64,000 nucleotides of DNA from assembly GCF_041549525.1 (NCBI RefSeq), contig NZ_CP157456.1:372001-436000 (forward strand). Reading direction: 5' to 3'. Shown piece by piece: positions 1 to 64,000 of the stretch. Origin of the DNA: Paenarthrobacter aurescens. GTDB taxonomy: Bacteria; Actinomycetota; Actinomycetes; Actinomycetales; Micrococcaceae. The notes under the pieces are model-generated. The model did no database searches, had not been told where the DNA came from, and worked only from the letters and a program-made list of their open reading frames with translations. Numbering within the stretch: the first letter of the stretch is position 1; each line of letters starts with the position of its first letter. A program made the translations under genes and the position numbers.

Positions 1-393
1 ATGCTGGGAGAAGAAGGCACGTCCATGCTGGGCGCCCTCAGCGGCCAGTCGCTGGGCCGTGGCAAAGGAGTGACCAACGCATGGGGCCGGACGCTGACCA
101 AGAAGATTCCAGGCAGTGGATTCGGCGTCATCCGCGACTCCATCCAGCGTGCGTTCCTGAAGAACCTCCTGAAACGGCAAGGTACCGCGTTCCTCGGACG
201 CGCCCTGCCGTTCGGCGTGGGCGCTGTGGTAGGTGGGGCAGGCAACCTGATGATGGGCCGGGCCGTGGTGTCCACAGCCAAGGAAGCATTCGGTCCGCTC
301 CCGGATACCGTACCCGGCGAGCTGCTCCCGAACGCGCCAAAGAATGCCCTGAACACAACGCTGGAAGGCGGTAGCAGTGGATCTGAACGCTGA
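1..393 (+). CDS. EcsC-like protein, C-terminal part (cut by window edge)
   Basis: About 130 residues are visible. They are rich in glycine, with the pattern LPFGVGAVVGGAGNLMMGR followed by VVSTAKEAFGP. That resembles the C-terminal end of EcsC-family proteins, which finish with a glycine-rich hydrophobic hairpin and an R-x-x-x-x-A-x-E-A-F motif. No enzymatic function is established for the family. The reading frame is open at base 1, so the real start probably lies upstream of the window. Its last 17 bases overlap the start of pxpA, suggesting co-transcription. Family assignment is moderate; it could be an unrelated glycine-rich membrane-associated protein. Confidence 0.55.
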   Translation: MLGEEGTSMLGALSGQSLGRGKGVTNAWGRTLTKKIPGSGFGVIRDSIQRAFLKNLLKRQGTAFLGRALPFGVGAVVGGAGNLMMGRAVVSTAKEAFGPLPDTVPGELLPNAPKNALNTTLEGGSSGSER

Positions 394-1126
394 CCTCGGG
401 GAGTCTTTTGGCTCCTGGACCATGGGAGATGACGCCTCGATGTTCCGCATCGTGAGCAGCGCCAACGTGGCCTGCGGCTTCCACGCGGGTGATCCCCTCA
501 CCATGCTGGACAGCTGCCGTGCAGCATTCGAGCTGGATGTCCGCGTCGGTGCCCACGTGGGGTACAGAGATCTGGCGGGCTTCGGCCGGCGTTCCCTGGA
601 TATGACCTTCGACGAGTTGTTCGGTGATGTCCTGTACCAACTGGGCGCCTTGGACGGCATGGCCCACGCGGTGGGAGCTTCAGTGGATTACGTGAAGCCC
701 CATGGCGCGCTGTACAACAGGATCGTTCGCGACGCTGAGCAGGCCGAGGCAGTAGTGGCTGCCGTCCACGCCTATGATCCAGGCCTGCCGGTGCTGGGTT
801 TGCCGGGGTCGGCGTGGCTGACTCTCGCTGAGGAATCCGGCCACCCGGTGTTCCGCGAAGCATTCGTGGACCGCGCCTACTTGCCGGATGGAACGTTGGT
901 GCCGCGCACCCAGGAAGGTTCCGTCCTGCACGACCCCGAGGCCGTTGTAGCTCAGGCCGTGCGGCTCGCAACGCGCAAGGAAGTGCTGGCCATAGACGGA
1001 ACCGTGGTGCCAGTGCAGGCCGATTCGCTGTGCATCCACGGCGATACGCCCGGTGCGGTGAACATGGCTGCTGCGGTTCGGGAGGGCTTGGAGAAGGCCG
1101 GCGTTGAGATTGAAGCATTCGCATAA
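377..1126 (+). CDS. pxpA: 5-oxoprolinase subunit A (LamB/YcsF family)
   Basis: The 249-residue protein opens with DLNADLGESFG and continues with NVACGFHAGDP and VKPHGALYN, the hallmark motifs of the LamB/YcsF family. PxpA is one part of the prokaryotic 5-oxoprolinase PxpABC, which uses ATP to open 5-oxo-L-proline to glutamate in the cytosol. Length is normal for the family (about 245-255 residues). The GTG start at 377 is chosen because family members begin at the D-L-N-A-D motif. The expected partner pxpB is not present between this gene and the pxpC-like gene downstream, so whether a working complex is made is open. Confidence 0.93.
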   Translation: MDLNADLGESFGSWTMGDDASMFRIVSSANVACGFHAGDPLTMLDSCRAAFELDVRVGAHVGYRDLAGFGRRSLDMTFDELFGDVLYQLGALDGMAHAVGASVDYVKPHGALYNRIVRDAEQAEAVVAAVHAYDPGLPVLGLPGSAWLTLAEESGHPVFREAFVDRAYLPDGTLVPRTQEGSVLHDPEAVVAQAVRLATRKEVLAIDGTVVPVQADSLCIHGDTPGAVNMAAAVREGLEKAGVEIEAFA

Positions 1127-1161
1127 ATCCGTGTCCGTAAACCTGTGACCGGGGAGGCCTC

Positions 1162-1971
1162 GTGGGTGCGGTAGTAGTGGAGCCGGGACCGGGCACCATG
1201 GTTCTGAGCCCTGGGCAAGTACTGGACCGGGCCTCCATGCATTTGGCAAATACCCTGCTGGGTAACCCTGACTCTGCTGCCGGCCTTGAGGTGCTGCTGG
1301 GTGGGCTGAAGTTGCGGTTCGTCACGGGGTCGGCCGTGGCAGTTACTGGTGCCGAGGGCATGGTGACCCTCAACGGCAACGAACTGCCTTTGAACAAGGC
1401 GGTTCGGGTGGCGCCCGGGGCAGTGCTTGAGTTTGGCCGTGCCCTGTTTGGCCTCCGGTACTACGTGGGGATTCAGGGCGGAATTTCGGCACAGGATGAG
1501 CCGGCGCAAGAGAAGGCGCTACCCGCTGGTGCGGCTCTGACGTTCGGGCGGCCGCTTGGCCATGGTTTCCCCGAGGTGAACCATCCCGCCCGGCGTGCTG
1601 TGGATCCGGAACGCCCGGTGGTGGTCAGGGTTTCGCGCGGGCCTCAGGCAGCGAAGTTCGACGCCGGCACGTGGCTGCGCTTGACCAGTGAACCTTGGAT
1701 TCTCTCGCCGGAATCGGATCGAGTAGGTGCGCGACTCGCTGGCCGACCCCTTGACGGTGCTGCTGCTTCCCTGGATGCCGCCGCCGAAGAACCCCAGCAC
1801 CAACCGTTGGCATCGGGCTCAGTCCTGTTGCCGCCGTCGGGCCTTCCGGTGATCGCGCTTGCTGGCCACCCGGCAACGGCCCAATCCCCGGTCATCGCAG
1901 TGGTCCGGGAGGAGGACCTGGACCTGATCGGCCAAGCGCGGCCGGGCCAAATGGTGCATCTCTTGGGTTGA
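1162..1971 (+). CDS. pxpC: PxpC-like carboxyltransferase-domain protein, shortened N-terminus
   Basis: At 269 residues this is the AHS2 / biotin-dependent carboxyltransferase-like family (PxpC, KipA). It has LDRASMHLANTLLGNP, AAGLEVLLGG near the N-terminus and YVGIQGGI, then LPPSGLPVIALAGHPAT near the C-terminus. Family members normally carry a T-V-Q-D-x-G-R-x-G stretch between the PG-x-x-T and the D-R-x-S motifs. Here those motifs are joined by only about 10 residues, so roughly a dozen conserved residues are missing. Together with the absence of pxpB this looks like a deletion in an ancestral pxpB-pxpC or fused gene. It may no longer support 5-oxoprolinase activity. The GTG start sits 35 bp after pxpA. 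Confidence 0.8.
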   Translation: MGAVVVEPGPGTMVLSPGQVLDRASMHLANTLLGNPDSAAGLEVLLGGLKLRFVTGSAVAVTGAEGMVTLNGNELPLNKAVRVAPGAVLEFGRALFGLRYYVGIQGGISAQDEPAQEKALPAGAALTFGRPLGHGFPEVNHPARRAVDPERPVVVRVSRGPQAAKFDAGTWLRLTSEPWILSPESDRVGARLAGRPLDGAAASLDAAAEEPQHQPLASGSVLLPPSGLPVIALAGHPATAQSPVIAVVREEDLDLIGQARPGQMVHLLG

Positions 1972-2029
1972 GCGGCTCTTGGGTTGAGTTCTACGCTGTA
2001 CCTGTTCACACCTCAAAGGGGAGGCTGCC

Positions 2030-2467
2030 ATGGCACAGGATCCAAGGCCCAGGTTGGAGCAACTGAACATCCTCGTGGGCGGATGGGACACGTCAGTACC
2101 GGGATTGGACGTCCCCGGCCATACACGTTTCGAGTGGCTGGAAGACGGAGGCTTCCTCATCCAACGTTCCACAGTAGAGCGGCCCGAGTACCCCAACGCG
2201 GTGAGCATCATTGGGGCCACCGGATCCGATGGCGCCTTCCAGCAGCACTATTTTGATTCCCGCGGCGTCGCCCGGATCTACGACATGACGCTCAAGGACA
2301 ATGTGTGGACCCTCTTCCGGGATGGGCCTGACTGGCCCCAGCGTTTTGTGGGCCGCTTCAGCGCTGACGGCAACACCATCCACGCACGGTTGGAACGGGG
2401 AACGTACCCGGGAGGCCCAATGGAACATGACTTTGACATGGTTTACACCCGCGTTCAGGCCCATTAA
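2030..2467 (+). CDS. Hypothetical protein, DUF1579-like
   Basis: This 145-residue soluble protein has no signal peptide or membrane segment. The layout is LEQLNILVGGWDTSV, then FEWLEDGGFLIQRS, QHYFDSRGVARIYDM and LFRDGPDWPQRFVGRFS. That 'weight of a sample plus modified activity' pattern (G-x-W ... F-L ... Y-D-S-R-G) is typical of small beta-barrel proteins of the DUF1579/SnoaL-neighbouring type, which have no settled biochemical role. A good ribosome binding site (AAGGGGAGG) precedes the ATG. It stands alone between the pxp genes and a secreted repeat protein and gives no operon clue. Confidence 0.75.
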   Translation: MAQDPRPRLEQLNILVGGWDTSVPGLDVPGHTRFEWLEDGGFLIQRSTVERPEYPNAVSIIGATGSDGAFQQHYFDSRGVARIYDMTLKDNVWTLFRDGPDWPQRFVGRFSADGNTIHARLERGTYPGGPMEHDFDMVYTRVQAH

Positions 2468-2557
2468 GCGCGGGGATGGAGTCACAAAAGAGAGCCTTTG
2501 CAGCGTTTCTTGACCCAGTGAGCATAAAACGGGGATCTCTACCGTAATCTCAGGATC

Positions 2558-4399
2558 ATGCCTCGTTTACTGCCCTCTATTGTGGCCACAACTGCGATCC
2601 TTGTTGCGTGTTCCGCGCTCTCTCCGTTCAATGGTCCGGCCCATGCCGCGCCGGACTTGCCAGCCACGATACAAACAGGCAGCAAGCCCCAGGCAGTGGC
2701 AGTTAACGAGAAGACCAACAAGATTTATGTAGCAAATTCCGGTGACAGCTCCATCACGGTCATTGATGGGTCCACAAATAGCACTACGGCTGTGAGTGCC
2801 GGTGCCAGACCATTCGCCCTCGCAGTCAACGCCGTCACGAATAAAACGTACGTGACAAACAACGACGGTAATTCGGTGACTGTGATCGATGGTGCAACAA
2901 ATGCCACCGTCACCGTTCCGGTAGGCACTCAGCCTGGTGACATTGCTGTCAATACCAAGACGAACAAGGTGTACGTGACCCATGCCGGGGCCGGTTTGGT
3001 AACAGTCCTTGATGGTCTCACCCACGCAACCACCACTGTTGCTACCGGCTATATGCCCACGGATGTGGTGGTCAATGATGTGACCAATAAGGTCTACGTT
3101 ACAAACCACTACTCCAACAGTGTGACGGTCATCGACGGACTCTCAAATGGAACCGTTACAGTCCCCACGGGAGAAGGTCCCAGGGACCTCGCGGTTAATG
3201 TTGTTACCAACAAGGTGTACGTACCCAACAGCTACGGCGGATCCTTGACTGTGATCGAGGGCGCCTCAAACACAACGTCAACCATCAGCCTTCCGGTTCC
3301 CCCGTGGTCACTCGCCCTGAATTCAACCACCAATAAGATATTCGCCGCCAACTACCTTGATGTAGGCGCCATTATCGACGGCACGTCTCACTCTGTGGTG
3401 GAAAAGAGTTTCGGCTCTTCAGCGATGGACATGGTTGTCAATGAATCCACCAACCAGCTTTTCGCCGTAAATCTTCCCACGAACACGGTCACGGTGCTGG
3501 ATGGTGTCAGCAACACCACCAAGACGATCCCCGTTGGGGCAGGTCCCATTGCGCTGGCCCTCAACAAGGACACGGGCATTGTCTATGTGGCGAACTCCGA
3601 GAGCAATTCTGTTTCAGCCCTCCACGTTGAGCCCGGACCAGGTACGGAGAAAAATGACTTCAACGGTGATGGTCATTCTGATGTGTTGGCCCGTGATTCT
3701 TCGGGTGCGTTGTGGCTTTACCCGGGTAACGGTACTGGTGGTTGGCTTGCGCGTGTTCAGGTGGGTCAGGGTTGGAATGTGATGACGTCTATTACGGGCC
3801 CGGGTGATTTCAATGGTGATGGGCGTTCGGATGTTCTGGCCCGTGACGCCTCCGGGACGTTGTGGTTGTATCCGGGTAATGGCATGGGTGGTTGGCTTGC
3901 GCGTGTTCAGGTGGGCCTGGGTTGGAATGTGATGACGTCCATTACTGGTCCGGGTGATTTCAATGGTGATGGGCGTTCGGATGTTCTGGCCCGGGACACT
4001 TCCGGGACCCTGTGGTTGTATCCGGGTAATGGCATGGGTGGTTGGCTTGCGCGTGTTCAGGTGGGTCAGGGTTGGAATGTGATGACGTCCATTACTGGTC
4101 CGGGTGATTTCAATGGTGATGGGCGTTCGGATGTTCTGGCCCGGGACACTTCCGGGACCCTGTGGTTGTATCCGGGTAACGGCAGTGGTGGTTGGCTTGC
4201 GCGTGTTCAGGTGGGTCAGGGTTGGAATGTGATGACGTCCATTACTGGTCCGGGTGATTTCAATGGTGATGGGCGTTCGGATGTCCTGGCCCGCGATAAC
4301 TCCGGGACCCTGTGGCTTTACCCGGGTAACGGCAGTGGTGGTTGGCTTGCGCGTGTTCAGGCCGGCCAAGGCTGGAACATCATGACTGCTGTGGTGTAA
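2558..4399 (+). CDS. Secreted YVTN beta-propeller plus FG-GAP/VCBS repeat protein
   Basis: 613 residues in three parts. Residues 1-30 are an export signal ending in AHA-AP; LVAC at residues 15-18 could also act as a lipobox. Residues about 35-360 hold YVTN-type blades of about 42 residues (NKIYVANSGDSSITVIDG and variants), which fold as a beta-propeller. The C-terminal part is five 50-residue FG-GAP/VCBS units starting DFNGDG-x-SDVLARD, a calcium-binding style loop also seen in integrins and lectins. A surface or extracellular binding role is likely; no catalytic motif is visible. It stands alone on its strand, followed by a convergent broken gene. Confidence 0.85.
   Translation: MPRLLPSIVATTAILVACSALSPFNGPAHAAPDLPATIQTGSKPQAVAVNEKTNKIYVANSGDSSITVIDGSTNSTTAVSAGARPFALAVNAVTNKTYVTNNDGNSVTVIDGATNATVTVPVGTQPGDIAVNTKTNKVYVTHAGAGLVTVLDGLTHATTTVATGYMPTDVVVNDVTNKVYVTNHYSNSVTVIDGLSNGTVTVPTGEGPRDLAVNVVTNKVYVPNSYGGSLTVIEGASNTTSTISLPVPPWSLALNSTTNKIFAANYLDVGAIIDGTSHSVVEKSFGSSAMDMVVNESTNQLFAVNLPTNTVTVLDGVSNTTKTIPVGAGPIALALNKDTGIVYVANSESNSVSALHVEPGPGTEKNDFNGDGHSDVLARDSSGALWLYPGNGTGGWLARVQVGQGWNVMTSITGPGDFNGDGRSDVLARDASGTLWLYPGNGMGGWLARVQVGLGWNVMTSITGPGDFNGDGRSDVLARDTSGTLWLYPGNGMGGWLARVQVGQGWNVMTSITGPGDFNGDGRSDVLARDTSGTLWLYPGNGSGGWLARVQVGQGWNVMTSITGPGDFNGDGRSDVLARDNSGTLWLYPGNGSGGWLARVQAGQGWNIMTAVV
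3651..4399 (+). repeat. Five tandem 150-bp in-frame units (FG-GAP region)
   Basis: Units begin at 3651, 3801, 3951, 4101 and 4251, each exactly 150 bp (50 codons). The inner units are nearly identical at the DNA level, including silent positions: the block starting cgggtgatttcaatggtgat recurs at 3801, 3951, 4101 and 4251. The first unit and the end of the last one are more diverged. This is the signature of recent unit duplication or gene conversion and predicts copy-number variation between strains. Confidence 0.95.
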
Positions 4400-4443
4400 A
4401 CGCACGGCAAACAACACAGCGCCTGAAGCAGGACTCCGCTGTC

Positions 4444-4871
4444 CTACAGTTTCTGCGCCAGCATGACCAGAATCCCGCTGGGACCGCGAAGATACGTCAG
4501 CTTGTAGACGTCCTGGTAGTTGGCCACTCCACGTAAGGGATGGCAGCCGTGCTTTGCGGCGATTTCCAAGGCGTGGTCAATGTCGTCAACGGAGAAGGCT
4601 ACGCGGTGCATCCCAATCTCGTTGGGAAGAGTGGGGCCCGTCTCAATCGCATCAGGGTGGAGGTACTCGAACAGCTCGAGTTGGCCGTTGCCGTCCGGCG
4701 TCTGGAGCACTGCAATCTTTGCGTGGTTACGTCCAAGCCAACCGCGGTATCGGCCCACTCACCGCTGACCGTGTCCCGGCCCTGCACTGTGAGGCCGAGA
4801 TCTGTGAAGAAGGCGATTGTTTCTTCAAGATCCCGGACCGCTATACCGACGTTCTCAAGTTTGATGGGCAT
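4444..4871 (-). pseudogene. VOC (glyoxalase-fold) protein broken by a frameshift
   Basis: Two overlapping reading frames together make one complete glyoxalase/bleomycin-resistance (VOC) protein of about 140 residues. The first frame gives MPIKLENVGIAVRDLEE through DTAVGLDV. The second continues NHAKIAVLQTPDGNGQLELFEY to the end GPSGILVMLAQKL. The switch falls near 4726-4730 and needs one extra base in the coding strand to restore the frame. The conserved His/Glu metal positions of VOC enzymes are split across the two halves. It is either a real recent pseudogene or a single-base sequence error. It ends close to the convergent repeat protein gene. Confidence 0.85.
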
Positions 4872-4911
4872 GCGTTGAAGCTACCAAGACGGGCTGGATA
4901 GCTCCAGAGCT

Positions 4912-6258
4912 TTACCCAAACAGCAGGTGCGCCACCGTGAAGATCGCCAAGCCGGCCAGGGCACCCACCACGGTTCCGTTGATGCGGATGTACTGGAGGT
5001 CCTTACCCACCTGAAGCTCGATCTTTTGCGATGTTTCCTCGGCATCCCAGCGGGCCACGGTATCGGAAATGACGCCGGCGATGTCCGAACGGTACGTGTT
5101 CACCAGATAACCGGCAGCATCGCCGATCCAGGTATTGACCTTGCCCGCCAGTTCGTCGTCGTTGACCAGCCGGTTGCCGAAATCGCGGACGGCGCTTTTG
5201 AAGCGCTGGCTCAGCTCGCTGTCGGGATCGTCGACGGCGTTGAGCAGCGCGGTTTTCACGGTTCCCCAGGTGCGGGACGCCAGTTCACGGACCTCGGGGT
5301 CGCCGAGGATCTGAGCCTTGATGGATTCGGCGCGCTCGATCATGGCGGGATCGTGTTGCAGGTCCTGGGCAAGATCTGCGAGGTAGGCGTCGATCGACTG
5401 CCGTACCTGGTGGTTCTGGTCTGCCTGTACTGCGCGAACAAACTTTGCGAGTTCCACATACACGCGGTCGCCCACTAAACCGTCAACAAACGTTGGCACC
5501 CACAGCGGGGATCGATCCGAGACGAGCCTGTTCACTGTTGCGTGGTTGGCGTCCACCCAGTCGGCGGCACGGTCAACCAGGAGGTCAACCAAGGTGTGGT
5601 GGTGGCCATCAGCGAAGATGCGCTCGGCCATCCGGCCCACGGGCGGTCCCCAAGGCGGGGTGAGCAGGTGCTTGCGGACCATGCCCTCGATCACTGCCTG
5701 CACGTCGTCGTCGTTCAACACGGTGAAGGCACCCCGGATCACCGCGCCGCCTTCCTTGGCTACGCGCTCTGCACCGCCAGGTGCTGACAACCAGGTGCCT
5801 GCCTTGCGGGCAATGTCGATGCTGGCCAACTTCTCCTGCACAACCTCTTGGGACAGGAAGTTGCTCTCGACGAAGTCGCTGAGCGATTCACCGATTTGAT
5901 CCTTGCGGCGCGGAATGATGGCGGTGTGCGGGATTTTCAGGCCCATGGGGTACTTGAACAGTGCCGTGACCGCGAACCAGTCGGCCAGCGCACCCACCAT
6001 GCCGCCTTCGGCCGCCGCACGGACGTATTCAAGCCACGGGTACTGTTTCTGGAACGCGAACGCCACCGTGAAGATCACCGCCATGGCGATCAGCAGCGCC
6101 AAGGCCAGCCGTTTCATGCGGAGCAACGCAGCGGCCTTCTCAAGGTCGCCAGCGGAAAGTTCGACGACGGCGGAACGGCCGCGTGCGGGGGCGGAACCTG
6201 CCGCCGGTGTTGGCTTGGTGAGGTCTTCGGCTGGGATTTGTTCAGAGTTCACCTGCAT
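4912..6258 (-). CDS. DUF445 family membrane protein (YjiN-like)
   Basis: 448 residues. A charged Pro/Ala-rich N-terminus is followed by a membrane segment near residues 50-67 (LALALLIAMAVIFTVAFAF). Next comes the family signature AAAEGGMVGALADWFAVTALFKYPMGLKIPHTAIIPRRKD, read here in pieces as EGGMVGALADWFAV and HTAIIPRRKDQIGESL. A long helical region and a second membrane segment at the extreme C-terminus complete it. DUF445 proteins are inner-membrane proteins of unknown function. The gene is a single unit divergent from the glycerophosphodiesterase gene, sharing about 50 bp of upstream DNA with it. Confidence 0.9.
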   Translation of the reverse strand: MQVNSEQIPAEDLTKPTPAAGSAPARGRSAVVELSAGDLEKAAALLRMKRLALALLIAMAVIFTVAFAFQKQYPWLEYVRAAAEGGMVGALADWFAVTALFKYPMGLKIPHTAIIPRRKDQIGESLSDFVESNFLSQEVVQEKLASIDIARKAGTWLSAPGGAERVAKEGGAVIRGAFTVLNDDDVQAVIEGMVRKHLLTPPWGPPVGRMAERIFADGHHHTLVDLLVDRAADWVDANHATVNRLVSDRSPLWVPTFVDGLVGDRVYVELAKFVRAVQADQNHQVRQSIDAYLADLAQDLQHDPAMIERAESIKAQILGDPEVRELASRTWGTVKTALLNAVDDPDSELSQRFKSAVRDFGNRLVNDDELAGKVNTWIGDAAGYLVNTYRSDIAGVISDTVARWDAEETSQKIELQVGKDLQYIRINGTVVGALAGLAIFTVAHLLFG

Positions 6259-6308
6259 TAGCCCAGCGTAGCCCCCGGGCGTGCATTGCCGTGGGCTAAC
6301 GTGTCTGC

Positions 6309-7223
6309 ATGACTAGCGACGACTTCGCCCCAAGCCGGCCCAAGGTCTATGCCCACCGAGGTGCCAGTGCCGCCTTTGCCGAGCACACCCGGGCCGCCTA
6401 TCTCAGGGCCATTGCCGATGGCGCCGACGGTGTGGAATGCGACGTCCACCTGACCCGGGACCAACATGTTGTGCTGCTGCACGACGCGAACCTGGACCGG
6501 ACGTCCACTGGCACGGGCCCGGTTGGTGAGCACACCCTGGAGCAGCTGCGTGCGTTGGACTTCTCGTCGTGGAAGGGTGCGCGGATTCCGGACGCCTACG
6601 GGGGAGTGTCCGATCAATTCCTGACGTTGCCGGAGCTGCTGGATATCCTCCGCGCTGCAGGGCGTGACATTGGTTTGGCCATTGAGCTCAAGCACCCCAG
6701 CCCGTACGGACTAAAGCTGGAGGACCGTGTTCTTGCCCTGTTGGAAGAAGAGGGCTGGACACCGGAGGAGTCCCGGTTGGAGAACATCCGGATCTCTTTC
6801 ATGAGTTTTGATACTGATTCTGTTCAACGGCTGCTCCACAGCGTTCCCAAGGAATTCATCTGCCAATTGGTGGATGACTTTACGGTCAAGGAGATCCGCC
6901 AGGAGCTCGGTTTGGGCTTCCTGACCGGTGGAGCGGTGGCCAACGTCATGCGGGCTACGCAGCTCGAGGCCGAGAGGGTCCTCGACGCCGGTGAAGTGGG
7001 TATGGCCGGCCCGGGTATTGACTACGTCCGGGAGCACGCGCGAAACGTTCAGCGCTGGTTGGAGGCGGGACGGGTCTTCCGGGTGTGGACCGTCGACTCG
7101 GAGAAGGACGTGGCCCTGTGCCAGGGCCTTGGCATCCATGAAATCACCACCAACAAGCCGGCGCAGGTTCTCGCCCAGCTGATGGTCGGTTCCGGCTTTG
7201 GAGGTAACCCTGCTTGTGATTGA
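6309..7223 (+). CDS. Glycerophosphodiester phosphodiesterase
   Basis: 304 residues with no signal peptide, so probably cytosolic. The GDPD catalytic set is visible: HRG at residues 16-18, E43 and D45 in VECDVHLTRD, and H58 in VVLLHD. The family's usual P-E-N-T after HRG reads A-E-H-T here, so the metal-binding Asn is replaced by His. GDPDs split glycerophosphodiesters to glycerol-3-phosphate and an alcohol. The stop codon overlaps the TTG start of the DoxX-like gene (TTGA), which places it first in a translationally coupled chain continuing to azlD. Confidence 0.92.
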   Translation: MTSDDFAPSRPKVYAHRGASAAFAEHTRAAYLRAIADGADGVECDVHLTRDQHVVLLHDANLDRTSTGTGPVGEHTLEQLRALDFSSWKGARIPDAYGGVSDQFLTLPELLDILRAAGRDIGLAIELKHPSPYGLKLEDRVLALLEEEGWTPEESRLENIRISFMSFDTDSVQRLLHSVPKEFICQLVDDFTVKEIRQELGLGFLTGGAVANVMRATQLEAERVLDAGEVGMAGPGIDYVREHARNVQRWLEAGRVFRVWTVDSEKDVALCQGLGIHEITTNKPAQVLAQLMVGSGFGGNPACD

Positions 7224-7666
7224 GTGGTCTCATGCCTTTTCGCTGGTCAGCCCAAGCAACCCGAACCACCTCTGCAGTAGCTCTGAGCGCACTGCTCCTG
7301 ACCAGCGCCGCGAAGCATTTCCGCACGCCTAAGTTCTATTACCCGGTGGTGCCTGGGTACTTGTGCCGAAGGGATGAGCCCGGAAGCCGCCCCAACGGGC
7401 CCTTGGCAGTTATGTCCCGTGAGGAATGGGTTGCGGCATCGGGCCTGCTTGAGGTGACTGCCGCCGTCGGACTTTTGATCCCTGCCACGCGCCGGGTGGC
7501 CGCAGACGCCACCACTGCGATGTTCACCGCATTCCTTGCCGGGCATATAGATGCACTTCGGCGCGCCTATGGTCCGAAAGGAACAGCTGCCGAGCGGCGT
7601 ATCCATACCGTGCGCCTGCCCCTGCAGATTCCGCTCATCCTGTGGTCGTGGAGCCTTCGGAAATGA
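7220..7666 (+). CDS. DoxX-like small membrane protein
   Basis: 148 residues. It has the DoxX-type pattern: a membrane segment at residues about 14-30, then KHFRTPKFYYPVVPGYL, then GLLEVTAAVGLLIPATRRVAA and a further hydrophobic helix at the C-terminus (LPLQIPLILWSW). DoxX-like proteins are small four-helix membrane proteins, often linked to redox stress; the exact role here is unknown. The TTG start overlaps the preceding stop codon; ATG at 7232 is the alternative. Its own stop overlaps the AzlC ATG at 7663, so production is coupled to both neighbours. Confidence 0.8.
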   Translation: MSGLMPFRWSAQATRTTSAVALSALLLTSAAKHFRTPKFYYPVVPGYLCRRDEPGSRPNGPLAVMSREEWVAASGLLEVTAAVGLLIPATRRVAADATTAMFTAFLAGHIDALRRAYGPKGTAAERRIHTVRLPLQIPLILWSWSLRK

Positions 7667-8421
7667 GTACCAGCCCGGCTTCCATGAAGCTCAGGGAATC
7701 TCCTGCTTTTAAAGTTGCAGTGTCCCTGAGCATCGCCACTGGCTTGTATGGGGTGTCCTTCGGTGCCTTGGCAGTGGCATCGGGGTTCGATTTCTGGCAG
7801 ACCATGGTGCTGAGCCTCCTGCTGTTCAGCGGAGGTTCGCAGTTCGCCTTCATCGGCGTCGTTGCCGGCGGTGGATCCGGGGTGGCCGCCATGACAGCCA
7901 GTGCGCTGCTGGGTCTTCGCAACGGCATTTACGGGATGCAGATCAACGCGATGCTCCGCCCTGGCGGGTGGAAGCGTTATGTTTCCGCGCACGTGACCAT
8001 CGATGAATCAACGGCGACGGCGTCCGGCCAGTCGGATCCGGACGAGCAACGACGCGGGTTTTGGACAGCCGGCATTGGCATATTCATCCTGTGGAATATC
8101 TTTACGGCAATTGGTGCGCTGGCCGGTGACGCCATGGGCGATCCCAAACAATGGGGCTTGGACGGTGCTGCGGTTGCGGCGTTCCTGGCTCTGCTGTGGC
8201 CACGCTTGAAGGGCCGCGAACCCTGGGCGATTGCCGCCGCCTGTGCACTAGCCACCATCCTGGCCGTGCCGTTCGTTCCGTCGGGTGTTCCCATCCTGGT
8301 GGCGGCAGTAGTGGCCGGCGTGATCGGCTGGTTCAGCCACGCACGCATGGATGAAGGATTGGAACCGGACCTGGATCCCTATGCGGAGAAGCACCAGCGC
8401 GAACACGGGGGCAGGAAATGA
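7663..8421 (+). CDS. azlC: AzlC family branched-chain amino acid exporter, large subunit
   Basis: About 252 residues from the ATG at 7663, which overlaps the previous stop as ATGA. Several membrane helices are seen with family motifs: TGLYGVSFGALAVASGFDFWQT, SGGSQFAFIGVV and LLGLRNGIYGMQINAML. AzlC and AzlD together form an exporter for branched-chain amino acids and their analogues (BrnFE/YgaZH type). A hydrophilic tail (LEPDLDPYAEKHQREHGGRK) ends the protein, and its stop overlaps azlD, as is usual for this pair. Confidence 0.93.
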   Translation: MSTSPASMKLRESPAFKVAVSLSIATGLYGVSFGALAVASGFDFWQTMVLSLLLFSGGSQFAFIGVVAGGGSGVAAMTASALLGLRNGIYGMQINAMLRPGGWKRYVSAHVTIDESTATASGQSDPDEQRRGFWTAGIGIFILWNIFTAIGALAGDAMGDPKQWGLDGAAVAAFLALLWPRLKGREPWAIAAACALATILAVPFVPSGVPILVAAVVAGVIGWFSHARMDEGLEPDLDPYAEKHQREHGGRK

Positions 8422-8729
8422 ACCTCTGGCTGTGGATCCTCATTGCCTGTGCTCTGGCGTACCTGACCAAGCTGGTGGGCTACTTCGTCCCTGCCAAGCT
8501 GCTGGAGAGCCCGCGGATCATGCACGTTGCCGGCACCATGACCATTGGCCTGCTGGCATCCCTCACCGTGGTGAACGCCGTGGCGTCAGGACAAGGCCTG
8601 GTCCTCGATGCCCGTGTGGGCGCCTTGGTTGCCGCGGCCGTTGCGCTGTGGCTGCGCGCGCCGTTCCTTGTAGTGGTGATTTCAGGCGCAGGAGCCGCAG
8701 CATTGCTGCGGCTCCTGGGTTGGAGCTAA
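8418..8729 (+). CDS. azlD: AzlD family branched-chain amino acid exporter, small subunit
   Basis: 103 residues and almost wholly hydrophobic. It starts MNLWLWILIACALAYLTKLVGYFVP, and the T-K-L-x-G-Y motif and the C-terminal RAPFLVVVISGAGAAALLRLLG are typical of AzlD. It starts by ATGA overlap with azlC and closes the coupled chain GDPD-DoxX-AzlC-AzlD. The small subunit is required along with AzlC for export of branched-chain amino acids. Confidence 0.92.
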   Translation: MNLWLWILIACALAYLTKLVGYFVPAKLLESPRIMHVAGTMTIGLLASLTVVNAVASGQGLVLDARVGALVAAAVALWLRAPFLVVVISGAGAAALLRLLGWS

Positions 8730-8743
8730 TTACCTGGCTGAGG

Positions 8744-9274
8744 TTAGCGGTACTGCTGACCACTGGGCTGTTGCACCGGCGGTTGCTGTACAGGCGGCTG
8801 CTGCATCGGCGTCTGGGCGTAGCCTTGCGGGTACGGCTGCGCATATCCCTGCGGGTAAGCCACGAATTGCTGTCCGGCAGCGGGTCCGAGGTAGCGCGCG
8901 GAGCCGTACGAAAGCATGGGCACGAAAACCACCGGCAACAGGACCAGGCCAACGGTGTATCCGGCGTCTTTTCCGAATGATTTGGCGAGGTCGTTCATGG
9001 ACACGATGCTGAAGTAGATGCCTGCGAACGGGATGAAGAAGAGCAGGTACCAGTACCAGGGGCGGCCTGCGATTTCCAAGAGCTTTATTCCGTTGTAGAC
9101 CGGCACGAAGGCACCCCACGCAGGCCGGCCGGACTTGGTGAAGATTCCCATGTAGAGCACGCCGACGATTGCGAAAATCACCGCAAAGTAGATCACCATG
9201 AACAGCAGGCCAAGGCCGACCGCGAGAGCGGAATCGGCTCCGCTGGAAGAGTATGAGCTCAGGGGAATATTCAT
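8744..9274 (-). CDS. DUF5684-type membrane protein with Pro/Gln-rich tail
   Basis: 176 residues. Three to four hydrophobic helices occupy residues about 15-115, containing GRPAWGAFVPVYNGIKLLEIAGRPWYWYLLFFIPFAGIYF read in pieces such as AFVPVYNGIKLLEI and PWYWYLLFFIPFAG. This 'signal-peptidase-I-neighbour' fold is annotated as DUF5684 and has no known function. From residue about 133 the sequence becomes low-complexity: YPQGYAQ repeated, then PPVQQ repeated. The gene converges on azlD with 14 bp between the stops. Confidence 0.8.
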   Translation of the reverse strand: MNIPLSSYSSSGADSALAVGLGLLFMVIYFAVIFAIVGVLYMGIFTKSGRPAWGAFVPVYNGIKLLEIAGRPWYWYLLFFIPFAGIYFSIVSMNDLAKSFGKDAGYTVGLVLLPVVFVPMLSYGSARYLGPAAGQQFVAYPQGYAQPYPQGYAQTPMQQPPVQQPPVQQPSGQQYR

Positions 9275-9355
9275 ACAACCGACCCTACGGTGCCCGTAGC
9301 TGGCCCGCCATGGGCAGGACTCACCATGGGCAGCTATCGGGCAGGGCGTTGGTGC

Positions 9356-9985
9356 CTAGACAGCCTCAGAAAAGGTCATCCCCGGGATACCCGACTGTTC
9401 CGGCAGCGGCCGGGACGGGCGCTCCGTGCGGATGGCGTCCTCGATCAACGCCACAGGACGCTTCCAGGCTTCGGACCCCGGCTCCATGGTGTCCACCGCG
9501 CCGATCAGCATGGCCACCAAGCGGACCATATCCTCGATGGTGATATCGCGTCGCAGGGAACCCTGCCCCTGGCCACGCTCCAAAAGAACGTTCATGGACC
9601 CGATCAGTCCACCGGTAATGCCTACGAGGAGCCCGCGCCTGCCGGCAACCGCGTCCAGGAGGTTTGCGTCGTCGCTGGCGACTTTCACCACGGCGTCGAT
9701 CACGTTAATGAGCCCCTCGGCGGCGTCCATGCCGTCCAGGGCAGCCTCTGCTACGGGATCCACGTGCAATCTGAGTTGCCGTGACAGGGCTGCGAGAACC
9801 AGTTGCTCTTTGTCCGAGAAATTGCGGAACAGTGTTGCGGGGCCAACTCCAGCGGTGGCCGCGATGGTCTGGAGGGGTACTTCGGGGCCGTGTTCCCGGA
9901 AGCACTGCCGGGCGGCGGTAATGATCTTGTCCACATTGCGTGCGGCGTCGGCCCTGAGGGGCTTGCGTTCAGAGGGCTGTTCCAT
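9356..9985 (-). CDS. TetR family transcriptional regulator
   Basis: 209 residues from the ATG at 9985. The N-terminal helix-turn-helix reads NVDKIITAARQCFREHGPEV, then LQTIAATAGVGPATLFRNFSDKEQLV, a clear TetR DNA-binding domain. The C-terminal ligand domain is of the AcrR/SLC41-like type (ending GSEAWKRPVALIEDAI). An in-frame extension upstream to 10069 is unlikely because it would cover the promoter of the divergent thiamine-binding gene. The target is unknown; the divergent gene is the first candidate. Confidence 0.88.
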   Translation of the reverse strand: MEQPSERKPLRADAARNVDKIITAARQCFREHGPEVPLQTIAATAGVGPATLFRNFSDKEQLVLAALSRQLRLHVDPVAEAALDGMDAAEGLINVIDAVVKVASDDANLLDAVAGRRGLLVGITGGLIGSMNVLLERGQGQGSLRRDITIEDMVRLVAMLIGAVDTMEPGSEAWKRPVALIEDAIRTERPSRPLPEQSGIPGMTFSEAV

Positions 9986-10077
9986 GCTTGTCAGGGTAGC
10001 AACGGAGCGCCGCCGCTCTGTTGTTACGCGGGAGTACGTTCTTATATGACAAACCGGTACGTGAAACACTGGATTTT

Positions 10078-10410
10078 ATGTTGCTTGCATTCTCAGTCGC
10101 CCCTTCGGGCCAGCCCGCTTCCGCCGCCAACGGGGGACCAACCCCTGACGCTTCCGTGCACGACGCCGTCGCTGCCGCCGTCAAGATCGTCCGTGAATCC
10201 GGACTGCCCAACCAGACGGACTCCATGTTCACCACCATCGAGGGCGAATGGGACGAGGTGTTTGACGTGGTCAAACGCGCTACGGAGGCAGTTGGCCGCT
10301 ACGGCAGCCGGGTGTCACTGGTGATCAAGGCGGACATCCGCCCCGGGTACAGCGGCGAGCTGACCGGCAAGGTTGAACGCCTCGAAGACGCCATTTCCGC
10401 CACGGACTAG
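10078..10410 (+). CDS. MTH1187 family thiamine-binding protein
   Basis: 110 residues from the ATG at 10078 (MLLAFSVAPSG). It has the MTH1187/YkoF-like fold pattern: LLAFSVAP strand, DAVAAAVKIVRESGLPNQTDSMFTTIEGEWDEV read as VHDAVAAAVKIVRESG and TDSMFTTIEGEWDEV, and RVSLVIKADIRPG. These small proteins bind thiamine or hydroxymethylpyrimidine and may act in salvage. It is divergent from the TetR gene and precedes an O-methyltransferase by 40 bp. Confidence 0.82.
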   Translation: MLLAFSVAPSGQPASAANGGPTPDASVHDAVAAAVKIVRESGLPNQTDSMFTTIEGEWDEVFDVVKRATEAVGRYGSRVSLVIKADIRPGYSGELTGKVERLEDAISATD

Positions 10411-10450
10411 ATCCTTCCCCCGCGCTGCGGCGGGTGCCAGACTGGGGGCC

Positions 10451-11122
10451 ATGATTGAACACGTTACCGAGCCTGGTTGGGTGGACGTAGAGCACTACCT
10501 CACGGACGTCCTCGTGCGCCCGGAACCTGCCCATAAGCGCGCCCTGACCTCCGCCGTCGAGGCCGGCATGCCGGCGATCGAAGTAGCCCCCAACGCGGGC
10601 AAGCTGCTCCGGATGCTGGTGCAGATGTCCGGGGCAAGGCGGGTGCTGGAGATCGGTACCCTGGCCGGATTCAGCAGCATCTGGATGGCACAAGGACTGC
10701 CCGACGACGGCAGGATAGTGACGTGCGAATTCCTCCAAAAGCATGCGGACCTCGCACGGGCCAATCTTGACGCCGCCGGAGTTGGGCACAAGGTGGACAT
10801 CCGGGTGGGTGCTGCCTTGGACACGCTTCCCGCGTTGGCAGGCCAGGAGTCGTTCGACTTCGTTTTCATTGACGCAGACAAGGAAAATGATGCGAACTAC
10901 CTCGACTGGGCCATCCGGCTGGGGCACCCCGGCACGGTGATAGTGGTGGACAACGTCATCTGGGACGGCGCCATCCTGGAGCCCGAAAGGGACCACGTGA
11001 ATGCACCCGGTATTGTGGCTGCGCTGGAAAAGATGGGCCAGGATCCACGCCTGGATGCCACGGCCATCCAGACCGTGGGCAGCAAGGGATGGGACGGTTT
11101 TGCCATAGCGAGGGTGCGGTAA
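10451..11122 (+). CDS. SAM-dependent O-methyltransferase (class I, catechol type)
   Basis: 223 residues from the ATG at 10451. The SAM-binding motif VLEIGTLAGFSSIWMA, the acidic VTCEFLQKHADLA and the metal-binding FDFVFIDADKENDANYLDW with VIVVDNVIWDG match bacterial O-methyltransferases of the caffeoyl-CoA/catechol type (Methyltransf_3). They use a divalent metal to methylate a phenolic or similar hydroxyl; the substrate here is unknown. The upstream in-frame start at 10373 would overlap the previous gene and is not preferred. The stop directly abuts the ATG of the next gene. Confidence 0.9.
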   Translation: MIEHVTEPGWVDVEHYLTDVLVRPEPAHKRALTSAVEAGMPAIEVAPNAGKLLRMLVQMSGARRVLEIGTLAGFSSIWMAQGLPDDGRIVTCEFLQKHADLARANLDAAGVGHKVDIRVGAALDTLPALAGQESFDFVFIDADKENDANYLDWAIRLGHPGTVIVVDNVIWDGAILEPERDHVNAPGIVAALEKMGQDPRLDATAIQTVGSKGWDGFAIARVR

Positions 11123-11626
11123 ATGGATTTCACGATTCGCCAGGCTACGGTGGACGATGCCGGGGCCATGGCCCTGATGCACGTCCAGTCGTGGAAAGAG
11201 GCTTACGGTCACCTGCTCCCTCCGGAGTTCTTCGCGAAACAGGAAGCAGCCCTGCCCCGCAGGATCGAGCGGTACCGGGAATTCATTGCTGCAGGCCACA
11301 CCCGGATGCTTGCCCATGATCCCGACGGTCAACTGGTGGGCCTCGGCGCAGCAGGTCCCGGTCAGGACGAAGACGGTCCCTGTGAGCGTGAGCTTTTCAT
11401 GCTCTACACCCTGGAACGCATCCATGGCAGGGGAGTGGGCCAAGCCTTGGTTGATGCCCTGATCGGCGACGGTCCGGCGTACTTATGGGTGCTGGATGAT
11501 AATCCCCGTGCCCAGGCTTTTTACCGGCGCAACGGTTTTGTGCCGGACGGTAAACGGCAGCTCTGCGACCCATCCTGGTACTCGCTGCCGGAACATCGCA
11601 TGGTGCGTCCTGGCGTCGGGCCTTAG
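11123..11626 (+). CDS. GNAT family N-acetyltransferase
   Basis: 167 residues with the GNAT layout: MDFTIRQATVDDAGAMALMHVQSWKEAY at the start (seen as FTIRQATVDDA and HVQSWKEAYGH), a central ELFMLYTLERIHGRGVGQALVDAL acetyl-CoA motif A, and the motif B-like WVLDDNPRAQAFYRRNGFVPDG. It should move an acetyl group from acetyl-CoA to an amine; the substrate is not predictable. The ATG follows the O-methyltransferase stop with no gap, so the two are translated from one message. Confidence 0.92.
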   Translation: MDFTIRQATVDDAGAMALMHVQSWKEAYGHLLPPEFFAKQEAALPRRIERYREFIAAGHTRMLAHDPDGQLVGLGAAGPGQDEDGPCERELFMLYTLERIHGRGVGQALVDALIGDGPAYLWVLDDNPRAQAFYRRNGFVPDGKRQLCDPSWYSLPEHRMVRPGVGP

Positions 11627-11770
11627 CAGGCTCAAAATGCGCGCAAGCTGTTCCCACCGCTGACCCATATGGATATGGTGATCACGGGCGGTGCGGCTGA
11701 AGATCGCCCGGGTTGAAATCGGGCGCCGAAACCGGAGCCTGAGTACGCCATTCGATTCTCGGGAGGAAGC

Positions 11771-12112
11771 ATGTCTGATCCAGAGCAGGATCCAAACCAG
11801 CAGGAGGGCCCCGCGGACGGTGGGGCTTCCGGTGTTCCAGGTACTCACGACGGCGGTGCTGACGGTGGTGCCGATGGCGGCGCTGATGGTGGTGCCGAAG
11901 GTCCCGCGGACGGTGGGGCTTCCGGTGTTCCGGGCACTCACGACGGCGGTGCTGACGGTGGTGCCGATGGCGGCGCTGATGGTGGTGCTGAAGGTCCCGC
12001 GGACGGTGGGGCTTCCGGTGTTCCAGGTACTCACGACGGCGGTGCTGACGGTGGTGCCGATGGTGGCGCTGACGGTGGTGCCGATGGCGGCGCCGGACAA
12101 CAAGGCAGCTGA
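11771..12112 (+). CDS. Small Asp/Gly/Ala tandem-repeat protein (BatC-like low complexity)
   Basis: 113 residues. After the leader MSDPEQDPNQQE come three copies of a 31-residue unit beginning GPADGGASGVPGTHDGG and running on through DGGA tetrads, ending GAGQQGS. It has no Cys, no membrane segment and no signal peptide; it is strongly acidic, with one His per unit in the THDGG context. An excellent ribosome binding site (GGGAGGAAG) lies 5 bases before the ATG, which supports real translation. Similar proteins have been labelled BatC in related genomes, without a known function. The stop is two bases before the TTG of a JmjC-type oxygenase gene, so it could be the substrate of that enzyme; this is inference. 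Confidence 0.75.
   Translation: MSDPEQDPNQQEGPADGGASGVPGTHDGGADGGADGGADGGAEGPADGGASGVPGTHDGGADGGADGGADGGAEGPADGGASGVPGTHDGGADGGADGGADGGADGGAGQQGS
11807..12085 (+). repeat. Three tandem 93-bp in-frame units in the Asp/Gly/Ala protein
   Basis: Units start at 11807, 11900 and 11993, each 93 bp (31 codons). The first two are almost identical; the third diverges only at its end. Within each unit the tetrad DGGA recurs, giving a second 12-bp periodicity. The nesting of two periods and near-identical DNA suggests expansion by slippage or unequal exchange. There are no spacers, so this is not a CRISPR array. Confidence 0.92.
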
Positions 12113-12114
12113 GT

Positions 12115-13320
12115 TTGAGCTCTGCCAGCACTGATTTCCAGGACCCGGGCGCAGTGAAGAGCGCCGGGGTCCTGGAAACACGACTGATTGACATTGCACG
12201 GGAGAGGTTTGCCGGCGAGGTCTGGGGGCGCACTGCGCTGCTGAGCCGCGGAGTCAGCGACTTCTCCGATGTGTTCTCTGCCGGCGCGGTTGACGAGCTG
12301 GTTTCGCGCCGCGGTCTGCGCACCCCTTTCCTTCGCGTGGCCAAGGGCGGCTCCACCCTTCCGGAGTCCTCATTCACTTCCCCGGCAGGTGTTGGTGCCA
12401 CCATCCCGGATCAGCTGGACGACACCGCACTGTGGCGCAAATTCGCCGACGGCGCCACCCTCGTCCTGCAGGCACTGCACCGCACGTGGGACCCGGTGGC
12501 GGGTTTCACCAGCCGGCTGAGCTCCGAGCTCGGACATCCTGTGCAGGCCAATGCGTACATCACCCCTCCTCAGAACCGCGGTTTCGACGATCACTACGAT
12601 GTCCACGACGTCTTCGTTCTGCAGATCGAAGGAACCAAGCGCTGGATCATCCACGAGCCTGTGCACGTGGACCCGCTGCGAAGCCAGCCGTGGACAGATC
12701 ACCGCTCCGAGGTAGCCGAGGCAGCCCAAGGCCAGGCCTACATAGACACTGTCCTGGAGCCAGGCGATGTCCTGTACCTGCCCCGTGGTTGGCTGCACGC
12801 CGCCCAGGCGCAAGGTGAAGTCTCCATCCATCTCACGTTGGGAGTGCACAACTGGACCCGGCACGCACTGGCCGAACAGCTCGCGCAGGCCGCGTTGGCA
12901 GCCCTTTGTGAGGACCCCGTGATGCGCGGATCCCTGCCGTTGGGTGTGGATGGGCCTGAGGAGGAACTCGCGGTGATCCGTGAGCGCCTTGCCGCTGCCG
13001 TCCTGCAGGCTGACACCACCTCGGCGTTCCAACGCTCAAGGAGAGGCCAGGCGCGCCCGGCCCCTCTTGGCCCGGTGGCGCAGCTCGCGGCCGTACAGGG
13101 CCTGGGGCCAGGCTCCTTGGTGAGGCTCCGGGATGCCTTGGAAGCCCGGTTGGAGGGCTCGCGCCTGTCCACCCGCGTTGGTTGGCTGGATTTCCCCGCA
13201 ACAGACTTGCCGTCCGTGGAGCGACTGCTGGATGGAGGGGAACACCTTGCAAACGATCTTGGGATTGAACTTGTGGAAAGGCTGTTGCGCGCAGGAGTTC
13301 TCCTCCCCGCCGGGAACTGA
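12115..13320 (+). CDS. JmjC/cupin-type 2-oxoglutarate oxygenase (YcfD/NO66-like)
   Basis: 401 residues. The double-stranded beta-helix core has the iron-binding triad: H160 and D162 in FDDHYDVHDVFVLQ and H228 in GDVLYLPRGWLHAA. The motif QIEGTKRWIIHEP is typical of the ribosomal-oxygenase branch of JmjC enzymes. Those enzymes hydroxylate Arg, His, Asp or Asn in proteins using Fe(II), O2 and 2-oxoglutarate. The TTG start at 12115 lies two bases after the stop of the repeat protein; GTG at 12154 is an alternative. The next gene, a sucrase/ferredoxin-like protein, follows two bases after the stop. The three-gene packing suggests one function, with the repeat protein as a possible substrate. Confidence 0.85.
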   Translation: MSSASTDFQDPGAVKSAGVLETRLIDIARERFAGEVWGRTALLSRGVSDFSDVFSAGAVDELVSRRGLRTPFLRVAKGGSTLPESSFTSPAGVGATIPDQLDDTALWRKFADGATLVLQALHRTWDPVAGFTSRLSSELGHPVQANAYITPPQNRGFDDHYDVHDVFVLQIEGTKRWIIHEPVHVDPLRSQPWTDHRSEVAEAAQGQAYIDTVLEPGDVLYLPRGWLHAAQAQGEVSIHLTLGVHNWTRHALAEQLAQAALAALCEDPVMRGSLPLGVDGPEEELAVIRERLAAAVLQADTTSAFQRSRRGQARPAPLGPVAQLAAVQGLGPGSLVRLRDALEARLEGSRLSTRVGWLDFPATDLPSVERLLDGGEHLANDLGIELVERLLRAGVLLPAGN

Positions 13321-13322
13321 CA

Positions 13323-14264
13323 GTGCCGGGCAGTGACGCGGCTGCCGCCAGGGCGTTTTTCTGCTCCGATGACGCCCGGGTGCGGGGCGACTCCATGGCC
13401 GGAACGGCGTCACCGGGACTGGTGTGGGTCCTTATAGAGCACCGGGGCGGGTGGCCGCCCAGTGGCTTCGACGGCCTTGATCTTGAAAGCAGCACCAAAG
13501 CCCTGGTGTCCTCGGCAGCACGGGCGGCGGGTGCCCGCGTCCTCCTGGTGCGGCGTCCCGGTCCTCGCCCGCGCCATGGTCCCAAACGCTGGGCCGTCCT
13601 TCGCTATCAAAGCTCCGGTGCTTATCAACAGCTCTGGGGCGTGTGGGAGCGGGACGAGGACCTTTCAGGAATTGTTTCAGCGCTGGCATCCCCTGGAGAG
13701 ACGGGCCTTCCGCCGGTCATCCTGATCTGCGCGCATGGCCGGCATGACCCGTGCTGCGCAGTGCGTGGCCGGCCGGTGGGACGTGCCCTGGGCGAGCGTT
13801 GGCCGGAGCTCGTTTGGGAGTGTTCCCATGTGGGCGGTGACAGGTTTGCCGCCAACGCCGTGGTGGTTCCGGACGGCGTGTACTACGGAGGGCTCGACGC
13901 CGGGTCATCCCTCACCACGATCGAGGCCCACCTTGCTGGCCGGGTTCACGCCGAATATCTGCGCGGATATACGGACCTTTCCCCGCTGCAGCAAGCGGCC
14001 ATTGCGGCGGTGCTCGCCCGCTTCGGGCCAGCCGGCAGGCACGATTACCAGGTGACCGAGACCGTGCAGGAGGGCGGGCAGTGGCGCGTCCACGTCACCG
14101 GCAGTCCACCCCACCCGGCGCATATTGATGTGGAATTGAAGACCAACCGCTCAGCTCCGTGCCAGCTCACGTGCCTGGCGCCGTCCGTTGGCTCGGTGAT
14201 GATCTACCAGTCGGCATCCATCCGAAGCAGCGTGCTTCAGCGGGGTTCCGAGTCCTCCGGCTGA
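13323..14264 (+). CDS. Sucrase/ferredoxin-like protein (thioredoxin-like 2Fe-2S)
   Basis: 313 residues with the sucrase/ferredoxin-like family core: ILICAHGRHDPCCAVRGRPVG, in which the Cys residues and the H-x-x-H-D-x-C-C arrangement resemble thioredoxin-like [2Fe-2S] ferredoxins. This is followed by VWECSHVGGDRFAANAVVVPDGVYYGG, also a family signature. The role of the family is not established; electron transfer is plausible. GTG start at 13323, two bases after the oxygenase stop, so the gene is translationally coupled. Its 3' end overlaps a small opposite-strand gene. Confidence 0.85.
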   Translation: MPGSDAAAARAFFCSDDARVRGDSMAGTASPGLVWVLIEHRGGWPPSGFDGLDLESSTKALVSSAARAAGARVLLVRRPGPRPRHGPKRWAVLRYQSSGAYQQLWGVWERDEDLSGIVSALASPGETGLPPVILICAHGRHDPCCAVRGRPVGRALGERWPELVWECSHVGGDRFAANAVVVPDGVYYGGLDAGSSLTTIEAHLAGRVHAEYLRGYTDLSPLQQAAIAAVLARFGPAGRHDYQVTETVQEGGQWRVHVTGSPPHPAHIDVELKTNRSAPCQLTCLAPSVGSVMIYQSASIRSSVLQRGSESSG

Positions 14265-14407
14265 TCCAGATCCAGCGGCGATACGTCCTGCGGGGAGTCG
14301 AGGAGGCTCGGGGGTTTGGGCACGCGCGCCAGGAGGAGGCAGACGACTGTCAGCCAGGCGACCGCCACCGTCAACACCTCCGCCCACACGGATGCTCCTA
14401 GTTCCAT
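14237..14407 (-). CDS. Small single-pass membrane protein (56 residues)
   Basis: The translation runs MELGASVWAEVLTVAVAWLT, then VVCLLLARVPKPPSLLDSPQ and an acidic tail ending EDSEPR. Residues about 8-27 form one membrane helix, and the tail is acidic and proline-containing. It overlaps the 3' end of the sucrase/ferredoxin-like gene by 28 bp on the opposite strand and is divergent from the spermidine-synthase-like gene, so it may share the iron-box region at 14439-14457. The helix-plus-tail design and a start just inside an intergenic promoter region favour a real gene, but no homolog is recognised. Confidence 0.5.
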   Translation of the reverse strand: MELGASVWAEVLTVAVAWLTVVCLLLARVPKPPSLLDSPQDVSPLDLDQPEDSEPR

Positions 14408-14438
14408 GTAGAGATCATATGGCCGTTGATGGCAAAAC

Positions 14439-14457
14439 TGTAAGTAGCCTTACTTTA
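14439..14457. promoter_or_regulatory. Possible DtxR/IdeR-type iron box
   Basis: The 19-mer TGTAAGTAGCCTTACTTTA matches the actinobacterial iron-box consensus (TWAGGTWAGSCTWACCTWA) at about 14 of 19 positions; the right half is the stronger. It sits upstream of the spermidine-synthase-like gene and also upstream of the divergent small gene. Two better boxes lie in the siderophore region close by. Confidence 0.55.
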
Positions 14458-14525
14458 TTTGTGACTAACCTGGGTCATGCAGTGCTCCACTAGGCTTGGA
14501 GCATGACTCAGGCAGGGCGGAAGTA

Positions 14526-15449
14526 GTGGCGAAACGCGCTAAGGCGGGCAGGTCCCAGAGGTCGACGGCGGGAGTGGTGGAGGTGCCTGCCGGCACCCGC
14601 ATTGACGGTCCGGCGGCTGGCGTCTACTACATCGATACCGGCGATTGCGAGTTGATCCAGGACCAGGACAACTCCAACGGCTGGCTGCTCAAGATCAACG
14701 GCGTCATGAGCTCCCACATTGATCTCGCGGACCCGCTTCTCCTCGAATTTGAGTACATGCGCTGGATTGCCGCGCTGGTGGAATCCCGATGGCCGCGGGA
14801 ACTGAAGCCCAAACTCCGGGCCCTTCATTTGGGCGGAGGAGCGTGCTCCATGGCACGGTACTTCCATGCCGGATATCCGGAGGCGCGTCAGGTGGTGGTT
14901 GAGCTGGACGGGAAGCTGGCCGACTACGTTCGCGGCTGGTTCGACCTCCCCAAAGCGCCCCTGTTGCGGATCCGTGTGGGTGAGGCCCGGCAGGTTACGG
15001 AGTCGCTTAGCCCGGACAGCCGTGACCTCATTATTCGGGATGTTTTTGCCGGAGCCTTCACGCCACAGGCTTTGACCACGCGGGAGTTCACCGCCCATGC
15101 GGACTCCGTGCTTGCCCCCGATGGCCTGTACATAGTGAACTCCGGGGACGCCCCGGATCTGAAGAACGCCCGGGCCGACGCCGCCACCATCGCGGACACG
15201 TTTGAGCACACCATGATCATTGCCGATCCCGCCATGCTTAAGGGGCGGCGCTACGGCAACATGATCATGGCCGGCAGCCACGCACCTTTCGGCAACGATC
15301 CCACTCTTGCCCGCAGGCTTCTGGGTGGTGGCGTCCCGGCCCACATTTGGGACGATGCCAAGGTGCGTGCTTTCGCCAAAGGAACCCCGGTGCGGCACGA
15401 TCCCCCGGTGGAGACGCCGGGGGAGGGCCCTTCAGCTTCGGCTGAGTGA
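14526..15449 (+). CDS. Spermidine-synthase-like (polyamine aminopropyltransferase fold) protein
   Basis: About 307 residues. The Rossmann core has LRALHLGGGACSMARYF (nucleotide-binding glycine motif), ARQVVVELDGKLADYVRGWF and SRDLIIRDVFAGAFTPQALTT. In true spermidine synthases the last segment reads D-x-x-x-x-D-x-x-D-P; here the catalytic Asp region is replaced by RDVFAGAFTP. This branch is common in actinobacteria and its substrate is not settled. GTG at 14526 is chosen; TTG at 14496 in frame is possible, and both have weak ribosome binding sites. The 3' end overlaps the convergent ABC gene by 18 bp. The candidate iron box upstream suggests iron-dependent expression. Confidence 0.8.
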   Translation: MAKRAKAGRSQRSTAGVVEVPAGTRIDGPAAGVYYIDTGDCELIQDQDNSNGWLLKINGVMSSHIDLADPLLLEFEYMRWIAALVESRWPRELKPKLRALHLGGGACSMARYFHAGYPEARQVVVELDGKLADYVRGWFDLPKAPLLRIRVGEARQVTESLSPDSRDLIIRDVFAGAFTPQALTTREFTAHADSVLAPDGLYIVNSGDAPDLKNARADAATIADTFEHTMIIADPAMLKGRRYGNMIMAGSHAPFGNDPTLARRLLGGGVPAHIWDDAKVRAFAKGTPVRHDPPVETPGEGPSASAE

Positions 15450-17189
15450 GCTGTTCCAGGCTTCCCACAAATGGGCGTAGCGGCCCTCGGCTGCCAACAG
15501 TTCCTGATGAGAACCGGACTCCACAATGCGCCCCTGCTCCATGACCACCACGGTGTCCGCCGAGGTTGCCTGGGAGAGCCGGTGTGCGATCACCACTGAA
15601 GTCCGGCCCGCCAAAGCGGCCTCCGCAGCCTGGTCCAACATGGTGGCAGAACCCGTTCCGGCTTCTGCTGTGGCTTCATCGAGGACTGCGATGGGAGGGT
15701 CCTTGAGCATGAGCCGGGCCAAAGCAAGCTGTTGCGCCTGTTCGGGCGTGAGCTGGTGGCCGCCGGCACCTACGGAAGTGTCCAGTCCGTCGTCGAGCGC
15801 TGCAACCCAATCAGCTCCAACGGCCTGCAGGGCGTTCGAGAGCTGCTCCGCGGAAGCGTCCGGTTTGGCAAGCCGAAGGTCCTCGGCAAGTGTGCCGGAG
15901 AAGACGTGCACCTCCTGGCTGACCATCGCGATCCTCGAGTGCAGGTCCGCCGGCGCCGCGGAAGCAGAGTCCAGCCCGCCCACCCAGGCAGTCCCACTGC
16001 CAGGATGTTCCAGGCCCATGATGACCTTGGCGAGGGTAGTCTTCCCGGCGCCCGAAGTGCCCACAATGGCTACCCGCTCAGCCGGACGCACCGTCAGTGA
16101 GACGCCGCGGAGTGCAGGGCGCTGGCCGGGGTAGGCGAAGGTGACGTGGTCCAGGACGATTCCAGCTTCGCCGGCGGCCGAGGAGGCCTTGGACGCAGCA
16201 GCCGGCTCCGCGTACATGGTCAGTCCGAACATGCGTCCCAATCCTGCCGCAGCCTTCTGCAGTTCATCGAACTGCCCCAGGACCAGCCCGATCGGATCGA
16301 ACAGCCGGTAGAAATACAGGGCGGCAGCAGTGGCCGCGCCGATCGTCACGGCGCCCTCGGAATGGAGCCAGAAGCCCACTAGCAGCACAGCGGAGAGACC
16401 AATCAGCTCCGCAAGATTGAGGCGGTTGTAGAAGCGGGTTAGGTAACCCACGCCACGCAGTGAGTGTCCGATGTTCTCCCGCGAAGCCGCCGCCACCAGA
16501 TCTGCGTGGCGCGATCCAAGTCCCAGAGCCAGCACGGACGGTGATCCGTGAACGGTCTCAATAATCTGCTCGGTCCGGTTGGCCTCCGTGATCCTCACGG
16601 TGCGGTAAATGGGGGCGGTCCGCTTGAGGAACCATCGGAGGGTGAAGATCTGCAACGGGGCTGCAATCAGGACGGCCACCGCGAAGCGCCAATCGATCAC
16701 TCCCAGGCCCAGCAGGGTCACGCCGATGGTGAAAGCTGCGCTGGTAAACGCCGGAAGAACCCCCGAGATTGCCTCGCTGACGGCTTCGACATCGCCGGAC
16801 ACGCGGGCCACGACGTCGCCGATCCCCGCCTTTTCGAGCTGATTCAGCGGTTTCCGGACGGCGGCGGCGAACACTTCTTCGCGCAGGCCGGCAAGGGCTT
16901 CCTCACAGATGCGCGCCAACAGGTTCTGGCCCAGGACTCCCAACAGCGCGCCGAGTCCACCGGCCAACAGCAGCCCGATCGCCAGCCACAGCAAGGACAT
17001 GACATCCCCGCCGGTAGCTGCAATGTTGACCATCAGGCCCAGAATTGCCGGGGCGGCCAAACCGCAGCAGGAAGCAGCCAGCAGCACAAAAATGGTCAAG
17101 GTCAGCTTGCCCGGGCGCTGCGCCAACAGGCGCCACATGGCCTTCCGGGTTTGGCGGGGCGTGGCAATGGGCAGAATGTCCGCACTCAC
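15432..17189 (-). CDS. ABC exporter-fold half-transporter with intact Walker A/B, degenerate signature
   Basis: 585 residues: six membrane helices (residues about 25-290), then a nucleotide-binding domain. Walker A is canonical (GTSGAGKTTLAKVI, near residue 375) and Walker B is canonical (PIAVLDEATAE). The signature motif, normally LSGGQ, reads LTPEQ (HQLTPEQAQQLALAR). It therefore supplies the ATP-gripping half of one site only. GTG at 17189 is chosen because it overlaps the stop of the upstream partner (GTGA). It lies in the iron-regulated block beside siderophore uptake genes, so transport of a siderophore or related compound is the leading idea; direction is not known from sequence. Confidence 0.88.
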   Translation of the reverse strand: MSADILPIATPRQTRKAMWRLLAQRPGKLTLTIFVLLAASCCGLAAPAILGLMVNIAATGGDVMSLLWLAIGLLLAGGLGALLGVLGQNLLARICEEALAGLREEVFAAAVRKPLNQLEKAGIGDVVARVSGDVEAVSEAISGVLPAFTSAAFTIGVTLLGLGVIDWRFAVAVLIAAPLQIFTLRWFLKRTAPIYRTVRITEANRTEQIIETVHGSPSVLALGLGSRHADLVAAASRENIGHSLRGVGYLTRFYNRLNLAELIGLSAVLLVGFWLHSEGAVTIGAATAAALYFYRLFDPIGLVLGQFDELQKAAAGLGRMFGLTMYAEPAAASKASSAAGEAGIVLDHVTFAYPGQRPALRGVSLTVRPAERVAIVGTSGAGKTTLAKVIMGLEHPGSGTAWVGGLDSASAAPADLHSRIAMVSQEVHVFSGTLAEDLRLAKPDASAEQLSNALQAVGADWVAALDDGLDTSVGAGGHQLTPEQAQQLALARLMLKDPPIAVLDEATAEAGTGSATMLDQAAEAALAGRTSVVIAHRLSQATSADTVVVMEQGRIVESGSHQELLAAEGRYAHLWEAWNSSLSRS

Positions 17190-18952
17190 GAGCCCACCAC
17201 CTCGCGGTAGCCGGCTGACGCCGCCAGAAGCTCGCGGTGCGTCCCTGTTTCCGGTGGCCCGTCCACTCCGCCCACCACCACCCGGTGACAAATGGCCAGC
17301 AACGTTGGGCTTGTGGTCACCAGAACAACGGCCTTGTCAGGGAAGTTGCGCAGGCCATCGGCGATCACCGCTTCGGTGGCGGTGTCGACGGCGGTAGTGG
17401 GGTCGTGCAGGACCAGCACAGGTTGGCGTTGGTGCAGCGAGCGCCCAAGAACCAGCCGCTGCCGCTGGCCGCCGGAAAGGCCCTGGCCATGGCCGGTAAG
17501 AACAGTTTCCGTGCCCTGGGGCAATTGCGAAATAAAATCCCCGACGGCGGCAGCGGCCATGGCGCGCTCGTCCAGCGGGGCCTCGGCTACTGACATATTG
17601 GTTTGGACGCTGCCCCGGAACAGGACGGCATCATGGGTGTCGGCAAAGACCCTGGAGCGGACCTGCAGGGGATCGAGCAGGGCGGCGTCCCGGCCATCAA
17701 TGGAGATCAGGCCCGCGGGAGCGGGGATGCGGAAGCCGAGGGTATCAACCAGCTGACGCGCCTGGGTGCTGTCGGGAAGAACCACTCCTACGATTTCACC
17801 GATTGATGCGGTGAAAGGCGGGAAATCAACTCCTTCAGCGTCTGGCCGGAGCTCCAGCAGCGGAGCTGGACCACCTGTCAAGGCGAGGTCCGCCGCAGAA
17901 GCAGCTGCCGCCGTCGGACGTTCTTCCGCTTCCGGCGCGGGCACCGCCTCCGGTTCCTCCAACAGGACTGCGATCCGTGCCGCCGAGGCGCGTTTGCGCG
18001 CAAGCTCAACGCTGAGGAAACCCAGCCACGTCATGGGTCCTTGAACAAACTGTGCAACACCAACAACGGCCACCAACTGCCCCACAGTAATGGTGCCCTG
18101 GACTGCGAACCATGCTGCGAAGAACGCGATGCCGGCCAGGAAAGCGGCAGAAAGGGCGGTGCTCGCTCCCGTGTAGGCCGATTTGGCGCGGATGGCTTTC
18201 AGGGCAGATGCCAGTGAGGCGCGGCTCGCGGCACGGTAGCGGGCGATTGCTGCATCCTCGGCACCAAGGCCCTTGAGGGGGCGGGATCCTGTGATGAAAT
18301 CGGTGGCCAGAGCACCGGCGCGGGCGGCCGTGGATTGTTCAACGTCGCTCCGGCTCTCCAGCGGTTTGGTGAGCCGGTGCATCACCAGCAGCATGATGGG
18401 GGTTGCCAGGAGGACGGCCAGCCCCAAGGGGACCGAAATCAGCAGGAGGGTCACCGCTGAGGTGATCACGCCCGCCGCCGCAGCCAGGCCGCCGCTGATC
18501 AGCCAGGAGAGTCCCGCAACCCTGTCCGCGTCCGAGGAGGCTATGGCCACGATTTCTCCGGGTGCACGTTTGGCGGCCATGCCACGCGGATGAAGTGTCC
18601 GCTCCACCACCAGTTGGCGGAGGTCATGTGAGCCGAAATTGAAGGATCTCTCAATGGCCAAGGTTCCGAATCTCCACGACAGGGCCAGCACCACGAACAC
18701 AACTGCCAAGGCGCCGAGCCATCCAAGGAGGGCGCCGGCGTCGTTCGGTTCAATGGCGTTGTCCACGGCGGCACCGATGGTTGCCGGCACCAGAGCCTCA
18801 CTGACCTGGTGCAGGGAGAGCCCTGCACAGCCTGCCACTAACAGCTTCCAGCGTCCGTTGGCGAACAACGTGAAGCTGAAGAGCCGGGAGACCTTCCAGG
18901 GTTGCTTGGTACGCCCGGGCGGGCAGGGCGGAGTGGCGGAACTGGAAGGCAT
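17186..18952 (-). CDS. ABC exporter-fold half-transporter with lost Walker A, intact LSGGQ
   Basis: About 588 residues with six membrane helices followed by a nucleotide-binding domain. The Walker A position reads VGVVLPDSTQARQLVDTLG, with no G-K-S/T. Walker B reads VLVLHDPTTAVD, with His in place of the metal-binding Asp and Asp in place of the catalytic Glu. The signature LSGGQRQRLVLGR is perfect. It thus complements its partner, which has the opposite losses, leaving one working ATP site in the heterodimer. In-frame starts also exist at 18961 and 18973 but lie within the iron box, so 18952 is preferred. It is divergent from the AraC gene. Confidence 0.88.
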   Translation of the reverse strand: MPSSSATPPCPPGRTKQPWKVSRLFSFTLFANGRWKLLVAGCAGLSLHQVSEALVPATIGAAVDNAIEPNDAGALLGWLGALAVVFVVLALSWRFGTLAIERSFNFGSHDLRQLVVERTLHPRGMAAKRAPGEIVAIASSDADRVAGLSWLISGGLAAAAGVITSAVTLLLISVPLGLAVLLATPIMLLVMHRLTKPLESRSDVEQSTAARAGALATDFITGSRPLKGLGAEDAAIARYRAASRASLASALKAIRAKSAYTGASTALSAAFLAGIAFFAAWFAVQGTITVGQLVAVVGVAQFVQGPMTWLGFLSVELARKRASAARIAVLLEEPEAVPAPEAEERPTAAAASAADLALTGGPAPLLELRPDAEGVDFPPFTASIGEIVGVVLPDSTQARQLVDTLGFRIPAPAGLISIDGRDAALLDPLQVRSRVFADTHDAVLFRGSVQTNMSVAEAPLDERAMAAAAVGDFISQLPQGTETVLTGHGQGLSGGQRQRLVLGRSLHQRQPVLVLHDPTTAVDTATEAVIADGLRNFPDKAVVLVTTSPTLLAICHRVVVGGVDGPPETGTHRELLAASAGYREVVGS

Positions 18953-18958
18953 GCTTAA

Positions 18959-18977
18959 CATAGTAAGGCTCACCTAA
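18959..18977. promoter_or_regulatory. DtxR/IdeR-type iron box between ABC pair and AraC gene
   Basis: Read on the minus strand the 19-mer is TTAGGTGAGCCTTACTATG; its left 15 bases fit the iron-box consensus closely. It lies 16 bp before the AraC ATG and next to the start of the ABC gene pair, so one bound repressor could control both divergent units. Confidence 0.75.
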
Positions 18978-18992
18978 CTTTGAGAAGGCCAG

Positions 18993-19847
18993 ATGACCCG
19001 CCAAGCTATATCGCAATCCGGACAGACCGTGGCAAACACCGAAGTGCTGCCGGACGCCCCCTCTGAGGGCGAGGCGATGTGGCCGGACTACGGCGTCTAC
19101 ACGGGTTATTTCGAGTGTGCGACGCCCGCAACCTGGACTGAACACGTCCACGATACTCATGAGCTGCTCTGGGGCGCCCGCGGCGTGCTGACGGTGGAGG
19201 CCGACGGCGGCTTCTTTGCCGTTCCTGCAACCTTGGGGCTCTGGATTCCTGCGGGTGTGATGCATGCGGTCAAGTCCACGCAGGGGACAGGGTTCTACTG
19301 TTCACACATTGATGTCCGGCTCGCCCCGGAACTGGCGCGCAGAACTGTCGCTGTGACTGTCCCTGCTGCCGCTCAGGAACTGCTGCGCCATATGAGCAAC
19401 TTCGACATGGATGACTCCATTCGGAAATCTTCGGAGCAAGTGGTTCTGGGGCTGTTGGACGTTGTGGATGCCAGGCCGATGCTGTTGCCGATGCCCACCG
19501 ACCCCCGCTTGGAGCTCATTGCCCGGGCGCTCCTGGATGATCCCGCCCTGGACCGTTCACTGGAGGAATGGAGCGTCCAGGTGTCCATCAGTGTCCGTAA
19601 CCTGTCCCGCCTCTTCCATAAGGAAACGGGGATGACGTTTGCCCAATGGCGCATCCATGCCCGGGTGCGGGTTGCCCTGGGTTTACTGGCGGCCGGCTAC
19701 CCGGTTTCCTCGGTCAGCAGGAGGGTGGGTTACAACAACCCGAGTGCCTTCGTTCAAGTGTTCAGAAAGGTCATGGGGCACACTCCGGGCTGGTATGTGG
19801 CCTCCCTTAAGGCCGGAAACCATCACTCTTTGGCCGGTTCTGAATAG
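18993..19847 (+). CDS. AraC family regulator with cupin N-terminus
   Basis: 284 residues. The N-terminal half has a cupin-like sensor: ATWTEHVHDTHELLWGARGVLTV and FAVPATLGLWIPAGVMHAV (the His-rich metal/ligand pocket). The C-terminal half has two helix-turn-helix motifs: LEEWSVQVSISVRNLSRLFHKETGMTFAQWR and VSSVSRRVGYNNPSAFVQVFRKVMGHTPGWY, here quoted in fragments. Regulators of this shape next to siderophore operons typically sense the ferric siderophore and activate uptake genes. ATG at 18993 with GAGAAGG ahead of it. It stands between the divergent ABC exporter pair and the uptake operon and has iron boxes on both sides. Confidence 0.9.
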   Translation: MTRQAISQSGQTVANTEVLPDAPSEGEAMWPDYGVYTGYFECATPATWTEHVHDTHELLWGARGVLTVEADGGFFAVPATLGLWIPAGVMHAVKSTQGTGFYCSHIDVRLAPELARRTVAVTVPAAAQELLRHMSNFDMDDSIRKSSEQVVLGLLDVVDARPMLLPMPTDPRLELIARALLDDPALDRSLEEWSVQVSISVRNLSRLFHKETGMTFAQWRIHARVRVALGLLAAGYPVSSVSRRVGYNNPSAFVQVFRKVMGHTPGWYVASLKAGNHHSLAGSE

Positions 19848-19877
19848 AATCCAGCGGTTTTTCAGCTCATTGCGTTG

Positions 19878-19896
19878 TTAGGGTAGGTATACCTAA
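19878..19896. promoter_or_regulatory. DtxR/IdeR-type iron box before the siderophore uptake operon
   Basis: The 19-mer TTAGGGTAGGTATACCTAA matches the iron-box consensus at about 16 of 19 positions and is nearly palindromic. It lies 76 bp upstream of the GTG of the binding-protein gene, well placed to overlap the promoter. It is the best iron box in the window. Confidence 0.85.
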
Positions 19897-19971
19897 CTTC
19901 GGCGGCCCGATTGAATACCTACAGCCGCTACCGGGAGCTCTCCGTCTCCCCTGAGAATCAAGAGGACCGCA

Positions 19972-20925
19972 GTGATTTCACGCTCTAAAACCATGTCTGC
20001 CGCCGTTGCGGCCATGGCATCCGCAGCCCTTCTTCTAAGCGGCTGCGCCACCACTGGTGCCAGCGCCACCGCCACATCCGAGACGCGGACGGTCCACAGT
20101 GAGGTCAAGGAAGTAGTCATGCCGGCCGAGCCCAAGAAGGCCCTGGGCATGTACACCACGGATTTGGACATGCTCATTACGCTCGGCATTCCGCTCGCCA
20201 GCCAGCAGCCCATCCGTGACAGCGGCTACTCGAGCTTCCCGTACTTCTTCGACCAGGACGCCCTCAACGGCATCACGCCGTTCACCAACTACCCGGAATT
20301 CAACTTCGAGGCCATCCTCAAAGCACAGCCGGACGTCATCCTGAACGGTCTGGGCTACGACAAGGAATTGGACGGGAAGCTCTCCGACATCGCCCCCACC
20401 TATACCTTCAACGGCTTTGACGGGAGCGACTGGCGTACCAAGTTCAAGACCGTGGCCGAGGCTTTCGGCAAGACGGAGCAGTACCAGGCGTGGATGGACA
20501 AGTACCAAGCCAAGGTGGACGACGTAAAGAAGCGCTTGGCTGAGGCCGGCAAGAGCAACCTGGTAATCGGCCCCGTGGACTACTACGAGGACCAGGTCTC
20601 GGTCAGCTGCTACGGAACGCCCTGCCTGGTCATCAGGGACCTCGGCTTGAAGGTTTCCCCGCTGGCTGACGGCGAAGGCGTCAAGCTCAGTGCCGAGCAG
20701 CTCGAACAGCTCAACGGAATCGACGCCATCATCACCACCGAGGTTCCAGAGAAGGACGGAGCCAACCCGGATGCCTTCGCTCCGCTGGCCAACAACAAGC
20801 TGTGGACTTCACTGCCCTTCGTGGCCAACAAGCAGATCCACACCTATGACCTCGAAATGATTTACGGCTCGCCGAGTGGCCAGTACGCCTTGCTGGAGAA
20901 GTTCGAAAAGGCGCTCCTGTCATGA
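19972..20925 (+). CDS. Iron-siderophore ABC transporter substrate-binding lipoprotein
   Basis: 317 residues. A lipoprotein signal peptide ends in the lipobox LLSGC (Cys at about residue 24), so it is anchored on the outer face of the membrane. The body is a FecB/FepB-type periplasmic-binding fold: PKKALGMYTTDLDMLITLGIPLAS, NFEAILKAQPDVILNGLGYDKEL and IDAIITTEVPEKDG. It should deliver a ferric siderophore to the permeases encoded downstream. GTG start at 19972 follows an iron box. The stop overlaps the SIP gene start (ATGA). Confidence 0.92.
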   Translation: MISRSKTMSAAVAAMASAALLLSGCATTGASATATSETRTVHSEVKEVVMPAEPKKALGMYTTDLDMLITLGIPLASQQPIRDSGYSSFPYFFDQDALNGITPFTNYPEFNFEAILKAQPDVILNGLGYDKELDGKLSDIAPTYTFNGFDGSDWRTKFKTVAEAFGKTEQYQAWMDKYQAKVDDVKKRLAEAGKSNLVIGPVDYYEDQVSVSCYGTPCLVIRDLGLKVSPLADGEGVKLSAEQLEQLNGIDAIITTEVPEKDGANPDAFAPLANNKLWTSLPFVANKQIHTYDLEMIYGSPSGQYALLEKFEKALLS

Positions 20926-21803
20926 TGAGCATCTACCGGGCCGAGGTCATTTCCACACGTCTGTTGACCCCGGGAATGGTCCGGATAACCTTCGGCGGTC
21001 CCGGCCTGGCCGGATTTGAGACCACCGGTGTGGGCGACGAATACCTCCGGGTGTTCCTTCCTGATCCGGGCACCCATGAGGCGCGGCTGCCCATCTCAAC
21101 CGGAGATTCCTGGGACTGGTCCAAAGACATCGAGCCGTCCGCCATGCGGACGTACACGGTCCGCGGTGTGGACGCCTCGGCCGGGACTGTGGACATTGAC
21201 TTCGTAGTGCACGACGGCGGATTGGCAGCTTCCTGGGCGCAGCGCGCCAAGGTGGGTGACGTCGTCGGGCTCAACTCGCCCACTGGACTGTATGAACCTC
21301 CGGCCGGGCTGCAGTGGCAGATCCTGCTGGCTGATGCCACCGGGCTGCCCGCCGTGGCGCGGTTGGTGGAGCAGACCCCGCCCGGTGTTCGCACCCGTGT
21401 ACTGATCGAGGTGGAGGATCCATCGCACCAACAGGAACTGACCCTCGGCGCCGGAACCGAAGTCGCCTGGATTTACGGCGGGAACGGCCACAGCCAGTCC
21501 CGATTGGGTGAGGTCCTGCGCTCCATGGAGTTCCCCGGCGGGGTGGGATACATCTGGGTGGCCGGCGAAACCAAGGTGCTGCGGGGAATCCGCAAGTACC
21601 TCCGGCATGAGAAGAAGCTCACGCCCGAGTCCTACAAGCTGATCGGCTACTGGACGGACAAGAGCGAGGCTTGGGAAGAGCGTTGGGAAAACCTCGACGC
21701 CGAAACCCGCCGCTGGTTTGACGAACTGTGGTCCAACGAGAAGCGCGATCGCGAGGAAATCGTGGACCTGCAGGACGCCAAGTTCGAATTGCTGGGCCTC
21801 TAA
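20922..21803 (+). CDS. Siderophore-interacting FAD-dependent reductase (SIP family)
   Basis: 293 residues. The FAD-binding barrel holds MRTYTVRGVDASAGTVDIDFVVHDGG (R-x-Y-T/S-V-R and the D-F-V-x-H-D-x-G motif of ViuB/SIP proteins). It is followed by the NAD(P)H domain with AWIYGGNGHSQSRLGEVLR, VGYIWVAGETKVLRGIRKYLRHE, and the family ending YKLIGYWTDKSEAWEERWE. SIPs reduce Fe(III) in imported siderophores so iron is released in the cytosol. Overlap with the binding-protein stop and zero gap to the first permease show a single operon. The related mycobacterial importer IrtA carries such a domain fused to an ABC exporter fold. Confidence 0.93.
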   Translation: MMSIYRAEVISTRLLTPGMVRITFGGPGLAGFETTGVGDEYLRVFLPDPGTHEARLPISTGDSWDWSKDIEPSAMRTYTVRGVDASAGTVDIDFVVHDGGLAASWAQRAKVGDVVGLNSPTGLYEPPAGLQWQILLADATGLPAVARLVEQTPPGVRTRVLIEVEDPSHQQELTLGAGTEVAWIYGGNGHSQSRLGEVLRSMEFPGGVGYIWVAGETKVLRGIRKYLRHEKKLTPESYKLIGYWTDKSEAWEERWENLDAETRRWFDELWSNEKRDREEIVDLQDAKFELLGL

Positions 21804-22910
21804 ATGGCATCCGGAACCATGGCGCTGAGTTCCATAGCCGAAGCCTCAGCGGCTGACGTGCAGGACGCGGTGCCGGCTTCACCTGCTGGCGCGCGCCCTG
21901 CGGGCCTCGCCTCAGTGAACCGGTACCGCCTTCTGGGATTGCTCGCAGCAATTGGCGCTTTGGCCGTGGTTCTCTGGTTGAGCCTGGTAGTGGGCTCAAA
22001 GGACATTGACCTGGCCGCTCTCTGGCCCGCCATCACGGCCTACGATGCCTCGCCGGAACACGTGATCATCCACGATCTCCGCCTGCCCCGAACCGTCACC
22101 GGATTGGCGGTTGGTGTTGCCCTGGGCCTGTCCGGGGCGCTCATCCAGGCCCTGACACGCAACCCGTTGGCGGACCCCGGCATCCTGGGCGTCAACGCCG
22201 GTGCCGGGTTCTTCGTGGTCCTGGGTGTTGCGATCTTCGGAGTCACCACCATCCAGGAGTACATCTGGTTCTCCTTCCTCGGAGCTGTGGTTGCCACGGT
22301 TGCCGTGTACCTCATCGGGTCACGGGGGAGGGGCGGCACCACCCCGCTCCGGCTAACGCTGGCCGGCGTTGCACTCGGGGCAGTGCTGGGCGGAATCTCG
22401 TCCGGGATCACGCTGCTGCGCCCGGCCGTATTCGACAGCATGCGCAGCTGGAGCGCCGGAACGCTGAGCAACCGCACCTGGGAGATTTTCACTACCGTGG
22501 CGCCGTTCATTCTTGCGGGGACATTCATCGCCCTCGCCATGGCCCGGCCACTCAACGCGGTGGCTATGGGCGAAGACACTGCCAAGGCCCTCGGCGCCAA
22601 CATTGCCGGCACCAGAGTGTGGACCATCATCGCAGTGACTTTGCTGTGCGGCGCCGCCACAGCCGCCGCAGGCCCCATCGGATTCGTGGGCCTCATGGTC
22701 CCGCACGTGGCCCGATGGTTCGTTGGCCCGGACCAACGCTGGATCCTGGCCTACACCCTGGTGCTCTCGCCAGTACTGCTCTTGGTGTCCGACATTGTGG
22801 GCCGCATTGTTCTCCGCCCCGGCGAAATGCAGGTAGGAATCATCACCGCATTCGTAGGCGCACCCGTCCTCATCTGGCTCATTCGACGCCGGAAAGTGAG
22901 CACTCTATGA
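21804..22910 (+). CDS. FecCD family iron-siderophore permease, first subunit
   Basis: 368 residues with about nine to ten membrane helices. Typical FecCD motifs are LRLPRTVTGLAVGVALGLSGALIQALTRNPLADPGILGVNAGAGF (in pieces: RLPRTVTGLAVGVALGLSGA, TRNPLADPGILGVNAGAGF), ALGANIAGTRVW and GPIGFVGLMVPHVARWFVGPDQR. It pairs with the next permease to form the membrane channel of the importer. The ATG follows the SIP stop codon directly. About 40 hydrophilic residues precede the first helix. Confidence 0.93.
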   Translation: MASGTMALSSIAEASAADVQDAVPASPAGARPAGLASVNRYRLLGLLAAIGALAVVLWLSLVVGSKDIDLAALWPAITAYDASPEHVIIHDLRLPRTVTGLAVGVALGLSGALIQALTRNPLADPGILGVNAGAGFFVVLGVAIFGVTTIQEYIWFSFLGAVVATVAVYLIGSRGRGGTTPLRLTLAGVALGAVLGGISSGITLLRPAVFDSMRSWSAGTLSNRTWEIFTTVAPFILAGTFIALAMARPLNAVAMGEDTAKALGANIAGTRVWTIIAVTLLCGAATAAAGPIGFVGLMVPHVARWFVGPDQRWILAYTLVLSPVLLLVSDIVGRIVLRPGEMQVGIITAFVGAPVLIWLIRRRKVSTL

Positions 22911-23995
22911 TGCGCACCGATCTCGCGACCCCCGTCCGGCAGGCACCAGCCATCGACTTCGGCCGGCGAACCCTCGCCGTCCGACGCTTTGGCGGACGCG
23001 TTTCCCTTCGCTTCGACGTCCGCACCCTGGTTGTCACCGCCGTCCTCGTCACCGCCGCCCTGGCGCTCGCCGTCGTCGCCCTCGGCCTGGGTGAGTTCAG
23101 CGTTGCGGTACCGGACGTAGTTTCGGCGCTGCTGGGCCAATCCAGCGGCGCCGTGCACATGGTGGTGGTGGAGTGGAGATTGCCCCGCGTACTCCTGGCC
23201 CTGTTATTGGGGGCGGCCATGGGTGTCAGCGGGGCAATCTTCCAGTCGCTGACCCGCAACGCGCTGGGCAGCCCGGATGTGATCGGCTTCAACACCGGCG
23301 CCTACACGGGCGCGCTGGTGGTCATCCTGCTGATGGGTGGCAGCTACTTTGCAGTGTCTGCCGGTGCGCTGGTGGGTGGACTGGTGACGGCGGCCTTGGT
23401 CTATTTGTTCGCCTACAAAAAGGGCATCCAGGGTTTTCGGCTCATCATTGCCGGCATCGCCGTGAGTGCCATGTTGGCTTCGGTGAACACCTACTTGATC
23501 CTCAAGGCATCTTTGGAGCAGGCCATGTCCGCTGCCGTGTGGGGTGCCGGTTCGCTCAATAAGGTCTCGTGGGATCAGGTGCTGCCGGTCGTGACCGTTT
23601 TTGTGGTTCTGCTGGTTGCGCTGTCTTTGTACGGCAGGCGGTTGGGGCTCTTGGAAATGGGCGACGACGCCGCCCGCGCCTTGGGTGTTCGGCTGGAAGG
23701 TTCCAGGCTGGTCCTGGCAGTTGTTGGAGTGGCCTTGACCGCCATGGTCACCGCAGCTGCCGGGCCGATCGCGTTTGTTTCATTGGCAGCCCCGCAACTG
23801 GCGCGGCGACTGACCAGGTCCGCTTCGGTGGGTATGGTTCCGTCGGGTGCCATGGGCGCGTTCCTTTTGGTGGCCAGCGACATCGTGGCGCAGAACCTCT
23901 TCGCGCCCATCCAACTACCTGTTGGGGTGGTGACCGTCAGCATTGGCGGCTGCTACCTCGTGTGGCTCCTTGCCCGTGAAGCGAAGCGGCAATGA
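22907..23995 (+). CDS. FecCD family iron-siderophore permease, second subunit
   Basis: 362 residues from the ATG at 22907, which overlaps the previous stop (ATGA). It has the same fold as its partner: EWRLPRVLLALLLGAAMGVSG, QSLTRNALGSPDVIGFNTGA, AARALGVRLEGSRL, and GPIAFVSLAAPQLARRLTR. The E-loop region (ALGVRLEGSR) should contact the ATPase. A longer in-frame reading that begins inside the preceding gene is out of frame with known family N-termini and is not used. Confidence 0.93.
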   Translation: MMRTDLATPVRQAPAIDFGRRTLAVRRFGGRVSLRFDVRTLVVTAVLVTAALALAVVALGLGEFSVAVPDVVSALLGQSSGAVHMVVVEWRLPRVLLALLLGAAMGVSGAIFQSLTRNALGSPDVIGFNTGAYTGALVVILLMGGSYFAVSAGALVGGLVTAALVYLFAYKKGIQGFRLIIAGIAVSAMLASVNTYLILKASLEQAMSAAVWGAGSLNKVSWDQVLPVVTVFVVLLVALSLYGRRLGLLEMGDDAARALGVRLEGSRLVLAVVGVALTAMVTAAAGPIAFVSLAAPQLARRLTRSASVGMVPSGAMGAFLLVASDIVAQNLFAPIQLPVGVVTVSIGGCYLVWLLAREAKRQ

Positions 23996-24852
23996 GTGAA
24001 GAACTGAAGGAGATTGCTGTGACTGATGTGGTGGCTGCTGCTTTTGGTGCGTTGTCCGGGCCCGTCCGAGGAATCGGTTCGCGGCTCCACGCCGAGAATG
24101 TGAGCCTTGGCTACTCCGGCCGCACGGTGTCACAGGCGCTTGATGTGCGCATTCCCGATGGTGAGTTCACGGTGATCGTGGGCCCGAATGCCTGCGGAAA
24201 GTCGACGCTCCTGCGCGCGCTGTCACGGCTGCTGGAGCCCACATCGGGGTCTGTGCTTTTGGACGGCAAAAGCATCTCAGCCTACGGGGCCAAGGAAGTA
24301 GCCCGACGGTTGGGACTCCTGCCGCAAACCTCCATAGCGCCCGACGGAATTACCGTGGCGGACCTGGTTGCCCGGGGGCGCTACCCGCACCAGAAATTGC
24401 TTCGTCAGTGGTCCGAGGCTGATGAGGCCGCAGTAGTTGATGCGCTGGAGGCCACCAACGTGACTTCACTGTCCGGCCGCTTGGTGGATGAGCTCTCCGG
24501 AGGTCAGCGGCAACGCGTGTGGGTGGCCATGGTTCTTGCCCAGCAAACCCCATTGCTGCTTTTGGATGAACCCACCACATTCCTGGATATCGCGCACCAG
24601 ATTGAGCTCCTGGAACTGTTCCGGCGGCTCAATCGCGAAGGCAACACCCTGGTGGCCGTGCTCCACGATCTCAACCATGCCTGCCGCTACGCCACGCACC
24701 TGATTGCCATGAAGGACGGGGCGGTGGTCGCGGAGGGTCGCCCAGCCGATGTAGTCACGGCCGAGTTGGTGGAGCACGTGTTCGGCTTGCCGTGCATCGT
24801 GATCGAGGACCCCGTGAGCCACACACCGCTGGTGATCCCGCTGGGGACTTGA
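23992..24852 (+). CDS. FecE-type iron-siderophore ABC transporter ATPase
   Basis: 286 residues. All motifs are intact: Walker A GPNACGKSTLLRALS, Q-loop LLPQTSIAPDGITVADLVARGRYPH (split here as LLPQTS and VADLVARGRYPH), signature LSGGQRQRVWVAM, Walker B LLLLDEPTTFLDIAHQ and H-loop VLHDLNHACRYA. It powers the two FecCD permeases. The start overlaps the second permease stop (ATGA), and it ends the operon; no strong terminator is evident before the convergent LysR gene 24 bp away. Confidence 0.95.
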   Translation: MSEELKEIAVTDVVAAAFGALSGPVRGIGSRLHAENVSLGYSGRTVSQALDVRIPDGEFTVIVGPNACGKSTLLRALSRLLEPTSGSVLLDGKSISAYGAKEVARRLGLLPQTSIAPDGITVADLVARGRYPHQKLLRQWSEADEAAVVDALEATNVTSLSGRLVDELSGGQRQRVWVAMVLAQQTPLLLLDEPTTFLDIAHQIELLELFRRLNREGNTLVAVLHDLNHACRYATHLIAMKDGAVVAEGRPADVVTAELVEHVFGLPCIVIEDPVSHTPLVIPLGT

Positions 24853-24875
24853 TTCCCTGCGAGGTGGTCTAGGCG

Positions 24876-25772
24876 CTACTTCGCCCCCAGCAACTCCTCC
24901 CGACTCCGCTCCGTTTCCTCCCGCAGGCCCTGCACGACGGCGGCTACCGCGGGGCGGCGCATGGAGTCCGGGCGGAGGACCATCCAGTAGGGGAGGAGCT
25001 CGGCGAAGTCGGCTGGCAGGAGGCGCACCAGATCCGGGTGCCGGTCGGCCATGAAGCACGGCAGGAACCCCACTCCTGCGCCGGCGCGGGTGGCTTCCAC
25101 ATGGACGAACACGTTGGTTGAACTCAGTCCGTCGCGCATGGTGGGGACCAGCCTGCGGGGAGCATCGAGGTCATCTACCTGGAGCATCGAATCCACGAAG
25201 TACACGAGCTGATGCTGCGTGAGTTCCTCGATGCTGGCCGGTGTTCCGTTGTCAGCCAGGTAGGCCCGTGAGGCGTACATTCCCAAACGGTACTCACCCA
25301 GGCGGATCGCTTCGGCCCGGTGCACCTGCGGCGTCCCTACCACCACTTCGATGTCCAGGCCCGAGCGCTGTTGCAAGGCCCTGCGCGTCACGGTGACAAT
25401 CTCCACGCTGAGGCCAGGGTGCTCGCGTCGAAGCCGTGCCACGGCCGGTGCCGCGATGTAGGCGCTGAAACCATCGGTTGCGGTCATGCGAACGACGCCG
25501 GTAATCGGGTCTGGTGCGCGGTCGCTCGGCCCCAGCGCACCCACCGCAGCTTCGATCCGTTCCGCGACCAACACGGCTTCCGCACCCAATTCCGTCACTT
25601 CCCAACCACCGGCGGCACGTGCGAGGACCCGGCCTCCCAAGGACTTCTCCAGTGCCGCTATCCTGCGCGAAACGGTGGTGTGGTTCAGTCCCAAGGCTTG
25701 TGCCGCCGTCGTGAATTTTCCTGAACGTGACACGGCGAGCAAGATGAGGAGGTCATCGGGGTTCGGTTTCAT
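24876..25772 (-). CDS. LysR family transcriptional regulator
   Basis: 298 residues from the ATG at 25772 (MKPNPDDLLILLAVSRSGKF). The helix-turn-helix is FTTAAQALGLNHTTVSRRIAALEKSLGGRVLAR, seen as TAAQALGLNHTTVSRRIAALE. The effector domain is of the short type seen in VtlR/GcvA-like proteins. It is divergent from the MHS transporter and 3-hydroxybutyrate dehydrogenase genes, with 137 bp between starts, so it most likely controls them in response to the transported compound. Target control is inference from position. Confidence 0.9.
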   Translation of the reverse strand: MKPNPDDLLILLAVSRSGKFTTAAQALGLNHTTVSRRIAALEKSLGGRVLARAAGGWEVTELGAEAVLVAERIEAAVGALGPSDRAPDPITGVVRMTATDGFSAYIAAPAVARLRREHPGLSVEIVTVTRRALQQRSGLDIEVVVGTPQVHRAEAIRLGEYRLGMYASRAYLADNGTPASIEELTQHQLVYFVDSMLQVDDLDAPRRLVPTMRDGLSSTNVFVHVEATRAGAGVGFLPCFMADRHPDLVRLLPADFAELLPYWMVLRPDSMRRPAVAAVVQGLREETERSREELLGAK

Positions 25773-25909
25773 ATCTGCAATTCTGCACACGTAGGGTGCC
25801 GCTTTGGTCATTGAGCGCAAAAGAATCTGCAGCAATACTCAGTGGAGCATTTCGTGTTGTGGATCACATCACGTTCACAAGGGTCGAAGAGGACACTGAG
25901 GAGATGGAT

Positions 25910-27289
25910 ATGAGCGTAGAGCAGCGCTCCGCATCAAAAGCAGGGAAAGCCGGCGAAGGTTCCGGACTCAAGAAAATTGTGGCTGCCTCCATGGTGGGCA
26001 CCGTAGTGGAGTGGTACGAGTTCTTCCTCTACGCCACGGCCGCCACCTTGGTTTTCGGCAAGTACTTCTTCCCCAGCACAGGCAATGAACTGGACGGCAT
26101 CATCCAGGCCTTCATCACCTACGCCGTGGGCTTCGTTGCCCGGCCGCTGGGCGGAATCGTCTTCGGCCAGATCGGCGACAAGCTGGGTCGCAAGCCCACG
26201 CTGCAGCTGACAATCGTGATCGTCGGCGTCTCCACCTTCCTGATGGGCTGCCTCCCCGGCTTCATGGACATCGGCTACTGGGCCCCGGCCATGCTGGTGG
26301 CCCTGCGCTTCATCCAGGGCTTCGCCCTCGGTGGCGAATGGGGCGGCGCTGTCCTCCTCGTGGCAGAACACAGCCCCAACAAGTCGCGCGGGTTCTGGTC
26401 CTCATGGCCCCAAGCCGCCGTGCCGGTGGGCAACCTCCTGGCCACGCTGGTCCTGTTCGTCATGTCCAGCACCCTCAGCAGCGAAGCGTTCCTCGGCTGG
26501 GGTTGGCGCGTCGCGTTCTGGCTCTCCGCAGTGATCGTGTTCGTTGGGTACTACATCCGCACCCACGTCACCGAAGCCCCCATTTTCCTCGAAGCCAAGG
26601 CACAGGTGGAGGAGTCCAAAGCCATCAGCTACGGAGTTGGCGAGGTCATCCGCAAGTACCCCAAGGGCATCCTGCAGGCGATGGGTCTGCGCTTCGCGGA
26701 GAACATCATGTACTACCTCGTGGTGAGCTTCGCGATCGTCTACCTCAAGAGCGTCCACAAATACGACACCTCCTCGCTCCTGCTGGCTCTCCTGATCGCC
26801 CACGTCATCCACTTCCTCGTCATCCCGCAGGTGGGACGGCTGGTGGACTCGTGGGGACGCAAACCCGTGTACCTCGTGGGCGCAATCACCGGCGCAACCT
26901 GGCCGTTCTTCGCCTTCCCCATGTTCGACACCAAGAACGCCGTGATCATCGTCCTCGCCGTCACCATCGGCCTCTGCCTGCACGCCTTCATGTACGCCGG
27001 TCAGCCCGCCATTATGTCCGAGCTCTTCCCCACCCGCATGCGGTACTCCGGTGTTTCGCTCGGCTCGCAGGTCACCTCCATCTTCGCCGGCTCGCTCGCA
27101 CCGCTGCTGGCAACCCAGTGGCTCAAAGACACCGGATCCTGGGTTCCCACAGCCATCTACCTCGTGGTCGCCTGCGCCATCACGGTGGTCGCTGTCATCT
27201 CACTGAAGGAAACCAAGGGCATCGCGCTGCAGGACGTGGACCAGGCCGACGCCATCCGCCACGGACTGACCACTGCCTCGAAAGGCTGA
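25910..27289 (+). CDS. MHS-type major facilitator transporter (organic acid:H+ symporter)
   Basis: 459 residues with 12 membrane helices. The metabolite:H+ symporter motifs are VAASMVGTVVEWYEFFLYATAA (in pieces VGTVVEWYEFFLYATAA), GQIGDKLGRKPTLQLTI (loop 2-3 D-x-x-G-R-K), RFIQGFALGGEWGGAVLLVAEH and LFPTRMRYSGVSLGSQ. Relatives carry shikimate, 2-oxoglutarate or proline/betaine. ATG at 25910 is chosen because GAGGAG lies 6 bases ahead; ATG at 25904 would be too close. Linked to bdhA five bases downstream, so hydroxybutyrate or a similar acid is the likely substrate. Confidence 0.92.
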   Translation: MSVEQRSASKAGKAGEGSGLKKIVAASMVGTVVEWYEFFLYATAATLVFGKYFFPSTGNELDGIIQAFITYAVGFVARPLGGIVFGQIGDKLGRKPTLQLTIVIVGVSTFLMGCLPGFMDIGYWAPAMLVALRFIQGFALGGEWGGAVLLVAEHSPNKSRGFWSSWPQAAVPVGNLLATLVLFVMSSTLSSEAFLGWGWRVAFWLSAVIVFVGYYIRTHVTEAPIFLEAKAQVEESKAISYGVGEVIRKYPKGILQAMGLRFAENIMYYLVVSFAIVYLKSVHKYDTSSLLLALLIAHVIHFLVIPQVGRLVDSWGRKPVYLVGAITGATWPFFAFPMFDTKNAVIIVLAVTIGLCLHAFMYAGQPAIMSELFPTRMRYSGVSLGSQVTSIFAGSLAPLLATQWLKDTGSWVPTAIYLVVACAITVVAVISLKETKGIALQDVDQADAIRHGLTTASKG

Positions 27290-27294
27290 AACTG

Positions 27295-28044
27295 ATGGAC
27301 AACTCCTTGAACGGACGCAAAGCATTGATAACCGGCGGGGCGAGCGGAATCGGTGCCGCCTGTGCCCGGGCGCTCGCCGCCCGCGGGGCCAAAGTAGTAG
27401 TGGCCGACGTCGATGCCTCCGGAGCTGCGGCCCTCGCCGATGAGCTGGGCGGCACAGCCTGGACGGTGGATCTGCTGGACGTCGATGCCTTGGCCACCCT
27501 CAGTCTCGACTGCGACATCCTGGTCAACAACGCCGGCATCCAGAAAGTTGCGCCGATCGAGGAGTTCGAGCCCGCGGAGTTCCGCCGGATCCTGGCCCTG
27601 ATGTTGGAGGCTCCGTTCCTCCTTATCAGGGCCGCACTCCCGCACATGTACGCCAATGGGTTCGGCCGGATCATCAACATCTCCTCGGTCCATGGGCTCC
27701 GGGCCTCCGCCTACAAGAGCGCATATGTCTCCGCTAAGCACGGGCTGGAGGGGCTCAGCAAAGTCACCGCCTTGGAGGGCGGCCAACGCGGTGTCACGTC
27801 CAACTGCATTAACCCCGGGTACGTCCGGACGCCACTCGTTGAGAAGCAGATCGCCGATCAGGCCCGGCTTCACGGCATCCCTGAGGCCGAGGTCCTGGCC
27901 AAGGTGATGCTCACTGAGTCCGCCGTGAAACGGCTTGTGGAGGTGGAGGAAGTGGCGTCGTTGGCTGCCTGGATGGCCTCCGACGACGCCGGTATGGTCA
28001 CCGGCGCGAGCTACACCATGGACGGCGGCTGGTCGGCCAGGTAA
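27295..28044 (+). CDS. bdhA: 3-hydroxybutyrate dehydrogenase (short-chain dehydrogenase)
   Basis: 249 residues. The NAD-binding motif is TGGASGIGAACARALAARGA, followed by ILVNNAGIQ, catalytic Ser in INISSVHGLRAS, and catalytic Y-x-x-x-K in YKSAYVSAKHGLEGL. The segments HMYANGFGRIINI, NCINPGYVRTPLVEKQI and the ending GASYTMDGGWSAR closely match D-3-hydroxybutyrate dehydrogenases, which make acetoacetate with NAD+. It follows the MHS transporter by five bases and is in the same operon under the divergent LysR. Another SDR substrate cannot be fully excluded. Confidence 0.88.
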   Translation: MDNSLNGRKALITGGASGIGAACARALAARGAKVVVADVDASGAAALADELGGTAWTVDLLDVDALATLSLDCDILVNNAGIQKVAPIEEFEPAEFRRILALMLEAPFLLIRAALPHMYANGFGRIINISSVHGLRASAYKSAYVSAKHGLEGLSKVTALEGGQRGVTSNCINPGYVRTPLVEKQIADQARLHGIPEAEVLAKVMLTESAVKRLVEVEEVASLAAWMASDDAGMVTGASYTMDGGWSAR

Positions 28045-28084
28045 GGCTCCGCCGTGTTCAGGGCCCGGCAGCTTAGAGTGTGGC

Positions 28085-28633
28085 ATGGCTAAAGTAATGT
28101 CCTTGCGGGGCAAGCGTGCTGTGGCGACCGTGGTGAACCTTGCGGCTGTGGCAGCGTTCACGGTGATGCTGGTGGTCACCGGAGAGCAGTTGCACTGGGC
28201 AGTCATCATTGCTGTTGTTGGGGTCTTCGCTTCATATGTCGTCCTGTTATTTGACCCGGTCTTAGCAAGGCTGCGCTTCCAACGTTTGCTCCGACGCGGC
28301 CTTCTGGAGTGTTGGATCCGTTGCCATGAACCACAAGAAAACGGCCGGTTGGTGGGCTGGGAGCGCGGGCTGGTGTCGTTTCGGGCCCCAGCGGTGGACT
28401 TCGTCAGAACGGGACCCACCAAGCCGTCTCAAAAGGGGCTCTTCACCTTCCTGGTCAGCGGGAAGGCGGAGCCAAATCTCTGGGACCCTCACCCGAACGA
28501 TGCACGATTTCTTGGCCGGGGTGTCCGCTCAATTCAGCTGGATACAACGTGGGGCGTCATTGACATGGCCGCTTTCCCCGAGGCCATGGAGCGGATAGAT
28601 CGAGTGCTGTTCAGCCCCGAACCGGTGAGGTGA
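28085..28633 (+). CDS. Membrane protein of unknown function (two N-terminal helices)
   Basis: 182 residues from the ATG at 28085. Two membrane helices lie at residues about 14-33 and 40-60 (VVNLAAVAAFTVMLVV; AVIIAVVGVFASYVVLLF). A soluble C-terminal domain follows, with VGWERGLVSFRAPAVDF and the closing WGVIDMAAFPEAMERIDRVL. This arrangement resembles small actinobacterial envelope proteins of the DUF2550 type, but the match is not firm. It stands alone between bdhA and the DUF222-HNH gene, 40 bp after bdhA. Confidence 0.7.
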   Translation: MAKVMSLRGKRAVATVVNLAAVAAFTVMLVVTGEQLHWAVIIAVVGVFASYVVLLFDPVLARLRFQRLLRRGLLECWIRCHEPQENGRLVGWERGLVSFRAPAVDFVRTGPTKPSQKGLFTFLVSGKAEPNLWDPHPNDARFLGRGVRSIQLDTTWGVIDMAAFPEAMERIDRVLFSPEPVR

Positions 28634-28715
28634 CAGGCTTGAGACAATGTGAAGGTTGTCCACATAGACAACTTTGGCTCTGATGCTGGTTCGGAGGCGC
28701 TGGCAGAGTGGCTCT

Positions 28716-30119
28716 ATGGACAGAATGCAGGGATCGCAGCACGTATCAGTGGCTTCGCCGCCGGATCTGCCTGCCGGTATCCCGGTTTCCTCGCCTGTAG
28801 CTCCTGAAATGGCTGTTGGCGCTTTGGGCGTTCGCGGACTCAGGCTTGCACTGCTGTCGCTTCCCATGAGCGCCGGCTCTTCTGAGCTGATAGATGAGAT
28901 GCGCCATCTTGAGGAGCTGAAGTCTGCTGTTTCCGCCCGGCAGGCCCGGGCTGCGGTGGCGCTCGATCTTGCGCAGCGAGCCGGGCAAGCCCACGCGGGG
29001 GTGCCAGATTCAAAGTGCGACACAGGGGTTGCTGCACAGGTGGCGCTGGCACGGCGGGAGTCACCCAACAAAGGATCAAGGCTTTTTGGTCTTGCCAAAA
29101 CGCTGGTCATGGAGATGCCGCGGACCATGGCAGCGCTGGAGTCGGGGCAAATAAACGAGTGGCGGGCCACGCTGCTGGTGAAGGAAACAGCCTGCCTGTC
29201 CGTCGAGGACCGGGCCGCAGTGGACGAGGAACTTGCCCCTGACTCCGGAACCTTCGACGGAGCCGGAGACAAAGCCATCATCGCCGCCGCAAAAGCAGCC
29301 GCATATCGTCGCGATCCCCGGTCAGTGGCCCAGCGGGCCAGTCACGCCGCCACGGAACGGACCGTCAGCCTACGTCCCGCACCGGACACCATGACGTACC
29401 TGACGGCGCTTCTCCCCGTTGCCCAGGGCGTAGCCGTCTATGCCGCGCTCAACCGGACGGCCGACTCCATGCGCTCCAGCGGAGACGCCCGGACCCGTGG
29501 GCAGGTCATGGCAGACACCCTGATCGAACGCGTTACCGGAACGCCGGGAGGTGTCTCAGGTATCAACCTCAACCTTGTGATGACCGATCGCGCGCTCTTC
29601 CAAGGCGACTCTGAGCCTGCCCGGCTGGAAGGCTATGGAATCGTACCCTCGGAATGGGCCAGGGCGCTTCTGGTTGAGGATCAATGCGGCTCTGAGGATC
29701 AGCCCCAGCCTGACCAGGAGCCAACGGATCGCAGCGGGTTCGCAGTGCTGCTCCGCCGCCTCTACACCGCTCCCGGCAGCGGTGAGCTCCTTACGATGGA
29801 CTCAAAAGCACGCTTCTTCCCCCAACAGTTGAGGCGCTTCATCCGCATCCGGGACCACACGTGCCGTACGCCTTACTGCGACGCGCCCATCCGACACATC
29901 GACCACGTCATTCCTTGGCATTCAGAAGGCAGCACCAACCTCCACAATGGGGCCGGGCTTTGTGAAGCCTGCAACCACACAAAGGAAAATCCTGGCTGGT
30001 CCGCAAAGAGCATGCCCGGTGACGTGCACACGATCCGTGTCAGCACCCCCACCGGGCATAGCTACAAATCCAAAGCGCCACCGCTTCCGGGGCATAAGTC
30101 CACGCGTCTGAGAAACTAG
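28716..30119 (+). CDS. DUF222 / HNH endonuclease domain protein
   Basis: About 467 residues. The central part is the DUF222 helical domain ([39 protein letters not shown]). The C-terminus is an HNH nuclease: [48 protein letters not shown], seen as [17 protein letters not shown] and [18 protein letters not shown], with zinc-type Cys pairs. Such proteins occur in many copies in actinobacterial genomes and have been linked to 13E12-type elements; the role is unknown. ATG at 28716 is chosen; TTG at 28674 is in frame. The 3' end overlaps the convergent permease stop by 3 bp. Confidence 0.88.
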
Positions 30120-31576
30120 CGCGCCTTCACAACCGGCATTTGCGCGGTCTCGTCCACCAGCTCAGCCCGGCGAAGGCCGCCCCCGCGAACCCACAGCTTG
30201 TAGGCAACGAACAGGAGGAGAAGCCAAGTGCCACCCACGTACAAGGCAACACGGGTGTCTTCGAAGACGCCCAGAATCACAATCACCATGGCCATGAACG
30301 CCATGGTCAGGATGGATGCAATGGGCCATAGCGGCGAACCGAATTCCGACTCCGGCAGTCCCTTGCGCTTGATCTCCCGCTTCATGGCCACATGCGAAGC
30401 GAGGATCATCACCCAAACCCAGACCGTAGCGAAGGTAGCGATTGAAGCGATGAGCACAAACACATCCTCCGGAATGACCGCGTTCAACACCACGCCCACC
30501 AGGAGGATGCCGCCCATCATCACCACGGTCATCCACGGAACGCCGTGCCGGGAGATCTTGCTGAAGCTCTTGGGTGCGTGCCCTTGCTGGGCCAACCCGA
30601 AGAGAATGCGTCCGGCCCCAAAGATGTCGCTGTTGATGGCAGAAAGCGCGGCCGTGATGACCACGGCATTGAGGATGTGCGGTGCGGCAGGGATCCCCAG
30701 ACCATCGAAAATCTGCACAAACGGACTTCCGCTGCTGCCGATCTCGTTCCAGGGGAAGATGCTCATCAGCACGCCCAACGTCAATACGTAGAAGAGCAGC
30801 ACGCGGACCGGCACAGTATTAACTGCCTGCGGGATCACCTTCTTGGGGTTCGTGGCCTCGCCTGCCGTGATGCCGATCGTCTCGATGCCGCCAAAGGCAA
30901 ACATGACGACGGCGAACGCGGCCAGTAGCCCCTCAAAACCGTTCGGGAACAAACCGCCGTGATTCACCAGGTTCCCCAGTCCCGGTGCCACGCCACCGCC
31001 GTCCCCCGTTTGGAAACCGAAGACGATGATCGCTGCTCCGCCGACGATCATTGCAATGATCGCCACCACCTTGATGAGCGAGAACCAGAACTCAAGCTCC
31101 CCGAACACTTTCACGCTGAGCAGGTTCATGGCACCCAGGAACAGGATGATGGCCAGCACCCAAATCCATCTGTCCACCTGGGGGAACCAGAACCCCATGT
31201 AAATACTGAAGGCCGTGACGTCGGCGATAGCTACGATCGCCATCTCGAACACGTAGGTCCATCCGGTCACGAAGCCCGCGAATGGTCCCAGGTACTTGGA
31301 CGCGTACTGGCCGAAGGAGCCGGATACCGGGTGTCGGACAGCCATTTCGCCCAGCGCACGCATCACCATGAACACGGCAGCGCCGCCGATGATGTAGGCC
31401 AGCAGGACGGCGGGTCCTGCTTTCTGGATGGCGGAGGCGGAGCCGTAGAAAAGGCCGGTGCCGATCGCGGATCCGAGCGCCATGAAGCGAATGTGACGGA
31501 CGTTGAGGCCTCGGCTGAGCGCCGTACCCGCGGCTTGGAGGACAGAGCTCTCCGCAGCCAGCTTGGTTTGTTGCAT
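30116..31576 (-). CDS. Amino acid permease (APC superfamily, ProY/GabP-like)
   Basis: 486 residues with 12 membrane helices. The AAT-family opening is intact: [38 protein letters not shown] and [26 protein letters not shown] second signature is [24 protein letters not shown]. These carriers import proline, aromatic or basic amino acids or GABA with protons. ATG at 31576 has GAGAAGG ahead with good spacing; an extension to 31651 lacks one. The 257 bp upstream to the ALF-repeat gene hold divergent promoters and no other gene. Confidence 0.9.
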
Positions 31577-31833
31577 AGTAAAACCTTCTCGTCTTTGGGA
31601 GGGGATCGCTATCCAGCAGATCACTTTTGACGCCCTTGTGATGGGACTCACGGGGGTTTGGTGTCTTTGATCGCAGACAGTCTCATGACTCTGTTTTTAG
31701 GAGTGGTAAAAGTCATAGTCCGTAGTCGGATATGATGACCGCGGACAGCTCGTCACAGGTCAGGCATCCCTCGCATCCGCGTCGCCCCCATTGAACTCCG
31801 TGCTGCCAATCGCATTCGTTACTTGGGGGACCC

Positions 31834-33930
31834 TTGTTATCTTCATTCCGCGCTACCCGGCGCCGTGTTACTGCTGCCCTGATTGCCGTTGCAGCTGGGG
31901 CTTCTCTGCTCTTCGCTGCTCCAGCCCAGGCCTACGACATTCCCACCTTTGAGGTGCCGCACGCCGCTCAGGCTCCTGTCCCGTTCGTGGAGCGGGCCAC
32001 TGATACTGCCGGCGTTGTTGAGCTGTGGAAGACAGGTGGCCCTGCAACCCGCGCCGCTGCTGCGACCGCGCTGGTGGGTGGCGCCGATGCGCTTCAGGCA
32101 TTCCTCGACGCCGGACAGGACGTCACGCTCGCCGCGGACCGCAAGCAGCTGGTCACCGAGCTGACGACGCGGGGAAGTGCGCATGTTCGCTCAACTGCGC
32201 AAAAGATCCTGGCGGCGAATGACCCCGCGACGATCGATGCGTTCCTTGCTACGGGCTGGGCCGAGACGTGGAAGGGTGACCTCAGAGTCGCTGCTACGTT
32301 CTTTCAGGAGTACGGCAATGTCCATGTTGAACGCGCCGCGGCCGAGAGTCTGGACAAGGGCGATGGGGCTATTGAGAAGTTTGTCCTTGAGGGCTGGCGC
32401 GCCAAGGTCTGGATGACGGACCGCATGGCGGCTTATGCGGTGTTGGCTTCCGAGAATCCTGCAGTCTCTGCCGCTGCGGAGGCCGCGCTGAAAACCGAAA
32501 ACGGGGATGTGGTGGCCGATTTCCTTCGCTACGGCCAGTTTGTGGTTGCCGGTCACGACGCTGAGTTGAGGACAGTGTCCGGGCTGCTCCAGCAGGTCAA
32601 GGCCGATGTCGCAGCCAACCCCAACGGCACCGCAGCTGTTGCTGATCGCGCGAAGGCCGCCATAGAGAAAGCCAAAAATGCGGCATCAGCTGCGAGGGAA
32701 GCAGACACCGCCAGATTGATGGCCGATTGGAAATTCCAGTCCGCGCAGGCACTCCCACGTGCTGTTATCGACGGCGCAAGCATGATCACTGAGAAGCCAC
32801 TACGGGAAGCCTTTGCCAAGGCAGCCAAAGAAGTGCCCGGTCTACTCGCAACCCTGACGGCCCCCGGTGCCGACCTCAACACCCTGATCAACGAAGCACG
32901 CCAAGCCACCTTGGACCTTGGGCTGGTAGGTACACCGGAGGTTCGGAAAGCCGCGGAGGCCGCGCTGCTGGGTGGCGACGCCGCGATCAAGGACTTCATC
33001 ACCGTCGGGCACGATGCTGCAGAAACGTTGGATGGCACCGTCATGCTCAACGAGAGGCAGCGCGTTGCCCAGCTCCACGCTACGGGCGGCGAATACGTTC
33101 GCAAGGCGGCCTCGATAGCCGGAAAGTCCTGGAGTCACCCGGATACCCGCTACTTCCTTGAGTACGGATTGGCTCAGGCGCAGGAGCTCGACAACCGCAT
33201 CCTCGCCTACCAGAAGCTGGACGATGCAGATCTGGAACTGCGGGTTGCCGCCAATATAGCCCTGGAAGGTAGCCGGGCAGACGCGCAAGCATTCGCTACG
33301 GTCTGGCAGTTTGCAGCCGCCGATCGAGACGCGGCAACCACTGCCCACGTTGCCTCTATCGACGCCATGATCGCCGAGCTTGTTGGGCTTGCAGACACAG
33401 CAGCCGTCGACGCCGGTAAGGCGGCCGACGCTGCCAAGGCCGCGGAAGAGGCACGCCAAGCGGAAGAGGCACGCCAAGCCGAAGCCGCACGCCAAGCGGA
33501 AGCCGCCGCGGAAGCTGCACGCCAGGCCGAAGCTGCCGCGGCCGCTGCTGGTGGACAGCCCGGCCAGGCTGGAGCCGGACAGGTTGATGTTTCACAGCAC
33601 TCCGGTGCCGGAGCAGCCCCAGTGATCGTTCCTTGGCCCCGCGACTACGCTCCCGCCGTCGGACTTGCTGAAACAGGTACCCCGGCCGAGGCGGCCGCAA
33701 CACCTGCCGCCACTCCGTCGCCCGCGCCGAGCATTTCGGTGCCGCCGGCCGCTTCAGCTGCCAAGGATTCCGCGTCGGTTGATTCCCAGTCCCAAGAGGC
33801 GGCCACCCCGCTGGCCGCTTCCTCTGCGGGGATGAGCGGATGGACTATTGGGCTGATCGTGGCGCTGGTCCTGGCTGCGGCGGGAGCCATTACGTTCCTG
33901 CTTCGGCGTAAGGGCGCAGCGTCAGCGTGA
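31834..33930 (+). CDS. Surface-anchored ALF-repeat protein
   Basis: 698 residues. A signal peptide (VTAALIAVAAGASLLFAAPAQA) is followed by repeated segments of the short ALF type, e.g. RAAAATALVGGADALQAFLDAG, HVRSTAQKILAANDPATIDAFLATG and VRKAAEAALLGGDAAIKDFI, quoted in part. Then comes an alanine/glutamate-rich helical stretch built on EARQAE and ARQAEAA. A Pro/Ala/Ser spacer follows, then one C-terminal membrane helix ending LLRRKGAASA. The layout is a secreted stalk anchored in the membrane. ALF repeats are common in actinobacterial surface proteins; no enzymatic role is known. The TTG start at 31834 has GGGGGA four bases ahead. Confidence 0.85.
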   Translation: MLSSFRATRRRVTAALIAVAAGASLLFAAPAQAYDIPTFEVPHAAQAPVPFVERATDTAGVVELWKTGGPATRAAAATALVGGADALQAFLDAGQDVTLAADRKQLVTELTTRGSAHVRSTAQKILAANDPATIDAFLATGWAETWKGDLRVAATFFQEYGNVHVERAAAESLDKGDGAIEKFVLEGWRAKVWMTDRMAAYAVLASENPAVSAAAEAALKTENGDVVADFLRYGQFVVAGHDAELRTVSGLLQQVKADVAANPNGTAAVADRAKAAIEKAKNAASAAREADTARLMADWKFQSAQALPRAVIDGASMITEKPLREAFAKAAKEVPGLLATLTAPGADLNTLINEARQATLDLGLVGTPEVRKAAEAALLGGDAAIKDFITVGHDAAETLDGTVMLNERQRVAQLHATGGEYVRKAASIAGKSWSHPDTRYFLEYGLAQAQELDNRILAYQKLDDADLELRVAANIALEGSRADAQAFATVWQFAAADRDAATTAHVASIDAMIAELVGLADTAAVDAGKAADAAKAAEEARQAEEARQAEAARQAEAAAEAARQAEAAAAAAGGQPGQAGAGQVDVSQHSGAGAAPVIVPWPRDYAPAVGLAETGTPAEAAATPAATPSPAPSISVPPAASAAKDSASVDSQSQEAATPLAASSAGMSGWTIGLIVALVLAAAGAITFLLRRKGAASA

Positions 33931-33980
33931 GGGAAGTAAGTCCACCGCTTAGAGGTTAAGGCTCAATGGGACGTGCCGGT

Positions 33981-34023
33981 CTGTAATCCGGGCGTCGAAT
34001 TCCTGATGGCACTCGGATTACAG
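33981..34023. terminator. Inverted repeat between convergent genes (weak terminator candidate)
   Basis: CTGTAATCCG at 33981-33990 is repeated in reverse as CGGATTACAG at 34014-34023, a perfect 10-bp stem with a 23-base loop. It sits between the ALF-repeat gene and the convergent hypothetical gene, and the right arm spans that gene's stop codon. No T-run follows on either strand, so termination is only a possibility. Confidence 0.4.
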
Positions 34024-34857
34024 CGTCTGGATTCTGAGGTCAATCTCCGTTGCTGAGCCTTCCACCCGGAACGTGGTTCGGTATCCGCGGTGTCCCTCGG
34101 TCTTGGTCATGAGTAAGCGTGGCGTGAATTCGGTCGAGGTTAGACCCGAGATGATCTTATTGAACGTGGGCTCGGATCGGTCTTGGGTGATGATCTCAAC
34201 GCTGAGTCGGTCGGGCCTCGTTGACCATAAGTCGATGCTGTCGGCGTTGCTGGCGAGAAAGATTCCAGCGCGACGGATGATCGCACTCACGGCCAAGTCT
34301 GATTCGTGTCCCTCGGGCCTGGTAGAAAGCGCCTCGACACGGTGGAGATATTGTTCTGTTCGGGCTCCCTGGAGCTCATCGTTTAAATTCGGGTGGCATG
34401 CTTCCTCGAATGCTGCGACGCTGATGCCCCTGACGATTACTGAGCATGGCCTAGCTAGGACATAGAACTCGATTCCCTGCGCTTGAGGCAAGGGTCGGTA
34501 TCTTAGGCCCGGGTACCCATTCGCCAAGACTTGCTCGCCGGCATACCAGGATGGCAAAGAGTTGGCGAGCCTAGAGATCCGGTAGCGGGGCATGTTCGAA
34601 AAAGAGATTTCGAGTGATTCCTTGCCGGGGCAGATCCTAGTGATTCTCATGCCGTCTTGATGCCTGTCGGCGATGTGAAAGTAGCCTAGCTGCCGAAAAA
34701 CTTGTCCTTCGAGGCGGCGTTGCCAAGCCCCGGCAGGAACAGTTACCGGATCACGGCTGGAGATTGCCAACAGGTGAGCGTGCGCTAGACGATGGGGCTC
34801 TTGAAGGGCTTGTGAACGGAGCCGTGCGCGACGAGTCAGCAGATGATGGGTAGACAT
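34018..34857 (-). CDS. Hypothetical protein, no recognised family
   Basis: 279 residues from the ATG at 34857; GTG-type extensions to 34908 are possible. No signal peptide, membrane segment or catalytic motif is seen. The sequence has many Arg and Leu residues, and conserved-looking pieces are GMRITRICPGKESLEISFS, GYPGLRYRPLPQAQGIEFY and DLAVSAIIRRAGIFLAS. Codon choice (more A/T at third positions) differs from neighbours, which hints at later arrival. It is close to the Abi-like gene but on the opposite strand and could be part of the same accessory patch. Confidence 0.65.
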   Translation of the reverse strand: MSTHHLLTRRARLRSQALQEPHRLAHAHLLAISSRDPVTVPAGAWQRRLEGQVFRQLGYFHIADRHQDGMRITRICPGKESLEISFSNMPRYRISRLANSLPSWYAGEQVLANGYPGLRYRPLPQAQGIEFYVLARPCSVIVRGISVAAFEEACHPNLNDELQGARTEQYLHRVEALSTRPEGHESDLAVSAIIRRAGIFLASNADSIDLWSTRPDRLSVEIITQDRSEPTFNKIISGLTSTEFTPRLLMTKTEGHRGYRTTFRVEGSATEIDLRIQTL

Positions 34858-35139
34858 GTTTTCCCTTGAGCGCACCGACCTGCGCCGTTGTAGGGAGCCA
34901 AAGCCCAACCTGCAAAGTTCTGAATGTCAGCGGCGTCCAAGACTGCTTAGCCGTCGGGTCACTGGTCGGAGCGTACCCAGGCGAGGGCGGCTGACCGCCC
35001 GCGACTGAGTGTACCGGATTCTGCCCACCACCTGGGGTCGCCTAGACTCAAGAAAAAAATAACCCCGGCCGCATCATGGCTCTGGTCCAGAGAGGCGGGT
35101 CCGGGGACTTCGGGATCAATCCTATCAAGGAGCCAGCTC

Positions 35140-35877
35140 GTGTCCAACTCCCAGCTGTGGTCGAACGGGGCGCACAACAGAGCTCTGGACGAGGCAGTCA
35201 CACCCATTCGAATGGGAACGTATTTGGCTGCGGCCGGGCAAGACGTGAGCCTGGCGCGAAAACTCTACGTCTGGGACCGGGACATATCAGCGGCTGTGCT
35301 TGCTGATGTTGCGATTATCGAAGTGGCCCTGAGGAACTCAATGGCAAAGCAACTCCACTCGGCTTATGGGTTTGACTGGTACAAGCAGGACATTGGCCTT
35401 GACGGCCCAAGCCGAAGCAAATTGGCGGAAGCATGGGGCAGGTTGCCGCAAGGACGCAAAACGCCCGGGCACTTGGTTGCAGGACTGATGTTTGGCTTTT
35501 GGAAGGGTCTCCTGGAGCCCGGAGGCTACGTAGGAAAGGAGCCCCAGAGGTTTCACGTCTCTCACGACCAACTCTGGATAAACGGACTCTCGAAGTCGTT
35601 TCGAGGCGCCCGAGCCATTGCAGCGGCCGACAAAGTGAAATTCACTCGATCATGGACTCACGGGATCGTTGCCGTTGTCCATGCGGCCAGGAACCGCGCC
35701 GCTCACCACGAGCCGTTCGTGTCCGGATTTCCGCTTCCTGGACAGAGCACCAGGCTCACGGTTCAGGACGGACATGCCGCCTGCCTTAAACTTGCCGCGA
35801 TGCTTGACCGGGATCTTGCGGACTGGCTCAAAACCACGACAAACGTATCCCAACTCATCGCCAACCGCCCGAAGTAG
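35140..35877 (+). CDS. Abi-like HEPN protein (candidate phage-defence RNase)
   Basis: 245 residues. It has the Abi_2-like layout: RKLYVWDRDISAAVLADVAIIEVALRNSMAKQL near residues 40-70 and a C-terminal RNRAAHHEP (residues 184-192), a HEPN-type R-N-x-x-x-H motif. FWKGLLEP and QLWINGLSKSFRGA are also typical. Such HEPN proteins are often toxins or abortive-infection RNases. GTG start at 35140 has AAGGAG ahead. No partner antitoxin gene is adjacent on the same strand. Function is inferred from family only. Confidence 0.75.
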   Translation: MSNSQLWSNGAHNRALDEAVTPIRMGTYLAAAGQDVSLARKLYVWDRDISAAVLADVAIIEVALRNSMAKQLHSAYGFDWYKQDIGLDGPSRSKLAEAWGRLPQGRKTPGHLVAGLMFGFWKGLLEPGGYVGKEPQRFHVSHDQLWINGLSKSFRGARAIAAADKVKFTRSWTHGIVAVVHAARNRAAHHEPFVSGFPLPGQSTRLTVQDGHAACLKLAAMLDRDLADWLKTTTNVSQLIANRPK

Positions 35878-35896
35878 CGCGACTCCCGACGCCACG

Positions 35897-36003
35897 TGTC
35901 CGGCATTCCAGACACGCATGCGCGCTCAGTTCTGGCGATTGCCCTGCGCAGGGTGCACGCTTGAGTACGGGATACCGGACAGCCGTGTCCGGGATCCCGT
36001 ACT
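35897..36003. promoter_or_regulatory. Cluster of three related 18-bp motifs before the IclR gene
   Basis: TGTCCGGCATTCCAGACA lies at 35897-35914. Two more copies face each other at 35964-35981 (minus strand TGTCCGGTATCCCGTACT) and 35986-36003 (TGTCCGGGATCCCGTACT), making a 17-bp-arm inverted repeat with a 4-base loop. No T-run follows, so it is not a terminator. Its distance of 21 bp to the IclR ATG suits auto-repression. A related copy lies upstream of hutU. Confidence 0.7.
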
Positions 36004-36024
36004 ACGTCAGAGCAGCGAGGAATA

Positions 36025-36831
36025 ATGACAACGACGCCAACCGCCCATGGCAAAGCCACGTCCAAGGTCCCGGCCGCTGAGAATACCCTGCGCATTTTGA
36101 AACTGTTGGCCTCGCGACGCGGCCCCATGGCGGCGTCGAACATTGCAACAGCCCTCGGCTTGCCACGCTCCAGCGTGTACCACCTGCTGGGTGTGATGGA
36201 AGCGAATGGGTTCGTCCTGCACCTGCATGAAGAGCAGCGCTACGGGCTGGGTATCAGCGCTTTCGAGCTCAGCTCTGCGTACTCGCGTCAGGAACCCCTG
36301 TCCCGGCTGGGACGTCCCATGCTCGCTTCCCTGGTGGACGTGATCGGTGAGAGCGCGCACTTGGCGGTGCTTCACGGCCGGGATGTTCTCTACATCGTGG
36401 AGGAGCGGGCCAAGAACCGCCCCAGCCTGGTAACTGACGTCGGTGTCCGCCTGCCCAGCCACCTCACGGCGTCGGGCCGCGCGATTCTTGCCGCGCTGCC
36501 AAAGTCGCAAGTCCGCGCCCTGTATCCAAATGCGGCCGCCTTCACCTCACGGCATGAAGTTGAGTTCCCCATCATGAAGTACTCCGCGCTGTCATCGCAT
36601 CTGGATCAAGTGCGGCAGCGCGGCTACGCCACGGAAAACGGCGAAATCACGCCGGGGTTCGGCTCAATCGCCGCCGCTGTGACGGACCATGTTGGATGGC
36701 CGACGGCGGCAGTCGCCGTCACGTTCTTGGAGGACAAAGTGCCTGCTGAGCAGTGGCCGGTTCTGGCCGCCCGCATCCGGAAAGCGGCGGACGAACTGTC
36801 GGTGCGAATCCACGGACGGCCCGGGGCCTGA
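36025..36831 (+). CDS. IclR family regulator, probably of histidine utilisation
   Basis: 268 residues. The N-terminal winged helix reads ENTLRILKLLASRRGPMAASNIATALGLPRSSVYHLLGVM, cited as PMAASNIATALGLPRSSVYHLL. The C-terminal IclR effector domain has AHLAVLHGRDVLYIVEE, LPSHLTASGRAILAALP and GYATENGEITPGFGSIAAAV. IclR proteins bind palindromes and respond to small acids. hutU and hutH lie downstream beyond one opposite-strand gene, and a related motif is shared between this promoter and hutU. Control of hut genes is therefore a good inference. Confidence 0.88.
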   Translation: MTTTPTAHGKATSKVPAAENTLRILKLLASRRGPMAASNIATALGLPRSSVYHLLGVMEANGFVLHLHEEQRYGLGISAFELSSAYSRQEPLSRLGRPMLASLVDVIGESAHLAVLHGRDVLYIVEERAKNRPSLVTDVGVRLPSHLTASGRAILAALPKSQVRALYPNAAAFTSRHEVEFPIMKYSALSSHLDQVRQRGYATENGEITPGFGSIAAAVTDHVGWPTAAVAVTFLEDKVPAEQWPVLAARIRKAADELSVRIHGRPGA

Positions 36832-36839
36832 CGTGGCGC

Positions 36840-37277
36840 TCAGTCTCGACCGCTGGCTTCCTTCTCGACGAGTTTCCTGAAGGTCTCCAGCTCGCCTTGA
36901 AAGCTGCCTTTGTAAGAGCCCAGGGCGAAGAGCCGGCCAAAAATCCCGGCGATGAATCCGCGGGTGACGAATTCTTGGTGGATGCGTGTGCCCTGGCCCT
37001 CGGCCGTAAATCTCACATCTGACTCACCCTTCAGGATCGCGTTGCCGAAGCGGGTGCGGATGTGCCGTGGCGGCTCTGCGGCAAGGATTTGGGTGGGGCT
37101 TGCCATGCGTCCAAACCACACTGTATAGCGGCTGCCGGCCTGGTTGGGTGGGCCGGTGCGATCGGTGACGCGGGTGACTCCTCCGATCCATTCGGAGAAC
37201 CGATCCAGGTCCGTCCACATCGCGAAGACGCGCTGGGGCGGCGCCGCGACGAGGGTTGTCACCCGGTACGTTGCCAT
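36840..37277 (-). CDS. SRPBCC (START-like) family protein
   Basis: 145 residues. The START-like opening MATYRVTTLVAAPPQRVFAMW is followed by DLDRFSEWIGGVTRVT, IRTRFGNAILKGESDVRFTAEG and HQEFVTRGFIAG. This is the polyketide-cyclase/SRPBCC fold, which holds a hydrophobic ligand; the ligand is unknown. It sits on the opposite strand between the IclR gene and hutU and diverges from hutU, so the operator at 37324 could affect both. A histidine-pathway role is not supported by its sequence. Confidence 0.8.
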   Translation of the reverse strand: MATYRVTTLVAAPPQRVFAMWTDLDRFSEWIGGVTRVTDRTGPPNQAGSRYTVWFGRMASPTQILAAEPPRHIRTRFGNAILKGESDVRFTAEGQGTRIHQEFVTRGFIAGIFGRLFALGSYKGSFQGELETFRKLVEKEASGRD

Positions 37278-37323
37278 GGGTCCAGCATGCGCTCATTGCC
37301 GAGTAAATGCGAGGGGTTGATCA

Positions 37324-37341
37324 TGTCTGTAATCCCGGACA
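37324..37341. promoter_or_regulatory. 18-bp IclR-type operator candidate before hutU
   Basis: TGTCTGTAATCCCGGACA has the same TGTC-N10-GACA frame as the motif at 35897-35914 and shares ATCCCGGACA exactly with the reverse strand of the motif at 35986. It lies 99 bp before the hutU ATG. Confidence 0.6.
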
Positions 37342-37439
37342 GCACCGCCTCAAAAGCCGTTCCGGCCGCACGGTAAAGGGGCTTTAGTAGAAGCAGAAGA
37401 TCTTTCCTCCACCTACTTCCCACAGACGAAGGAGTCACC

Positions 37440-39191
37440 ATGGCACCCGCCGATTTCACTTCTGGTGCCCGTCCGGTTAAGGCCGCCCGGGGTACCGAGC
37501 TCACTGCCAAGTCGTGGCAGACCGAAGCGCCGTTGCGCATGTTGATGAACAACCTGGATCCGGAGGTTGCTGAGCGTCCGGATGATCTGGTGGTTTACGG
37601 TGGCACGGGCCGTGCTGTGCGTAGTTGGGCTGCTTTTGATGCGATTACCCGGACTCTGGAAACCATGGAGAAGGACGAAACTCTTTTGGTGCAGTCGGGC
37701 AAGCCGGTGGGTGTGTTCCGCACCCATGAGTGGGCTCCGCGGGTGTTGCTGGCGAACTCGAATCTGGTGGGGGACTGGGCAACGTGGCCTGAGTTCCGCC
37801 GGCTCGAGGCTGAGGGTTTGATGATGTACGGCCAGATGACGGCCGGGTCCTGGATCTACATCGGTACCCAGGGCATCCTGCAGGGCACGTACGAGACTTT
37901 TGCCGCGGTCGGGAACAAGCTCTCTGCTGTCAGGCAGAACACCGCACGTCACCCGGCACCGGCAGCGGAGGGCTCCACCGAGGGGCCTTTGGCGGGGACC
38001 CTGACGTTGACGGGTGGGTGTGGTGGCATGGGCGGGGCCCAGCCGTTGGCTGTGACCCTGAACGATGGTGCGTGCTTGATTGTTGACGTGGACGAGACCC
38101 GTCTGCGCCGCCGCGCCGGGAAGCGGTACCTGGACGAGGTGGAAACGGATCTGGACGCCGCGATCAAGAAGGTCCAGAAGGCCAAGGATGAGCGTCGCGG
38201 CTGGTCCGTAGGGTATGTGGGCAACGCCGCCGAAGTGTTCCCGGAACTGCTGGCCCGTCACAAGGCCGGGGAGATCACCTTTGATGTGGTCACCGATCAG
38301 ACCTCCGCGCACGATCCGTTGTCGTACCTGCCCGAGGGCATCAGCGTGGCCGAGTGGCATACCGAGGCTGAGGCTGACCCGGAAGGGTTCACGAAGAAGG
38401 CCCAGGCGTCCATGGCCCGCCAGGTCCAGGCAATGGTGGAGTTCCAGGACGCCGGGGCTGAGGTGTTCGATTACGGCAACTCCATCCGTGATGAGGCACG
38501 CAAGGGCGGGTACACCCGGGCGTTTGAGTTCCCGGGCTTCGTTCCGGCGTATATCCGTCCGTTGTTCTGCGAGGGCCTGGGCCCGTTCCGCTGGGTTGCC
38601 CTGTCCGGGGATCCGGAAGACATCGCCGTCACCGACAAAGCGATCAAAGAGCTCTTCCCGGAGAACAAGCACCTGCACAAGTGGCTCGACGCCGCCGCGG
38701 ACCGGGTGGAGTTCGAGGGCCTGCCGGCACGCATTTGTTGGCTCGGCTACGGCGAACGCGCCAAGGCCGGGTTGTTGTTCAACCAGTTGGTGAAGGAGGG
38801 CAAGGTCAAGGCCCCGATCGTGATCGGCCGTGACCACCTGGACTCGGGGTCGGTGGCGTCCCCGTACCGGGAGACCGAGTCCATGGCTGATGGTTCGGAT
38901 GCGATTGCTGACTGGCCGTTGCTCAACGCCCTGATCAACACCTCCTCCGGTGCCACCTGGGTCTCCATCCACCACGGCGGCGGTGTCGGTATCGGCCGGT
39001 CACTGCACGCCGGACAGGTCTCCGTCGCCGACGGCACCGACCTCGCCGCGGAGAAGCTCGAACGGCTCCTGACCAACGATCCCGGCATGGGCGTCATCCG
39101 CCACGTCGACGCCGGCTACGACCGCGCCGTCGAGGTCGCCAACGAACGCGGCGTCCGCATCCCCATGAACGAATCCCCAGAGAGCAAGTAA
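37440..39191 (+). CDS. hutU: Urocanate hydratase
   Basis: 583 residues, slightly longer than the usual 550-560. Family motifs are [67 protein letters not shown] and [21 protein letters not shown], where the Cys belongs to the active site. HutU adds water to urocanate to give imidazolone propionate, using NAD+. An insertion of about 12 residues ([12 protein letters not shown]) precedes the glycine motif. GAAGGAG lies 6 bases before the ATG. hutH follows after two bases, so the pair is one transcript. Confidence 0.96.
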
Positions 39192-39193
39192 AA

Positions 39194-40843
39194 GTGACCA
39201 TCCTCCCCACGAACCCCCTAACCTCGCAAGCTCGGCCAGGGAACCCTGTCCGCGTGGCCCCATCCAACGAACAGCTCACCGTCACCCTCGGCTCCAGTGG
39301 CGTCACCCCGGAAGACGTCGTCGCCGTCGCACGCCACGACGCCAAGGTGACCATCTCCCAGGAAGCCTTGGACAACGTTGCCAAGGTCCGTGCCCACATT
39401 GACGATCTGGCCACCAGTGACGTTCCTGCGTACGGCATTTCCACGGGCTTCGGCGCACTGGCCAACCGCCACATCCCCAACGACCTCCGCACGCAGCTGC
39501 AGAAGTCGCTCATCCGCAGCCACGCAGCCGGCATGGGCCCGGCAGTGGAACGCGAAGTGGTTCGCGGCATCATGTTCCTCCGCGCCAAGACGCTGGCATC
39601 GGGACGCACCGGCGTCCGCCCCGTGGTTTTGCAGACCATGGTGGACGTCCTCAACGCGGGGATCACCCCGCTGGTCCGCGAGTTCGGTTCGCTGGGCTGC
39701 TCGGGCGACCTCGCTCCGTTGTCCCATTGCGCATTAGTCCTCATGGGCGAAGGTGAAGCTATGGGTCCCGACGGCGAACTGTACGGAACCGCTGGCCAGC
39801 CGCCGGTTGCTGAGCTTCTTGCGCAGCATGGGATCGAGCCGGTCACCCTCGCCGAGAAGGAGGGCCTGGCCCTCGTCAACGGTACCGAGGGAATGCTCGG
39901 CATGCTGCTGATGGCCATTGCTGACATTCGTTTGTTGCTTGCGACGGCGGACGTCACCGCGGCGCTCAGTGTCGAGGCCCTGTTGGGTACCGACCAGGTG
40001 TTCCTGCCGGAGCTTCACGCTGCACTGCGGCCGCACCCGGGCCAGGCAGCCAGCGCCGACAACATGCTCCGCGTGCTGTCCAACTCGCCCATCGTTGCTT
40101 CCCACCGGATCAATGACACCAAGGTCCAGGACGCTTACTCGCTGCGTTGCGCACCGCAGGTTGCCGGTGCTGTCCGCGACACCGTGGACCATGCAGCGCT
40201 GGTCGCTTCCCGCGAACTCGCCGCAGCGATCGACAACCCGGTGGTCCTCCCGGACGGCCGCGTGACCTCCAACGGCAACTTCCACGGTGCCCCTGTGGCT
40301 TACGTTCTGGACTTCCTGGCCATCGCGGTGGCGGACCTCAGCTCAATTGCCGAGCGACGCACGGACCGCATGCTGGACCCTGCCCGCTCACACGGTCTGC
40401 CGGCGTTCCTCGCTGGCGACCCCGGTGTGGACTCCGGCCTCATGATCGCCCAGTACACCCAGGCCGGCCTCGTCTCTGACAACAAGCGGCTGGCTGTCCC
40501 GGCGTCAGTGGACTCCATCCCGAGTTCGGCCATGCAGGAAGATCACGTATCCATGGGCTGGCACGCTGCCCGGAAGCTGCGCAAGGCCGTGGAGAACCTT
40601 CGCCGCGTGCTCGCCGTCGAGCTGGTCACCAGCGCCCGCGCCATTGATATGCGGACGCAAATGTCCGACGGCGAACTCACCCCGGGTCCGGCCGGGACGG
40701 CGGTGCTTGAGGTGCTTCGCGAAGTGGTCCAGGGCCCGGGCGCTGACCGGTTCCTGTCGCCGGAACTGGAAGCGGCTGACCGTCTGGTTGGCTCCGGCGC
40801 GGTCCGTGCGGCCGCCGAATCCGCCGTCGGGATTTTGGCCTGA
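39194..40843 (+). CDS. hutH: Histidine ammonia-lyase
   Basis: 549 residues, with a 35-residue N-terminal extension relative to most HALs. Motifs are YGISTGFGALANRHI, GSLGCSGDLAPLSHCALVLMGEG and LVNGTEGMLGML. The MIO prosthetic group forms from the tripeptide at residues 169-171, here Cys-Ser-Gly rather than the common Ala-Ser-Gly. A Cys at that place is known in actinobacterial HALs. The enzyme removes ammonia from L-histidine to make urocanate. GTG start two bases after hutU. A strong hairpin terminator follows. Confidence 0.96.
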   Translation: MTILPTNPLTSQARPGNPVRVAPSNEQLTVTLGSSGVTPEDVVAVARHDAKVTISQEALDNVAKVRAHIDDLATSDVPAYGISTGFGALANRHIPNDLRTQLQKSLIRSHAAGMGPAVEREVVRGIMFLRAKTLASGRTGVRPVVLQTMVDVLNAGITPLVREFGSLGCSGDLAPLSHCALVLMGEGEAMGPDGELYGTAGQPPVAELLAQHGIEPVTLAEKEGLALVNGTEGMLGMLLMAIADIRLLLATADVTAALSVEALLGTDQVFLPELHAALRPHPGQAASADNMLRVLSNSPIVASHRINDTKVQDAYSLRCAPQVAGAVRDTVDHAALVASRELAAAIDNPVVLPDGRVTSNGNFHGAPVAYVLDFLAIAVADLSSIAERRTDRMLDPARSHGLPAFLAGDPGVDSGLMIAQYTQAGLVSDNKRLAVPASVDSIPSSAMQEDHVSMGWHAARKLRKAVENLRRVLAVELVTSARAIDMRTQMSDGELTPGPAGTAVLEVLREVVQGPGADRFLSPELEAADRLVGSGAVRAAAESAVGILA

Positions 40844-40873
40844 CGTCGAATAAAACGCTCATTTGATGGGCAT

Positions 40874-40926
40874 ATTTGTCACGCCCCGGTCTTTGTTCGC
40901 AACGCAAGCACCGGGGCGTGGCAAAT
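40874..40926 (+). terminator. Hairpin terminator after hutH
   Basis: ACGCCCCGGT at 40881-40890 pairs with ACCGGGGCGT at 40910-40919, and the stem extends outwards through TTTG/CAAA to about 16 bp with one wobble pair. The loop is about 19 bases. It lies about 35 bp after the hutH stop. No clear T-run, as is usual for GC-rich actinobacteria. Confidence 0.75.
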
Positions 40927-41043
40927 GTAGTAGAACTTATGGTGTACGTCACGTCCACAACAACGGTGTTGTGGGCTTGACGGTCAACCGTTCAACACAA
41001 CTCAATACACAACAGAGAACATCCACAAAGGGGTAGAAGTTCA

Positions 41044-41292
41044 ATGAAGGCACGCGGAGCAGTCCTGTCCAGGCGAAGCGCTCACACGGCTGTGGTAACC
41101 GACTGGAAGACGCTGAAGGTGGGCGAGAGGGTGGAAGTTGTCAAATACGCCCACGTGATCGCCACCGGTCTGATCGAGGAAGTCTCCGGCAGCGGGAACG
41201 TGGTGTGGCTTGAGCATTCGGGCCCGGGCGTTACCGAGGAGGGCAAGGAATTGTTCATGAAGTCCGACGGCGTGACTCTCCGCCGGGCGTAG
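41044..41292 (+). CDS. Small conserved-looking hypothetical protein (82 residues)
   Basis: 82 residues, soluble, with VGERVEVVKYAHVIATGLIEEVS and GNVVWLEHSGPG. The alternating hydrophobic pattern and the G-x-x-V-x-V opening suggest a small beta-barrel (SH3/KOW-like). GGGGTAGAAG precedes the ATG. It lies between two strong hairpins, so it is its own transcription unit. No function can be assigned. Confidence 0.75.
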   Translation: MKARGAVLSRRSAHTAVVTDWKTLKVGERVEVVKYAHVIATGLIEEVSGSGNVVWLEHSGPGVTEEGKELFMKSDGVTLRRA

Positions 41293-41323
41293 GCGGTAGT
41301 TCGCTGAGGCAGAAGTTAAACAG

Positions 41324-41384
41324 AAACCGGGGCTCGTTCCCTTCCGCGGGTAGTAGATGCGGAAAGGAACGGGCCCCGGTTTTT
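41324..41384 (+). terminator. Strong intrinsic terminator after the 82-residue gene
   Basis: AAACCGGGGCTCGTTCCCTT (from 41324) pairs with the stretch ending at 41384, GGAAAGGAACGGGCCCCGGT then TTTT. The stem is over 20 bp with few mismatches. The left side ends in AAAC and the right side in TTTT, so it could stop transcription from both directions. Confidence 0.9.
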
Positions 41385-41414
41385 GGCGTCGCTGCCGAAA
41401 AATACGTTGGGGTA

Positions 41415-41636
41415 TCAGGCAGCGAGTACTTCGCGGGTCTGACCGAAGGGAACGGATTCGTCCAGAGCCACGGTGTAGGTGCCGGGCTCGTGCCGGGTCA
41501 CCAGAATGCCGCAGTTAGCATCAGCTGCTGCGCTTTCGATCAGGGCGTCCACGGCGCGGTCGAGTCCGTCGTGGATTTCGTCCGCCCTTGAAAAGGACAG
41601 GCGGATTTCGCGTTCTGCAACCATTGCAGGGGTCAT
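41415..41636 (-). CDS. Small hypothetical protein (73 residues)
   Basis: From the ATG at 41636 (MTPAMVAEREIRLSFSRADE), with AGGAGG seven bases ahead, which decides this start over an in-frame ATG at 41681. Cytosolic; contains GLDRAVDALIESAAADANCGILVTRHEPGTYTVAL in the middle, quoted as ANCGILVTRHEPGTYTVAL. It resembles small actinobacterial proteins of unknown function that follow tRNA genes. Its 3' end faces the terminator shared with the 82-residue gene. Confidence 0.75.
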   Translation of the reverse strand: MTPAMVAEREIRLSFSRADEIHDGLDRAVDALIESAAADANCGILVTRHEPGTYTVALDESVPFGQTREVLAA

Positions 41637-41806
41637 CGGGGGGCCTCCTATTACGTGTCGCATGCGAGGGCGACCCATCAATCATAGTGGGCCGTCCCGA
41701 AGATTTGTAAGATGACCGGCAGCCCAGTGATCCGGGTCTCATCTGCGGGTTGATGCAGGAAGGCCGATTGCGCGCACGGGAAGTGGGTCCGGCCGCTGGG
41801 GCCCAG

Positions 41807-41880
41807 TGGACGTGGTGGCGGGATTCGAACCCGCGTGCGCTGCTTTGCAGGCAGCTCCCTGGCCTCTTGGGTACACCACG
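41807..41880 (-). tRNA. tRNA-Cys (GCA)
   Basis: On the minus strand the acceptor CGTGGTG pairs perfectly with CACCACG. The anticodon stem GCTGC/GCAGC holds the loop CTGCAAA, giving anticodon GCA. The T arm is GCGGG-TTCGAAT-CCCGC. The discriminator is U73, the identity base of tRNA-Cys, and CCA is encoded (41807-41809). Confidence 0.95.
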
Positions 41881-42027
41881 TGCAAACCACACTAGGAGGC
41901 CTTCCTCCCGCCTCCCAAAGTTGGTTTCCCCGGCTTTCGCAGCGCTACGCGAGGTGTCCCTGAGCTACGGGAAGGTTGCCCCGCATTTCCTGCGATGACG
42001 GGTGTTGAGGGCTCGGGCGCCGGAGGG

Positions 42028-42492
42028 TCAGCCGCTTGTTTGTTGGGTTCTGCGTTCAGCTTTGGCCGCTTTGGATACTCCTGCAGCAACAACCAGCGTG
42101 AGAATCGCCGCAGCCATGTGGGTGTAGAGCAGCAGATGGATGTCACCGGCTGGCGCGGCTCCCTCAGCCTGGATGCCTTCGGTGGCCGTCTTCGGCGCGG
42201 GCTGACCGCCGTGCAAGTGCTCCAGCCCGGTGCCCGCGAAGTAGCCCCCAAAAGCGTCGAACCCCATGTGCAGCAGTTGCTGTGCCACCCCGGAAACCAG
42301 CAGCAAGAGCAGTGGCCCGTTGATCCAACGGGCAAGCAATTGAGCCGCCAGGCACGCGAGGGCGGCGAAAGCCAGGAGGACGGGTACGGCAGGGGCGCTG
42401 CCGCCGGCCACCAGGTGTGCGAGCAGACCCAGGGTAACGGCCACCAGGCCGGTCACCCATGCCCACTTGTCCTCCACAGACGTTGCACGCAT
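42028..42492 (-). CDS. Membrane protein of unknown function
   Basis: 154 residues from the ATG at 42492 (MRATSVEDKWAWVTGLVAVT). Four membrane helices are visible, at residues about 12-30, 38-58, 62-80 and 120-145. A hydrophilic loop between helices three and four is rich in His, Gly and Pro (TGLEHLHGGQPAP). This could bind metal, but nothing more can be said. An extension to 42558 is possible. It is next to hutG on the same strand but 46 bp downstream of its stop, and is not known as a hut gene. Confidence 0.75.
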   Translation of the reverse strand: MRATSVEDKWAWVTGLVAVTLGLLAHLVAGGSAPAVPVLLAFAALACLAAQLLARWINGPLLLLLVSGVAQQLLHMGFDAFGGYFAGTGLEHLHGGQPAPKTATEGIQAEGAAPAGDIHLLLYTHMAAAILTLVVAAGVSKAAKAERRTQQTSG

Positions 42493-42603
42493 CCTTATCC
42501 TCTCCTCCACACAGGCTATGCGGAGGAAGTTCCCGGGAACAGGCCCAACTAAACACAAGCGGCGCGCTTGAACAGGCGCGCTTGTGCTGGAACAGGCGCC
42601 CGG

Positions 42604-43551
42604 CTATGCCAGCAGCGTGTTCAACAGCCGGGCCGCCACTTTGGCAGTCCGGGAGTCGATGTCGAACTCAGGATTCAGCTCGGCCACGTCCACATGCAGC
42701 AACTTGCCGCTGGCTGCCACTTGCCGGCAGATGGCGCTGATCACCGGCAGCGGCACACCATAGGCGGCGGGCGCACTCACACCGGGTGCCACGGACGCCG
42801 GCATCACGTCCAGATCTATGGTCAAGTACAGAACGTCCACGCCGGCCAGGAAGTCAGCAACAAACACTTCCGCAGCTTCCGGAGTGCACAGCTCATCCAG
42901 GAGGTATTTCACGCCCAAACGCCGGGCCGTGGTGAAGAGCGACTGAGTGTTGTTGGGCTCTGAGATGCCGACGACGGCGTACTGCAGTTCGCGCCCAGCG
43001 GCGGCTTCCGCCTCGGCCATCTGCAGGAACGGAGTGCCGGAGCTGGGAATCGGTTCATCCCGGAGGTCAAAGTGGGCGTCCAGGTTCAGCACGCCCAGCC
43101 GCTTACCGCGGACGGCGTCCGAACCGGCAACACCCAGGTAGCTGGCAAACGCGGTCTCGTGGCCTCCGCCCAACACAACAGTGAGGTTACCGGCGTCGAG
43201 CAGTGCCGAGATGGCGAGCCCGGCGCGCTCTTGGCCCGCTTCCAGTGAGCCGCCCTCCACCACCACATCACCGGCGTCGAACACGTCACGGTCAAGATGA
43301 AAAGCCAGCGGACCCAGCGCAGAGCGGATAGCCGCAGGCGCTGCCGCTGCACCCACGCGCCCCTTGTTCCGCAGAACTCCGGCGTCGCTGCAGAAACCAA
43401 TCACGACGGCGGGGCGCTGGGAGGCCGCCGCGCCGGAGACCGTGTGGGGTGCTACGGCTTGCCACCAGCGGCGATGCTCACTGCCCTCGCCGTCAAAGCG
43501 ACCGGTCCATGGGGTGGGTGAGGCATCTACGCTGAGGGGGCTGGTTTCCAT
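42604..43551 (-). CDS. hutG: Formimidoylglutamase (arginase/agmatinase family)
   Basis: 315 residues. The binuclear manganese set of the arginase family is present: H in GGGHETAFASY, D and H in NLDAHFDLRDEP, and D residues in YLTIDLDVMPASVAPGVSAP. The PGVSAP-AAYG segment and the length fit formimidoylglutamase, which splits N-formimidoyl-glutamate to glutamate and formamide. This is the last step of the four-enzyme histidine pathway and fits with hutU/hutH nearby. It is on the opposite strand, about 1.8 kb from hutH. Agmatinase activity is the alternative. Confidence 0.88.
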   Translation of the reverse strand: METSPLSVDASPTPWTGRFDGEGSEHRRWWQAVAPHTVSGAAASQRPAVVIGFCSDAGVLRNKGRVGAAAAPAAIRSALGPLAFHLDRDVFDAGDVVVEGGSLEAGQERAGLAISALLDAGNLTVVLGGGHETAFASYLGVAGSDAVRGKRLGVLNLDAHFDLRDEPIPSSGTPFLQMAEAEAAAGRELQYAVVGISEPNNTQSLFTTARRLGVKYLLDELCTPEAAEVFVADFLAGVDVLYLTIDLDVMPASVAPGVSAPAAYGVPLPVISAICRQVAASGKLLHVDVAELNPEFDIDSRTAKVAARLLNTLLA

Positions 43552-43625
43552 GCTTCAAGCACACCTGAACACGCAGGCCGAAACCAGCGATTCCGGGTGG
43601 GGGGTGTCTGAAATGCCGGACTCTC

Positions 43626-45068
43626 CTACTTGACGCCCAGCAGCTCTTCTACTGTTCCAATGCCGAAGAACAGCAGGAACGCCCCAGCCACAGCCCACAT
43701 GAGCGGGTGGACTTCGCGGGCTCGGCCCTGGAAAGTGCGGATCAGGACAAAGGAGATAAAGCCTGCGCCGAGGCCGTTGGCAATGGAGTACGTGAACGGC
43801 ATGAGGGCAATGGTCAGGAACGCGGGGATTCCCACTCCCCAGTCCTGCCAGTCGATCTTGCCCACCTGGGAGACCATCATGAAGCCCACCACCACAAGGG
43901 CGGGTGCCACGGCCTCAAACGGAACCAGGTTGATGAGGGGAGTGAAGAACATGGCCACCAGGAAAAGCGCGCCGGTAACGATCGAGGCGAGCCCGGTGCG
44001 TGCGCCTTCGCCAATGCCGGCGCCGGATTCAACAAAGATCTGGTTGGAGGAAACGGAGGCTCCGCCGCCCACGATCGCGCCGAGGGCGTCCACTTGGAGG
44101 ACCCGGTCCACGTTGGGGATGTTCCCGTCCTTGTCCACGGTTCCGGCCTCGTTGGCCAGGCCAACCATGGTGCCCATGGCGTCGAAGAAGATGCTGAGGA
44201 GGATCACGAACGCCAGCAAAGCCGCAGCAATGAAACCGAGGTGCTCAAAGGCGCCGATCGGATTGGCCTTGCCAATCAGGGACAGGTCCGGGGCGCCCCA
44301 TTCGCTGAGCTTGGGGGCCACCAGGGACCAGCCACGGGGATTGACGTTGGTGCCATCAAAGCTTGGGCCGATGTGAAGTGTGAATTCCAGGATCGCGGCC
44401 AGGGCAGTGGAAACCACAATGCCAATCAGGATGGCGCCGCGGACTTTGCGGACCACCAAGGCGATGGTCAGGATCAGGCCAACGGCGAACACCAGCGTGG
44501 GCCAGCCAAGGAGCTTGCCGTCCACACCCAGGCCCAGCGGAACGGTGGTTCCGGCGGCATCGGGGATGCGGCGGACGAAGCCGGCGTTGACCAGGCCAAT
44601 GAGGGCGATGAAAAGGCCGATGCCCACAACAATGGCGGTCTTGAGCGCTTCAGGCACCGCTTTGAAGACCGCAGTCCGGAAACCGGTCAGCACCAGGATC
44701 AGCATGGTGATGCCGGACAACACCACGAGCCCCATCATGTCCGGCCACGTTAGGCCGGGGTGGGAGGCAACCGTGACCGCTACGAAGGCGTTGACGCCCA
44801 GGCCTGTGGCCACGGCGAACGGATGCTTGGCCCAGGCACCCATGAGGATGGTCAGGATGCCAGCAACGAATGCGGTGGTGGCTGCCACGGCGGTGAAGCC
44901 CAGCGAAGCACCGGTTGAGTCAGGTCCGGAGAGGATCAGCGGATTCAGCACCACGATGTAGCTCATGGCGAAGAAGGTCGCGAAGCCGCCACGGATTTCC
45001 CGCGAATAGGTGGATCCACGTTCGGAAATCTTGAAGTAACGGTCGACTGCAGAACCTTGTTTCAGCAT
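43626..45068 (-). CDS. NCS2 family purine permease (AzgA type)
   Basis: 480 residues with 12-13 membrane helices. AzgA-subfamily motifs: GGFATFFAMSYIVVLNPLIL, ATGLGVNAFVAVTV, IFFDAMGTMVGLANEAG and VDALGAIVGGGASVSSNQIFVESGAGIGEGARTGLAS (in pieces). These carriers import hypoxanthine, adenine or guanine with protons. The ATG at 45068 (MLKQGSAVDRYFKISERGST) has GGAGA six bases ahead; an extension to 45104 lacks one. It diverges from the CopC gene. Confidence 0.93.
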   Translation of the reverse strand: MLKQGSAVDRYFKISERGSTYSREIRGGFATFFAMSYIVVLNPLILSGPDSTGASLGFTAVAATTAFVAGILTILMGAWAKHPFAVATGLGVNAFVAVTVASHPGLTWPDMMGLVVLSGITMLILVLTGFRTAVFKAVPEALKTAIVVGIGLFIALIGLVNAGFVRRIPDAAGTTVPLGLGVDGKLLGWPTLVFAVGLILTIALVVRKVRGAILIGIVVSTALAAILEFTLHIGPSFDGTNVNPRGWSLVAPKLSEWGAPDLSLIGKANPIGAFEHLGFIAAALLAFVILLSIFFDAMGTMVGLANEAGTVDKDGNIPNVDRVLQVDALGAIVGGGASVSSNQIFVESGAGIGEGARTGLASIVTGALFLVAMFFTPLINLVPFEAVAPALVVVGFMMVSQVGKIDWQDWGVGIPAFLTIALMPFTYSIANGLGAGFISFVLIRTFQGRAREVHPLMWAVAGAFLLFFGIGTVEELLGVK

Positions 45069-45182
45069 GAAGGTCTCCGGGGATCGAGGGGAGTTTGCTC
45101 TCAAATCCTATGTTGTCCGGTGCGGGCCCTCCGCACGATTCGCCTAGTCTGTAAGGAAGCCAACACTAGGAGAAACCGCCCC

Positions 45183-45818
45183 ATGCGTACCATCCGCCCG
45201 CTTCTGGCCGCCGTCGTCGCTGCTCTTGCTTTCGCTTCAGCCCTGCTGTTTTCGGCGGTGCCGGCTTCCGCGCACGATGTCGCCGAGTCAACCACGCCGG
45301 CTAACGGTGCCAGCGTGGCTGTTGTCCCGGCGTCGGTCTCCATCACGTTCAACAACCGCCCCTTGGCGATCGGTTCCGGTGTTACGGTGACTGCAGGTGG
45401 CGAGAATTGGGCTGACGGACCGGTGGAAATCATCGATAACCAGGCTGTTCAGAAGCTTCGCGAGGGCGCCCCCGCCGGCGAGTTCACGGTCACATGGCGC
45501 GTGGTCAGCTCCGATTCGCACCCTATTGAGGGCACCTTCACGTTCACGGCCGCCGCAGGAGGCTCGACGACGGCCAGTGGTACGGCGGGCGCCTCACCAG
45601 CGGCTACGGCTTCCTCCGCCGCGGTACCCACCGCAGGTACGGCTGCGCCCGGAACCGCTGCCAACAATGAACCGGCCGCCGATGCCTCCGAGCCTTTCCC
45701 GTGGAGCATCGTGGGCTTGGCTGTTGTAGCAGTTGGCCTTGTTATTTATCTCGCTGTTACCGCGCGGAGAAAATTGGCGGCGTCGAACGACTCAGATGGC
45801 GGCACTCCCGCGGAATAG
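45183..45818 (+). CDS. CopC domain protein, membrane-anchored (copper binding)
   Basis: 211 residues. The signal peptide ends in VPASA, leaving His as the new N-terminus (HDVAESTTPANG); an N-terminal His is the conserved first ligand of CopC-type Cu(II) sites. The fold motifs SITFNNRPLAIGSGVTVT and WRVVSSDSHPIEGTFTF follow. A Ser/Ala/Thr/Pro spacer leads to a C-terminal membrane helix (WSIVGLAVVAVGLVIYLAV). It is a cell-surface copper-binding protein of the YobA/CopC type, usually encoded beside CopD or YcnI; neither is adjacent here. AGGAGA lies ahead of the ATG. Confidence 0.9.
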   Translation: MRTIRPLLAAVVAALAFASALLFSAVPASAHDVAESTTPANGASVAVVPASVSITFNNRPLAIGSGVTVTAGGENWADGPVEIIDNQAVQKLREGAPAGEFTVTWRVVSSDSHPIEGTFTFTAAAGGSTTASGTAGASPAATASSAAVPTAGTAAPGTAANNEPAADASEPFPWSIVGLAVVAVGLVIYLAVTARRKLAASNDSDGGTPAE

Positions 45819-46004
45819 CGGGGTTTTCTACGTAGCTGCGAATATCTCGGATCGGTTACCGCGACACGCCAGAAGGGCACTTCCCGTTACTTAAATGTGA
45901 CTTCGCGGGAATCATCGCGTACGGTAGTACCTGTGCCTGTTCCACGTAGCGGGCACTTCCGGTCTGATTGCCTAGCTCTGCCGCAGTCCGGAATCCGTTC
46001 GCAG

Positions 46005-46150
46005 ACAAACCTACGGCAGAGACGGGGAACCCAATTTAGGCCGCTTTCGAGCGCGCCTTGGGGTGAAGTCACGAAGCTTCCGCTCAACAGCGGGGGATAG
46101 TGGCCGGGTGACTCCCATCCGAATCCGACAGCTAACCTCGCAGGCATCGG
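46005..46150 (+). ncRNA. c-di-AMP riboswitch (ydaO/yuaA class)
   Basis: The leader has the ydaO consensus in order: GACGGGGAACCCAA (46021 on), GGGGTGAAGTCACG, GGCCGGGTGACTCCC and the most telling CCGAATCCGACAGCTAACCT followed by CGCAGGCA. The exact 5' limit is uncertain; pairing may begin near 45974. In actinobacteria this class precedes cell-wall hydrolase genes and turns expression off at high c-di-AMP. It ends 13 bases before the ATG of the NlpC/P60-like gene. The remaining part of the 345-bp gap after the CopC gene holds the promoter and no gene. Confidence 0.92.
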
Positions 46151-46163
46151 GAGAGGCTCTTTC

Positions 46164-46967
46164 ATGTCTTCACGCATTCTTCGCGGCCGTCGTAAGGCGG
46201 ACAGCGTACGTCCTAATCCGTTCATCTCCATCTCGAAGGCAGTAGCCAGCAACGCTTCCGGCGCTGGCCGTCAGGCCGCTGTTATCGCAGCAGCCTCGGG
46301 CCTCGTTTTGACCGGCTCCATTGCTGCTCACGCAGCTGAGACCCCGGTTCAGCGCGATTCCAGCCCCGCAACGGTCGCCGAGACCGTTTCCGAGGCACCC
46401 ACCAAAGTTGTTACCGCTCTGGCTACGGCTACCGTCAACTTCGAGCGCCCGGCAGTTGCTTCCGTAGCAGCCCCGGTCATCGAGAAGCCGGCTCCCGTTG
46501 TTGAGGCACCTGTAGCCAAGAAGGCAGCCGTCACCACCGCTGCAGCAACGGCCCCCGTTGCCGCTCAGGCTGCAGTTGCTGCTGCACCTGTAGCTGCCGC
46601 ACCGGCTGCTCCGGCTCCCGCTCCCGTAGCTGCTGCTCCCGCCGTTGGCGGAGTCAACGCAGCCATGGTTGCTTCGGCTTACGCCCAGATCGGCGTGTTC
46701 CAGGACTGCACCGCCATGGTCGAAAAGGCCCTCGGCTCCGCAGGTATCCCGGTTGGCGACCTCGGTCCCATGCAGTTCATGAACTACGGCCGGGTTGTCA
46801 GCGATCCCCAGCCCGGCGACATGATCGTCCAGTCCGGCCACGTTGCTATCTACATCGGCAACGGCCAGGCAATCAGCGGCGGCATCAACGGCAACCAGAC
46901 GGGCATCCACCCGATCAGCTGGTTGACCGCTACGGGTCCCCTGACCTACGTACGCGCTGGCGCATAA
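46164..46967 (+). CDS. Secreted NlpC/P60-type cell-wall hydrolase
   Basis: 267 residues. The signal peptide lies within residues about 30-55 (AAVIAAASGLVLTGSIAAHAA), after a long basic N-terminus. A flexible Ala/Pro/Val-rich linker follows (residues about 60-165). The C-terminal NlpC/P60 domain has the catalytic Cys in IGVFQDCTAMVEKALGSAGI and His in PGDMIVQSGHVAIYIGNGQAI. Enzymes of this family cut peptide stems of peptidoglycan. Expression is under the c-di-AMP riboswitch, which ties it to cell-wall turnover. A strong terminator follows the stop. Confidence 0.92.
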   Translation: MSSRILRGRRKADSVRPNPFISISKAVASNASGAGRQAAVIAAASGLVLTGSIAAHAAETPVQRDSSPATVAETVSEAPTKVVTALATATVNFERPAVASVAAPVIEKPAPVVEAPVAKKAAVTTAAATAPVAAQAAVAAAPVAAAPAAPAPAPVAAAPAVGGVNAAMVASAYAQIGVFQDCTAMVEKALGSAGIPVGDLGPMQFMNYGRVVSDPQPGDMIVQSGHVAIYIGNGQAISGGINGNQTGIHPISWLTATGPLTYVRAGA

Positions 46968-46984
46968 AGCCCCACGCTTCAGTT

Positions 46985-47034
46985 CAAAGGCCGGCACCTT
47001 TGAAGACATACGTCTTCGAGGGTGCCGGCCTTTG
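46985..47034 (+). terminator. Intrinsic terminator after the NlpC/P60 gene
   Basis: CAAAGGCCGGCACC at 46985-46998 pairs with GGTGCCGGCCTTTG at 47021-47034. The inner part (GAAGAC/GTCTTC) also pairs, so the stem is over 20 bp, and the outer A/T pairs act as the U-tract. Confidence 0.9.
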
Positions 47035-47064
47035 GCGTTAAGTTCTGTTCGGAAAAGTTCAGTA

Positions 47065-47117
47065 CAGTAAGTCCGGCTCAGCGCAGTAAGTCCGGCTCAG
47101 CGCAGTAAGTCCGACGG
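47065..47117. repeat. 19-bp direct repeat, about 2.7 copies
   Basis: CAGTAAGTCCGGCTCAGCG begins at 47065 and 47084, with a partial copy at 47103. Unit length is 19 bp with no spacer. It lies between a terminator and the 3' end of a convergent gene. No function is clear; copy number may vary. Confidence 0.85.
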
Positions 47118-47160
47118 CGGATGGCGCAGCTGTGCTGGCTGGCCTGGTTAGTGGGTGCTG

Positions 47161-47853
47161 CTAGGCGATGGCGATGCCGGGAACGGACGGCAGGGCAACC
47201 TTGGCGGAAATCGCTTGGCCCACTGCCTTGGCTTGCCGCAGCACTTCCTTGGGGGAAGGCGTGATGAGGTCACCTACGCCCACAAGGTGCATTCCGAGGG
47301 CCCTCATGGCCGCGGCGAAATTCTGTCCCACAGCTATGCCAAGCTCGGCCAGCATGCGCCGCAGCTGGCTTTGGGCGCAGCGCGTCACCACCACGTGGTC
47401 TGCCAGGAGCACGCCGTGTGCCGTATGGACCGCCCATTGCCGCGGGGTTGATTCCAGGGGGCCGGACGCGTGGAGTCCGGTCCTGAGGCCTGCTGTAGTC
47501 ATGCTTGCGGCAAGCCCGTACCCGATTTGCCGGGAGGGGTCCGAGCCCAGGAAATCAAGGCGGACGGCGCGGGTGGTATTGCGAACATCCAGATGATGGT
47601 TGGCGGCGTAGTTCCGCAAGTGCCGGAGGATTTCGTTGCGTTCCTGCAGTGATGCGGGATCTGCGGCGTCGGTGCGTTGGAGCATGCCTGTATGGACGGA
47701 CGGTCCTGTGGCGGACAGCGCCCCGAAACCGTCCACAACGATTGAACCCACGCCGTAGCGGCTGAGTTCGCTGGCAACTGCCAAGCCGGACAAGCCGGCT
47801 CCGATGACCACGGTGGTGGTGCGTTCCGTGCCGGAATCAGGCGTGAGTGACAC
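47161..47853 (-). CDS. FAD-binding (Rossmann) oxidoreductase-like protein
   Basis: 230 residues from the GTG at 47853, with AAGGAGG ahead. The N-terminus is a dinucleotide-binding fold: TTVVIGAGLSGLAVASELSRYG. Later parts include GPSVHTGMLQRTDAADPASLQERNE and WAVHTAHGVLLADHVVVTRCAQSQL, which fit the second half of FAD-dependent oxidoreductases. The protein is shorter than most of these and lacks a clear substrate domain. It may be a truncated flavoprotein. Divergent from the universal stress gene. Confidence 0.75.
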   Translation of the reverse strand: MSLTPDSGTERTTTVVIGAGLSGLAVASELSRYGVGSIVVDGFGALSATGPSVHTGMLQRTDAADPASLQERNEILRHLRNYAANHHLDVRNTTRAVRLDFLGSDPSRQIGYGLAASMTTAGLRTGLHASGPLESTPRQWAVHTAHGVLLADHVVVTRCAQSQLRRMLAELGIAVGQNFAAAMRALGMHLVGVGDLITPSPKEVLRQAKAVGQAISAKVALPSVPGIAIA

Positions 47854-48271
47854 TGCTTGGTTCCTCCTTGACGTGTGTGCCTTACGGCATCGCGTGGGAT
47901 CGCGTCCGAGTTCCCCAAGCGGCCGCAAACAAATGACCGGGCGTGTGGTGTGAAACACGTTTGCCGGTCATTCGGTGACTCGAACACTACCGAACTTTTT
48001 CGGCCATGGATAGCCTCTTCGACGGCGCGTTTTGTCTGTTCGTCGGGAGCGCAATATGGACAGCCGGGAACCGAGCCCTGACCGTTATGCACATAGCCCA
48101 ATGTCGTCTTGATTCGCCACTGCTGACCGAGAATAGTGGGCATTGGGAGGAGGAATTTTTCGAGTTTCTCCTGCCCCGGCCATTGACAATGAAACAGTCA
48201 TGAAGTTCCACGGATGGAACCTCTGGCAGAATAGCCGGAACATCAAGCAGTAGGTGGAGAGGCAGGCCCCC
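47854..48271. other. 418-bp intergenic region with divergent promoters
   Basis: This gap separates two divergent genes. GTTCCA at 48205-48210 and TGGAAC at 48215-48220 form a small inverted repeat 52 bp before the stress-protein ATG, a possible operator. GC content is visibly lower (AT-rich around 48130-48200), as expected for a promoter. A 65-codon open frame at 48006-48203 has no ribosome binding site or protein-like pattern and is not called. Confidence 0.5.
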
Positions 48272-49309
48272 ATGGACCAGCACGGCAGACACAATGAAGA
48301 GTCGCAGGACGGCCAGGACCAGGTTGTGGAACCGGGCGGCATCGTCGTAGGAGTGGACGGTTCAGAGCACGGTCAGTGTGCCTTGGTGTGGGCCGCACGG
48401 GAAGCGGAGCGCCGCCAACTGCCCCTGCACATTGTCACGGCATATTCCGTGCCCATTTTTGCGGCTTCCGGCTTGGACGGCGGCTATGCAACAGTTGATG
48501 ATTCCGTGATCCGCGATGGCGCTGACGCGATCGTTCGCCAGGCGCTGGACAAGGTCTCCGGATACGCCATTGACGTTGATGCTTCAGTGGAGAACGGCGA
48601 TGCCGCCGGCGTCCTGCTGGACCTCTCCGAGGACGCCGCGCTGCTTGTCTTTGGCAGCCGTGGCCGTGGTGGATTCGTCGGCCGTCTGCTGGGCTCGGTG
48701 AGTAGTGCCTTGCCCGCGCACGCCAAATGCCCCACGGTGACGGTTCCGCTTTATTGCGCGGACCGGCTGGGCGAGAACACCGAGGACAAGCACATCAAGG
48801 CCGAGCACGCCAAGACGGGCCCGCGGAAGGTGGAAAACGTTGTTGCGGTAGGCGTTGACGGTTCGGAACAGGCGCGCGTTGCCGTGCTTGAAGCTGCCGA
48901 GGAAGCCCAACGCATGGGAGCCACGCTCCGCGTCATCTGTGCTGTCCCGCAGTACAGCGGTTCCCTGGCCTGGGTTCCGGCTCCGCTGGATCGCGATGCA
49001 CTCTTTGCGGACATCAGGGTCCAGCTCGACGCTGGTGTTGCGTGGCTCAGAAGCCACTTCCCATCGTTGGCCATAGAGACAGAACTCCGTGACGGCTCCC
49101 CGGTTGATGTACTGGTGGAAACGAGCCGGACCGTGGAACTGGTGGTTTTGGGTACGCGTGGCCGCGGCGGGTTCGCGGGGATGCTGCTGGGTTCAACATC
49201 TGACGGCGTCCTGCACCACGCCAAGGGGCCGGTTCTGGTTGTTCCGGACCGGGAGGACCCGCGGCTGGCTGACCGTCACAAGTTCGGGCCCATGCTCGGC
49301 GCTGCCTAA
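48272..49309 (+). CDS. Tandem universal stress protein (two UspA domains)
   Basis: 345 residues. Two Usp domains cover residues about 25-170 and 190-330. Each has the opening VVGVDGSEHGQCALVWAAREA or VAVGVDGSEQARVAVLEAAEEA and the ATP-binding G-x2-G-x9-G-S loop (GSRGRGGFVGRLLGS; GTRGRGGFAGMLLGS). ATG at 48272 is chosen: GGAGAGG lies about 10 bases ahead and would fall inside the gene if GTG at 48254 were used. The next gene starts 9 bases after the stop. In actinobacteria such tandem Usp proteins are often hypoxia or stress induced. Confidence 0.92.
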   Translation: MDQHGRHNEESQDGQDQVVEPGGIVVGVDGSEHGQCALVWAAREAERRQLPLHIVTAYSVPIFAASGLDGGYATVDDSVIRDGADAIVRQALDKVSGYAIDVDASVENGDAAGVLLDLSEDAALLVFGSRGRGGFVGRLLGSVSSALPAHAKCPTVTVPLYCADRLGENTEDKHIKAEHAKTGPRKVENVVAVGVDGSEQARVAVLEAAEEAQRMGATLRVICAVPQYSGSLAWVPAPLDRDALFADIRVQLDAGVAWLRSHFPSLAIETELRDGSPVDVLVETSRTVELVVLGTRGRGGFAGMLLGSTSDGVLHHAKGPVLVVPDREDPRLADRHKFGPMLGAA

Positions 49310-49317
49310 GCCGTCCA

Positions 49318-52023
49318 ATGCTCGTCATGGACCTCGCCGAGATCCGTGGAACCATGCTGCCGAATGTCGGTGGCAAGGCAGCGAATCTCGGCGAGCTGGC
49401 ATTGGCAGGTCTGCCGGTGCCAACCGGCTTTTGCCTCACAACGGCTGCATACCGGCAGGCACTGGCGGGGGCGGGCCTGGAGATCGTCCTGAAAGAACAG
49501 GGGGATGCCAGTGCATCGGGCGTGGAACACCTCAATGATCTTGCCGCCCGTGCCAGGTCTTTGGTGCTCCAGGCAGGGGTGCCGGACGCAATTGCTGAAG
49601 CGGTCAGGTCAGCTTATGAAGCGCTGGGGGACAACGTTCCCGTAGCTGTGAGGTCCTCTGCCACGGCTGAGGACCTGCCGTTCGCGAGCTTCGCCGGGCA
49701 ACAGGACACTTTCCTGAACGTTGTGGGCGTAGACCCGGTCCTGGACGCTGTAAGCCGCTGCTGGGCCTCACTATGGACTGACCGTGCTGTGAACTACCGG
49801 ACCAGCAACGGAATCGATCATGCAACTGTGGCACTCGCCGTGGTGGTTCAGGAAATGGTGGACTCCACAACGGCGGGAGTCATGTTTACCGCCAATCCCG
49901 TAACGGGGAACCGCCATGAAACCGTCATTGATGCCAGCCCCGGACTGGGTGAAGCAGTAGTTTCCGGCGCCGTAAATCCGGATCACTACGTTGTGGACAC
50001 CTTGCAGGGTCGGATTCTGAGCAGGACCCTGGGGGACAGGCAGGTTCAGATCCGGGCACTCCCCGGCGGTGGGACGGAACGTCTTGAGCGGCGCCATCAG
50101 GCCATGCCGGATGACTCGCTTCCGCAGCCTTGCCTCAGCGATGCCCAGGTCCTCGCGCTCGCCGCACTGGGCAGTGAGGTCCAGGAGCTTTACGGTGCCC
50201 CACAGGACACCGAGTGGGCTATGGACGCTGCAGGAAAGCTGTGGCTCACCCAAGCCAGGCCCATCACCACGCTGTACCCGCCAACCACCCGAAAACCGCC
50301 TGTGCCGGGCGAACACGCTTTCCTGAACTTCACCCTTGCGCAGGGCCTCACGCGGCCGCTGACGCCCATGGGGTTGGCTGGCATCCGTCTCATCGCATCA
50401 TGTGTGGCAAGGACTGCTGCCTTCGAAGTTCCTGACCCCCGGTCCGGACCTTCACCTTATTACGAGGCCGGTCAGCGCATCTTTTTCGATCTCACTGCGG
50501 TGCTGCGCAGCCGGGTGGGGCGGGCGATCGTTCCGAGGGTTTTCGACGTCATGGAAGCCCGCTCAGCGGCCCTGATGCGTGGACTCTTTGATGATCCCCG
50601 CTTCACCGTGTCCACCAAAACGCCGCTGAAACTCATTCGCCACCTTGCACCCGTGGCGGCCAAATATGGTGTTCCCCGGACGCTGGTTCGAGCCCTGTTC
50701 CGCCCAACAGCGTCCATGAATCGTGTTGAGGCGCTCTCCAAGGAACTGCGCCAGGCCCTTGCAGTGCCTCCGGAAGCCACACCCCAGCAGCGGCTGGGTC
50801 ACGTCCAAAGAATCCTCGGAGAGGAAGTCTTCGCCACCGTGCCCCAGGTGCTGCCCCTTCCGGCGCTCGGTTTCGCCATGCTGGTGGTGGTGAGGCGCCT
50901 CCTTGGCGGGCAGGCACCCCTTAACGAACTCCAAACAGTGCTGCGAGGACTGCCCAACAACGTCACCACGGAGATGGACCTGGCTTTATGGCAGCTCGCC
51001 TCCAGTATCCGTAAGGATCCCGACGCCGTTGCCTCCATGAGCGGCCGGGCTCCGGCGGAGCTGGCCGAACAGTATCGGAACGGCGGCCTGCCGGAAGTTG
51101 CCCGGACCGGCCTGGAAGAGTTCCTCAGTACCTATGGGCACCGGGCCGTAGCCGAGATCGACCTCGGTATGCCGCGCTGGTCAAATGACCCTACGCATAT
51201 CCTCGGTGTGGTGGCCAACTATCTGCTCCTCGCTGATGGTGCAGAAGCCCCGGATCAACAGTTCGTTCGGGCGGCCCGTGAAGCTGAGGAGCAGGTGGCC
51301 CGCTTGGTGGCCCGCGCCAGGACAAAGAGTCCGCTGCATAAAGCGGTGGTAAAGATCGCTTTGGACCGAACACGCCGGTTTGCCGGCTTGCGGGAGTTGC
51401 CCAAATACAACCTGGTGCTGGGGTTGTCCGCGGCCCGGGAGCAGTTGCTCCTGATCGGGAACCAACTTGCTGCGGAGCATCGGATCGAACGTGCTGAGGA
51501 CGTCTTCTTCCTGGACCTCGACGACGTCGAGGTTGCCCTTGCGGGGGATGATCTCCGCGGAGTAATCGCCGAGCGTCGTGCAGCCTATGATCAGGAGCTC
51601 CGCCGCAGGCACATCCCCCGAATGCTGTTGTCTGACGGCACGGAACCCGAGGCTACGGCCGCCGCAGGCCGGGGCCTGCAGCGCCCAGGCACTTTGTCCG
51701 GCAGTCCGGCGTCGGCGGGTACTGTGTCCGCACGTGCCCGGGTCATCATGGATCCGGTGGGCGCCCGCCTGGAGCCCGGGGAGATCCTGGTAGCGCCTTC
51801 AACGGACCCTGGCTGGACACCGCTTTTCCTCACCGCCGGTGGGCTGGTCATGGAGATGGGAGGAGCCAACTCCCACGGCGCTGTGGTGGCCCGTGAATAC
51901 GGCATACCTGCGGTGGTGGGTGTTCCTGAGGCAACCTCGCGCATCAGCACAGGTCAGCAGATCACCGTGGACGGCGCCGCTGGGACGGTGGACACGGAGA
52001 AGGTGGACACGGAGAAGCCGTAG
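49318..52023 (+). CDS. Rifampin-phosphotransferase-like PEP/pyruvate-binding domain protein
   Basis: 901 residues. The N-terminal ATP-grasp part has GGKAANLGELALAGLPVP, VAVRSSATAEDLPFASFAGQQDT and TAGVMFTANPVTGNRHETVI. The central region (about 340-780) is the large helical domain typical of Rph enzymes. The C-terminal swivelling domain carries the phosphate-carrying His853 in MEMGGANSHGAVVAREYGIPAVVG. There is no PEP-binding TIM barrel, so it is not PEP synthase. Rph enzymes use ATP to make phospho-rifampin, AMP and phosphate; the natural substrate here may differ. It follows the Usp gene by 9 bp, implying stress-linked expression. The C-terminus has a VDTEK repeat. Confidence 0.85.
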   Translation: MLVMDLAEIRGTMLPNVGGKAANLGELALAGLPVPTGFCLTTAAYRQALAGAGLEIVLKEQGDASASGVEHLNDLAARARSLVLQAGVPDAIAEAVRSAYEALGDNVPVAVRSSATAEDLPFASFAGQQDTFLNVVGVDPVLDAVSRCWASLWTDRAVNYRTSNGIDHATVALAVVVQEMVDSTTAGVMFTANPVTGNRHETVIDASPGLGEAVVSGAVNPDHYVVDTLQGRILSRTLGDRQVQIRALPGGGTERLERRHQAMPDDSLPQPCLSDAQVLALAALGSEVQELYGAPQDTEWAMDAAGKLWLTQARPITTLYPPTTRKPPVPGEHAFLNFTLAQGLTRPLTPMGLAGIRLIASCVARTAAFEVPDPRSGPSPYYEAGQRIFFDLTAVLRSRVGRAIVPRVFDVMEARSAALMRGLFDDPRFTVSTKTPLKLIRHLAPVAAKYGVPRTLVRALFRPTASMNRVEALSKELRQALAVPPEATPQQRLGHVQRILGEEVFATVPQVLPLPALGFAMLVVVRRLLGGQAPLNELQTVLRGLPNNVTTEMDLALWQLASSIRKDPDAVASMSGRAPAELAEQYRNGGLPEVARTGLEEFLSTYGHRAVAEIDLGMPRWSNDPTHILGVVANYLLLADGAEAPDQQFVRAAREAEEQVARLVARARTKSPLHKAVVKIALDRTRRFAGLRELPKYNLVLGLSAAREQLLLIGNQLAAEHRIERAEDVFFLDLDDVEVALAGDDLRGVIAERRAAYDQELRRRHIPRMLLSDGTEPEATAAAGRGLQRPGTLSGSPASAGTVSARARVIMDPVGARLEPGEILVAPSTDPGWTPLFLTAGGLVMEMGGANSHGAVVAREYGIPAVVGVPEATSRISTGQQITVDGAAGTVDTEKVDTEKP

Positions 52024-52034
52024 CCCGGTAAGCC

Positions 52035-52955
52035 TCAGGCGTGCTGGTGGGACTCGTGCTCGGAGTGGCTCACTGGCTCCAGCTGGAAAGTGCAGTGCTC
52101 AGTGTCGAAGTGCCGGCCAAGGCAGGAGCCCAGTTGGTCAAGGATGCTGTCCGCCCCGGAAGCGTTGAGGACCTCGTCTTCCACCACCACGTGAGCTGAG
52201 AACACGGGCACCCCGGACGTGATGGTCCAGATGTGGATGTCGTGGGCGTCCACCACACCATCCACGGCAACAATGTGCTCCCGGATCATGTTCACGTCAA
52301 CGCCCTTGGGGGTGGCCTCCAGGAGCACGTCCACCACATCACGGAGCAGGTGCCAGGCCCGCGGAATGATCATCAGGGCAATCAGCATGGAAGCCAGCGG
52401 ATCAGCGGCACTGAATCCGGTGGTCATGATCACCACGGCCGCAACAATGACGGCGATCGAGCCAAGGAGATCACCGAGGACTTCCAGGTAGGCGCCGCGA
52501 ACATTGAGGCTTTCCTTCTGCGCCCCCTGGAGGATCAGCAGGGAAATGAGGTTGGCCACGGCACCCAAGATCGCTGCCCAGAGCATGATGTCCGTCTGAA
52601 TTTCGGCGGGTTCACCAAAGCGGCGGATGGCCTCGATCATGATCACCACGGCGATCACAATCAGGATCAGGGCGTTGGCCAGGGCGGCCAGAACCTCGGC
52701 CCTTTGGTACCCGTACGTCCGCTGGTCGCTTGCCGGCCGGGTAGCAATCCACGCCGCCATCAGGGCGATGAACACCCCGGCGGCGTCAGAAAGCATGTGT
52801 CCGGCGTCAGCGAGCAACGCCAGGGATCCGGATGCGACGGCGCCAACCACCTGAATGCCCACCACACCTAAGGTGATGGCCAGGACGGCAATAAGCCGCT
52901 TTCGGTGCTTGCCGGTTGCTGTGACTCCGTGGGAGTGGTTGTGGTCGTGCCCCAT
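52035..52955 (-). CDS. Cation diffusion facilitator (zinc/cobalt exporter)
   Basis: 306 residues from the ATG at 52955 (MGHDHNHSHGVTATGKHRKR), with a His-rich start. Six membrane helices follow; helix 2 has LLADAGHMLSDAAGVF and helix 5 has GFSAADPLASMLIAL, which provide the H-x3-D and D-x3-D-like metal sites of CzcD/ZitB. The cytoplasmic tail has VDAHDIHIWTITSGVPVFSAHV and ends in ESHQHA. The protein exports Zn2+ or Co2+ against protons. It converges with the Rph-like gene and follows the metallopeptidase gene by 10 bp. Confidence 0.92.
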   Translation of the reverse strand: MGHDHNHSHGVTATGKHRKRLIAVLAITLGVVGIQVVGAVASGSLALLADAGHMLSDAAGVFIALMAAWIATRPASDQRTYGYQRAEVLAALANALILIVIAVVIMIEAIRRFGEPAEIQTDIMLWAAILGAVANLISLLILQGAQKESLNVRGAYLEVLGDLLGSIAVIVAAVVIMTTGFSAADPLASMLIALMIIPRAWHLLRDVVDVLLEATPKGVDVNMIREHIVAVDGVVDAHDIHIWTITSGVPVFSAHVVVEDEVLNASGADSILDQLGSCLGRHFDTEHCTFQLEPVSHSEHESHQHA

Positions 52956-52965
52956 GCCTATAAGG

Positions 52966-53466
52966 CTAGCCCCAGCCGAGCTCATGCAAGCGGTCGTCAT
53001 CTATTCCGAAATGGTGAGCTATCTCATGCACCACGGTAATGGCTACTTCGTCGATCACTTCTTCACGGGTGCTGCAGATGTTCAGGATGGGTTGGCGGAA
53101 GATGGTGATCCGGTCCGGGAGGGATCCTGCTTCCCACCATGAGTCGCGTTCGGTCAGCGGGACTCCCTCATAGAGGCCCAACAACACGGTGTCCGGATCT
53201 TCGCCGGGCTGAGGCGTGTAATCGTCTTCAATGAAGATCGCAACATTGTCCATTGCGCGGGCAGCCTTGGGCGGAATCAGCTGCAGGGCATCACTCACGG
53301 CTTCTTCAAAATCTTCCGGCGACATCTCGTAAGGACCTGAAATGTGGGCCTCATCAACAGGGTTGTTCTCCACAGGACTGTGCACCGCGTTCCGTTCCCG
53401 CAGCGGCGAGGATGGGCGATCGCCGTCGGGAACTATGGGCAGGCCGGGAGGAAGATTCGCGGGCAT
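52966..53466 (-). CDS. Metallopeptidase family protein (zincin-like, HExxH)
   Basis: 166 residues with a disordered N-terminus and the zincin motif VVHEIAHHFGIDDDRLHELGWG at the end (H-E-x-x-H). MSPEDFEEAVSDALQLIPPKAARAMDNVAIFIED matches the metallopeptidase family DUF1025-like opening. Members are short cytosolic proteins of unproven activity. The gene is upstream of the CDF zinc exporter on the same strand, with 10 bp between them, so zinc regulation is possible. TTG/GTG-type alternatives were not needed; ATG at 53466. Confidence 0.88.
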   Translation of the reverse strand: MPANLPPGLPIVPDGDRPSSPLRERNAVHSPVENNPVDEAHISGPYEMSPEDFEEAVSDALQLIPPKAARAMDNVAIFIEDDYTPQPGEDPDTVLLGLYEGVPLTERDSWWEAGSLPDRITIFRQPILNICSTREEVIDEVAITVVHEIAHHFGIDDDRLHELGWG

Positions 53467-53557
53467 GTTTCGACTTTAGCCGCCCGCGCAGCTATGGCGC
53501 AGTGCGTGATGGGAGATACTGAACTCAATCCTCCTTTTCGACAGACACAGGAACCGC

Positions 53558-54481
53558 ATGACCGGCACCGCTTCCCACGCACCTGAGCCCCTCGACGTCG
53601 TCGTTGTTGGTGAGGCACTGATCGACATTGTCCAGTCGGCCGACGGGCAGAAGGAATACCCTGGCGGATCGCCGGCCAATGTCTCCTACGGTCTTGGCCT
53701 GTTGGACGTGAAGACGGGCATTCTGACGGCGATCGGCCGGGACAAAAGGGGTGATGCGATCGCTGCGCACCTACAACGCGCAGGGGTGGTGTTATTGCCC
53801 GGGTCCATGTCCGCAGGTAAAACCGCCACAGCCACGGCCCGGATAACCGCCGACGGTTCCGCGGATTACACCTTCGACATCGACTGGGAGCTCGCGCCGC
53901 TCGCATTGCCCTACGCGCCCAGAATCCTGCACACAGGCTCCATCGCCACATTCCTGGAACCCGGTGCAAGCGTGGTCCGGAGCTTGCTGGAACAAGCCCA
54001 AGGCGGGTGCATGGTCACCTACGACCCCAACATCCGCCCCGACCTCCTGGGAAGTCACCGCGAGGCACTTTCACTGTTTGAGGAAATAGTGCCACTGACC
54101 GACGTGGTCAAACTCAGCGGCACCGACGCCCGCTGGCTCTATCCCGGCAAGGCGCCGGAGGATACGGCCAGGCACTTGTTGTCCCTTGGCACGGGGCTTG
54201 TTGTGGTGACCCAGGGCGTCAAGGGCTCACTCATGGCCACCCGGCACATACAGCTCACCGTTCCGGCGGTCCCGGCAACAGTTGCGGACACCATCGGTGC
54301 CGGCGACTCCTACACGGCGGCGCTCATCATGGGGTTGCTGCTGCGCGGCAGCGACGGGATGGCGCCCACCGTGCTGGAACGGATCGGCACCATCGCTTCC
54401 ATGGCTGCTTCCATCGCCGTGGGCCGGCCAGGAGCCAACCCGCCCACGCACCGCGAACTGCTGATGGGCATGGCCCGCTAA
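53558..54481 (+). CDS. PfkB family carbohydrate kinase (fructokinase-like)
   Basis: 307 residues. The ribokinase/PfkB signatures are both present: VVVGEALIDIVQ and GGSPANVSYGLGLL at the N-terminus, and ADTIGAGDSYTAALIMGLLL (catalytic Asp in GAGDS) at the C-terminus. VVTQGVKGSLMATRH also fits. It phosphorylates a sugar, most likely fructose, at the expense of ATP in the cytosol. ATG at 53558 follows CAGGAACCGC. The stop overlaps the convergent EamA stop by 3 bp. Confidence 0.9.
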   Translation: MTGTASHAPEPLDVVVVGEALIDIVQSADGQKEYPGGSPANVSYGLGLLDVKTGILTAIGRDKRGDAIAAHLQRAGVVLLPGSMSAGKTATATARITADGSADYTFDIDWELAPLALPYAPRILHTGSIATFLEPGASVVRSLLEQAQGGCMVTYDPNIRPDLLGSHREALSLFEEIVPLTDVVKLSGTDARWLYPGKAPEDTARHLLSLGTGLVVVTQGVKGSLMATRHIQLTVPAVPATVADTIGAGDSYTAALIMGLLLRGSDGMAPTVLERIGTIASMAASIAVGRPGANPPTHRELLMGMAR

Positions 54482-55431
54482 CTGCGGGGTCCGCGGCTCC
54501 TGCGTCGCGTCAAGCCGACGCCGATCAGGCAGACTACGCCGCCGATCAAGCCCCAGATGGTGGGGATCTCCTGAAGTACCGCCCAAGAAATGAGGATGGT
54601 GGTGCCAGGGACAAGGTAGGTAGTGGCGGCAAGCTTACCGGCCGAGATCAGGGACAGTGCATACGCCCACGTGGTGAAGGCGATCGCCGTGGGGAAGATG
54701 CCCAAATACACCAGGCCCAGCGTGGCCGGGAGCGGTGCCGCCTGGACTTCGGAGATCAGTTGGCCTGTCCAGGGCAGGCAGCAGATGGCACCCACCATGA
54801 TGCCGAACCAGGTGGCCTGTCCTGCTGTGAACTTCCGGAGCACGGGTTTCTGCAGGATCGCGCTCACCGAGGCGAGCACAGCGGCAAGCAAGCACAACAG
54901 CACACCGGCCACATCCGCCGTCGAGCGCTGTCCGGAACCCAACGCAATCATTGCCACGCCGCAGAAGGCCACGCCGCTGCCGATCAGCAGCCACCGCGGG
55001 AAGCCCTCCTTGAGGAAGATTCCGGCAAGAATGGCGATGAGGATGGGGGAGACGTTGATGAGCATGGCGCTGGTTCCGGCGTCGAGCATGTGTTCCGCGG
55101 CGTTCAGCGCCACGTTGTAGCCGCCGAACCACATCACCCCGTACGCCACAATCGGCAACCACTCGCGGCCGCTCGGCCACACCTTCAGGGTTGGCAGCAC
55201 CACGATTCCAAGCACGACGGCGGCAACCGCCAACCGTCCCAGCGTCAAGGAACCGGGGGAGAAACTGGGACCCACTGCGCGGATGCCCACGAAGGCAGAG
55301 GCCCAAAGGACCACCGTAATGATGACGGCGGCGATGCCGGATTTGCTGATGGCTGCTCCCGGCGCAGGGGTGGTGCGCGGGGACACGTCCGGAGAAGGCT
55401 GGCCGGGTTCGGCCGGGGTGGTGGTTGTCAT
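54478..55431 (-). CDS. EamA/DMT family exporter
   Basis: 317 residues with ten membrane helices in two EamA halves, each opening with a conserved motif: IIITVVLWASAFVGIRAVGPSFSPG for the first and ASVSAILQKPVLRKF with ITWAYALSLISAGKLAATTYLVP for the second. The last helix pair has ISWAVLQEIPTIWGLIGGVVCLIGVGLTRRR. These transporters export amino acids, nucleosides or drugs; the substrate here is unknown. The N-terminus is proline-rich and cytosolic. It is a single gene between the PfkB gene and the tRNA cluster. Confidence 0.9.
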   Translation of the reverse strand: MTTTTPAEPGQPSPDVSPRTTPAPGAAISKSGIAAVIITVVLWASAFVGIRAVGPSFSPGSLTLGRLAVAAVVLGIVVLPTLKVWPSGREWLPIVAYGVMWFGGYNVALNAAEHMLDAGTSAMLINVSPILIAILAGIFLKEGFPRWLLIGSGVAFCGVAMIALGSGQRSTADVAGVLLCLLAAVLASVSAILQKPVLRKFTAGQATWFGIMVGAICCLPWTGQLISEVQAAPLPATLGLVYLGIFPTAIAFTTWAYALSLISAGKLAATTYLVPGTTILISWAVLQEIPTIWGLIGGVVCLIGVGLTRRRSRGPRS

Positions 55432-55677
55432 GAGCCAAATCTATCCGCCAGGCTCCTGGCGCGGCTGGCGGTTTTCGGACGCGTCAGGACAAGATCCTGC
55501 CAAAGTTTGGCAAGGCCCCTCCGGGCGTCTGTTTTGTGGCCCGGGACACTCTTTGGAGCTCGATTTGGGAATATCGCCATCTATGCTCTAAAGTTTTAGA
55601 GTCCAGTTCGGACGAGCGAGACACGGAAAGAACGCGTAAAGCGTCCCTTTTCTTTGCGAAATCCGAATTGAGTTCAG

Positions 55678-55750
55678 GCCCCCATCGTCTAGCGGCCTAG
55701 GACACCGCCCTTTCACGGCGGCGGCACGGGTTCGAATCCCGTTGGGGGTA
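55678..55750 (+). tRNA. tRNA-Glu (TTC)
   Basis: Acceptor GCCCCCA pairs with TGGGGGT (one G-U at the end), D arm GTCTAGCGGCCTAGGAC, anticodon loop CTTTCAC giving TTC, T arm ACGGG-TTCGAAT-CCCGT. CCA is not encoded. First of a cluster of three tRNAs. Confidence 0.96.
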
Positions 55751-55834
55751 CGCAAGGAAGTGGTAAACCGGATGAAAAAAGTCTGGTAAGCTAGAAGCCT
55801 TGAAAAAAACGCGGTAGAGATACTGCAAACGCAA

Positions 55835-55908
55835 GGCCCTGTAGCGCAGTTGGTTAGCGCGCCGCCCTGTCACGGCGGAGGTCGCGGGTTCAAGTCCCGT
55901 CAGGGTCG
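55835..55908 (+). tRNA. tRNA-Asp (GTC)
   Basis: Acceptor GGCCCTG pairs with CAGGGTC, anticodon loop CTGTCAC giving GTC, T arm GCGGG-TTCAAGT-CCCGT, discriminator G73. It is 84 bp after tRNA-Glu. Confidence 0.96.
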
Positions 55909-55954
55909 CTCTGAGCGCCGAAGAAATTCGGTTCTCAAGGTGACATGTCACCTA

Positions 55955-56030
55955 GGCTCTGTAGCTCAGTTGGTAGAGCGTTCGACTGAAAATCGAAAGG
56001 TCACCGGATCGACGCCGGTCGGAGCCACCA
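55955..56030 (+). tRNA. tRNA-Phe (GAA)
   Basis: Acceptor GGCTCTG pairs with CGGAGCC, anticodon loop CTGAAAA giving GAA, and CCA is encoded at the end. The T arm reads ACCGG-ATCGACG-CCGGT, so the usual T54 is A. The rest of the fold is normal. Confidence 0.95.
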
Positions 56031-56134
56031 CTGGGAAGCATCAGTTCTTCGGAGCTGGTGCTTTTCTTCTTAACGCGGATGGCAGGGTATTCGCTGTCCA
56101 TTAGCCGCTCCGGGTATTAGAGGAAGCAGAAGTT

Positions 56135-56794
56135 GTGGGGAAACTTACCGATGGCCCCCTTTGGGCTCTTGTTCATGCTGAGCGGGCCGCGCTGGTGGAG
56201 GACCTGACTGGCCTAAGCGCCGAACAATGGCGTTACCGGACACTGTGTGGGCGCTGGGATGTAGAAGAAGTCCTCGCGCACCTAACGGCAGCGGCGAGCC
56301 TAAACCGGTGGCAGTGGCTTCGCAGCATGCTCGCTGCGCGTTTCCGTCCGGACGTGCACAACCAGCGCAGACTGGAGGAGCACCGTGGCAGAACACCGGC
56401 TGAGACCCTGGAACGGTTCCGCACCGTCATTCACAGCAGAACCGCACCTTCCTCCGATACTCCTGCATACCTGGGAGAGGTCGTAGTGCACGCCCAGGAC
56501 ATTCGCCGGCCGCTGGGGGTTACGCGTACGCCGAACATTGACGCGTTGACGCCCGTAGCGGAGTTCTACGCAGGCCGCGACTTCGCGGTTGCCAGCCGTA
56601 CGCGCGCTGAGGGACTGGAGTTACGAGCCAATGACGGGCCCTTCATCGCCGGCACAGGACCGCTGGTTACGGGTACCACCCTCGCTCTCGTGATGGCCAT
56701 GGCCGGACGCATCTCCTACCTTGAGGACCTCCAGGGTCCTGGTGTACCTACCCTTCGCTCACGCCTCGACGTCTCGGCCGCGAACCAGGTTTAG
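56135..56794 (+). CDS. Mycothiol-dependent maleylpyruvate isomerase-like (DinB fold) protein
   Basis: 219 residues. The DinB/MDMPI pattern is clear: LSAEQWRYRTLCGRWDVEEVLAHLTAA with the first metal His, and EVVVHAQDIRRPLGVTR with the H-x-x-D-I-R-R motif. These proteins bind zinc and often use mycothiol, a thiol of actinobacteria. The substrate is not known. GTG start at 56135 has GAGGAAG ahead. It follows the tRNA cluster by 105 bp and is not in an operon. Confidence 0.85.
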   Translation: MGKLTDGPLWALVHAERAALVEDLTGLSAEQWRYRTLCGRWDVEEVLAHLTAAASLNRWQWLRSMLAARFRPDVHNQRRLEEHRGRTPAETLERFRTVIHSRTAPSSDTPAYLGEVVVHAQDIRRPLGVTRTPNIDALTPVAEFYAGRDFAVASRTRAEGLELRANDGPFIAGTGPLVTGTTLALVMAMAGRISYLEDLQGPGVPTLRSRLDVSAANQV

Positions 56795-56899
56795 TGTCCC
56801 GCTTCCAAGGAAGTGGGACTGTTGACTGGTGGCGTTGAGGGCCCCTTCCCCCGGACGTCCCGGTCCCAACTAAAGAGATCGGGGAGGCGCGTTCAGGCG

Positions 56900-57466
56900 T
56901 CAGCTGAGCTGCGAGAGGAGACGACGCTCGACACGTTCCATGACGCCTGGAAACGTAGTTTCGTCGGCGTAGGCGCGGGTAATGATGAGTCCACCCTGGA
57001 TCACGGCAACGGCGTCCAGCGCGTTCTCGTGGGCATCCTCAAGGTCAAGTCCTCCGCGGTGCAGCAGCGCGGCCAGCGCGTCGACCCAGTCTGCGAAGTA
57101 TGTCTTGACCTCGCCGGCGAACGTTTCCTTCTCCTCGCCTAGTGTCATTGCGGCGAACAGGCAGACATTCTCGCGGGAGACGAAGTAGTCAGAGACTGCC
57201 TTCGTCATCGCTGAGACCGCGTCAGCGGCGTCAGTCGCGGAACGGAGTGGCGCGAAAACCTCATCCTCGAACCAGTCACTCACTTGGTCAAGCACGGCCC
57301 TGGCCATGTCTGTCTTCCCGTGTGGAAAGAAGTGGTACAGGCTGCCGCGACCGATGCCGGCCTCCTGCTGGATCACGGAAAGGGAGCTGCTCTCAAACCC
57401 TCGCCGGCGGAAAACGCCGGCGAGGGCGTGGACTGCGTCAGATCGTTCGAGAAGGGTGCGTGGCAT
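56900..57466 (-). CDS. TetR family regulator
   Basis: 188 residues. The helix-turn-helix is DAVHALAGVFRRRGFESSSLSVIQQEAGIGRGSLYHFFPHGKTDMA, with GRGSLYHFFPHGKTDMA typical of TetR. The rest resembles LmrA/YxaF-type ligand domains. The ATG overlaps the stop of the DUF1348 gene (TAATG), so the two are one unit. A perfect nested palindrome at 57958-57990 upstream of that gene is its probable operator, giving auto-regulation. Confidence 0.92.
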   Translation of the reverse strand: MPRTLLERSDAVHALAGVFRRRGFESSSLSVIQQEAGIGRGSLYHFFPHGKTDMARAVLDQVSDWFEDEVFAPLRSATDAADAVSAMTKAVSDYFVSRENVCLFAAMTLGEEKETFAGEVKTYFADWVDALAALLHRGGLDLEDAHENALDAVAVIQGGLIITRAYADETTFPGVMERVERRLLSQLS

Positions 57467-57933
57467 TACAGTCCGAGGTCGCTCAAGCCGGGGTGATCCG
57501 CTGGACGAGGCCCGGAGGTATCCCAGAAGAACTTACGGTCGGCCTCGTCGATGGCGAGGTCGTTGATACTCGCGTGGCGGTGTGTCATGAGTCCTTCCTT
57601 GTCGAAGTGCCAGTTCTCGTTGCCGTAAGCGCGGAACCACTGGCCCGCTGCGTCATGGTACTCGTAGGCGAAGCGAACAGCAATGACGTCATCGGTGTAG
57701 GCCCACAGTTCCTTGATGAGCCGGTAGTCGAGCTCCCGTTCCCACTTATCGGCGAGAAACTCGACAATGGCGGCGCGACCCTGAACAAACGTCGAGCGAT
57801 TGCGCCACCAGCTGTTCTCGCTGTACGCGAGGGAGATGCGCTCGGGGTCACGAGTATTCCAGCCGTCCTCGGCTGCACGCACCTTCTGAATGGCGGTCGC
57901 TTCGGTGTACGGGGGGAAGGGGGGACGAGACAT
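57466..57933 (-). CDS. DUF1348 (NTF2-like fold) protein
   Basis: 155 residues with a full DUF1348 pattern: [62 protein letters not shown] (in pieces [21 protein letters not shown] and [15 protein letters not shown]), and [29 protein letters not shown]2-like proteins bind or isomerise small hydrophobic molecules; the ligand is unknown. It is the first gene of a two-gene unit with the TetR regulator and is controlled from the palindrome 25 bp upstream of its start. Confidence 0.9.
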
Positions 57934-57957
57934 TATGCGCTCCTTGATAATTAGCCT

Positions 57958-57990
57958 GTACCGAATAGTACAAGTTGTACTAAACGGTAC
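57958..57990. promoter_or_regulatory. Nested palindromic TetR operator
   Basis: An inner palindrome AGTACAAGTTGTACT (57967-57981) and an outer pair GTACCG...CGGTAC (57958-57963, 57985-57990) share the same centre at 57974. It lies 25 bp before the ATG of the DUF1348-TetR unit. The two nested symmetric pairs fit two TetR dimers or one extended site. Confidence 0.85.
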
Positions 57991-58552
57991 AACTTTGAGC
58001 AGCCGCCGTCAACCCGTTTCTTGACGCTCTATGTGTGGGGGGAGAGTGATTTGTTGCCTGACTTCGACGGGGCCCGAGTGGCTTCCCTCCACCTGAACAG
58101 CGCCAGACATTGGGGCCGCCTGGAATATCGGCAGCCCGTCCGTCCCAGATGCACACCGTGAGCGGGCTGGGGACAGGATGTGAGAATTTCGGATCGATCT
58201 GCATGGCCGGAGCGCCGTTAGGCACTGAGGCATCGAGGGCATGTTGTTTCCACATGTAGCTGCAGAGGGCTAAGGCGTCTTTTATAGCTACGGCTGGAGG
58301 CGCGTCGTTGGTTTGGTCTGTGGTGCCCTGTGGTGCCCTGTGGCCTGCTCAGCATTTGCCGTAGCGGAGCTTGGAGCGCAGATGATCCCTGGCCACATTG
58401 TTGGCAGTGACGAGGAGCCACCCGCTGACCAGCAACCCCCTCAACAGGGAAATTGCCTGCAGATTTGTGCGACACGTTCTGCCGGGAGCGGGCACTTAGC
58501 TGATGCATATGCGTAGAAACGATCTACGCATCCAGTATCCAAGGAGACTGCA
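57991..58552. other. 562-bp intergenic region, no gene recognised
   Basis: Short open frames on both strands have no ribosome binding site and no protein-like pattern. A short 10-bp direct repeat (TGTGGTGCCC) occurs near 58318-58338. A ribosome binding site (AAGGAG) at 58541 belongs to the secreted protein gene at 58553. The region may carry a long promoter for the cholesterol oxidase pair; nothing more is seen. Confidence 0.5.
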
Positions 58553-58927
58553 ATGAGTCGTATTCGAACGAAACTCGCCACAAGCATCGCGGCGGCAGCC
58601 ATCATCGGGATGTCGCTGGTCGGCGCTCCCGCAGCCAATGCCGAAACGATTGGTGACGGCACCACAGCCCCCACTCACGATTCCGGAACAGCTGTCATCC
58701 CGCTGTGCAATCCCTTCAGCGTGATCAAGTGGCTGACCGTGAACTTCACAGATCACGGCCGAGACATCGCGAATTACGAATTCACGCTGCAGACACCACT
58801 TGAAGTCGTTCAGTACGCAGGTGCCGACGCTTTGTTCCACATCCCTATGACGCTCTTCTCCCTCGGCGGCTTTACCAGCCCCACCACCTACTGCACGGTC
58901 GGGTACGAGCCCACAACCGGTATCTGA
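58553..58927 (+). CDS. Small secreted protein coupled to cholesterol oxidase
   Basis: 124 residues. A Sec signal peptide (MSRIRTKLATSIAAAAIIGM, cleaved after PAANA) leaves a mature protein of about 93 residues with two Cys (PLCNPF and TYCTVG) that may form a disulfide. It contains NYEFTLQTPLEVVQYAGADALFHIP in the middle, a partly hydrophobic region, and many Thr. AAGGAGAC precedes the ATG. It is followed after only four bases by the cholesterol oxidase gene. No family is recognised; a helper, chaperone or substrate-presenting role is a guess from position. Confidence 0.8.
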   Translation: MSRIRTKLATSIAAAAIIGMSLVGAPAANAETIGDGTTAPTHDSGTAVIPLCNPFSVIKWLTVNFTDHGRDIANYEFTLQTPLEVVQYAGADALFHIPMTLFSLGGFTSPTTYCTVGYEPTTGI

Positions 58928-58931
58928 GTTC

Positions 58932-60653
58932 ATGCAGAACGATGTCAAGGGCACCCACCCATCGAGACGATCCGTGCTGGCAGCGGGAATAGGTGCTGCG
59001 GCTGTGGCTACCTGGTCTCAAGTTGGCGTCATGCCTCGGGCCGCAGCGGCTCCAAGCGAGGTTCCGATCGGGTTTCCGGAGGGTATTGACCTTTATCGTC
59101 GAGTCTTCAGGAACTGGGATACCACCATTGAGACTGAAGGCCTCTGGACCTGCAAACCTCGGAATCCTGCAGAAGTTGTCGCCGCGGTTAATTGGGCCGC
59201 CAATGCCGGGTACAGGGTCCGGCCTCAAGGATTCGGTCACAGTTGGTCGCCCATAGTCGTCGGTGACCGCACATCCGCAGACTCGAAGATCGTTCTGGTC
59301 GACACCTCGGAACTCAACAATATGAGCATCGAAGGTACCGATAAGTTACGTGTGCAAGCTGGGGCAGAGATGCAAACGGTACTTGCGTTCCTCGCTCGGA
59401 TCGACCGCTGCTTCATCGGGGCCCCGGCGCCCGGCAATATCAGTGTCGGTGGCGCTCTCGCCATCAACGGTCATGGCACCAACCTCCCGGGCCCGGGGGA
59501 AGACGTGCCTGAAAATTCAACCTACGGCACTCTCAGCAACACTGTGATTGAACTGACTGCCGTCGTTTGGGACGAGGTCGGACAGGCCTACGCACTGCGC
59601 ACCTACGAGCGCACCGACGCCGACATCTCCGCTCTGCTGGTGAGCCTGGGTAGGACGTTTATCACTGAAGTCGTCATGCAAACCGTCGCGAATTACTATA
59701 TTCGCTGCCGTAATTCAACGTCGATCCACCGCAAAGAACTGTTTGCCCCGCCGTCGTCTGCTGACGGCCGTACACTCAGCTCCTTGCTGGATCGGCATGG
59801 CCGCGTCGGCATCATCTGGTTTGCCATGACCGACTACCCGTGGATTCAAACCTGGGACGTCACGCCAAATCGTCCGCTCCTGAGTCGACAAACCTGGGGG
59901 CCCTACAATTACCCGTTCGCCGATAATCTGCCGGATAGTGCTGCATCTCTTGTCTCGCAAATAACTCGTGGTGCCTGGCATTTGACACCTGCCGCAACGG
60001 GCGCGCAGCTGGCTGCTGTGGTTGCCGGATTGACGGCTTTCGGGGCCCGCGACATGTGGGGTGAAGCCAAGAACTTCATTCACTTCGTTAAACCCACAAC
60101 GCTTCGCGTCTCTGCCGGTAGCCACGTCGTCATAACGCGACGTGACATGGTCCAGCAGGTGGTGCACGACTTCACAGAGCATTACCTGAAACTCATTGAG
60201 GATCACCGGCGCGAGGGCGATTACCCGGCGAACAATACATGTGAGATCAGAGTGACGGGCTTGGACTATCCAGAAGATACGGGGATCCCGGGCGCACGGA
60301 CGGCAACTTTGTCCGGCGCCGCGCCGGTTCCGGGTCGCCCTGATCTGGATACGGCTGTCTGGCTCGATGTGTTGAATTTGCCGGGAACTCCGAAGTCTGA
60401 TGAGTTTTTCATGGGACTGGAGTCATGGTTCATCAATTTGCCGGTCGAGATCGGCGTAGCTCGACCAGAGTGGGCCAAGCGTTTTGCCACCTCCGCTGCC
60501 GGCCCGTGGACAGAGGTTGATCATCTGGAACGATGGATTCCTCAGCAAGTGGCAGGGTGGAGTGAAGCCATGGCAACGCTTGATCGACTCGATGCAAGAG
60601 GTGTCTTCCGTGCCGAAATTCATGATCGCTTGATGCCACGGACCAGACGCTGA
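58932..60653 (+). CDS. Class II cholesterol oxidase (VAO-type, covalent FAD), Tat-exported
   Basis: 573 residues. A twin-arginine signal (SRRSVLAAGIGAAAVATW, R12-R13) leads to a VAO-type FAD domain. YRVRPQGFGHSWSPIV holds His103 as the likely covalent FAD site. APGNISVGGALAINGHGTNLP follows, and SNTVIELTAVVWDEV, WGPYNYPFADNLP, and CEIRVTGLDYPEDTGIP (Glu438, Arg440) match the Brevibacterium sterolicum class II cholesterol oxidase, where an E-x-R pair lines the gate. It oxidises sterols at C3 with O2, giving the ketone and peroxide. No own ribosome binding site is evident, so translation may depend on the small secreted gene upstream. A hairpin follows. Confidence 0.88.
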   Translation: MQNDVKGTHPSRRSVLAAGIGAAAVATWSQVGVMPRAAAAPSEVPIGFPEGIDLYRRVFRNWDTTIETEGLWTCKPRNPAEVVAAVNWAANAGYRVRPQGFGHSWSPIVVGDRTSADSKIVLVDTSELNNMSIEGTDKLRVQAGAEMQTVLAFLARIDRCFIGAPAPGNISVGGALAINGHGTNLPGPGEDVPENSTYGTLSNTVIELTAVVWDEVGQAYALRTYERTDADISALLVSLGRTFITEVVMQTVANYYIRCRNSTSIHRKELFAPPSSADGRTLSSLLDRHGRVGIIWFAMTDYPWIQTWDVTPNRPLLSRQTWGPYNYPFADNLPDSAASLVSQITRGAWHLTPAATGAQLAAVVAGLTAFGARDMWGEAKNFIHFVKPTTLRVSAGSHVVITRRDMVQQVVHDFTEHYLKLIEDHRREGDYPANNTCEIRVTGLDYPEDTGIPGARTATLSGAAPVPGRPDLDTAVWLDVLNLPGTPKSDEFFMGLESWFINLPVEIGVARPEWAKRFATSAAGPWTEVDHLERWIPQQVAGWSEAMATLDRLDARGVFRAEIHDRLMPRTRR

Positions 60654-60692
60654 CTCTGCGGCATTTCAGCACCGCCTAAAAAGTGTCGGCCA

Positions 60693-60726
60693 CCCGCCCT
60701 GAGCTGATTCACCAGCTCAGGGCGGG
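60693..60726 (+). terminator. Hairpin terminator after cholesterol oxidase gene
   Basis: CCCGCCCTGAGCTG at 60693-60706 pairs perfectly with CAGCTCAGGGCGGG at 60713-60726, giving a 14-bp stem with a 6-base loop. There is no T-run, which is usual in this group. It lies 40 bp after the stop. Confidence 0.8.
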
Positions 60727-60860
60727 CGTCGAGGGCAGATGCGCTGGGGCGGCATAGCGGGCACCTTGACGTTGCGCTGCCCCCGGCAACTTTCCTTCGC
60801 TCAAAACCTCCGGCAGAAAGACTATTGACGCCTCCAATTCCTCATGACACGATGATGACC

Positions 60861-60886
60861 ACAAGTTGATACCGGTATCAACTTGT
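60861..60886. promoter_or_regulatory. Perfect 26-bp palindrome, LacI-type operator
   Basis: The half-site ACAAGTTGATACC is repeated as its exact reverse complement with no spacer, giving a central CCGG inside GATACCGGTATC. The symmetric centre with CG is usual for LacI family operators. It lies 38 bp before the FrlB-like GTG and the LacI gene downstream is the likely repressor. Confidence 0.9.
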
Positions 60887-60923
60887 TTCAAAGCCCAAAG
60901 GTTGTCATACGAAAGGACCGTCC

Positions 60924-61925
60924 GTGCTTGGCTTCAAAGAAGAGGAATTCCTCACCCAGACCCGCAGCGCACTGGCACTGCAGGGGCAGATCGAATCGGT
61001 GGTCAGCACCATCCAGGAGCGGGAACTGACCAATCTGTTCCTCATCGGAGCCGGTGGAACCTACGCCGCGATGCTGCCCTACGAGCACTTCATCCGGTCC
61101 CGCTCCACCCTGCCCGTCCGTGCTTCCATCGGCAAAGAGCTGATGCTCACCGGGGATCCCACCTTCGGCCCCGGCTCGGTGGCAGTTTTTGCCTCGGTTT
61201 CGGGAACCACTGAGGACGTCATTGAGGCCATCGAGTTCGCCAAGGCCAAGGGCGCCTACACCATCGGCTTCACAGGTTTCGGTGACAGCCCATTCGCCAA
61301 AGCCCTGGACGTTGCCCTGGTAACAGAACCCAAAACCTGGCCGTTCGATATCCCCATGATCCTGTTGAGCACCCGTCTGCTCGCCGCGAGAGGCGAATTT
61401 GAAGGATACGAAGAACTGGCGGCAGAACTGCAGACCGTTCCTGAGAGCCTGGTGGGCGTCGCACAACAAGCAGAGTCCGTGGCAGAAGCGTTTGCCGAGA
61501 AGAACAAGGACGCTGACTACCACTTCCTGGTGGGCACCGGAAACCTTTGGGGCCTCACCTACCTCTATTCCATGTGCATCCTGGAAGAGATGCAGTGGCT
61601 CCGAACCACCCGTGTGCACGGCGCCGAGTTCTTCCACGGGTCCCTCGAACTGATCGAGGAAGACACCAGCCTCCTGTTGCTGGTGGGCGAGGATGAAACA
61701 CGCCCGCTGATGGATCGTGTGGCTAAGTTCGCCGAAAACTACAACAAGAACACCACCTTGCTGGACAGCAAGGACTACGAACTTCCGGGCGTTAGCCCTC
61801 GGTTCCGCGCGCTGCTGTCCCCGCTGATTCTGGATACCGTCCTTGACCGGTTCAGCAAACACCTTGAGCGCGTACGCAACCACTCCCTGGATCTCCGCCG
61901 CTACTACCGGGTGGTCGAATACTGA
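60924..61925 (+). CDS. frlB: SIS-domain fructosamine 6-phosphate deglycase-like (FrlB)
   Basis: 333 residues with two SIS domains. The first has LFLIGAGGTYAAMLPYEHFI and VAVFASVSGTTEDVIEAIEFAKAKGA; the second has HFLVGTGNLWGLTYLYSMCILEEMQWL and RVHGAEFFHGSLELIEEDTSLLLLVGEDETRP. FrlB-type enzymes break phosphorylated Amadori products (fructosamine 6-phosphate) to a free amine and glucose 6-phosphate. The kinase gene downstream supports this. A glucosamine-deaminase-like relative is the main alternative. The GTG at 60924 is preceded by GAAAGGA. Controlled from the palindrome upstream. Confidence 0.8.
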   Translation: MLGFKEEEFLTQTRSALALQGQIESVVSTIQERELTNLFLIGAGGTYAAMLPYEHFIRSRSTLPVRASIGKELMLTGDPTFGPGSVAVFASVSGTTEDVIEAIEFAKAKGAYTIGFTGFGDSPFAKALDVALVTEPKTWPFDIPMILLSTRLLAARGEFEGYEELAAELQTVPESLVGVAQQAESVAEAFAEKNKDADYHFLVGTGNLWGLTYLYSMCILEEMQWLRTTRVHGAEFFHGSLELIEEDTSLLLLVGEDETRPLMDRVAKFAENYNKNTTLLDSKDYELPGVSPRFRALLSPLILDTVLDRFSKHLERVRNHSLDLRRYYRVVEY

Positions 61926-61959
61926 CCAAAACCAAGCCCGCGAAGGCATCAGGCCGCGC

Positions 61960-61987
61960 TGCGGGTCCGGCTCGGCCCGGGCCCGCA
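61960..61987 (+). other. Hairpin between frlB and frlD
   Basis: TGCGGGTCCGG at 61960-61970 pairs with CCGGGCCCGCA at 61977-61987, one wobble pair, six-base loop. It sits between two genes of one operon, so a message-stabilising or partial-termination role is more likely than complete termination. Confidence 0.55.
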
Positions 61988-62006
61988 GATTCGAGACAGG
62001 AAGAGC

Positions 62007-62891
62007 ATGAAAATAATCGGGTTCGGGGACAACATTGTGGACCGTTTTCTCGACCGCAAAGTGATGTACCCCGGGGGGAACTGCGTAAATGTCGCGGTAT
62101 TCGCCCGTCGGCTCGGTATCGAGTCCGCCTACCTCGGGGTATTCGGCTCGGATCCCTTGGGCGTCTTTGTCCGCGACGCCATTGATGCCGAGGGCGTTGA
62201 CACCAGCAAATGCATCGTCCGCGACGGCCTCAACGGGGTCACTGAAATCAAGGTAGTGGACGGGGACCGCATCTTCCTGGGCTGGAATGAAGGGGGCGTC
62301 ACCATAAGTGATCCCTTCATCCTGAATGAGGAACACCTGAAGTATCTGGCCTCAGCCGATCTGGTGCATTCGAGTGTCTATTCTGCGTCGGAAGACCAGC
62401 TGCCTGCCGTTCGAAGCACTGGAGCCCTGGTCAGTTTTGACTACTCGTCTGAGCCGGAACGCCGAACAGATTCCTACGTGATGCGGACGGCGCCCTACGT
62501 GGACCTGGCGCTGTTGTCGTGCGGAAACGCGACCGTTGCCGCCGTCGAGCATGACCTCAAACGCGTGCACGCGGCGGGCGTTTCGCTCGCGGTGGGGACG
62601 CGCGGCCAGGCAGGGGCAATGATGTACGACGGCGAACACTTCCTCACGCAGTCGGCCGCCCCTACCGATCCGCTCCGGTTTGCCGACACGATGGGTTGCG
62701 GCGATGCCTTCCTGTCCGGCCTCGTGGTCAGTTTGCTTGGCTCCGGTTGGAGCCGAACGTACCGGCCGCCGGCTGACGCTTTGCAGAGGGCGCTGGCCCA
62801 AGGGTCCGAATATGCAGCGGAGCAATGTTATGTGGAGGGCGCTTTCGGTTACGGCCGGGCGGTCGAAGTAGCGGCCGGGCCCTCGCGGTAG
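62007..62891 (+). CDS. frlD: PfkB family kinase, fructosamine 6-kinase-like (FrlD)
   Basis: 294 residues. The opening KIIGFGDNIVDRFLDRKVMYPGGNCVNVAVFARRLG is the FrlD/fructoselysine 6-kinase pattern (seen here as DNIVDRFLDRKVMYPGGNCVN). The end has FADTMGCGDAFLSGLVVSLLG with catalytic Asp in GCGDAF rather than GAGDS. Fructoselysine kinases share that G-C-G-D. It phosphorylates the Amadori product for FrlB. GGAAGAG precedes the ATG. The stop lies in a 20-bp repeat. No transporter of the operon is visible before the window ends. Confidence 0.82.
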   Translation: MKIIGFGDNIVDRFLDRKVMYPGGNCVNVAVFARRLGIESAYLGVFGSDPLGVFVRDAIDAEGVDTSKCIVRDGLNGVTEIKVVDGDRIFLGWNEGGVTISDPFILNEEHLKYLASADLVHSSVYSASEDQLPAVRSTGALVSFDYSSEPERRTDSYVMRTAPYVDLALLSCGNATVAAVEHDLKRVHAAGVSLAVGTRGQAGAMMYDGEHFLTQSAAPTDPLRFADTMGCGDAFLSGLVVSLLGSGWSRTYRPPADALQRALAQGSEYAAEQCYVEGAFGYGRAVEVAAGPSR

Positions 62892-62933
62892 CAGCCCTGC
62901 CCTCGCGCCAGCAGCCCTGCCCTCGCGCCAGCA
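62881..62933. repeat. 20-bp tandem repeat at the frlD stop
   Basis: GCAGCCCTGCCCTCGCGCCA is perfectly repeated at 62891-62910 and 62911-62930; the end of frlD (62881-62890, CCTCGCGGTA) is a partial copy. A copy change would not alter frlD except near its stop. Between frlD and the LacI gene. Confidence 0.85.
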
Positions 62934-63005
62934 ACTAGGATCTGATGCAGAGATAAATCAACGGACGGAACCGCGGAAGCGAATTCCACAACTGAAGGGG
63001 GCCGG

Positions 63006-64000
63006 ATGGCGGCGGATCATCAGAACCACCCGGCTGCCCCCACCATTACCGAGGTGGCAGCAGCTGCCGGAGTAGGGAGGGCCACGGTTGCCAGAACGCT
63101 CGGCAACTATGGATCGGTGAGTGAAGCCACCCGTGCCAAGGTGATGCGGGCGGCCGAGAAACTTGGTTACCAGCCCAACACTTTGGCCCGAAGCATGACC
63201 ACCGGGGTTACCAAAACCCTGGGGATTGTGCTGGCGGACGTAGCTAACCCCTTCTTCTCAGGGGTGCTCAAGGGCATCTCGGAAACCGCCAAATCTGCTG
63301 GATATGACGCCATCATCCTGAGCACTGACGAGAAGCTTGAGCTGGAGCGGGATGCAATCGCCGTGCTTCTGGCCAAGCAAGTAGATGGCCTGGTGGTCGC
63401 GTCCGCTGCGGGTCGAAGCGATGATGTTTCGCATCTTTCCAATGCCATGGACCGGGGGACTCCTGTAGTTCTCATAGACCGTTTGGTGGACAAGCTGGAA
63501 ACCGATTCGGTGGTGATCGATAACCGGGAGGCTGCGAGGTCTGCCGTGGCCTCGCTCATTCAGCATGGTCACCGGCGGATCGCGTTTGCCTGGGGTCCTG
63601 TCACTTTGAGTCCGGCCACGGATTTGAAACAAATGCACAGCATCCTTGATGAAGCGCTGTGGAGTGATGGTGAGCGGTTGAGGGGGTACCTTGACGCGTT
63701 GGAGGAAGCCGGGATTCCTTTCGACACCGCTCTCATCACCCACGTTTTGAAGAATGAGGGCCAGGCAACGCGGGCTGTCAGCGGAATGCTGGCTCTTGCG
63801 GACCCACCCACCGCCATTTTCACCACTGAAACCGAGGCGACGGTGGGGGCTCTGCATTCCTTGCGCGCCAAAAACCTTCGCGTTTTGAAGGACGTTTCCC
63901 TCATCGGTTTTGACGACAGCCCCTGGGCCGCGGTCATGGAACCCCCGCTGACCATGATCCAGCAACCCATGCGACAAATGGGCGTGGTTGCCTCCCAGCA
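63006..64000 (+). CDS. LacI family transcriptional repressor (3' end beyond the window)
   Basis: 331 residues are visible, with no stop before the window edge. The N-terminal helix-turn-helix is TITEVAAAAGVGRATVARTL, and EKLGYQPNTLARSMTT (hinge helix) follows. The periplasmic-binding-type core begins TKTLGIVLADVANPFFSGVLKGI and has DRGTPVVLIDRLVDKLETDSVVID and SLIGFDDSPWAAVMEPPLTMIQQP. It follows frlD and is the obvious repressor for the palindrome at 60861-60886; the inducer is probably a fructosamine or its phosphate. ATG at 63006, ribosome binding site GGGGGCC. Confidence 0.92.
   Translation, partial: MAADHQNHPAAPTITEVAAAAGVGRATVARTLGNYGSVSEATRAKVMRAAEKLGYQPNTLARSMTTGVTKTLGIVLADVANPFFSGVLKGISETAKSAGYDAIILSTDEKLELERDAIAVLLAKQVDGLVVASAAGRSDDVSHLSNAMDRGTPVVLIDRLVDKLETDSVVIDNREAARSAVASLIQHGHRRIAFAWGPVTLSPATDLKQMHSILDEALWSDGERLRGYLDALEEAGIPFDTALITHVLKNEGQATRAVSGMLALADPPTAIFTTETEATVGALHSLRAKNLRVLKDVSLIGFDDSPWAAVMEPPLTMIQQPMRQMGVVASQ

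Follow-up and report, generated by a model that had tools for sequence, protein, structure and literature searches.

We describe a three-gene set from Paenarthrobacter aurescens that, with a probability of about 0.6, constitutes a RiPP-like cassette in which a dedicated repeat peptide would be hydroxylated on aspartate by a neighboring RIOX-type oxygenase, with a Suc_Fer protein serving the enzyme. The analysis shows the gene pairing, the co-inheritance, the conserved active site, the predicted fold and a peptide that is Asp-rich throughout; catalysis on the peptide, the target residue, the electron role and metal binding are inferences. The window, meaning the whole stretch of 64,000 nucleotides that was analyzed, is part of a single 4.36-Mb contig.

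Organization of the Locus

The genes for the peptide, a JmjC_2 protein and a Suc_Fer-like protein lie on the same strand with intergenic gaps of 2 and 2 bases, as tightly packed as originally predicted. The features of the locus are as follows:

11651..11679, + strand: promoter-like TTCCCA-17-TATGGT (by eye; similar in Arthrobacter relatives), at which a consensus promoter scan made no call
11761..11770, + strand: ribosome-binding site gggaggaagc before the ATG of the peptide gene (conserved in relatives)
11771..12112, + strand: Asp/Gly-rich tandem-repeat peptide, the proposed substrate (ORF, 113 aa)
11810..12084, + strand: 93-bp tandem repeat inside the peptide gene (repeat scan; 3.0 copies, 95% matches)
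12115..13320, + strand: JmjC_2 Fe(II)/2-oxoglutarate oxygenase, 401 aa, TTG start (PF08007, E 5.3e-29)
13323..14264, + strand: Suc_Fer-like protein, 313 aa, GTG start (PF06999, E 1.9e-14)

The genome has one JmjC_2 match and one Suc_Fer-like match, both at this locus, and none of the three proteins (JmjC, Suc_Fer, repeat) matches an NCBIfam model at E 0.1. Promoter and terminator scans of the locus were uninformative. A leader hairpin (cGGGCGGU...aUCGCCCg, window 11685-11710) precedes the peptide gene and is alike by eye among Arthrobacter relatives; a leader RNA element was rejected, the hairpin being no more stable than shuffles (z -0.76). Downstream lies a spermidine-synthase-like gene (window 14496-15449; NCBIfam MFS_SpdSyn, E 1e-20), which we consider local synteny because its cluster occurs near the cassette in only 9 of 30 Arthrobacter/Kocuria loci. 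Elsewhere in the window, a 150-bp tandem repeat (3655-4361; 4.7 copies, 92% matches) has the consensus DFNGDGRSDVLARDTSGTLWLYPGNG in one frame (by eye) and, we assume, resembles FG-GAP/VCBS repeats, and 18-bp tandem repeats GCGGAAGAGGCACGCCAA occupy positions 33439-33541, one frame of which would give an Ala/Glu/Arg/Gln-rich stretch.

The Repeat Peptide

The window peptide is made up of a leader MSDPEQDPNQQEG, three units PADGGASGVPGTHDGGADGGADGGADGGAEG, the last residues of the third differing, and a C-terminal tail. It contains no Cys and has 18 D, 4 E and a net charge of -22, in agreement with the acidic, Cys-free, three-unit protein of 113 residues that the original prediction had described. 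The units differ by 12 synonymous and 2 nonsynonymous codon changes (all pairwise comparisons summed), and across 78 named loci the third codon positions of ADGGA vary, with 2 Asp, 4 Gly and 4 Ala codons in use, the protein motif itself being fixed by the search. All 28 close orthologues, our own included, conserve the ribosome-binding site and the N-terminus. Because ribosome-binding site, start and N-terminus are conserved and third positions vary while the motif stays, we rejected the possibility that the repeat is an artefact or an antisense reading. Peptide length ranges from 74 to 117 aa in the 28 close relatives and reaches 206 aa in a named Arthrobacter, indicating that the number of repeats changes fast even as the genes remain together.

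The N-terminus is constant within lineages (PEQDPNQQEGP; SDDDITTT in others) and the repeats vary. The canonical Streptomyces unit is EGPADGGAAGTPGVHDGGADGGA, that of deeper lineages is GEGPADGGANPxGHDGGADGGA, and two repeat types accompany diverged enzymes, namely GGDADSGDSDSTQVDPSGSDPAGVDP behind the SDDDITTT leader and DADADST (L201). Asp, Gly and Ala are present in all 173 distinct peptides (from 199 loci), the presence of Asp being partly built in by searches that asked for Asp-rich ORFs, while Cys, Trp and Tyr are nearly absent. Within the tetrads [AG]x[GSA][GSA]A of the distinct peptides, x is Asp in 1679 of 1719. These counts leave out L155, which meets the blind criterion given below and has an apparently broken peptide frame.

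By eye, no signal peptide is evident in the hydrophilic N-terminus, and no transporter is conserved near the genes; on both grounds the product is probably cytosolic.

Pairing and Inheritance of the Genes

Within the genus, a JmjC match was found in 32 of 150 genomes, 28 of them close (our own and 27 at 80-89% identity), and the repeat peptide lies directly upstream of the JmjC gene in all 28. Separate searches for the peptide and for Suc_Fer each recovered exactly the same 28 genomes, the other 122 having neither; among these, G011, G055, G069 and G079 have a distant JmjC only. The three genes are thus present or absent together within the genus.

We extended the survey to family, order and class (25 best new loci) and to named genomes of Arthrobacter, Pseudarthrobacter, Paenarthrobacter, Kocuria, Streptomyces, Rhodococcus, Flexivirga, Brachybacterium and Nakamurella, where cassette carriers include Streptomyces and Paenarthrobacter aurescens TC1. 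Peptides were sought blind, as ORFs that have an RBS-like start, a length of at least 40 aa, at least 10% Asp and at least 62% G/A/S/D/T/P/E, and whose end lies between -350 and +90 relative to the JmjC start. Such an ORF was present in 28/30, 17/20, 53/63, 77/79 and 23/25 loci of the five sets, compared with 0/1166 random window positions and 13/605 other predicted genes in the fetched flanks; among the 12 of those 13 that were listed, none has DGGA repeats. A stricter Asp cut-off of 14% gave 159/217 loci (0/1956 random window positions); it was relaxed to 10%, after that outcome was known, because it missed canonical peptides with longer leaders. The random controls for both cut-offs come from the window only.

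The 19 loci without a blind match comprise 12 distant JmjC genes, two contig-end loci with a visible peptide, four whose peptide falls outside the criterion, and L204. When the 12 distant loci (tblastn bits 55-115; 11 different genes, L030 being L208) are set apart from the remaining, cassette-type loci, a line drawn after the result was known, an Asp-rich ORF adjoins the oxygenase in 204 of 205. The sets share recurring strains and genes, so that 217, 205 and 201 are numbers of loci and not of independent genomes; L051, a partial match at a contig end, has the peptide, and the count excludes L133, L219 and L226 (no upstream sequence) and L052-L054 (no usable match). A survey for oxygenase homologs without a nearby repeat gene, proposed with the original prediction, therefore came out in its favor.

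Exceptions are few, and they count against the Asp model. L204 (genome G783) is the sole examined cassette-type oxygenase with neither peptide nor Suc_Fer adjacent, a Suc_Fer gene lying elsewhere in that genome, and provides a natural test case for peptide loss. Five loci from three genomes of one genus (L080, L209 = L251 and L212 = L246) carry an ORF that is Asp-rich but has lost the repeats, and no Suc_Fer gene adjoins it. One further genome, G941 (L247), has oxygenase and peptide, yet no Suc_Fer match anywhere; in this genome the Fe-S partner may have been replaced or may not be needed. The original idea of a repeat protein that serves as dedicated oxygenase substrate with an Fe-S partner is thus backed by co-presence, which is all-or-none in the genus, with L204 and G941 standing apart.

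When the predicted proteins of 112 loci were clustered, with flanks of up to 6-7 kb, only the oxygenase (108) and Suc_Fer (84, an undercount owing to crude gene calling) emerged as general; behind them came an antisense reading of the repeat, at 14 loci, and clusters of local synteny, each at 9 loci or fewer. No protease, transporter/exporter or regulator is conserved in these flanks. Phage defense was rejected as a role (no PADLOC match at E 0.01), as were viral mobility (no relative in viral contigs scanned with two peptide patterns) and plasmid mobility, the plasmid matches being distant JmjC genes, all below 60% identity. Distant JmjC_2 'cupin' genes of this kind occur on 70 Streptomyces plasmid records, e.g., NZ_CP011665.1, at about 24-39% identity among the matches listed.

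The Oxygenase and Its Target Residue

The iron site H160-x-D162...H228 named in the original prediction is confirmed: the Fe(II) triad and the 2-oxoglutarate-binding K175, which aligns with NO66 Lys355, are invariant in a 38-row alignment. Pfam searches of these 38 members returned JmjC/cupin families only. The predicted structure has a JmjC domain, a helical dimerization region and a C-terminal winged helix, the architecture of the ribosomal oxygenases (RIOX) NO66, MINA53 and YcfD, its C-terminus being modeled as strands followed by helices.

In a tree of 116 enzymes, peptide types require 6 changes, against a minimum of 4 and a mean of 25.2 after shuffling (0/200 shuffles as low), and the DSD/QVDP type forms a single enzyme clade with support of 100; the tree covers 116 of 186 sequences, comes from a quick search run without bootstrap, and its branches to the distant JmjC rows are long. 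Since peptide type follows enzyme clade, enzyme and repeat have changed in step, and Asp is what the types have in common. Together with the patchy co-inheritance with the peptide, this points to a substrate that is non-ribosomal, and the enzyme very probably acts on the peptide.

We propose that the ribosomally made repeat peptide would be the dedicated substrate of the adjacent oxygenase. With Fe(II), O2 and 2-oxoglutarate, this enzyme would hydroxylate the Asp residues of xDGG/ADGG/ADSG motifs at many positions per chain, yielding a cytosolic poly-(beta-hydroxyaspartyl) peptide. Judged from sequence, Asp is the probable target, though with less assurance than the action of the enzyme on the peptide itself.

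The original prediction left the choice between Asp and His open, and His of xHDGG could be the target of the same pairing, as in an NO66-like histidyl hydroxylase, with Asp there for solubility, recognition or metal binding. The closest solved relatives, NO66 and MINA53, are both histidyl hydroxylases of ribosomal proteins; N146 and Y148, invariant in the 38 rows, align with what we take to be NO66 Asn326 and Tyr328; His is present in 153 of the 173 distinct peptides and precedes DGGADG 366 times, and both the His-specific relatives and these His-containing peptides weigh against Asp. Nevertheless, 20 of the 173 are His-free, with the DSD/QVDP and DADADST types as well as the Brachybacterium peptide among them (L196, also in the 20, is masked in part; L193 and L218 have His upstream of a blind search start that sometimes falls inside the peptide, and are counted as His-containing), and the enzymes of His-free peptides (rows L159, L192, L201 and others) retain the same pocket residues. 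Moreover, an invariant Gly243 occupies the position counted as NO66 Ser421, presumably the third His-binding residue. We therefore favor Asp, because of the 20 peptides that have no His, and consider a His target improbable.

How the acidic peptide would meet its enzyme is a difficulty for the Asp model. The oxygenases are themselves acidic (median net charge -12), and the winged helix has a median charge of 0 (-3 in the window), so that binding to a peptide of -22 is not favored by charge unless a cation bridges the two. RRE-type electrostatic docking is likewise not supported by charge, the predicted winged-helix region not being basic.

The Suc_Fer-Like Protein

Residues 130-216 are modeled with a thioredoxin-like [2Fe-2S] ferredoxin fold, in line with the family originally assigned from the sequence and with the PF06999 match; the list of VIA-align matches for the protein covers mainly residues 103-227 and barely its N- and C-terminal parts. 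Putative cluster ligands are C136-x8-C145 and H169-x3-D173. In a 25-row alignment CX8C and the first His are invariant, and the fourth position is Asp173 in 24 rows and Cys in L205. Apd1 and Aim32, described in the available parts of PMC8482512 and PMC11126956 as thioredoxin-like ferredoxins with a bis-histidinyl [2Fe-2S] cluster and the motif CX8CXnHX3H, share the fold, CX8C (C136, C145) and His169, but the second His of HX3H is replaced by Asp here, and their complete ligand motif occurs in none of the 25 rows.

The Suc_Fer-like protein probably serves the oxygenase, e.g., by re-reducing iron oxidized in uncoupled turnover or by joining a redox step; a role as reductase for the enzyme is a tentative assignment, somewhat short of an even chance. 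Ascorbate re-reduces the enzyme iron of animal repeat-protein hydroxylases. To our knowledge, 2-oxoglutarate oxygenases need no ferredoxin per turnover, which speaks against this part of the model. It is doubtful, although plausible for such a product, that the hydroxylated peptide would chelate a metal, for instance iron or calcium.

The association of Suc_Fer with a system in which plain hydroxylation would need no ferredoxin also fits another oxidation of the repeats, such as desaturation, crosslinking or a backbone change, with Suc_Fer as part of the redox chemistry. Enzymes of the 2-oxoglutarate class in RiPP pathways do more than hydroxylate, macrocyclization being named in a title cited in PMC12710340, but the RIOX-family enzymes treated in the available part of PMC6182338 are hydroxylases, and we regard such chemistry as still less probable than a His target. 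Least likely of all is an unmodified peptide acting as an intracellular acidic metal buffer or oxygenase regulator, the true substrate being a ribosomal protein as for YcfD and NO66: the RIOX architecture and the capacity of Asp-rich repeats to bind cations unmodified would allow it, but all-or-none inheritance in 28 of 150 congeners is unlike that of a universal ribosomal substrate, and enzyme clade tracks peptide type.

Relation to Known Systems

Asp hydroxylation by a dedicated oxygenase would set the cassette beside several described systems. It shares with NO66, MINA53 and YcfD the iron triad, the 2-oxoglutarate Lys and the layout of JmjC, dimerization and winged-helix regions, and differs in being inherited patchily and in coming with a repeat peptide of its own and, in most cases, a Suc_Fer protein. 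As in RiPP pathways, a short precursor-like gene adjoins the enzyme and is co-inherited; in contrast, no maturation protease or exporter is conserved at the 112 loci, a further point against the model. JmjC/cupin hydroxylases are known from RiPP pathways, with biphenomycin BpmG and the cupin-like PbsQ given in the available part of PMC12257519, and there too a JmjC/cupin-type hydroxylase shares a locus with a ribosomal peptide. Here Suc_Fer is the only further conserved partner and the substrate would be a low-complexity repeat, of up to 206 aa in the peptides observed.

RRE-like domains have been reported on PF08007 proteins of fish and algae, whose closest bacterial JmjC homologues (about 30% identity) occur in 'RiPP-like genomic contexts' (PMC12710340); the available part of that paper names no peptide, repeat or Suc_Fer protein. 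The product chemistry proposed here, 3-hydroxyaspartate in a ribosomal peptide, is that of the nitrilobacillins, in which, according to the available part of PMC13060819, an MNIO beta-hydroxylates aspartate; that enzyme is of another class, and it modifies a single Asp that is tailored further afterwards. The strings DGGADGG, GPADGGA and HDGGADG occur in no paper of the literature searched, and no description of the cassette was found in that literature, which covers few of the subscription journals. This points to a new RiPP-like arrangement in which a RIOX-type enzyme would act on an Asp-repeat substrate and have an Fe-S partner. A bolder reading, which we think unlikely, is a widespread actinobacterial class of ribosomal peptides in which a RIOX-type enzyme would hydroxylate Asp along tandem-repeat chains of variable length, a dedicated thioredoxin-like [2Fe-2S] protein with Cys/Cys/His/Asp ligation would keep that enzyme active, and the resulting cytosolic poly-hydroxyaspartyl polymer would act as a metal buffer or sensor.

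Ribosomal proteins are the presumed substrates of JmjC ribosomal oxygenases; here, enzymes of that architecture are genetically linked, in many actinobacterial genera, to an apparently non-ribosomal substrate. The purpose of the RIOX winged-helix domain is stated as unclear in the available part of PMC6182338; under the bolder reading above, this domain would be able to dock a peptide substrate dedicated to the enzyme. With the pairing, substrate choice, the function of the winged helix and whether an Fe-S partner is needed all become open to direct test.
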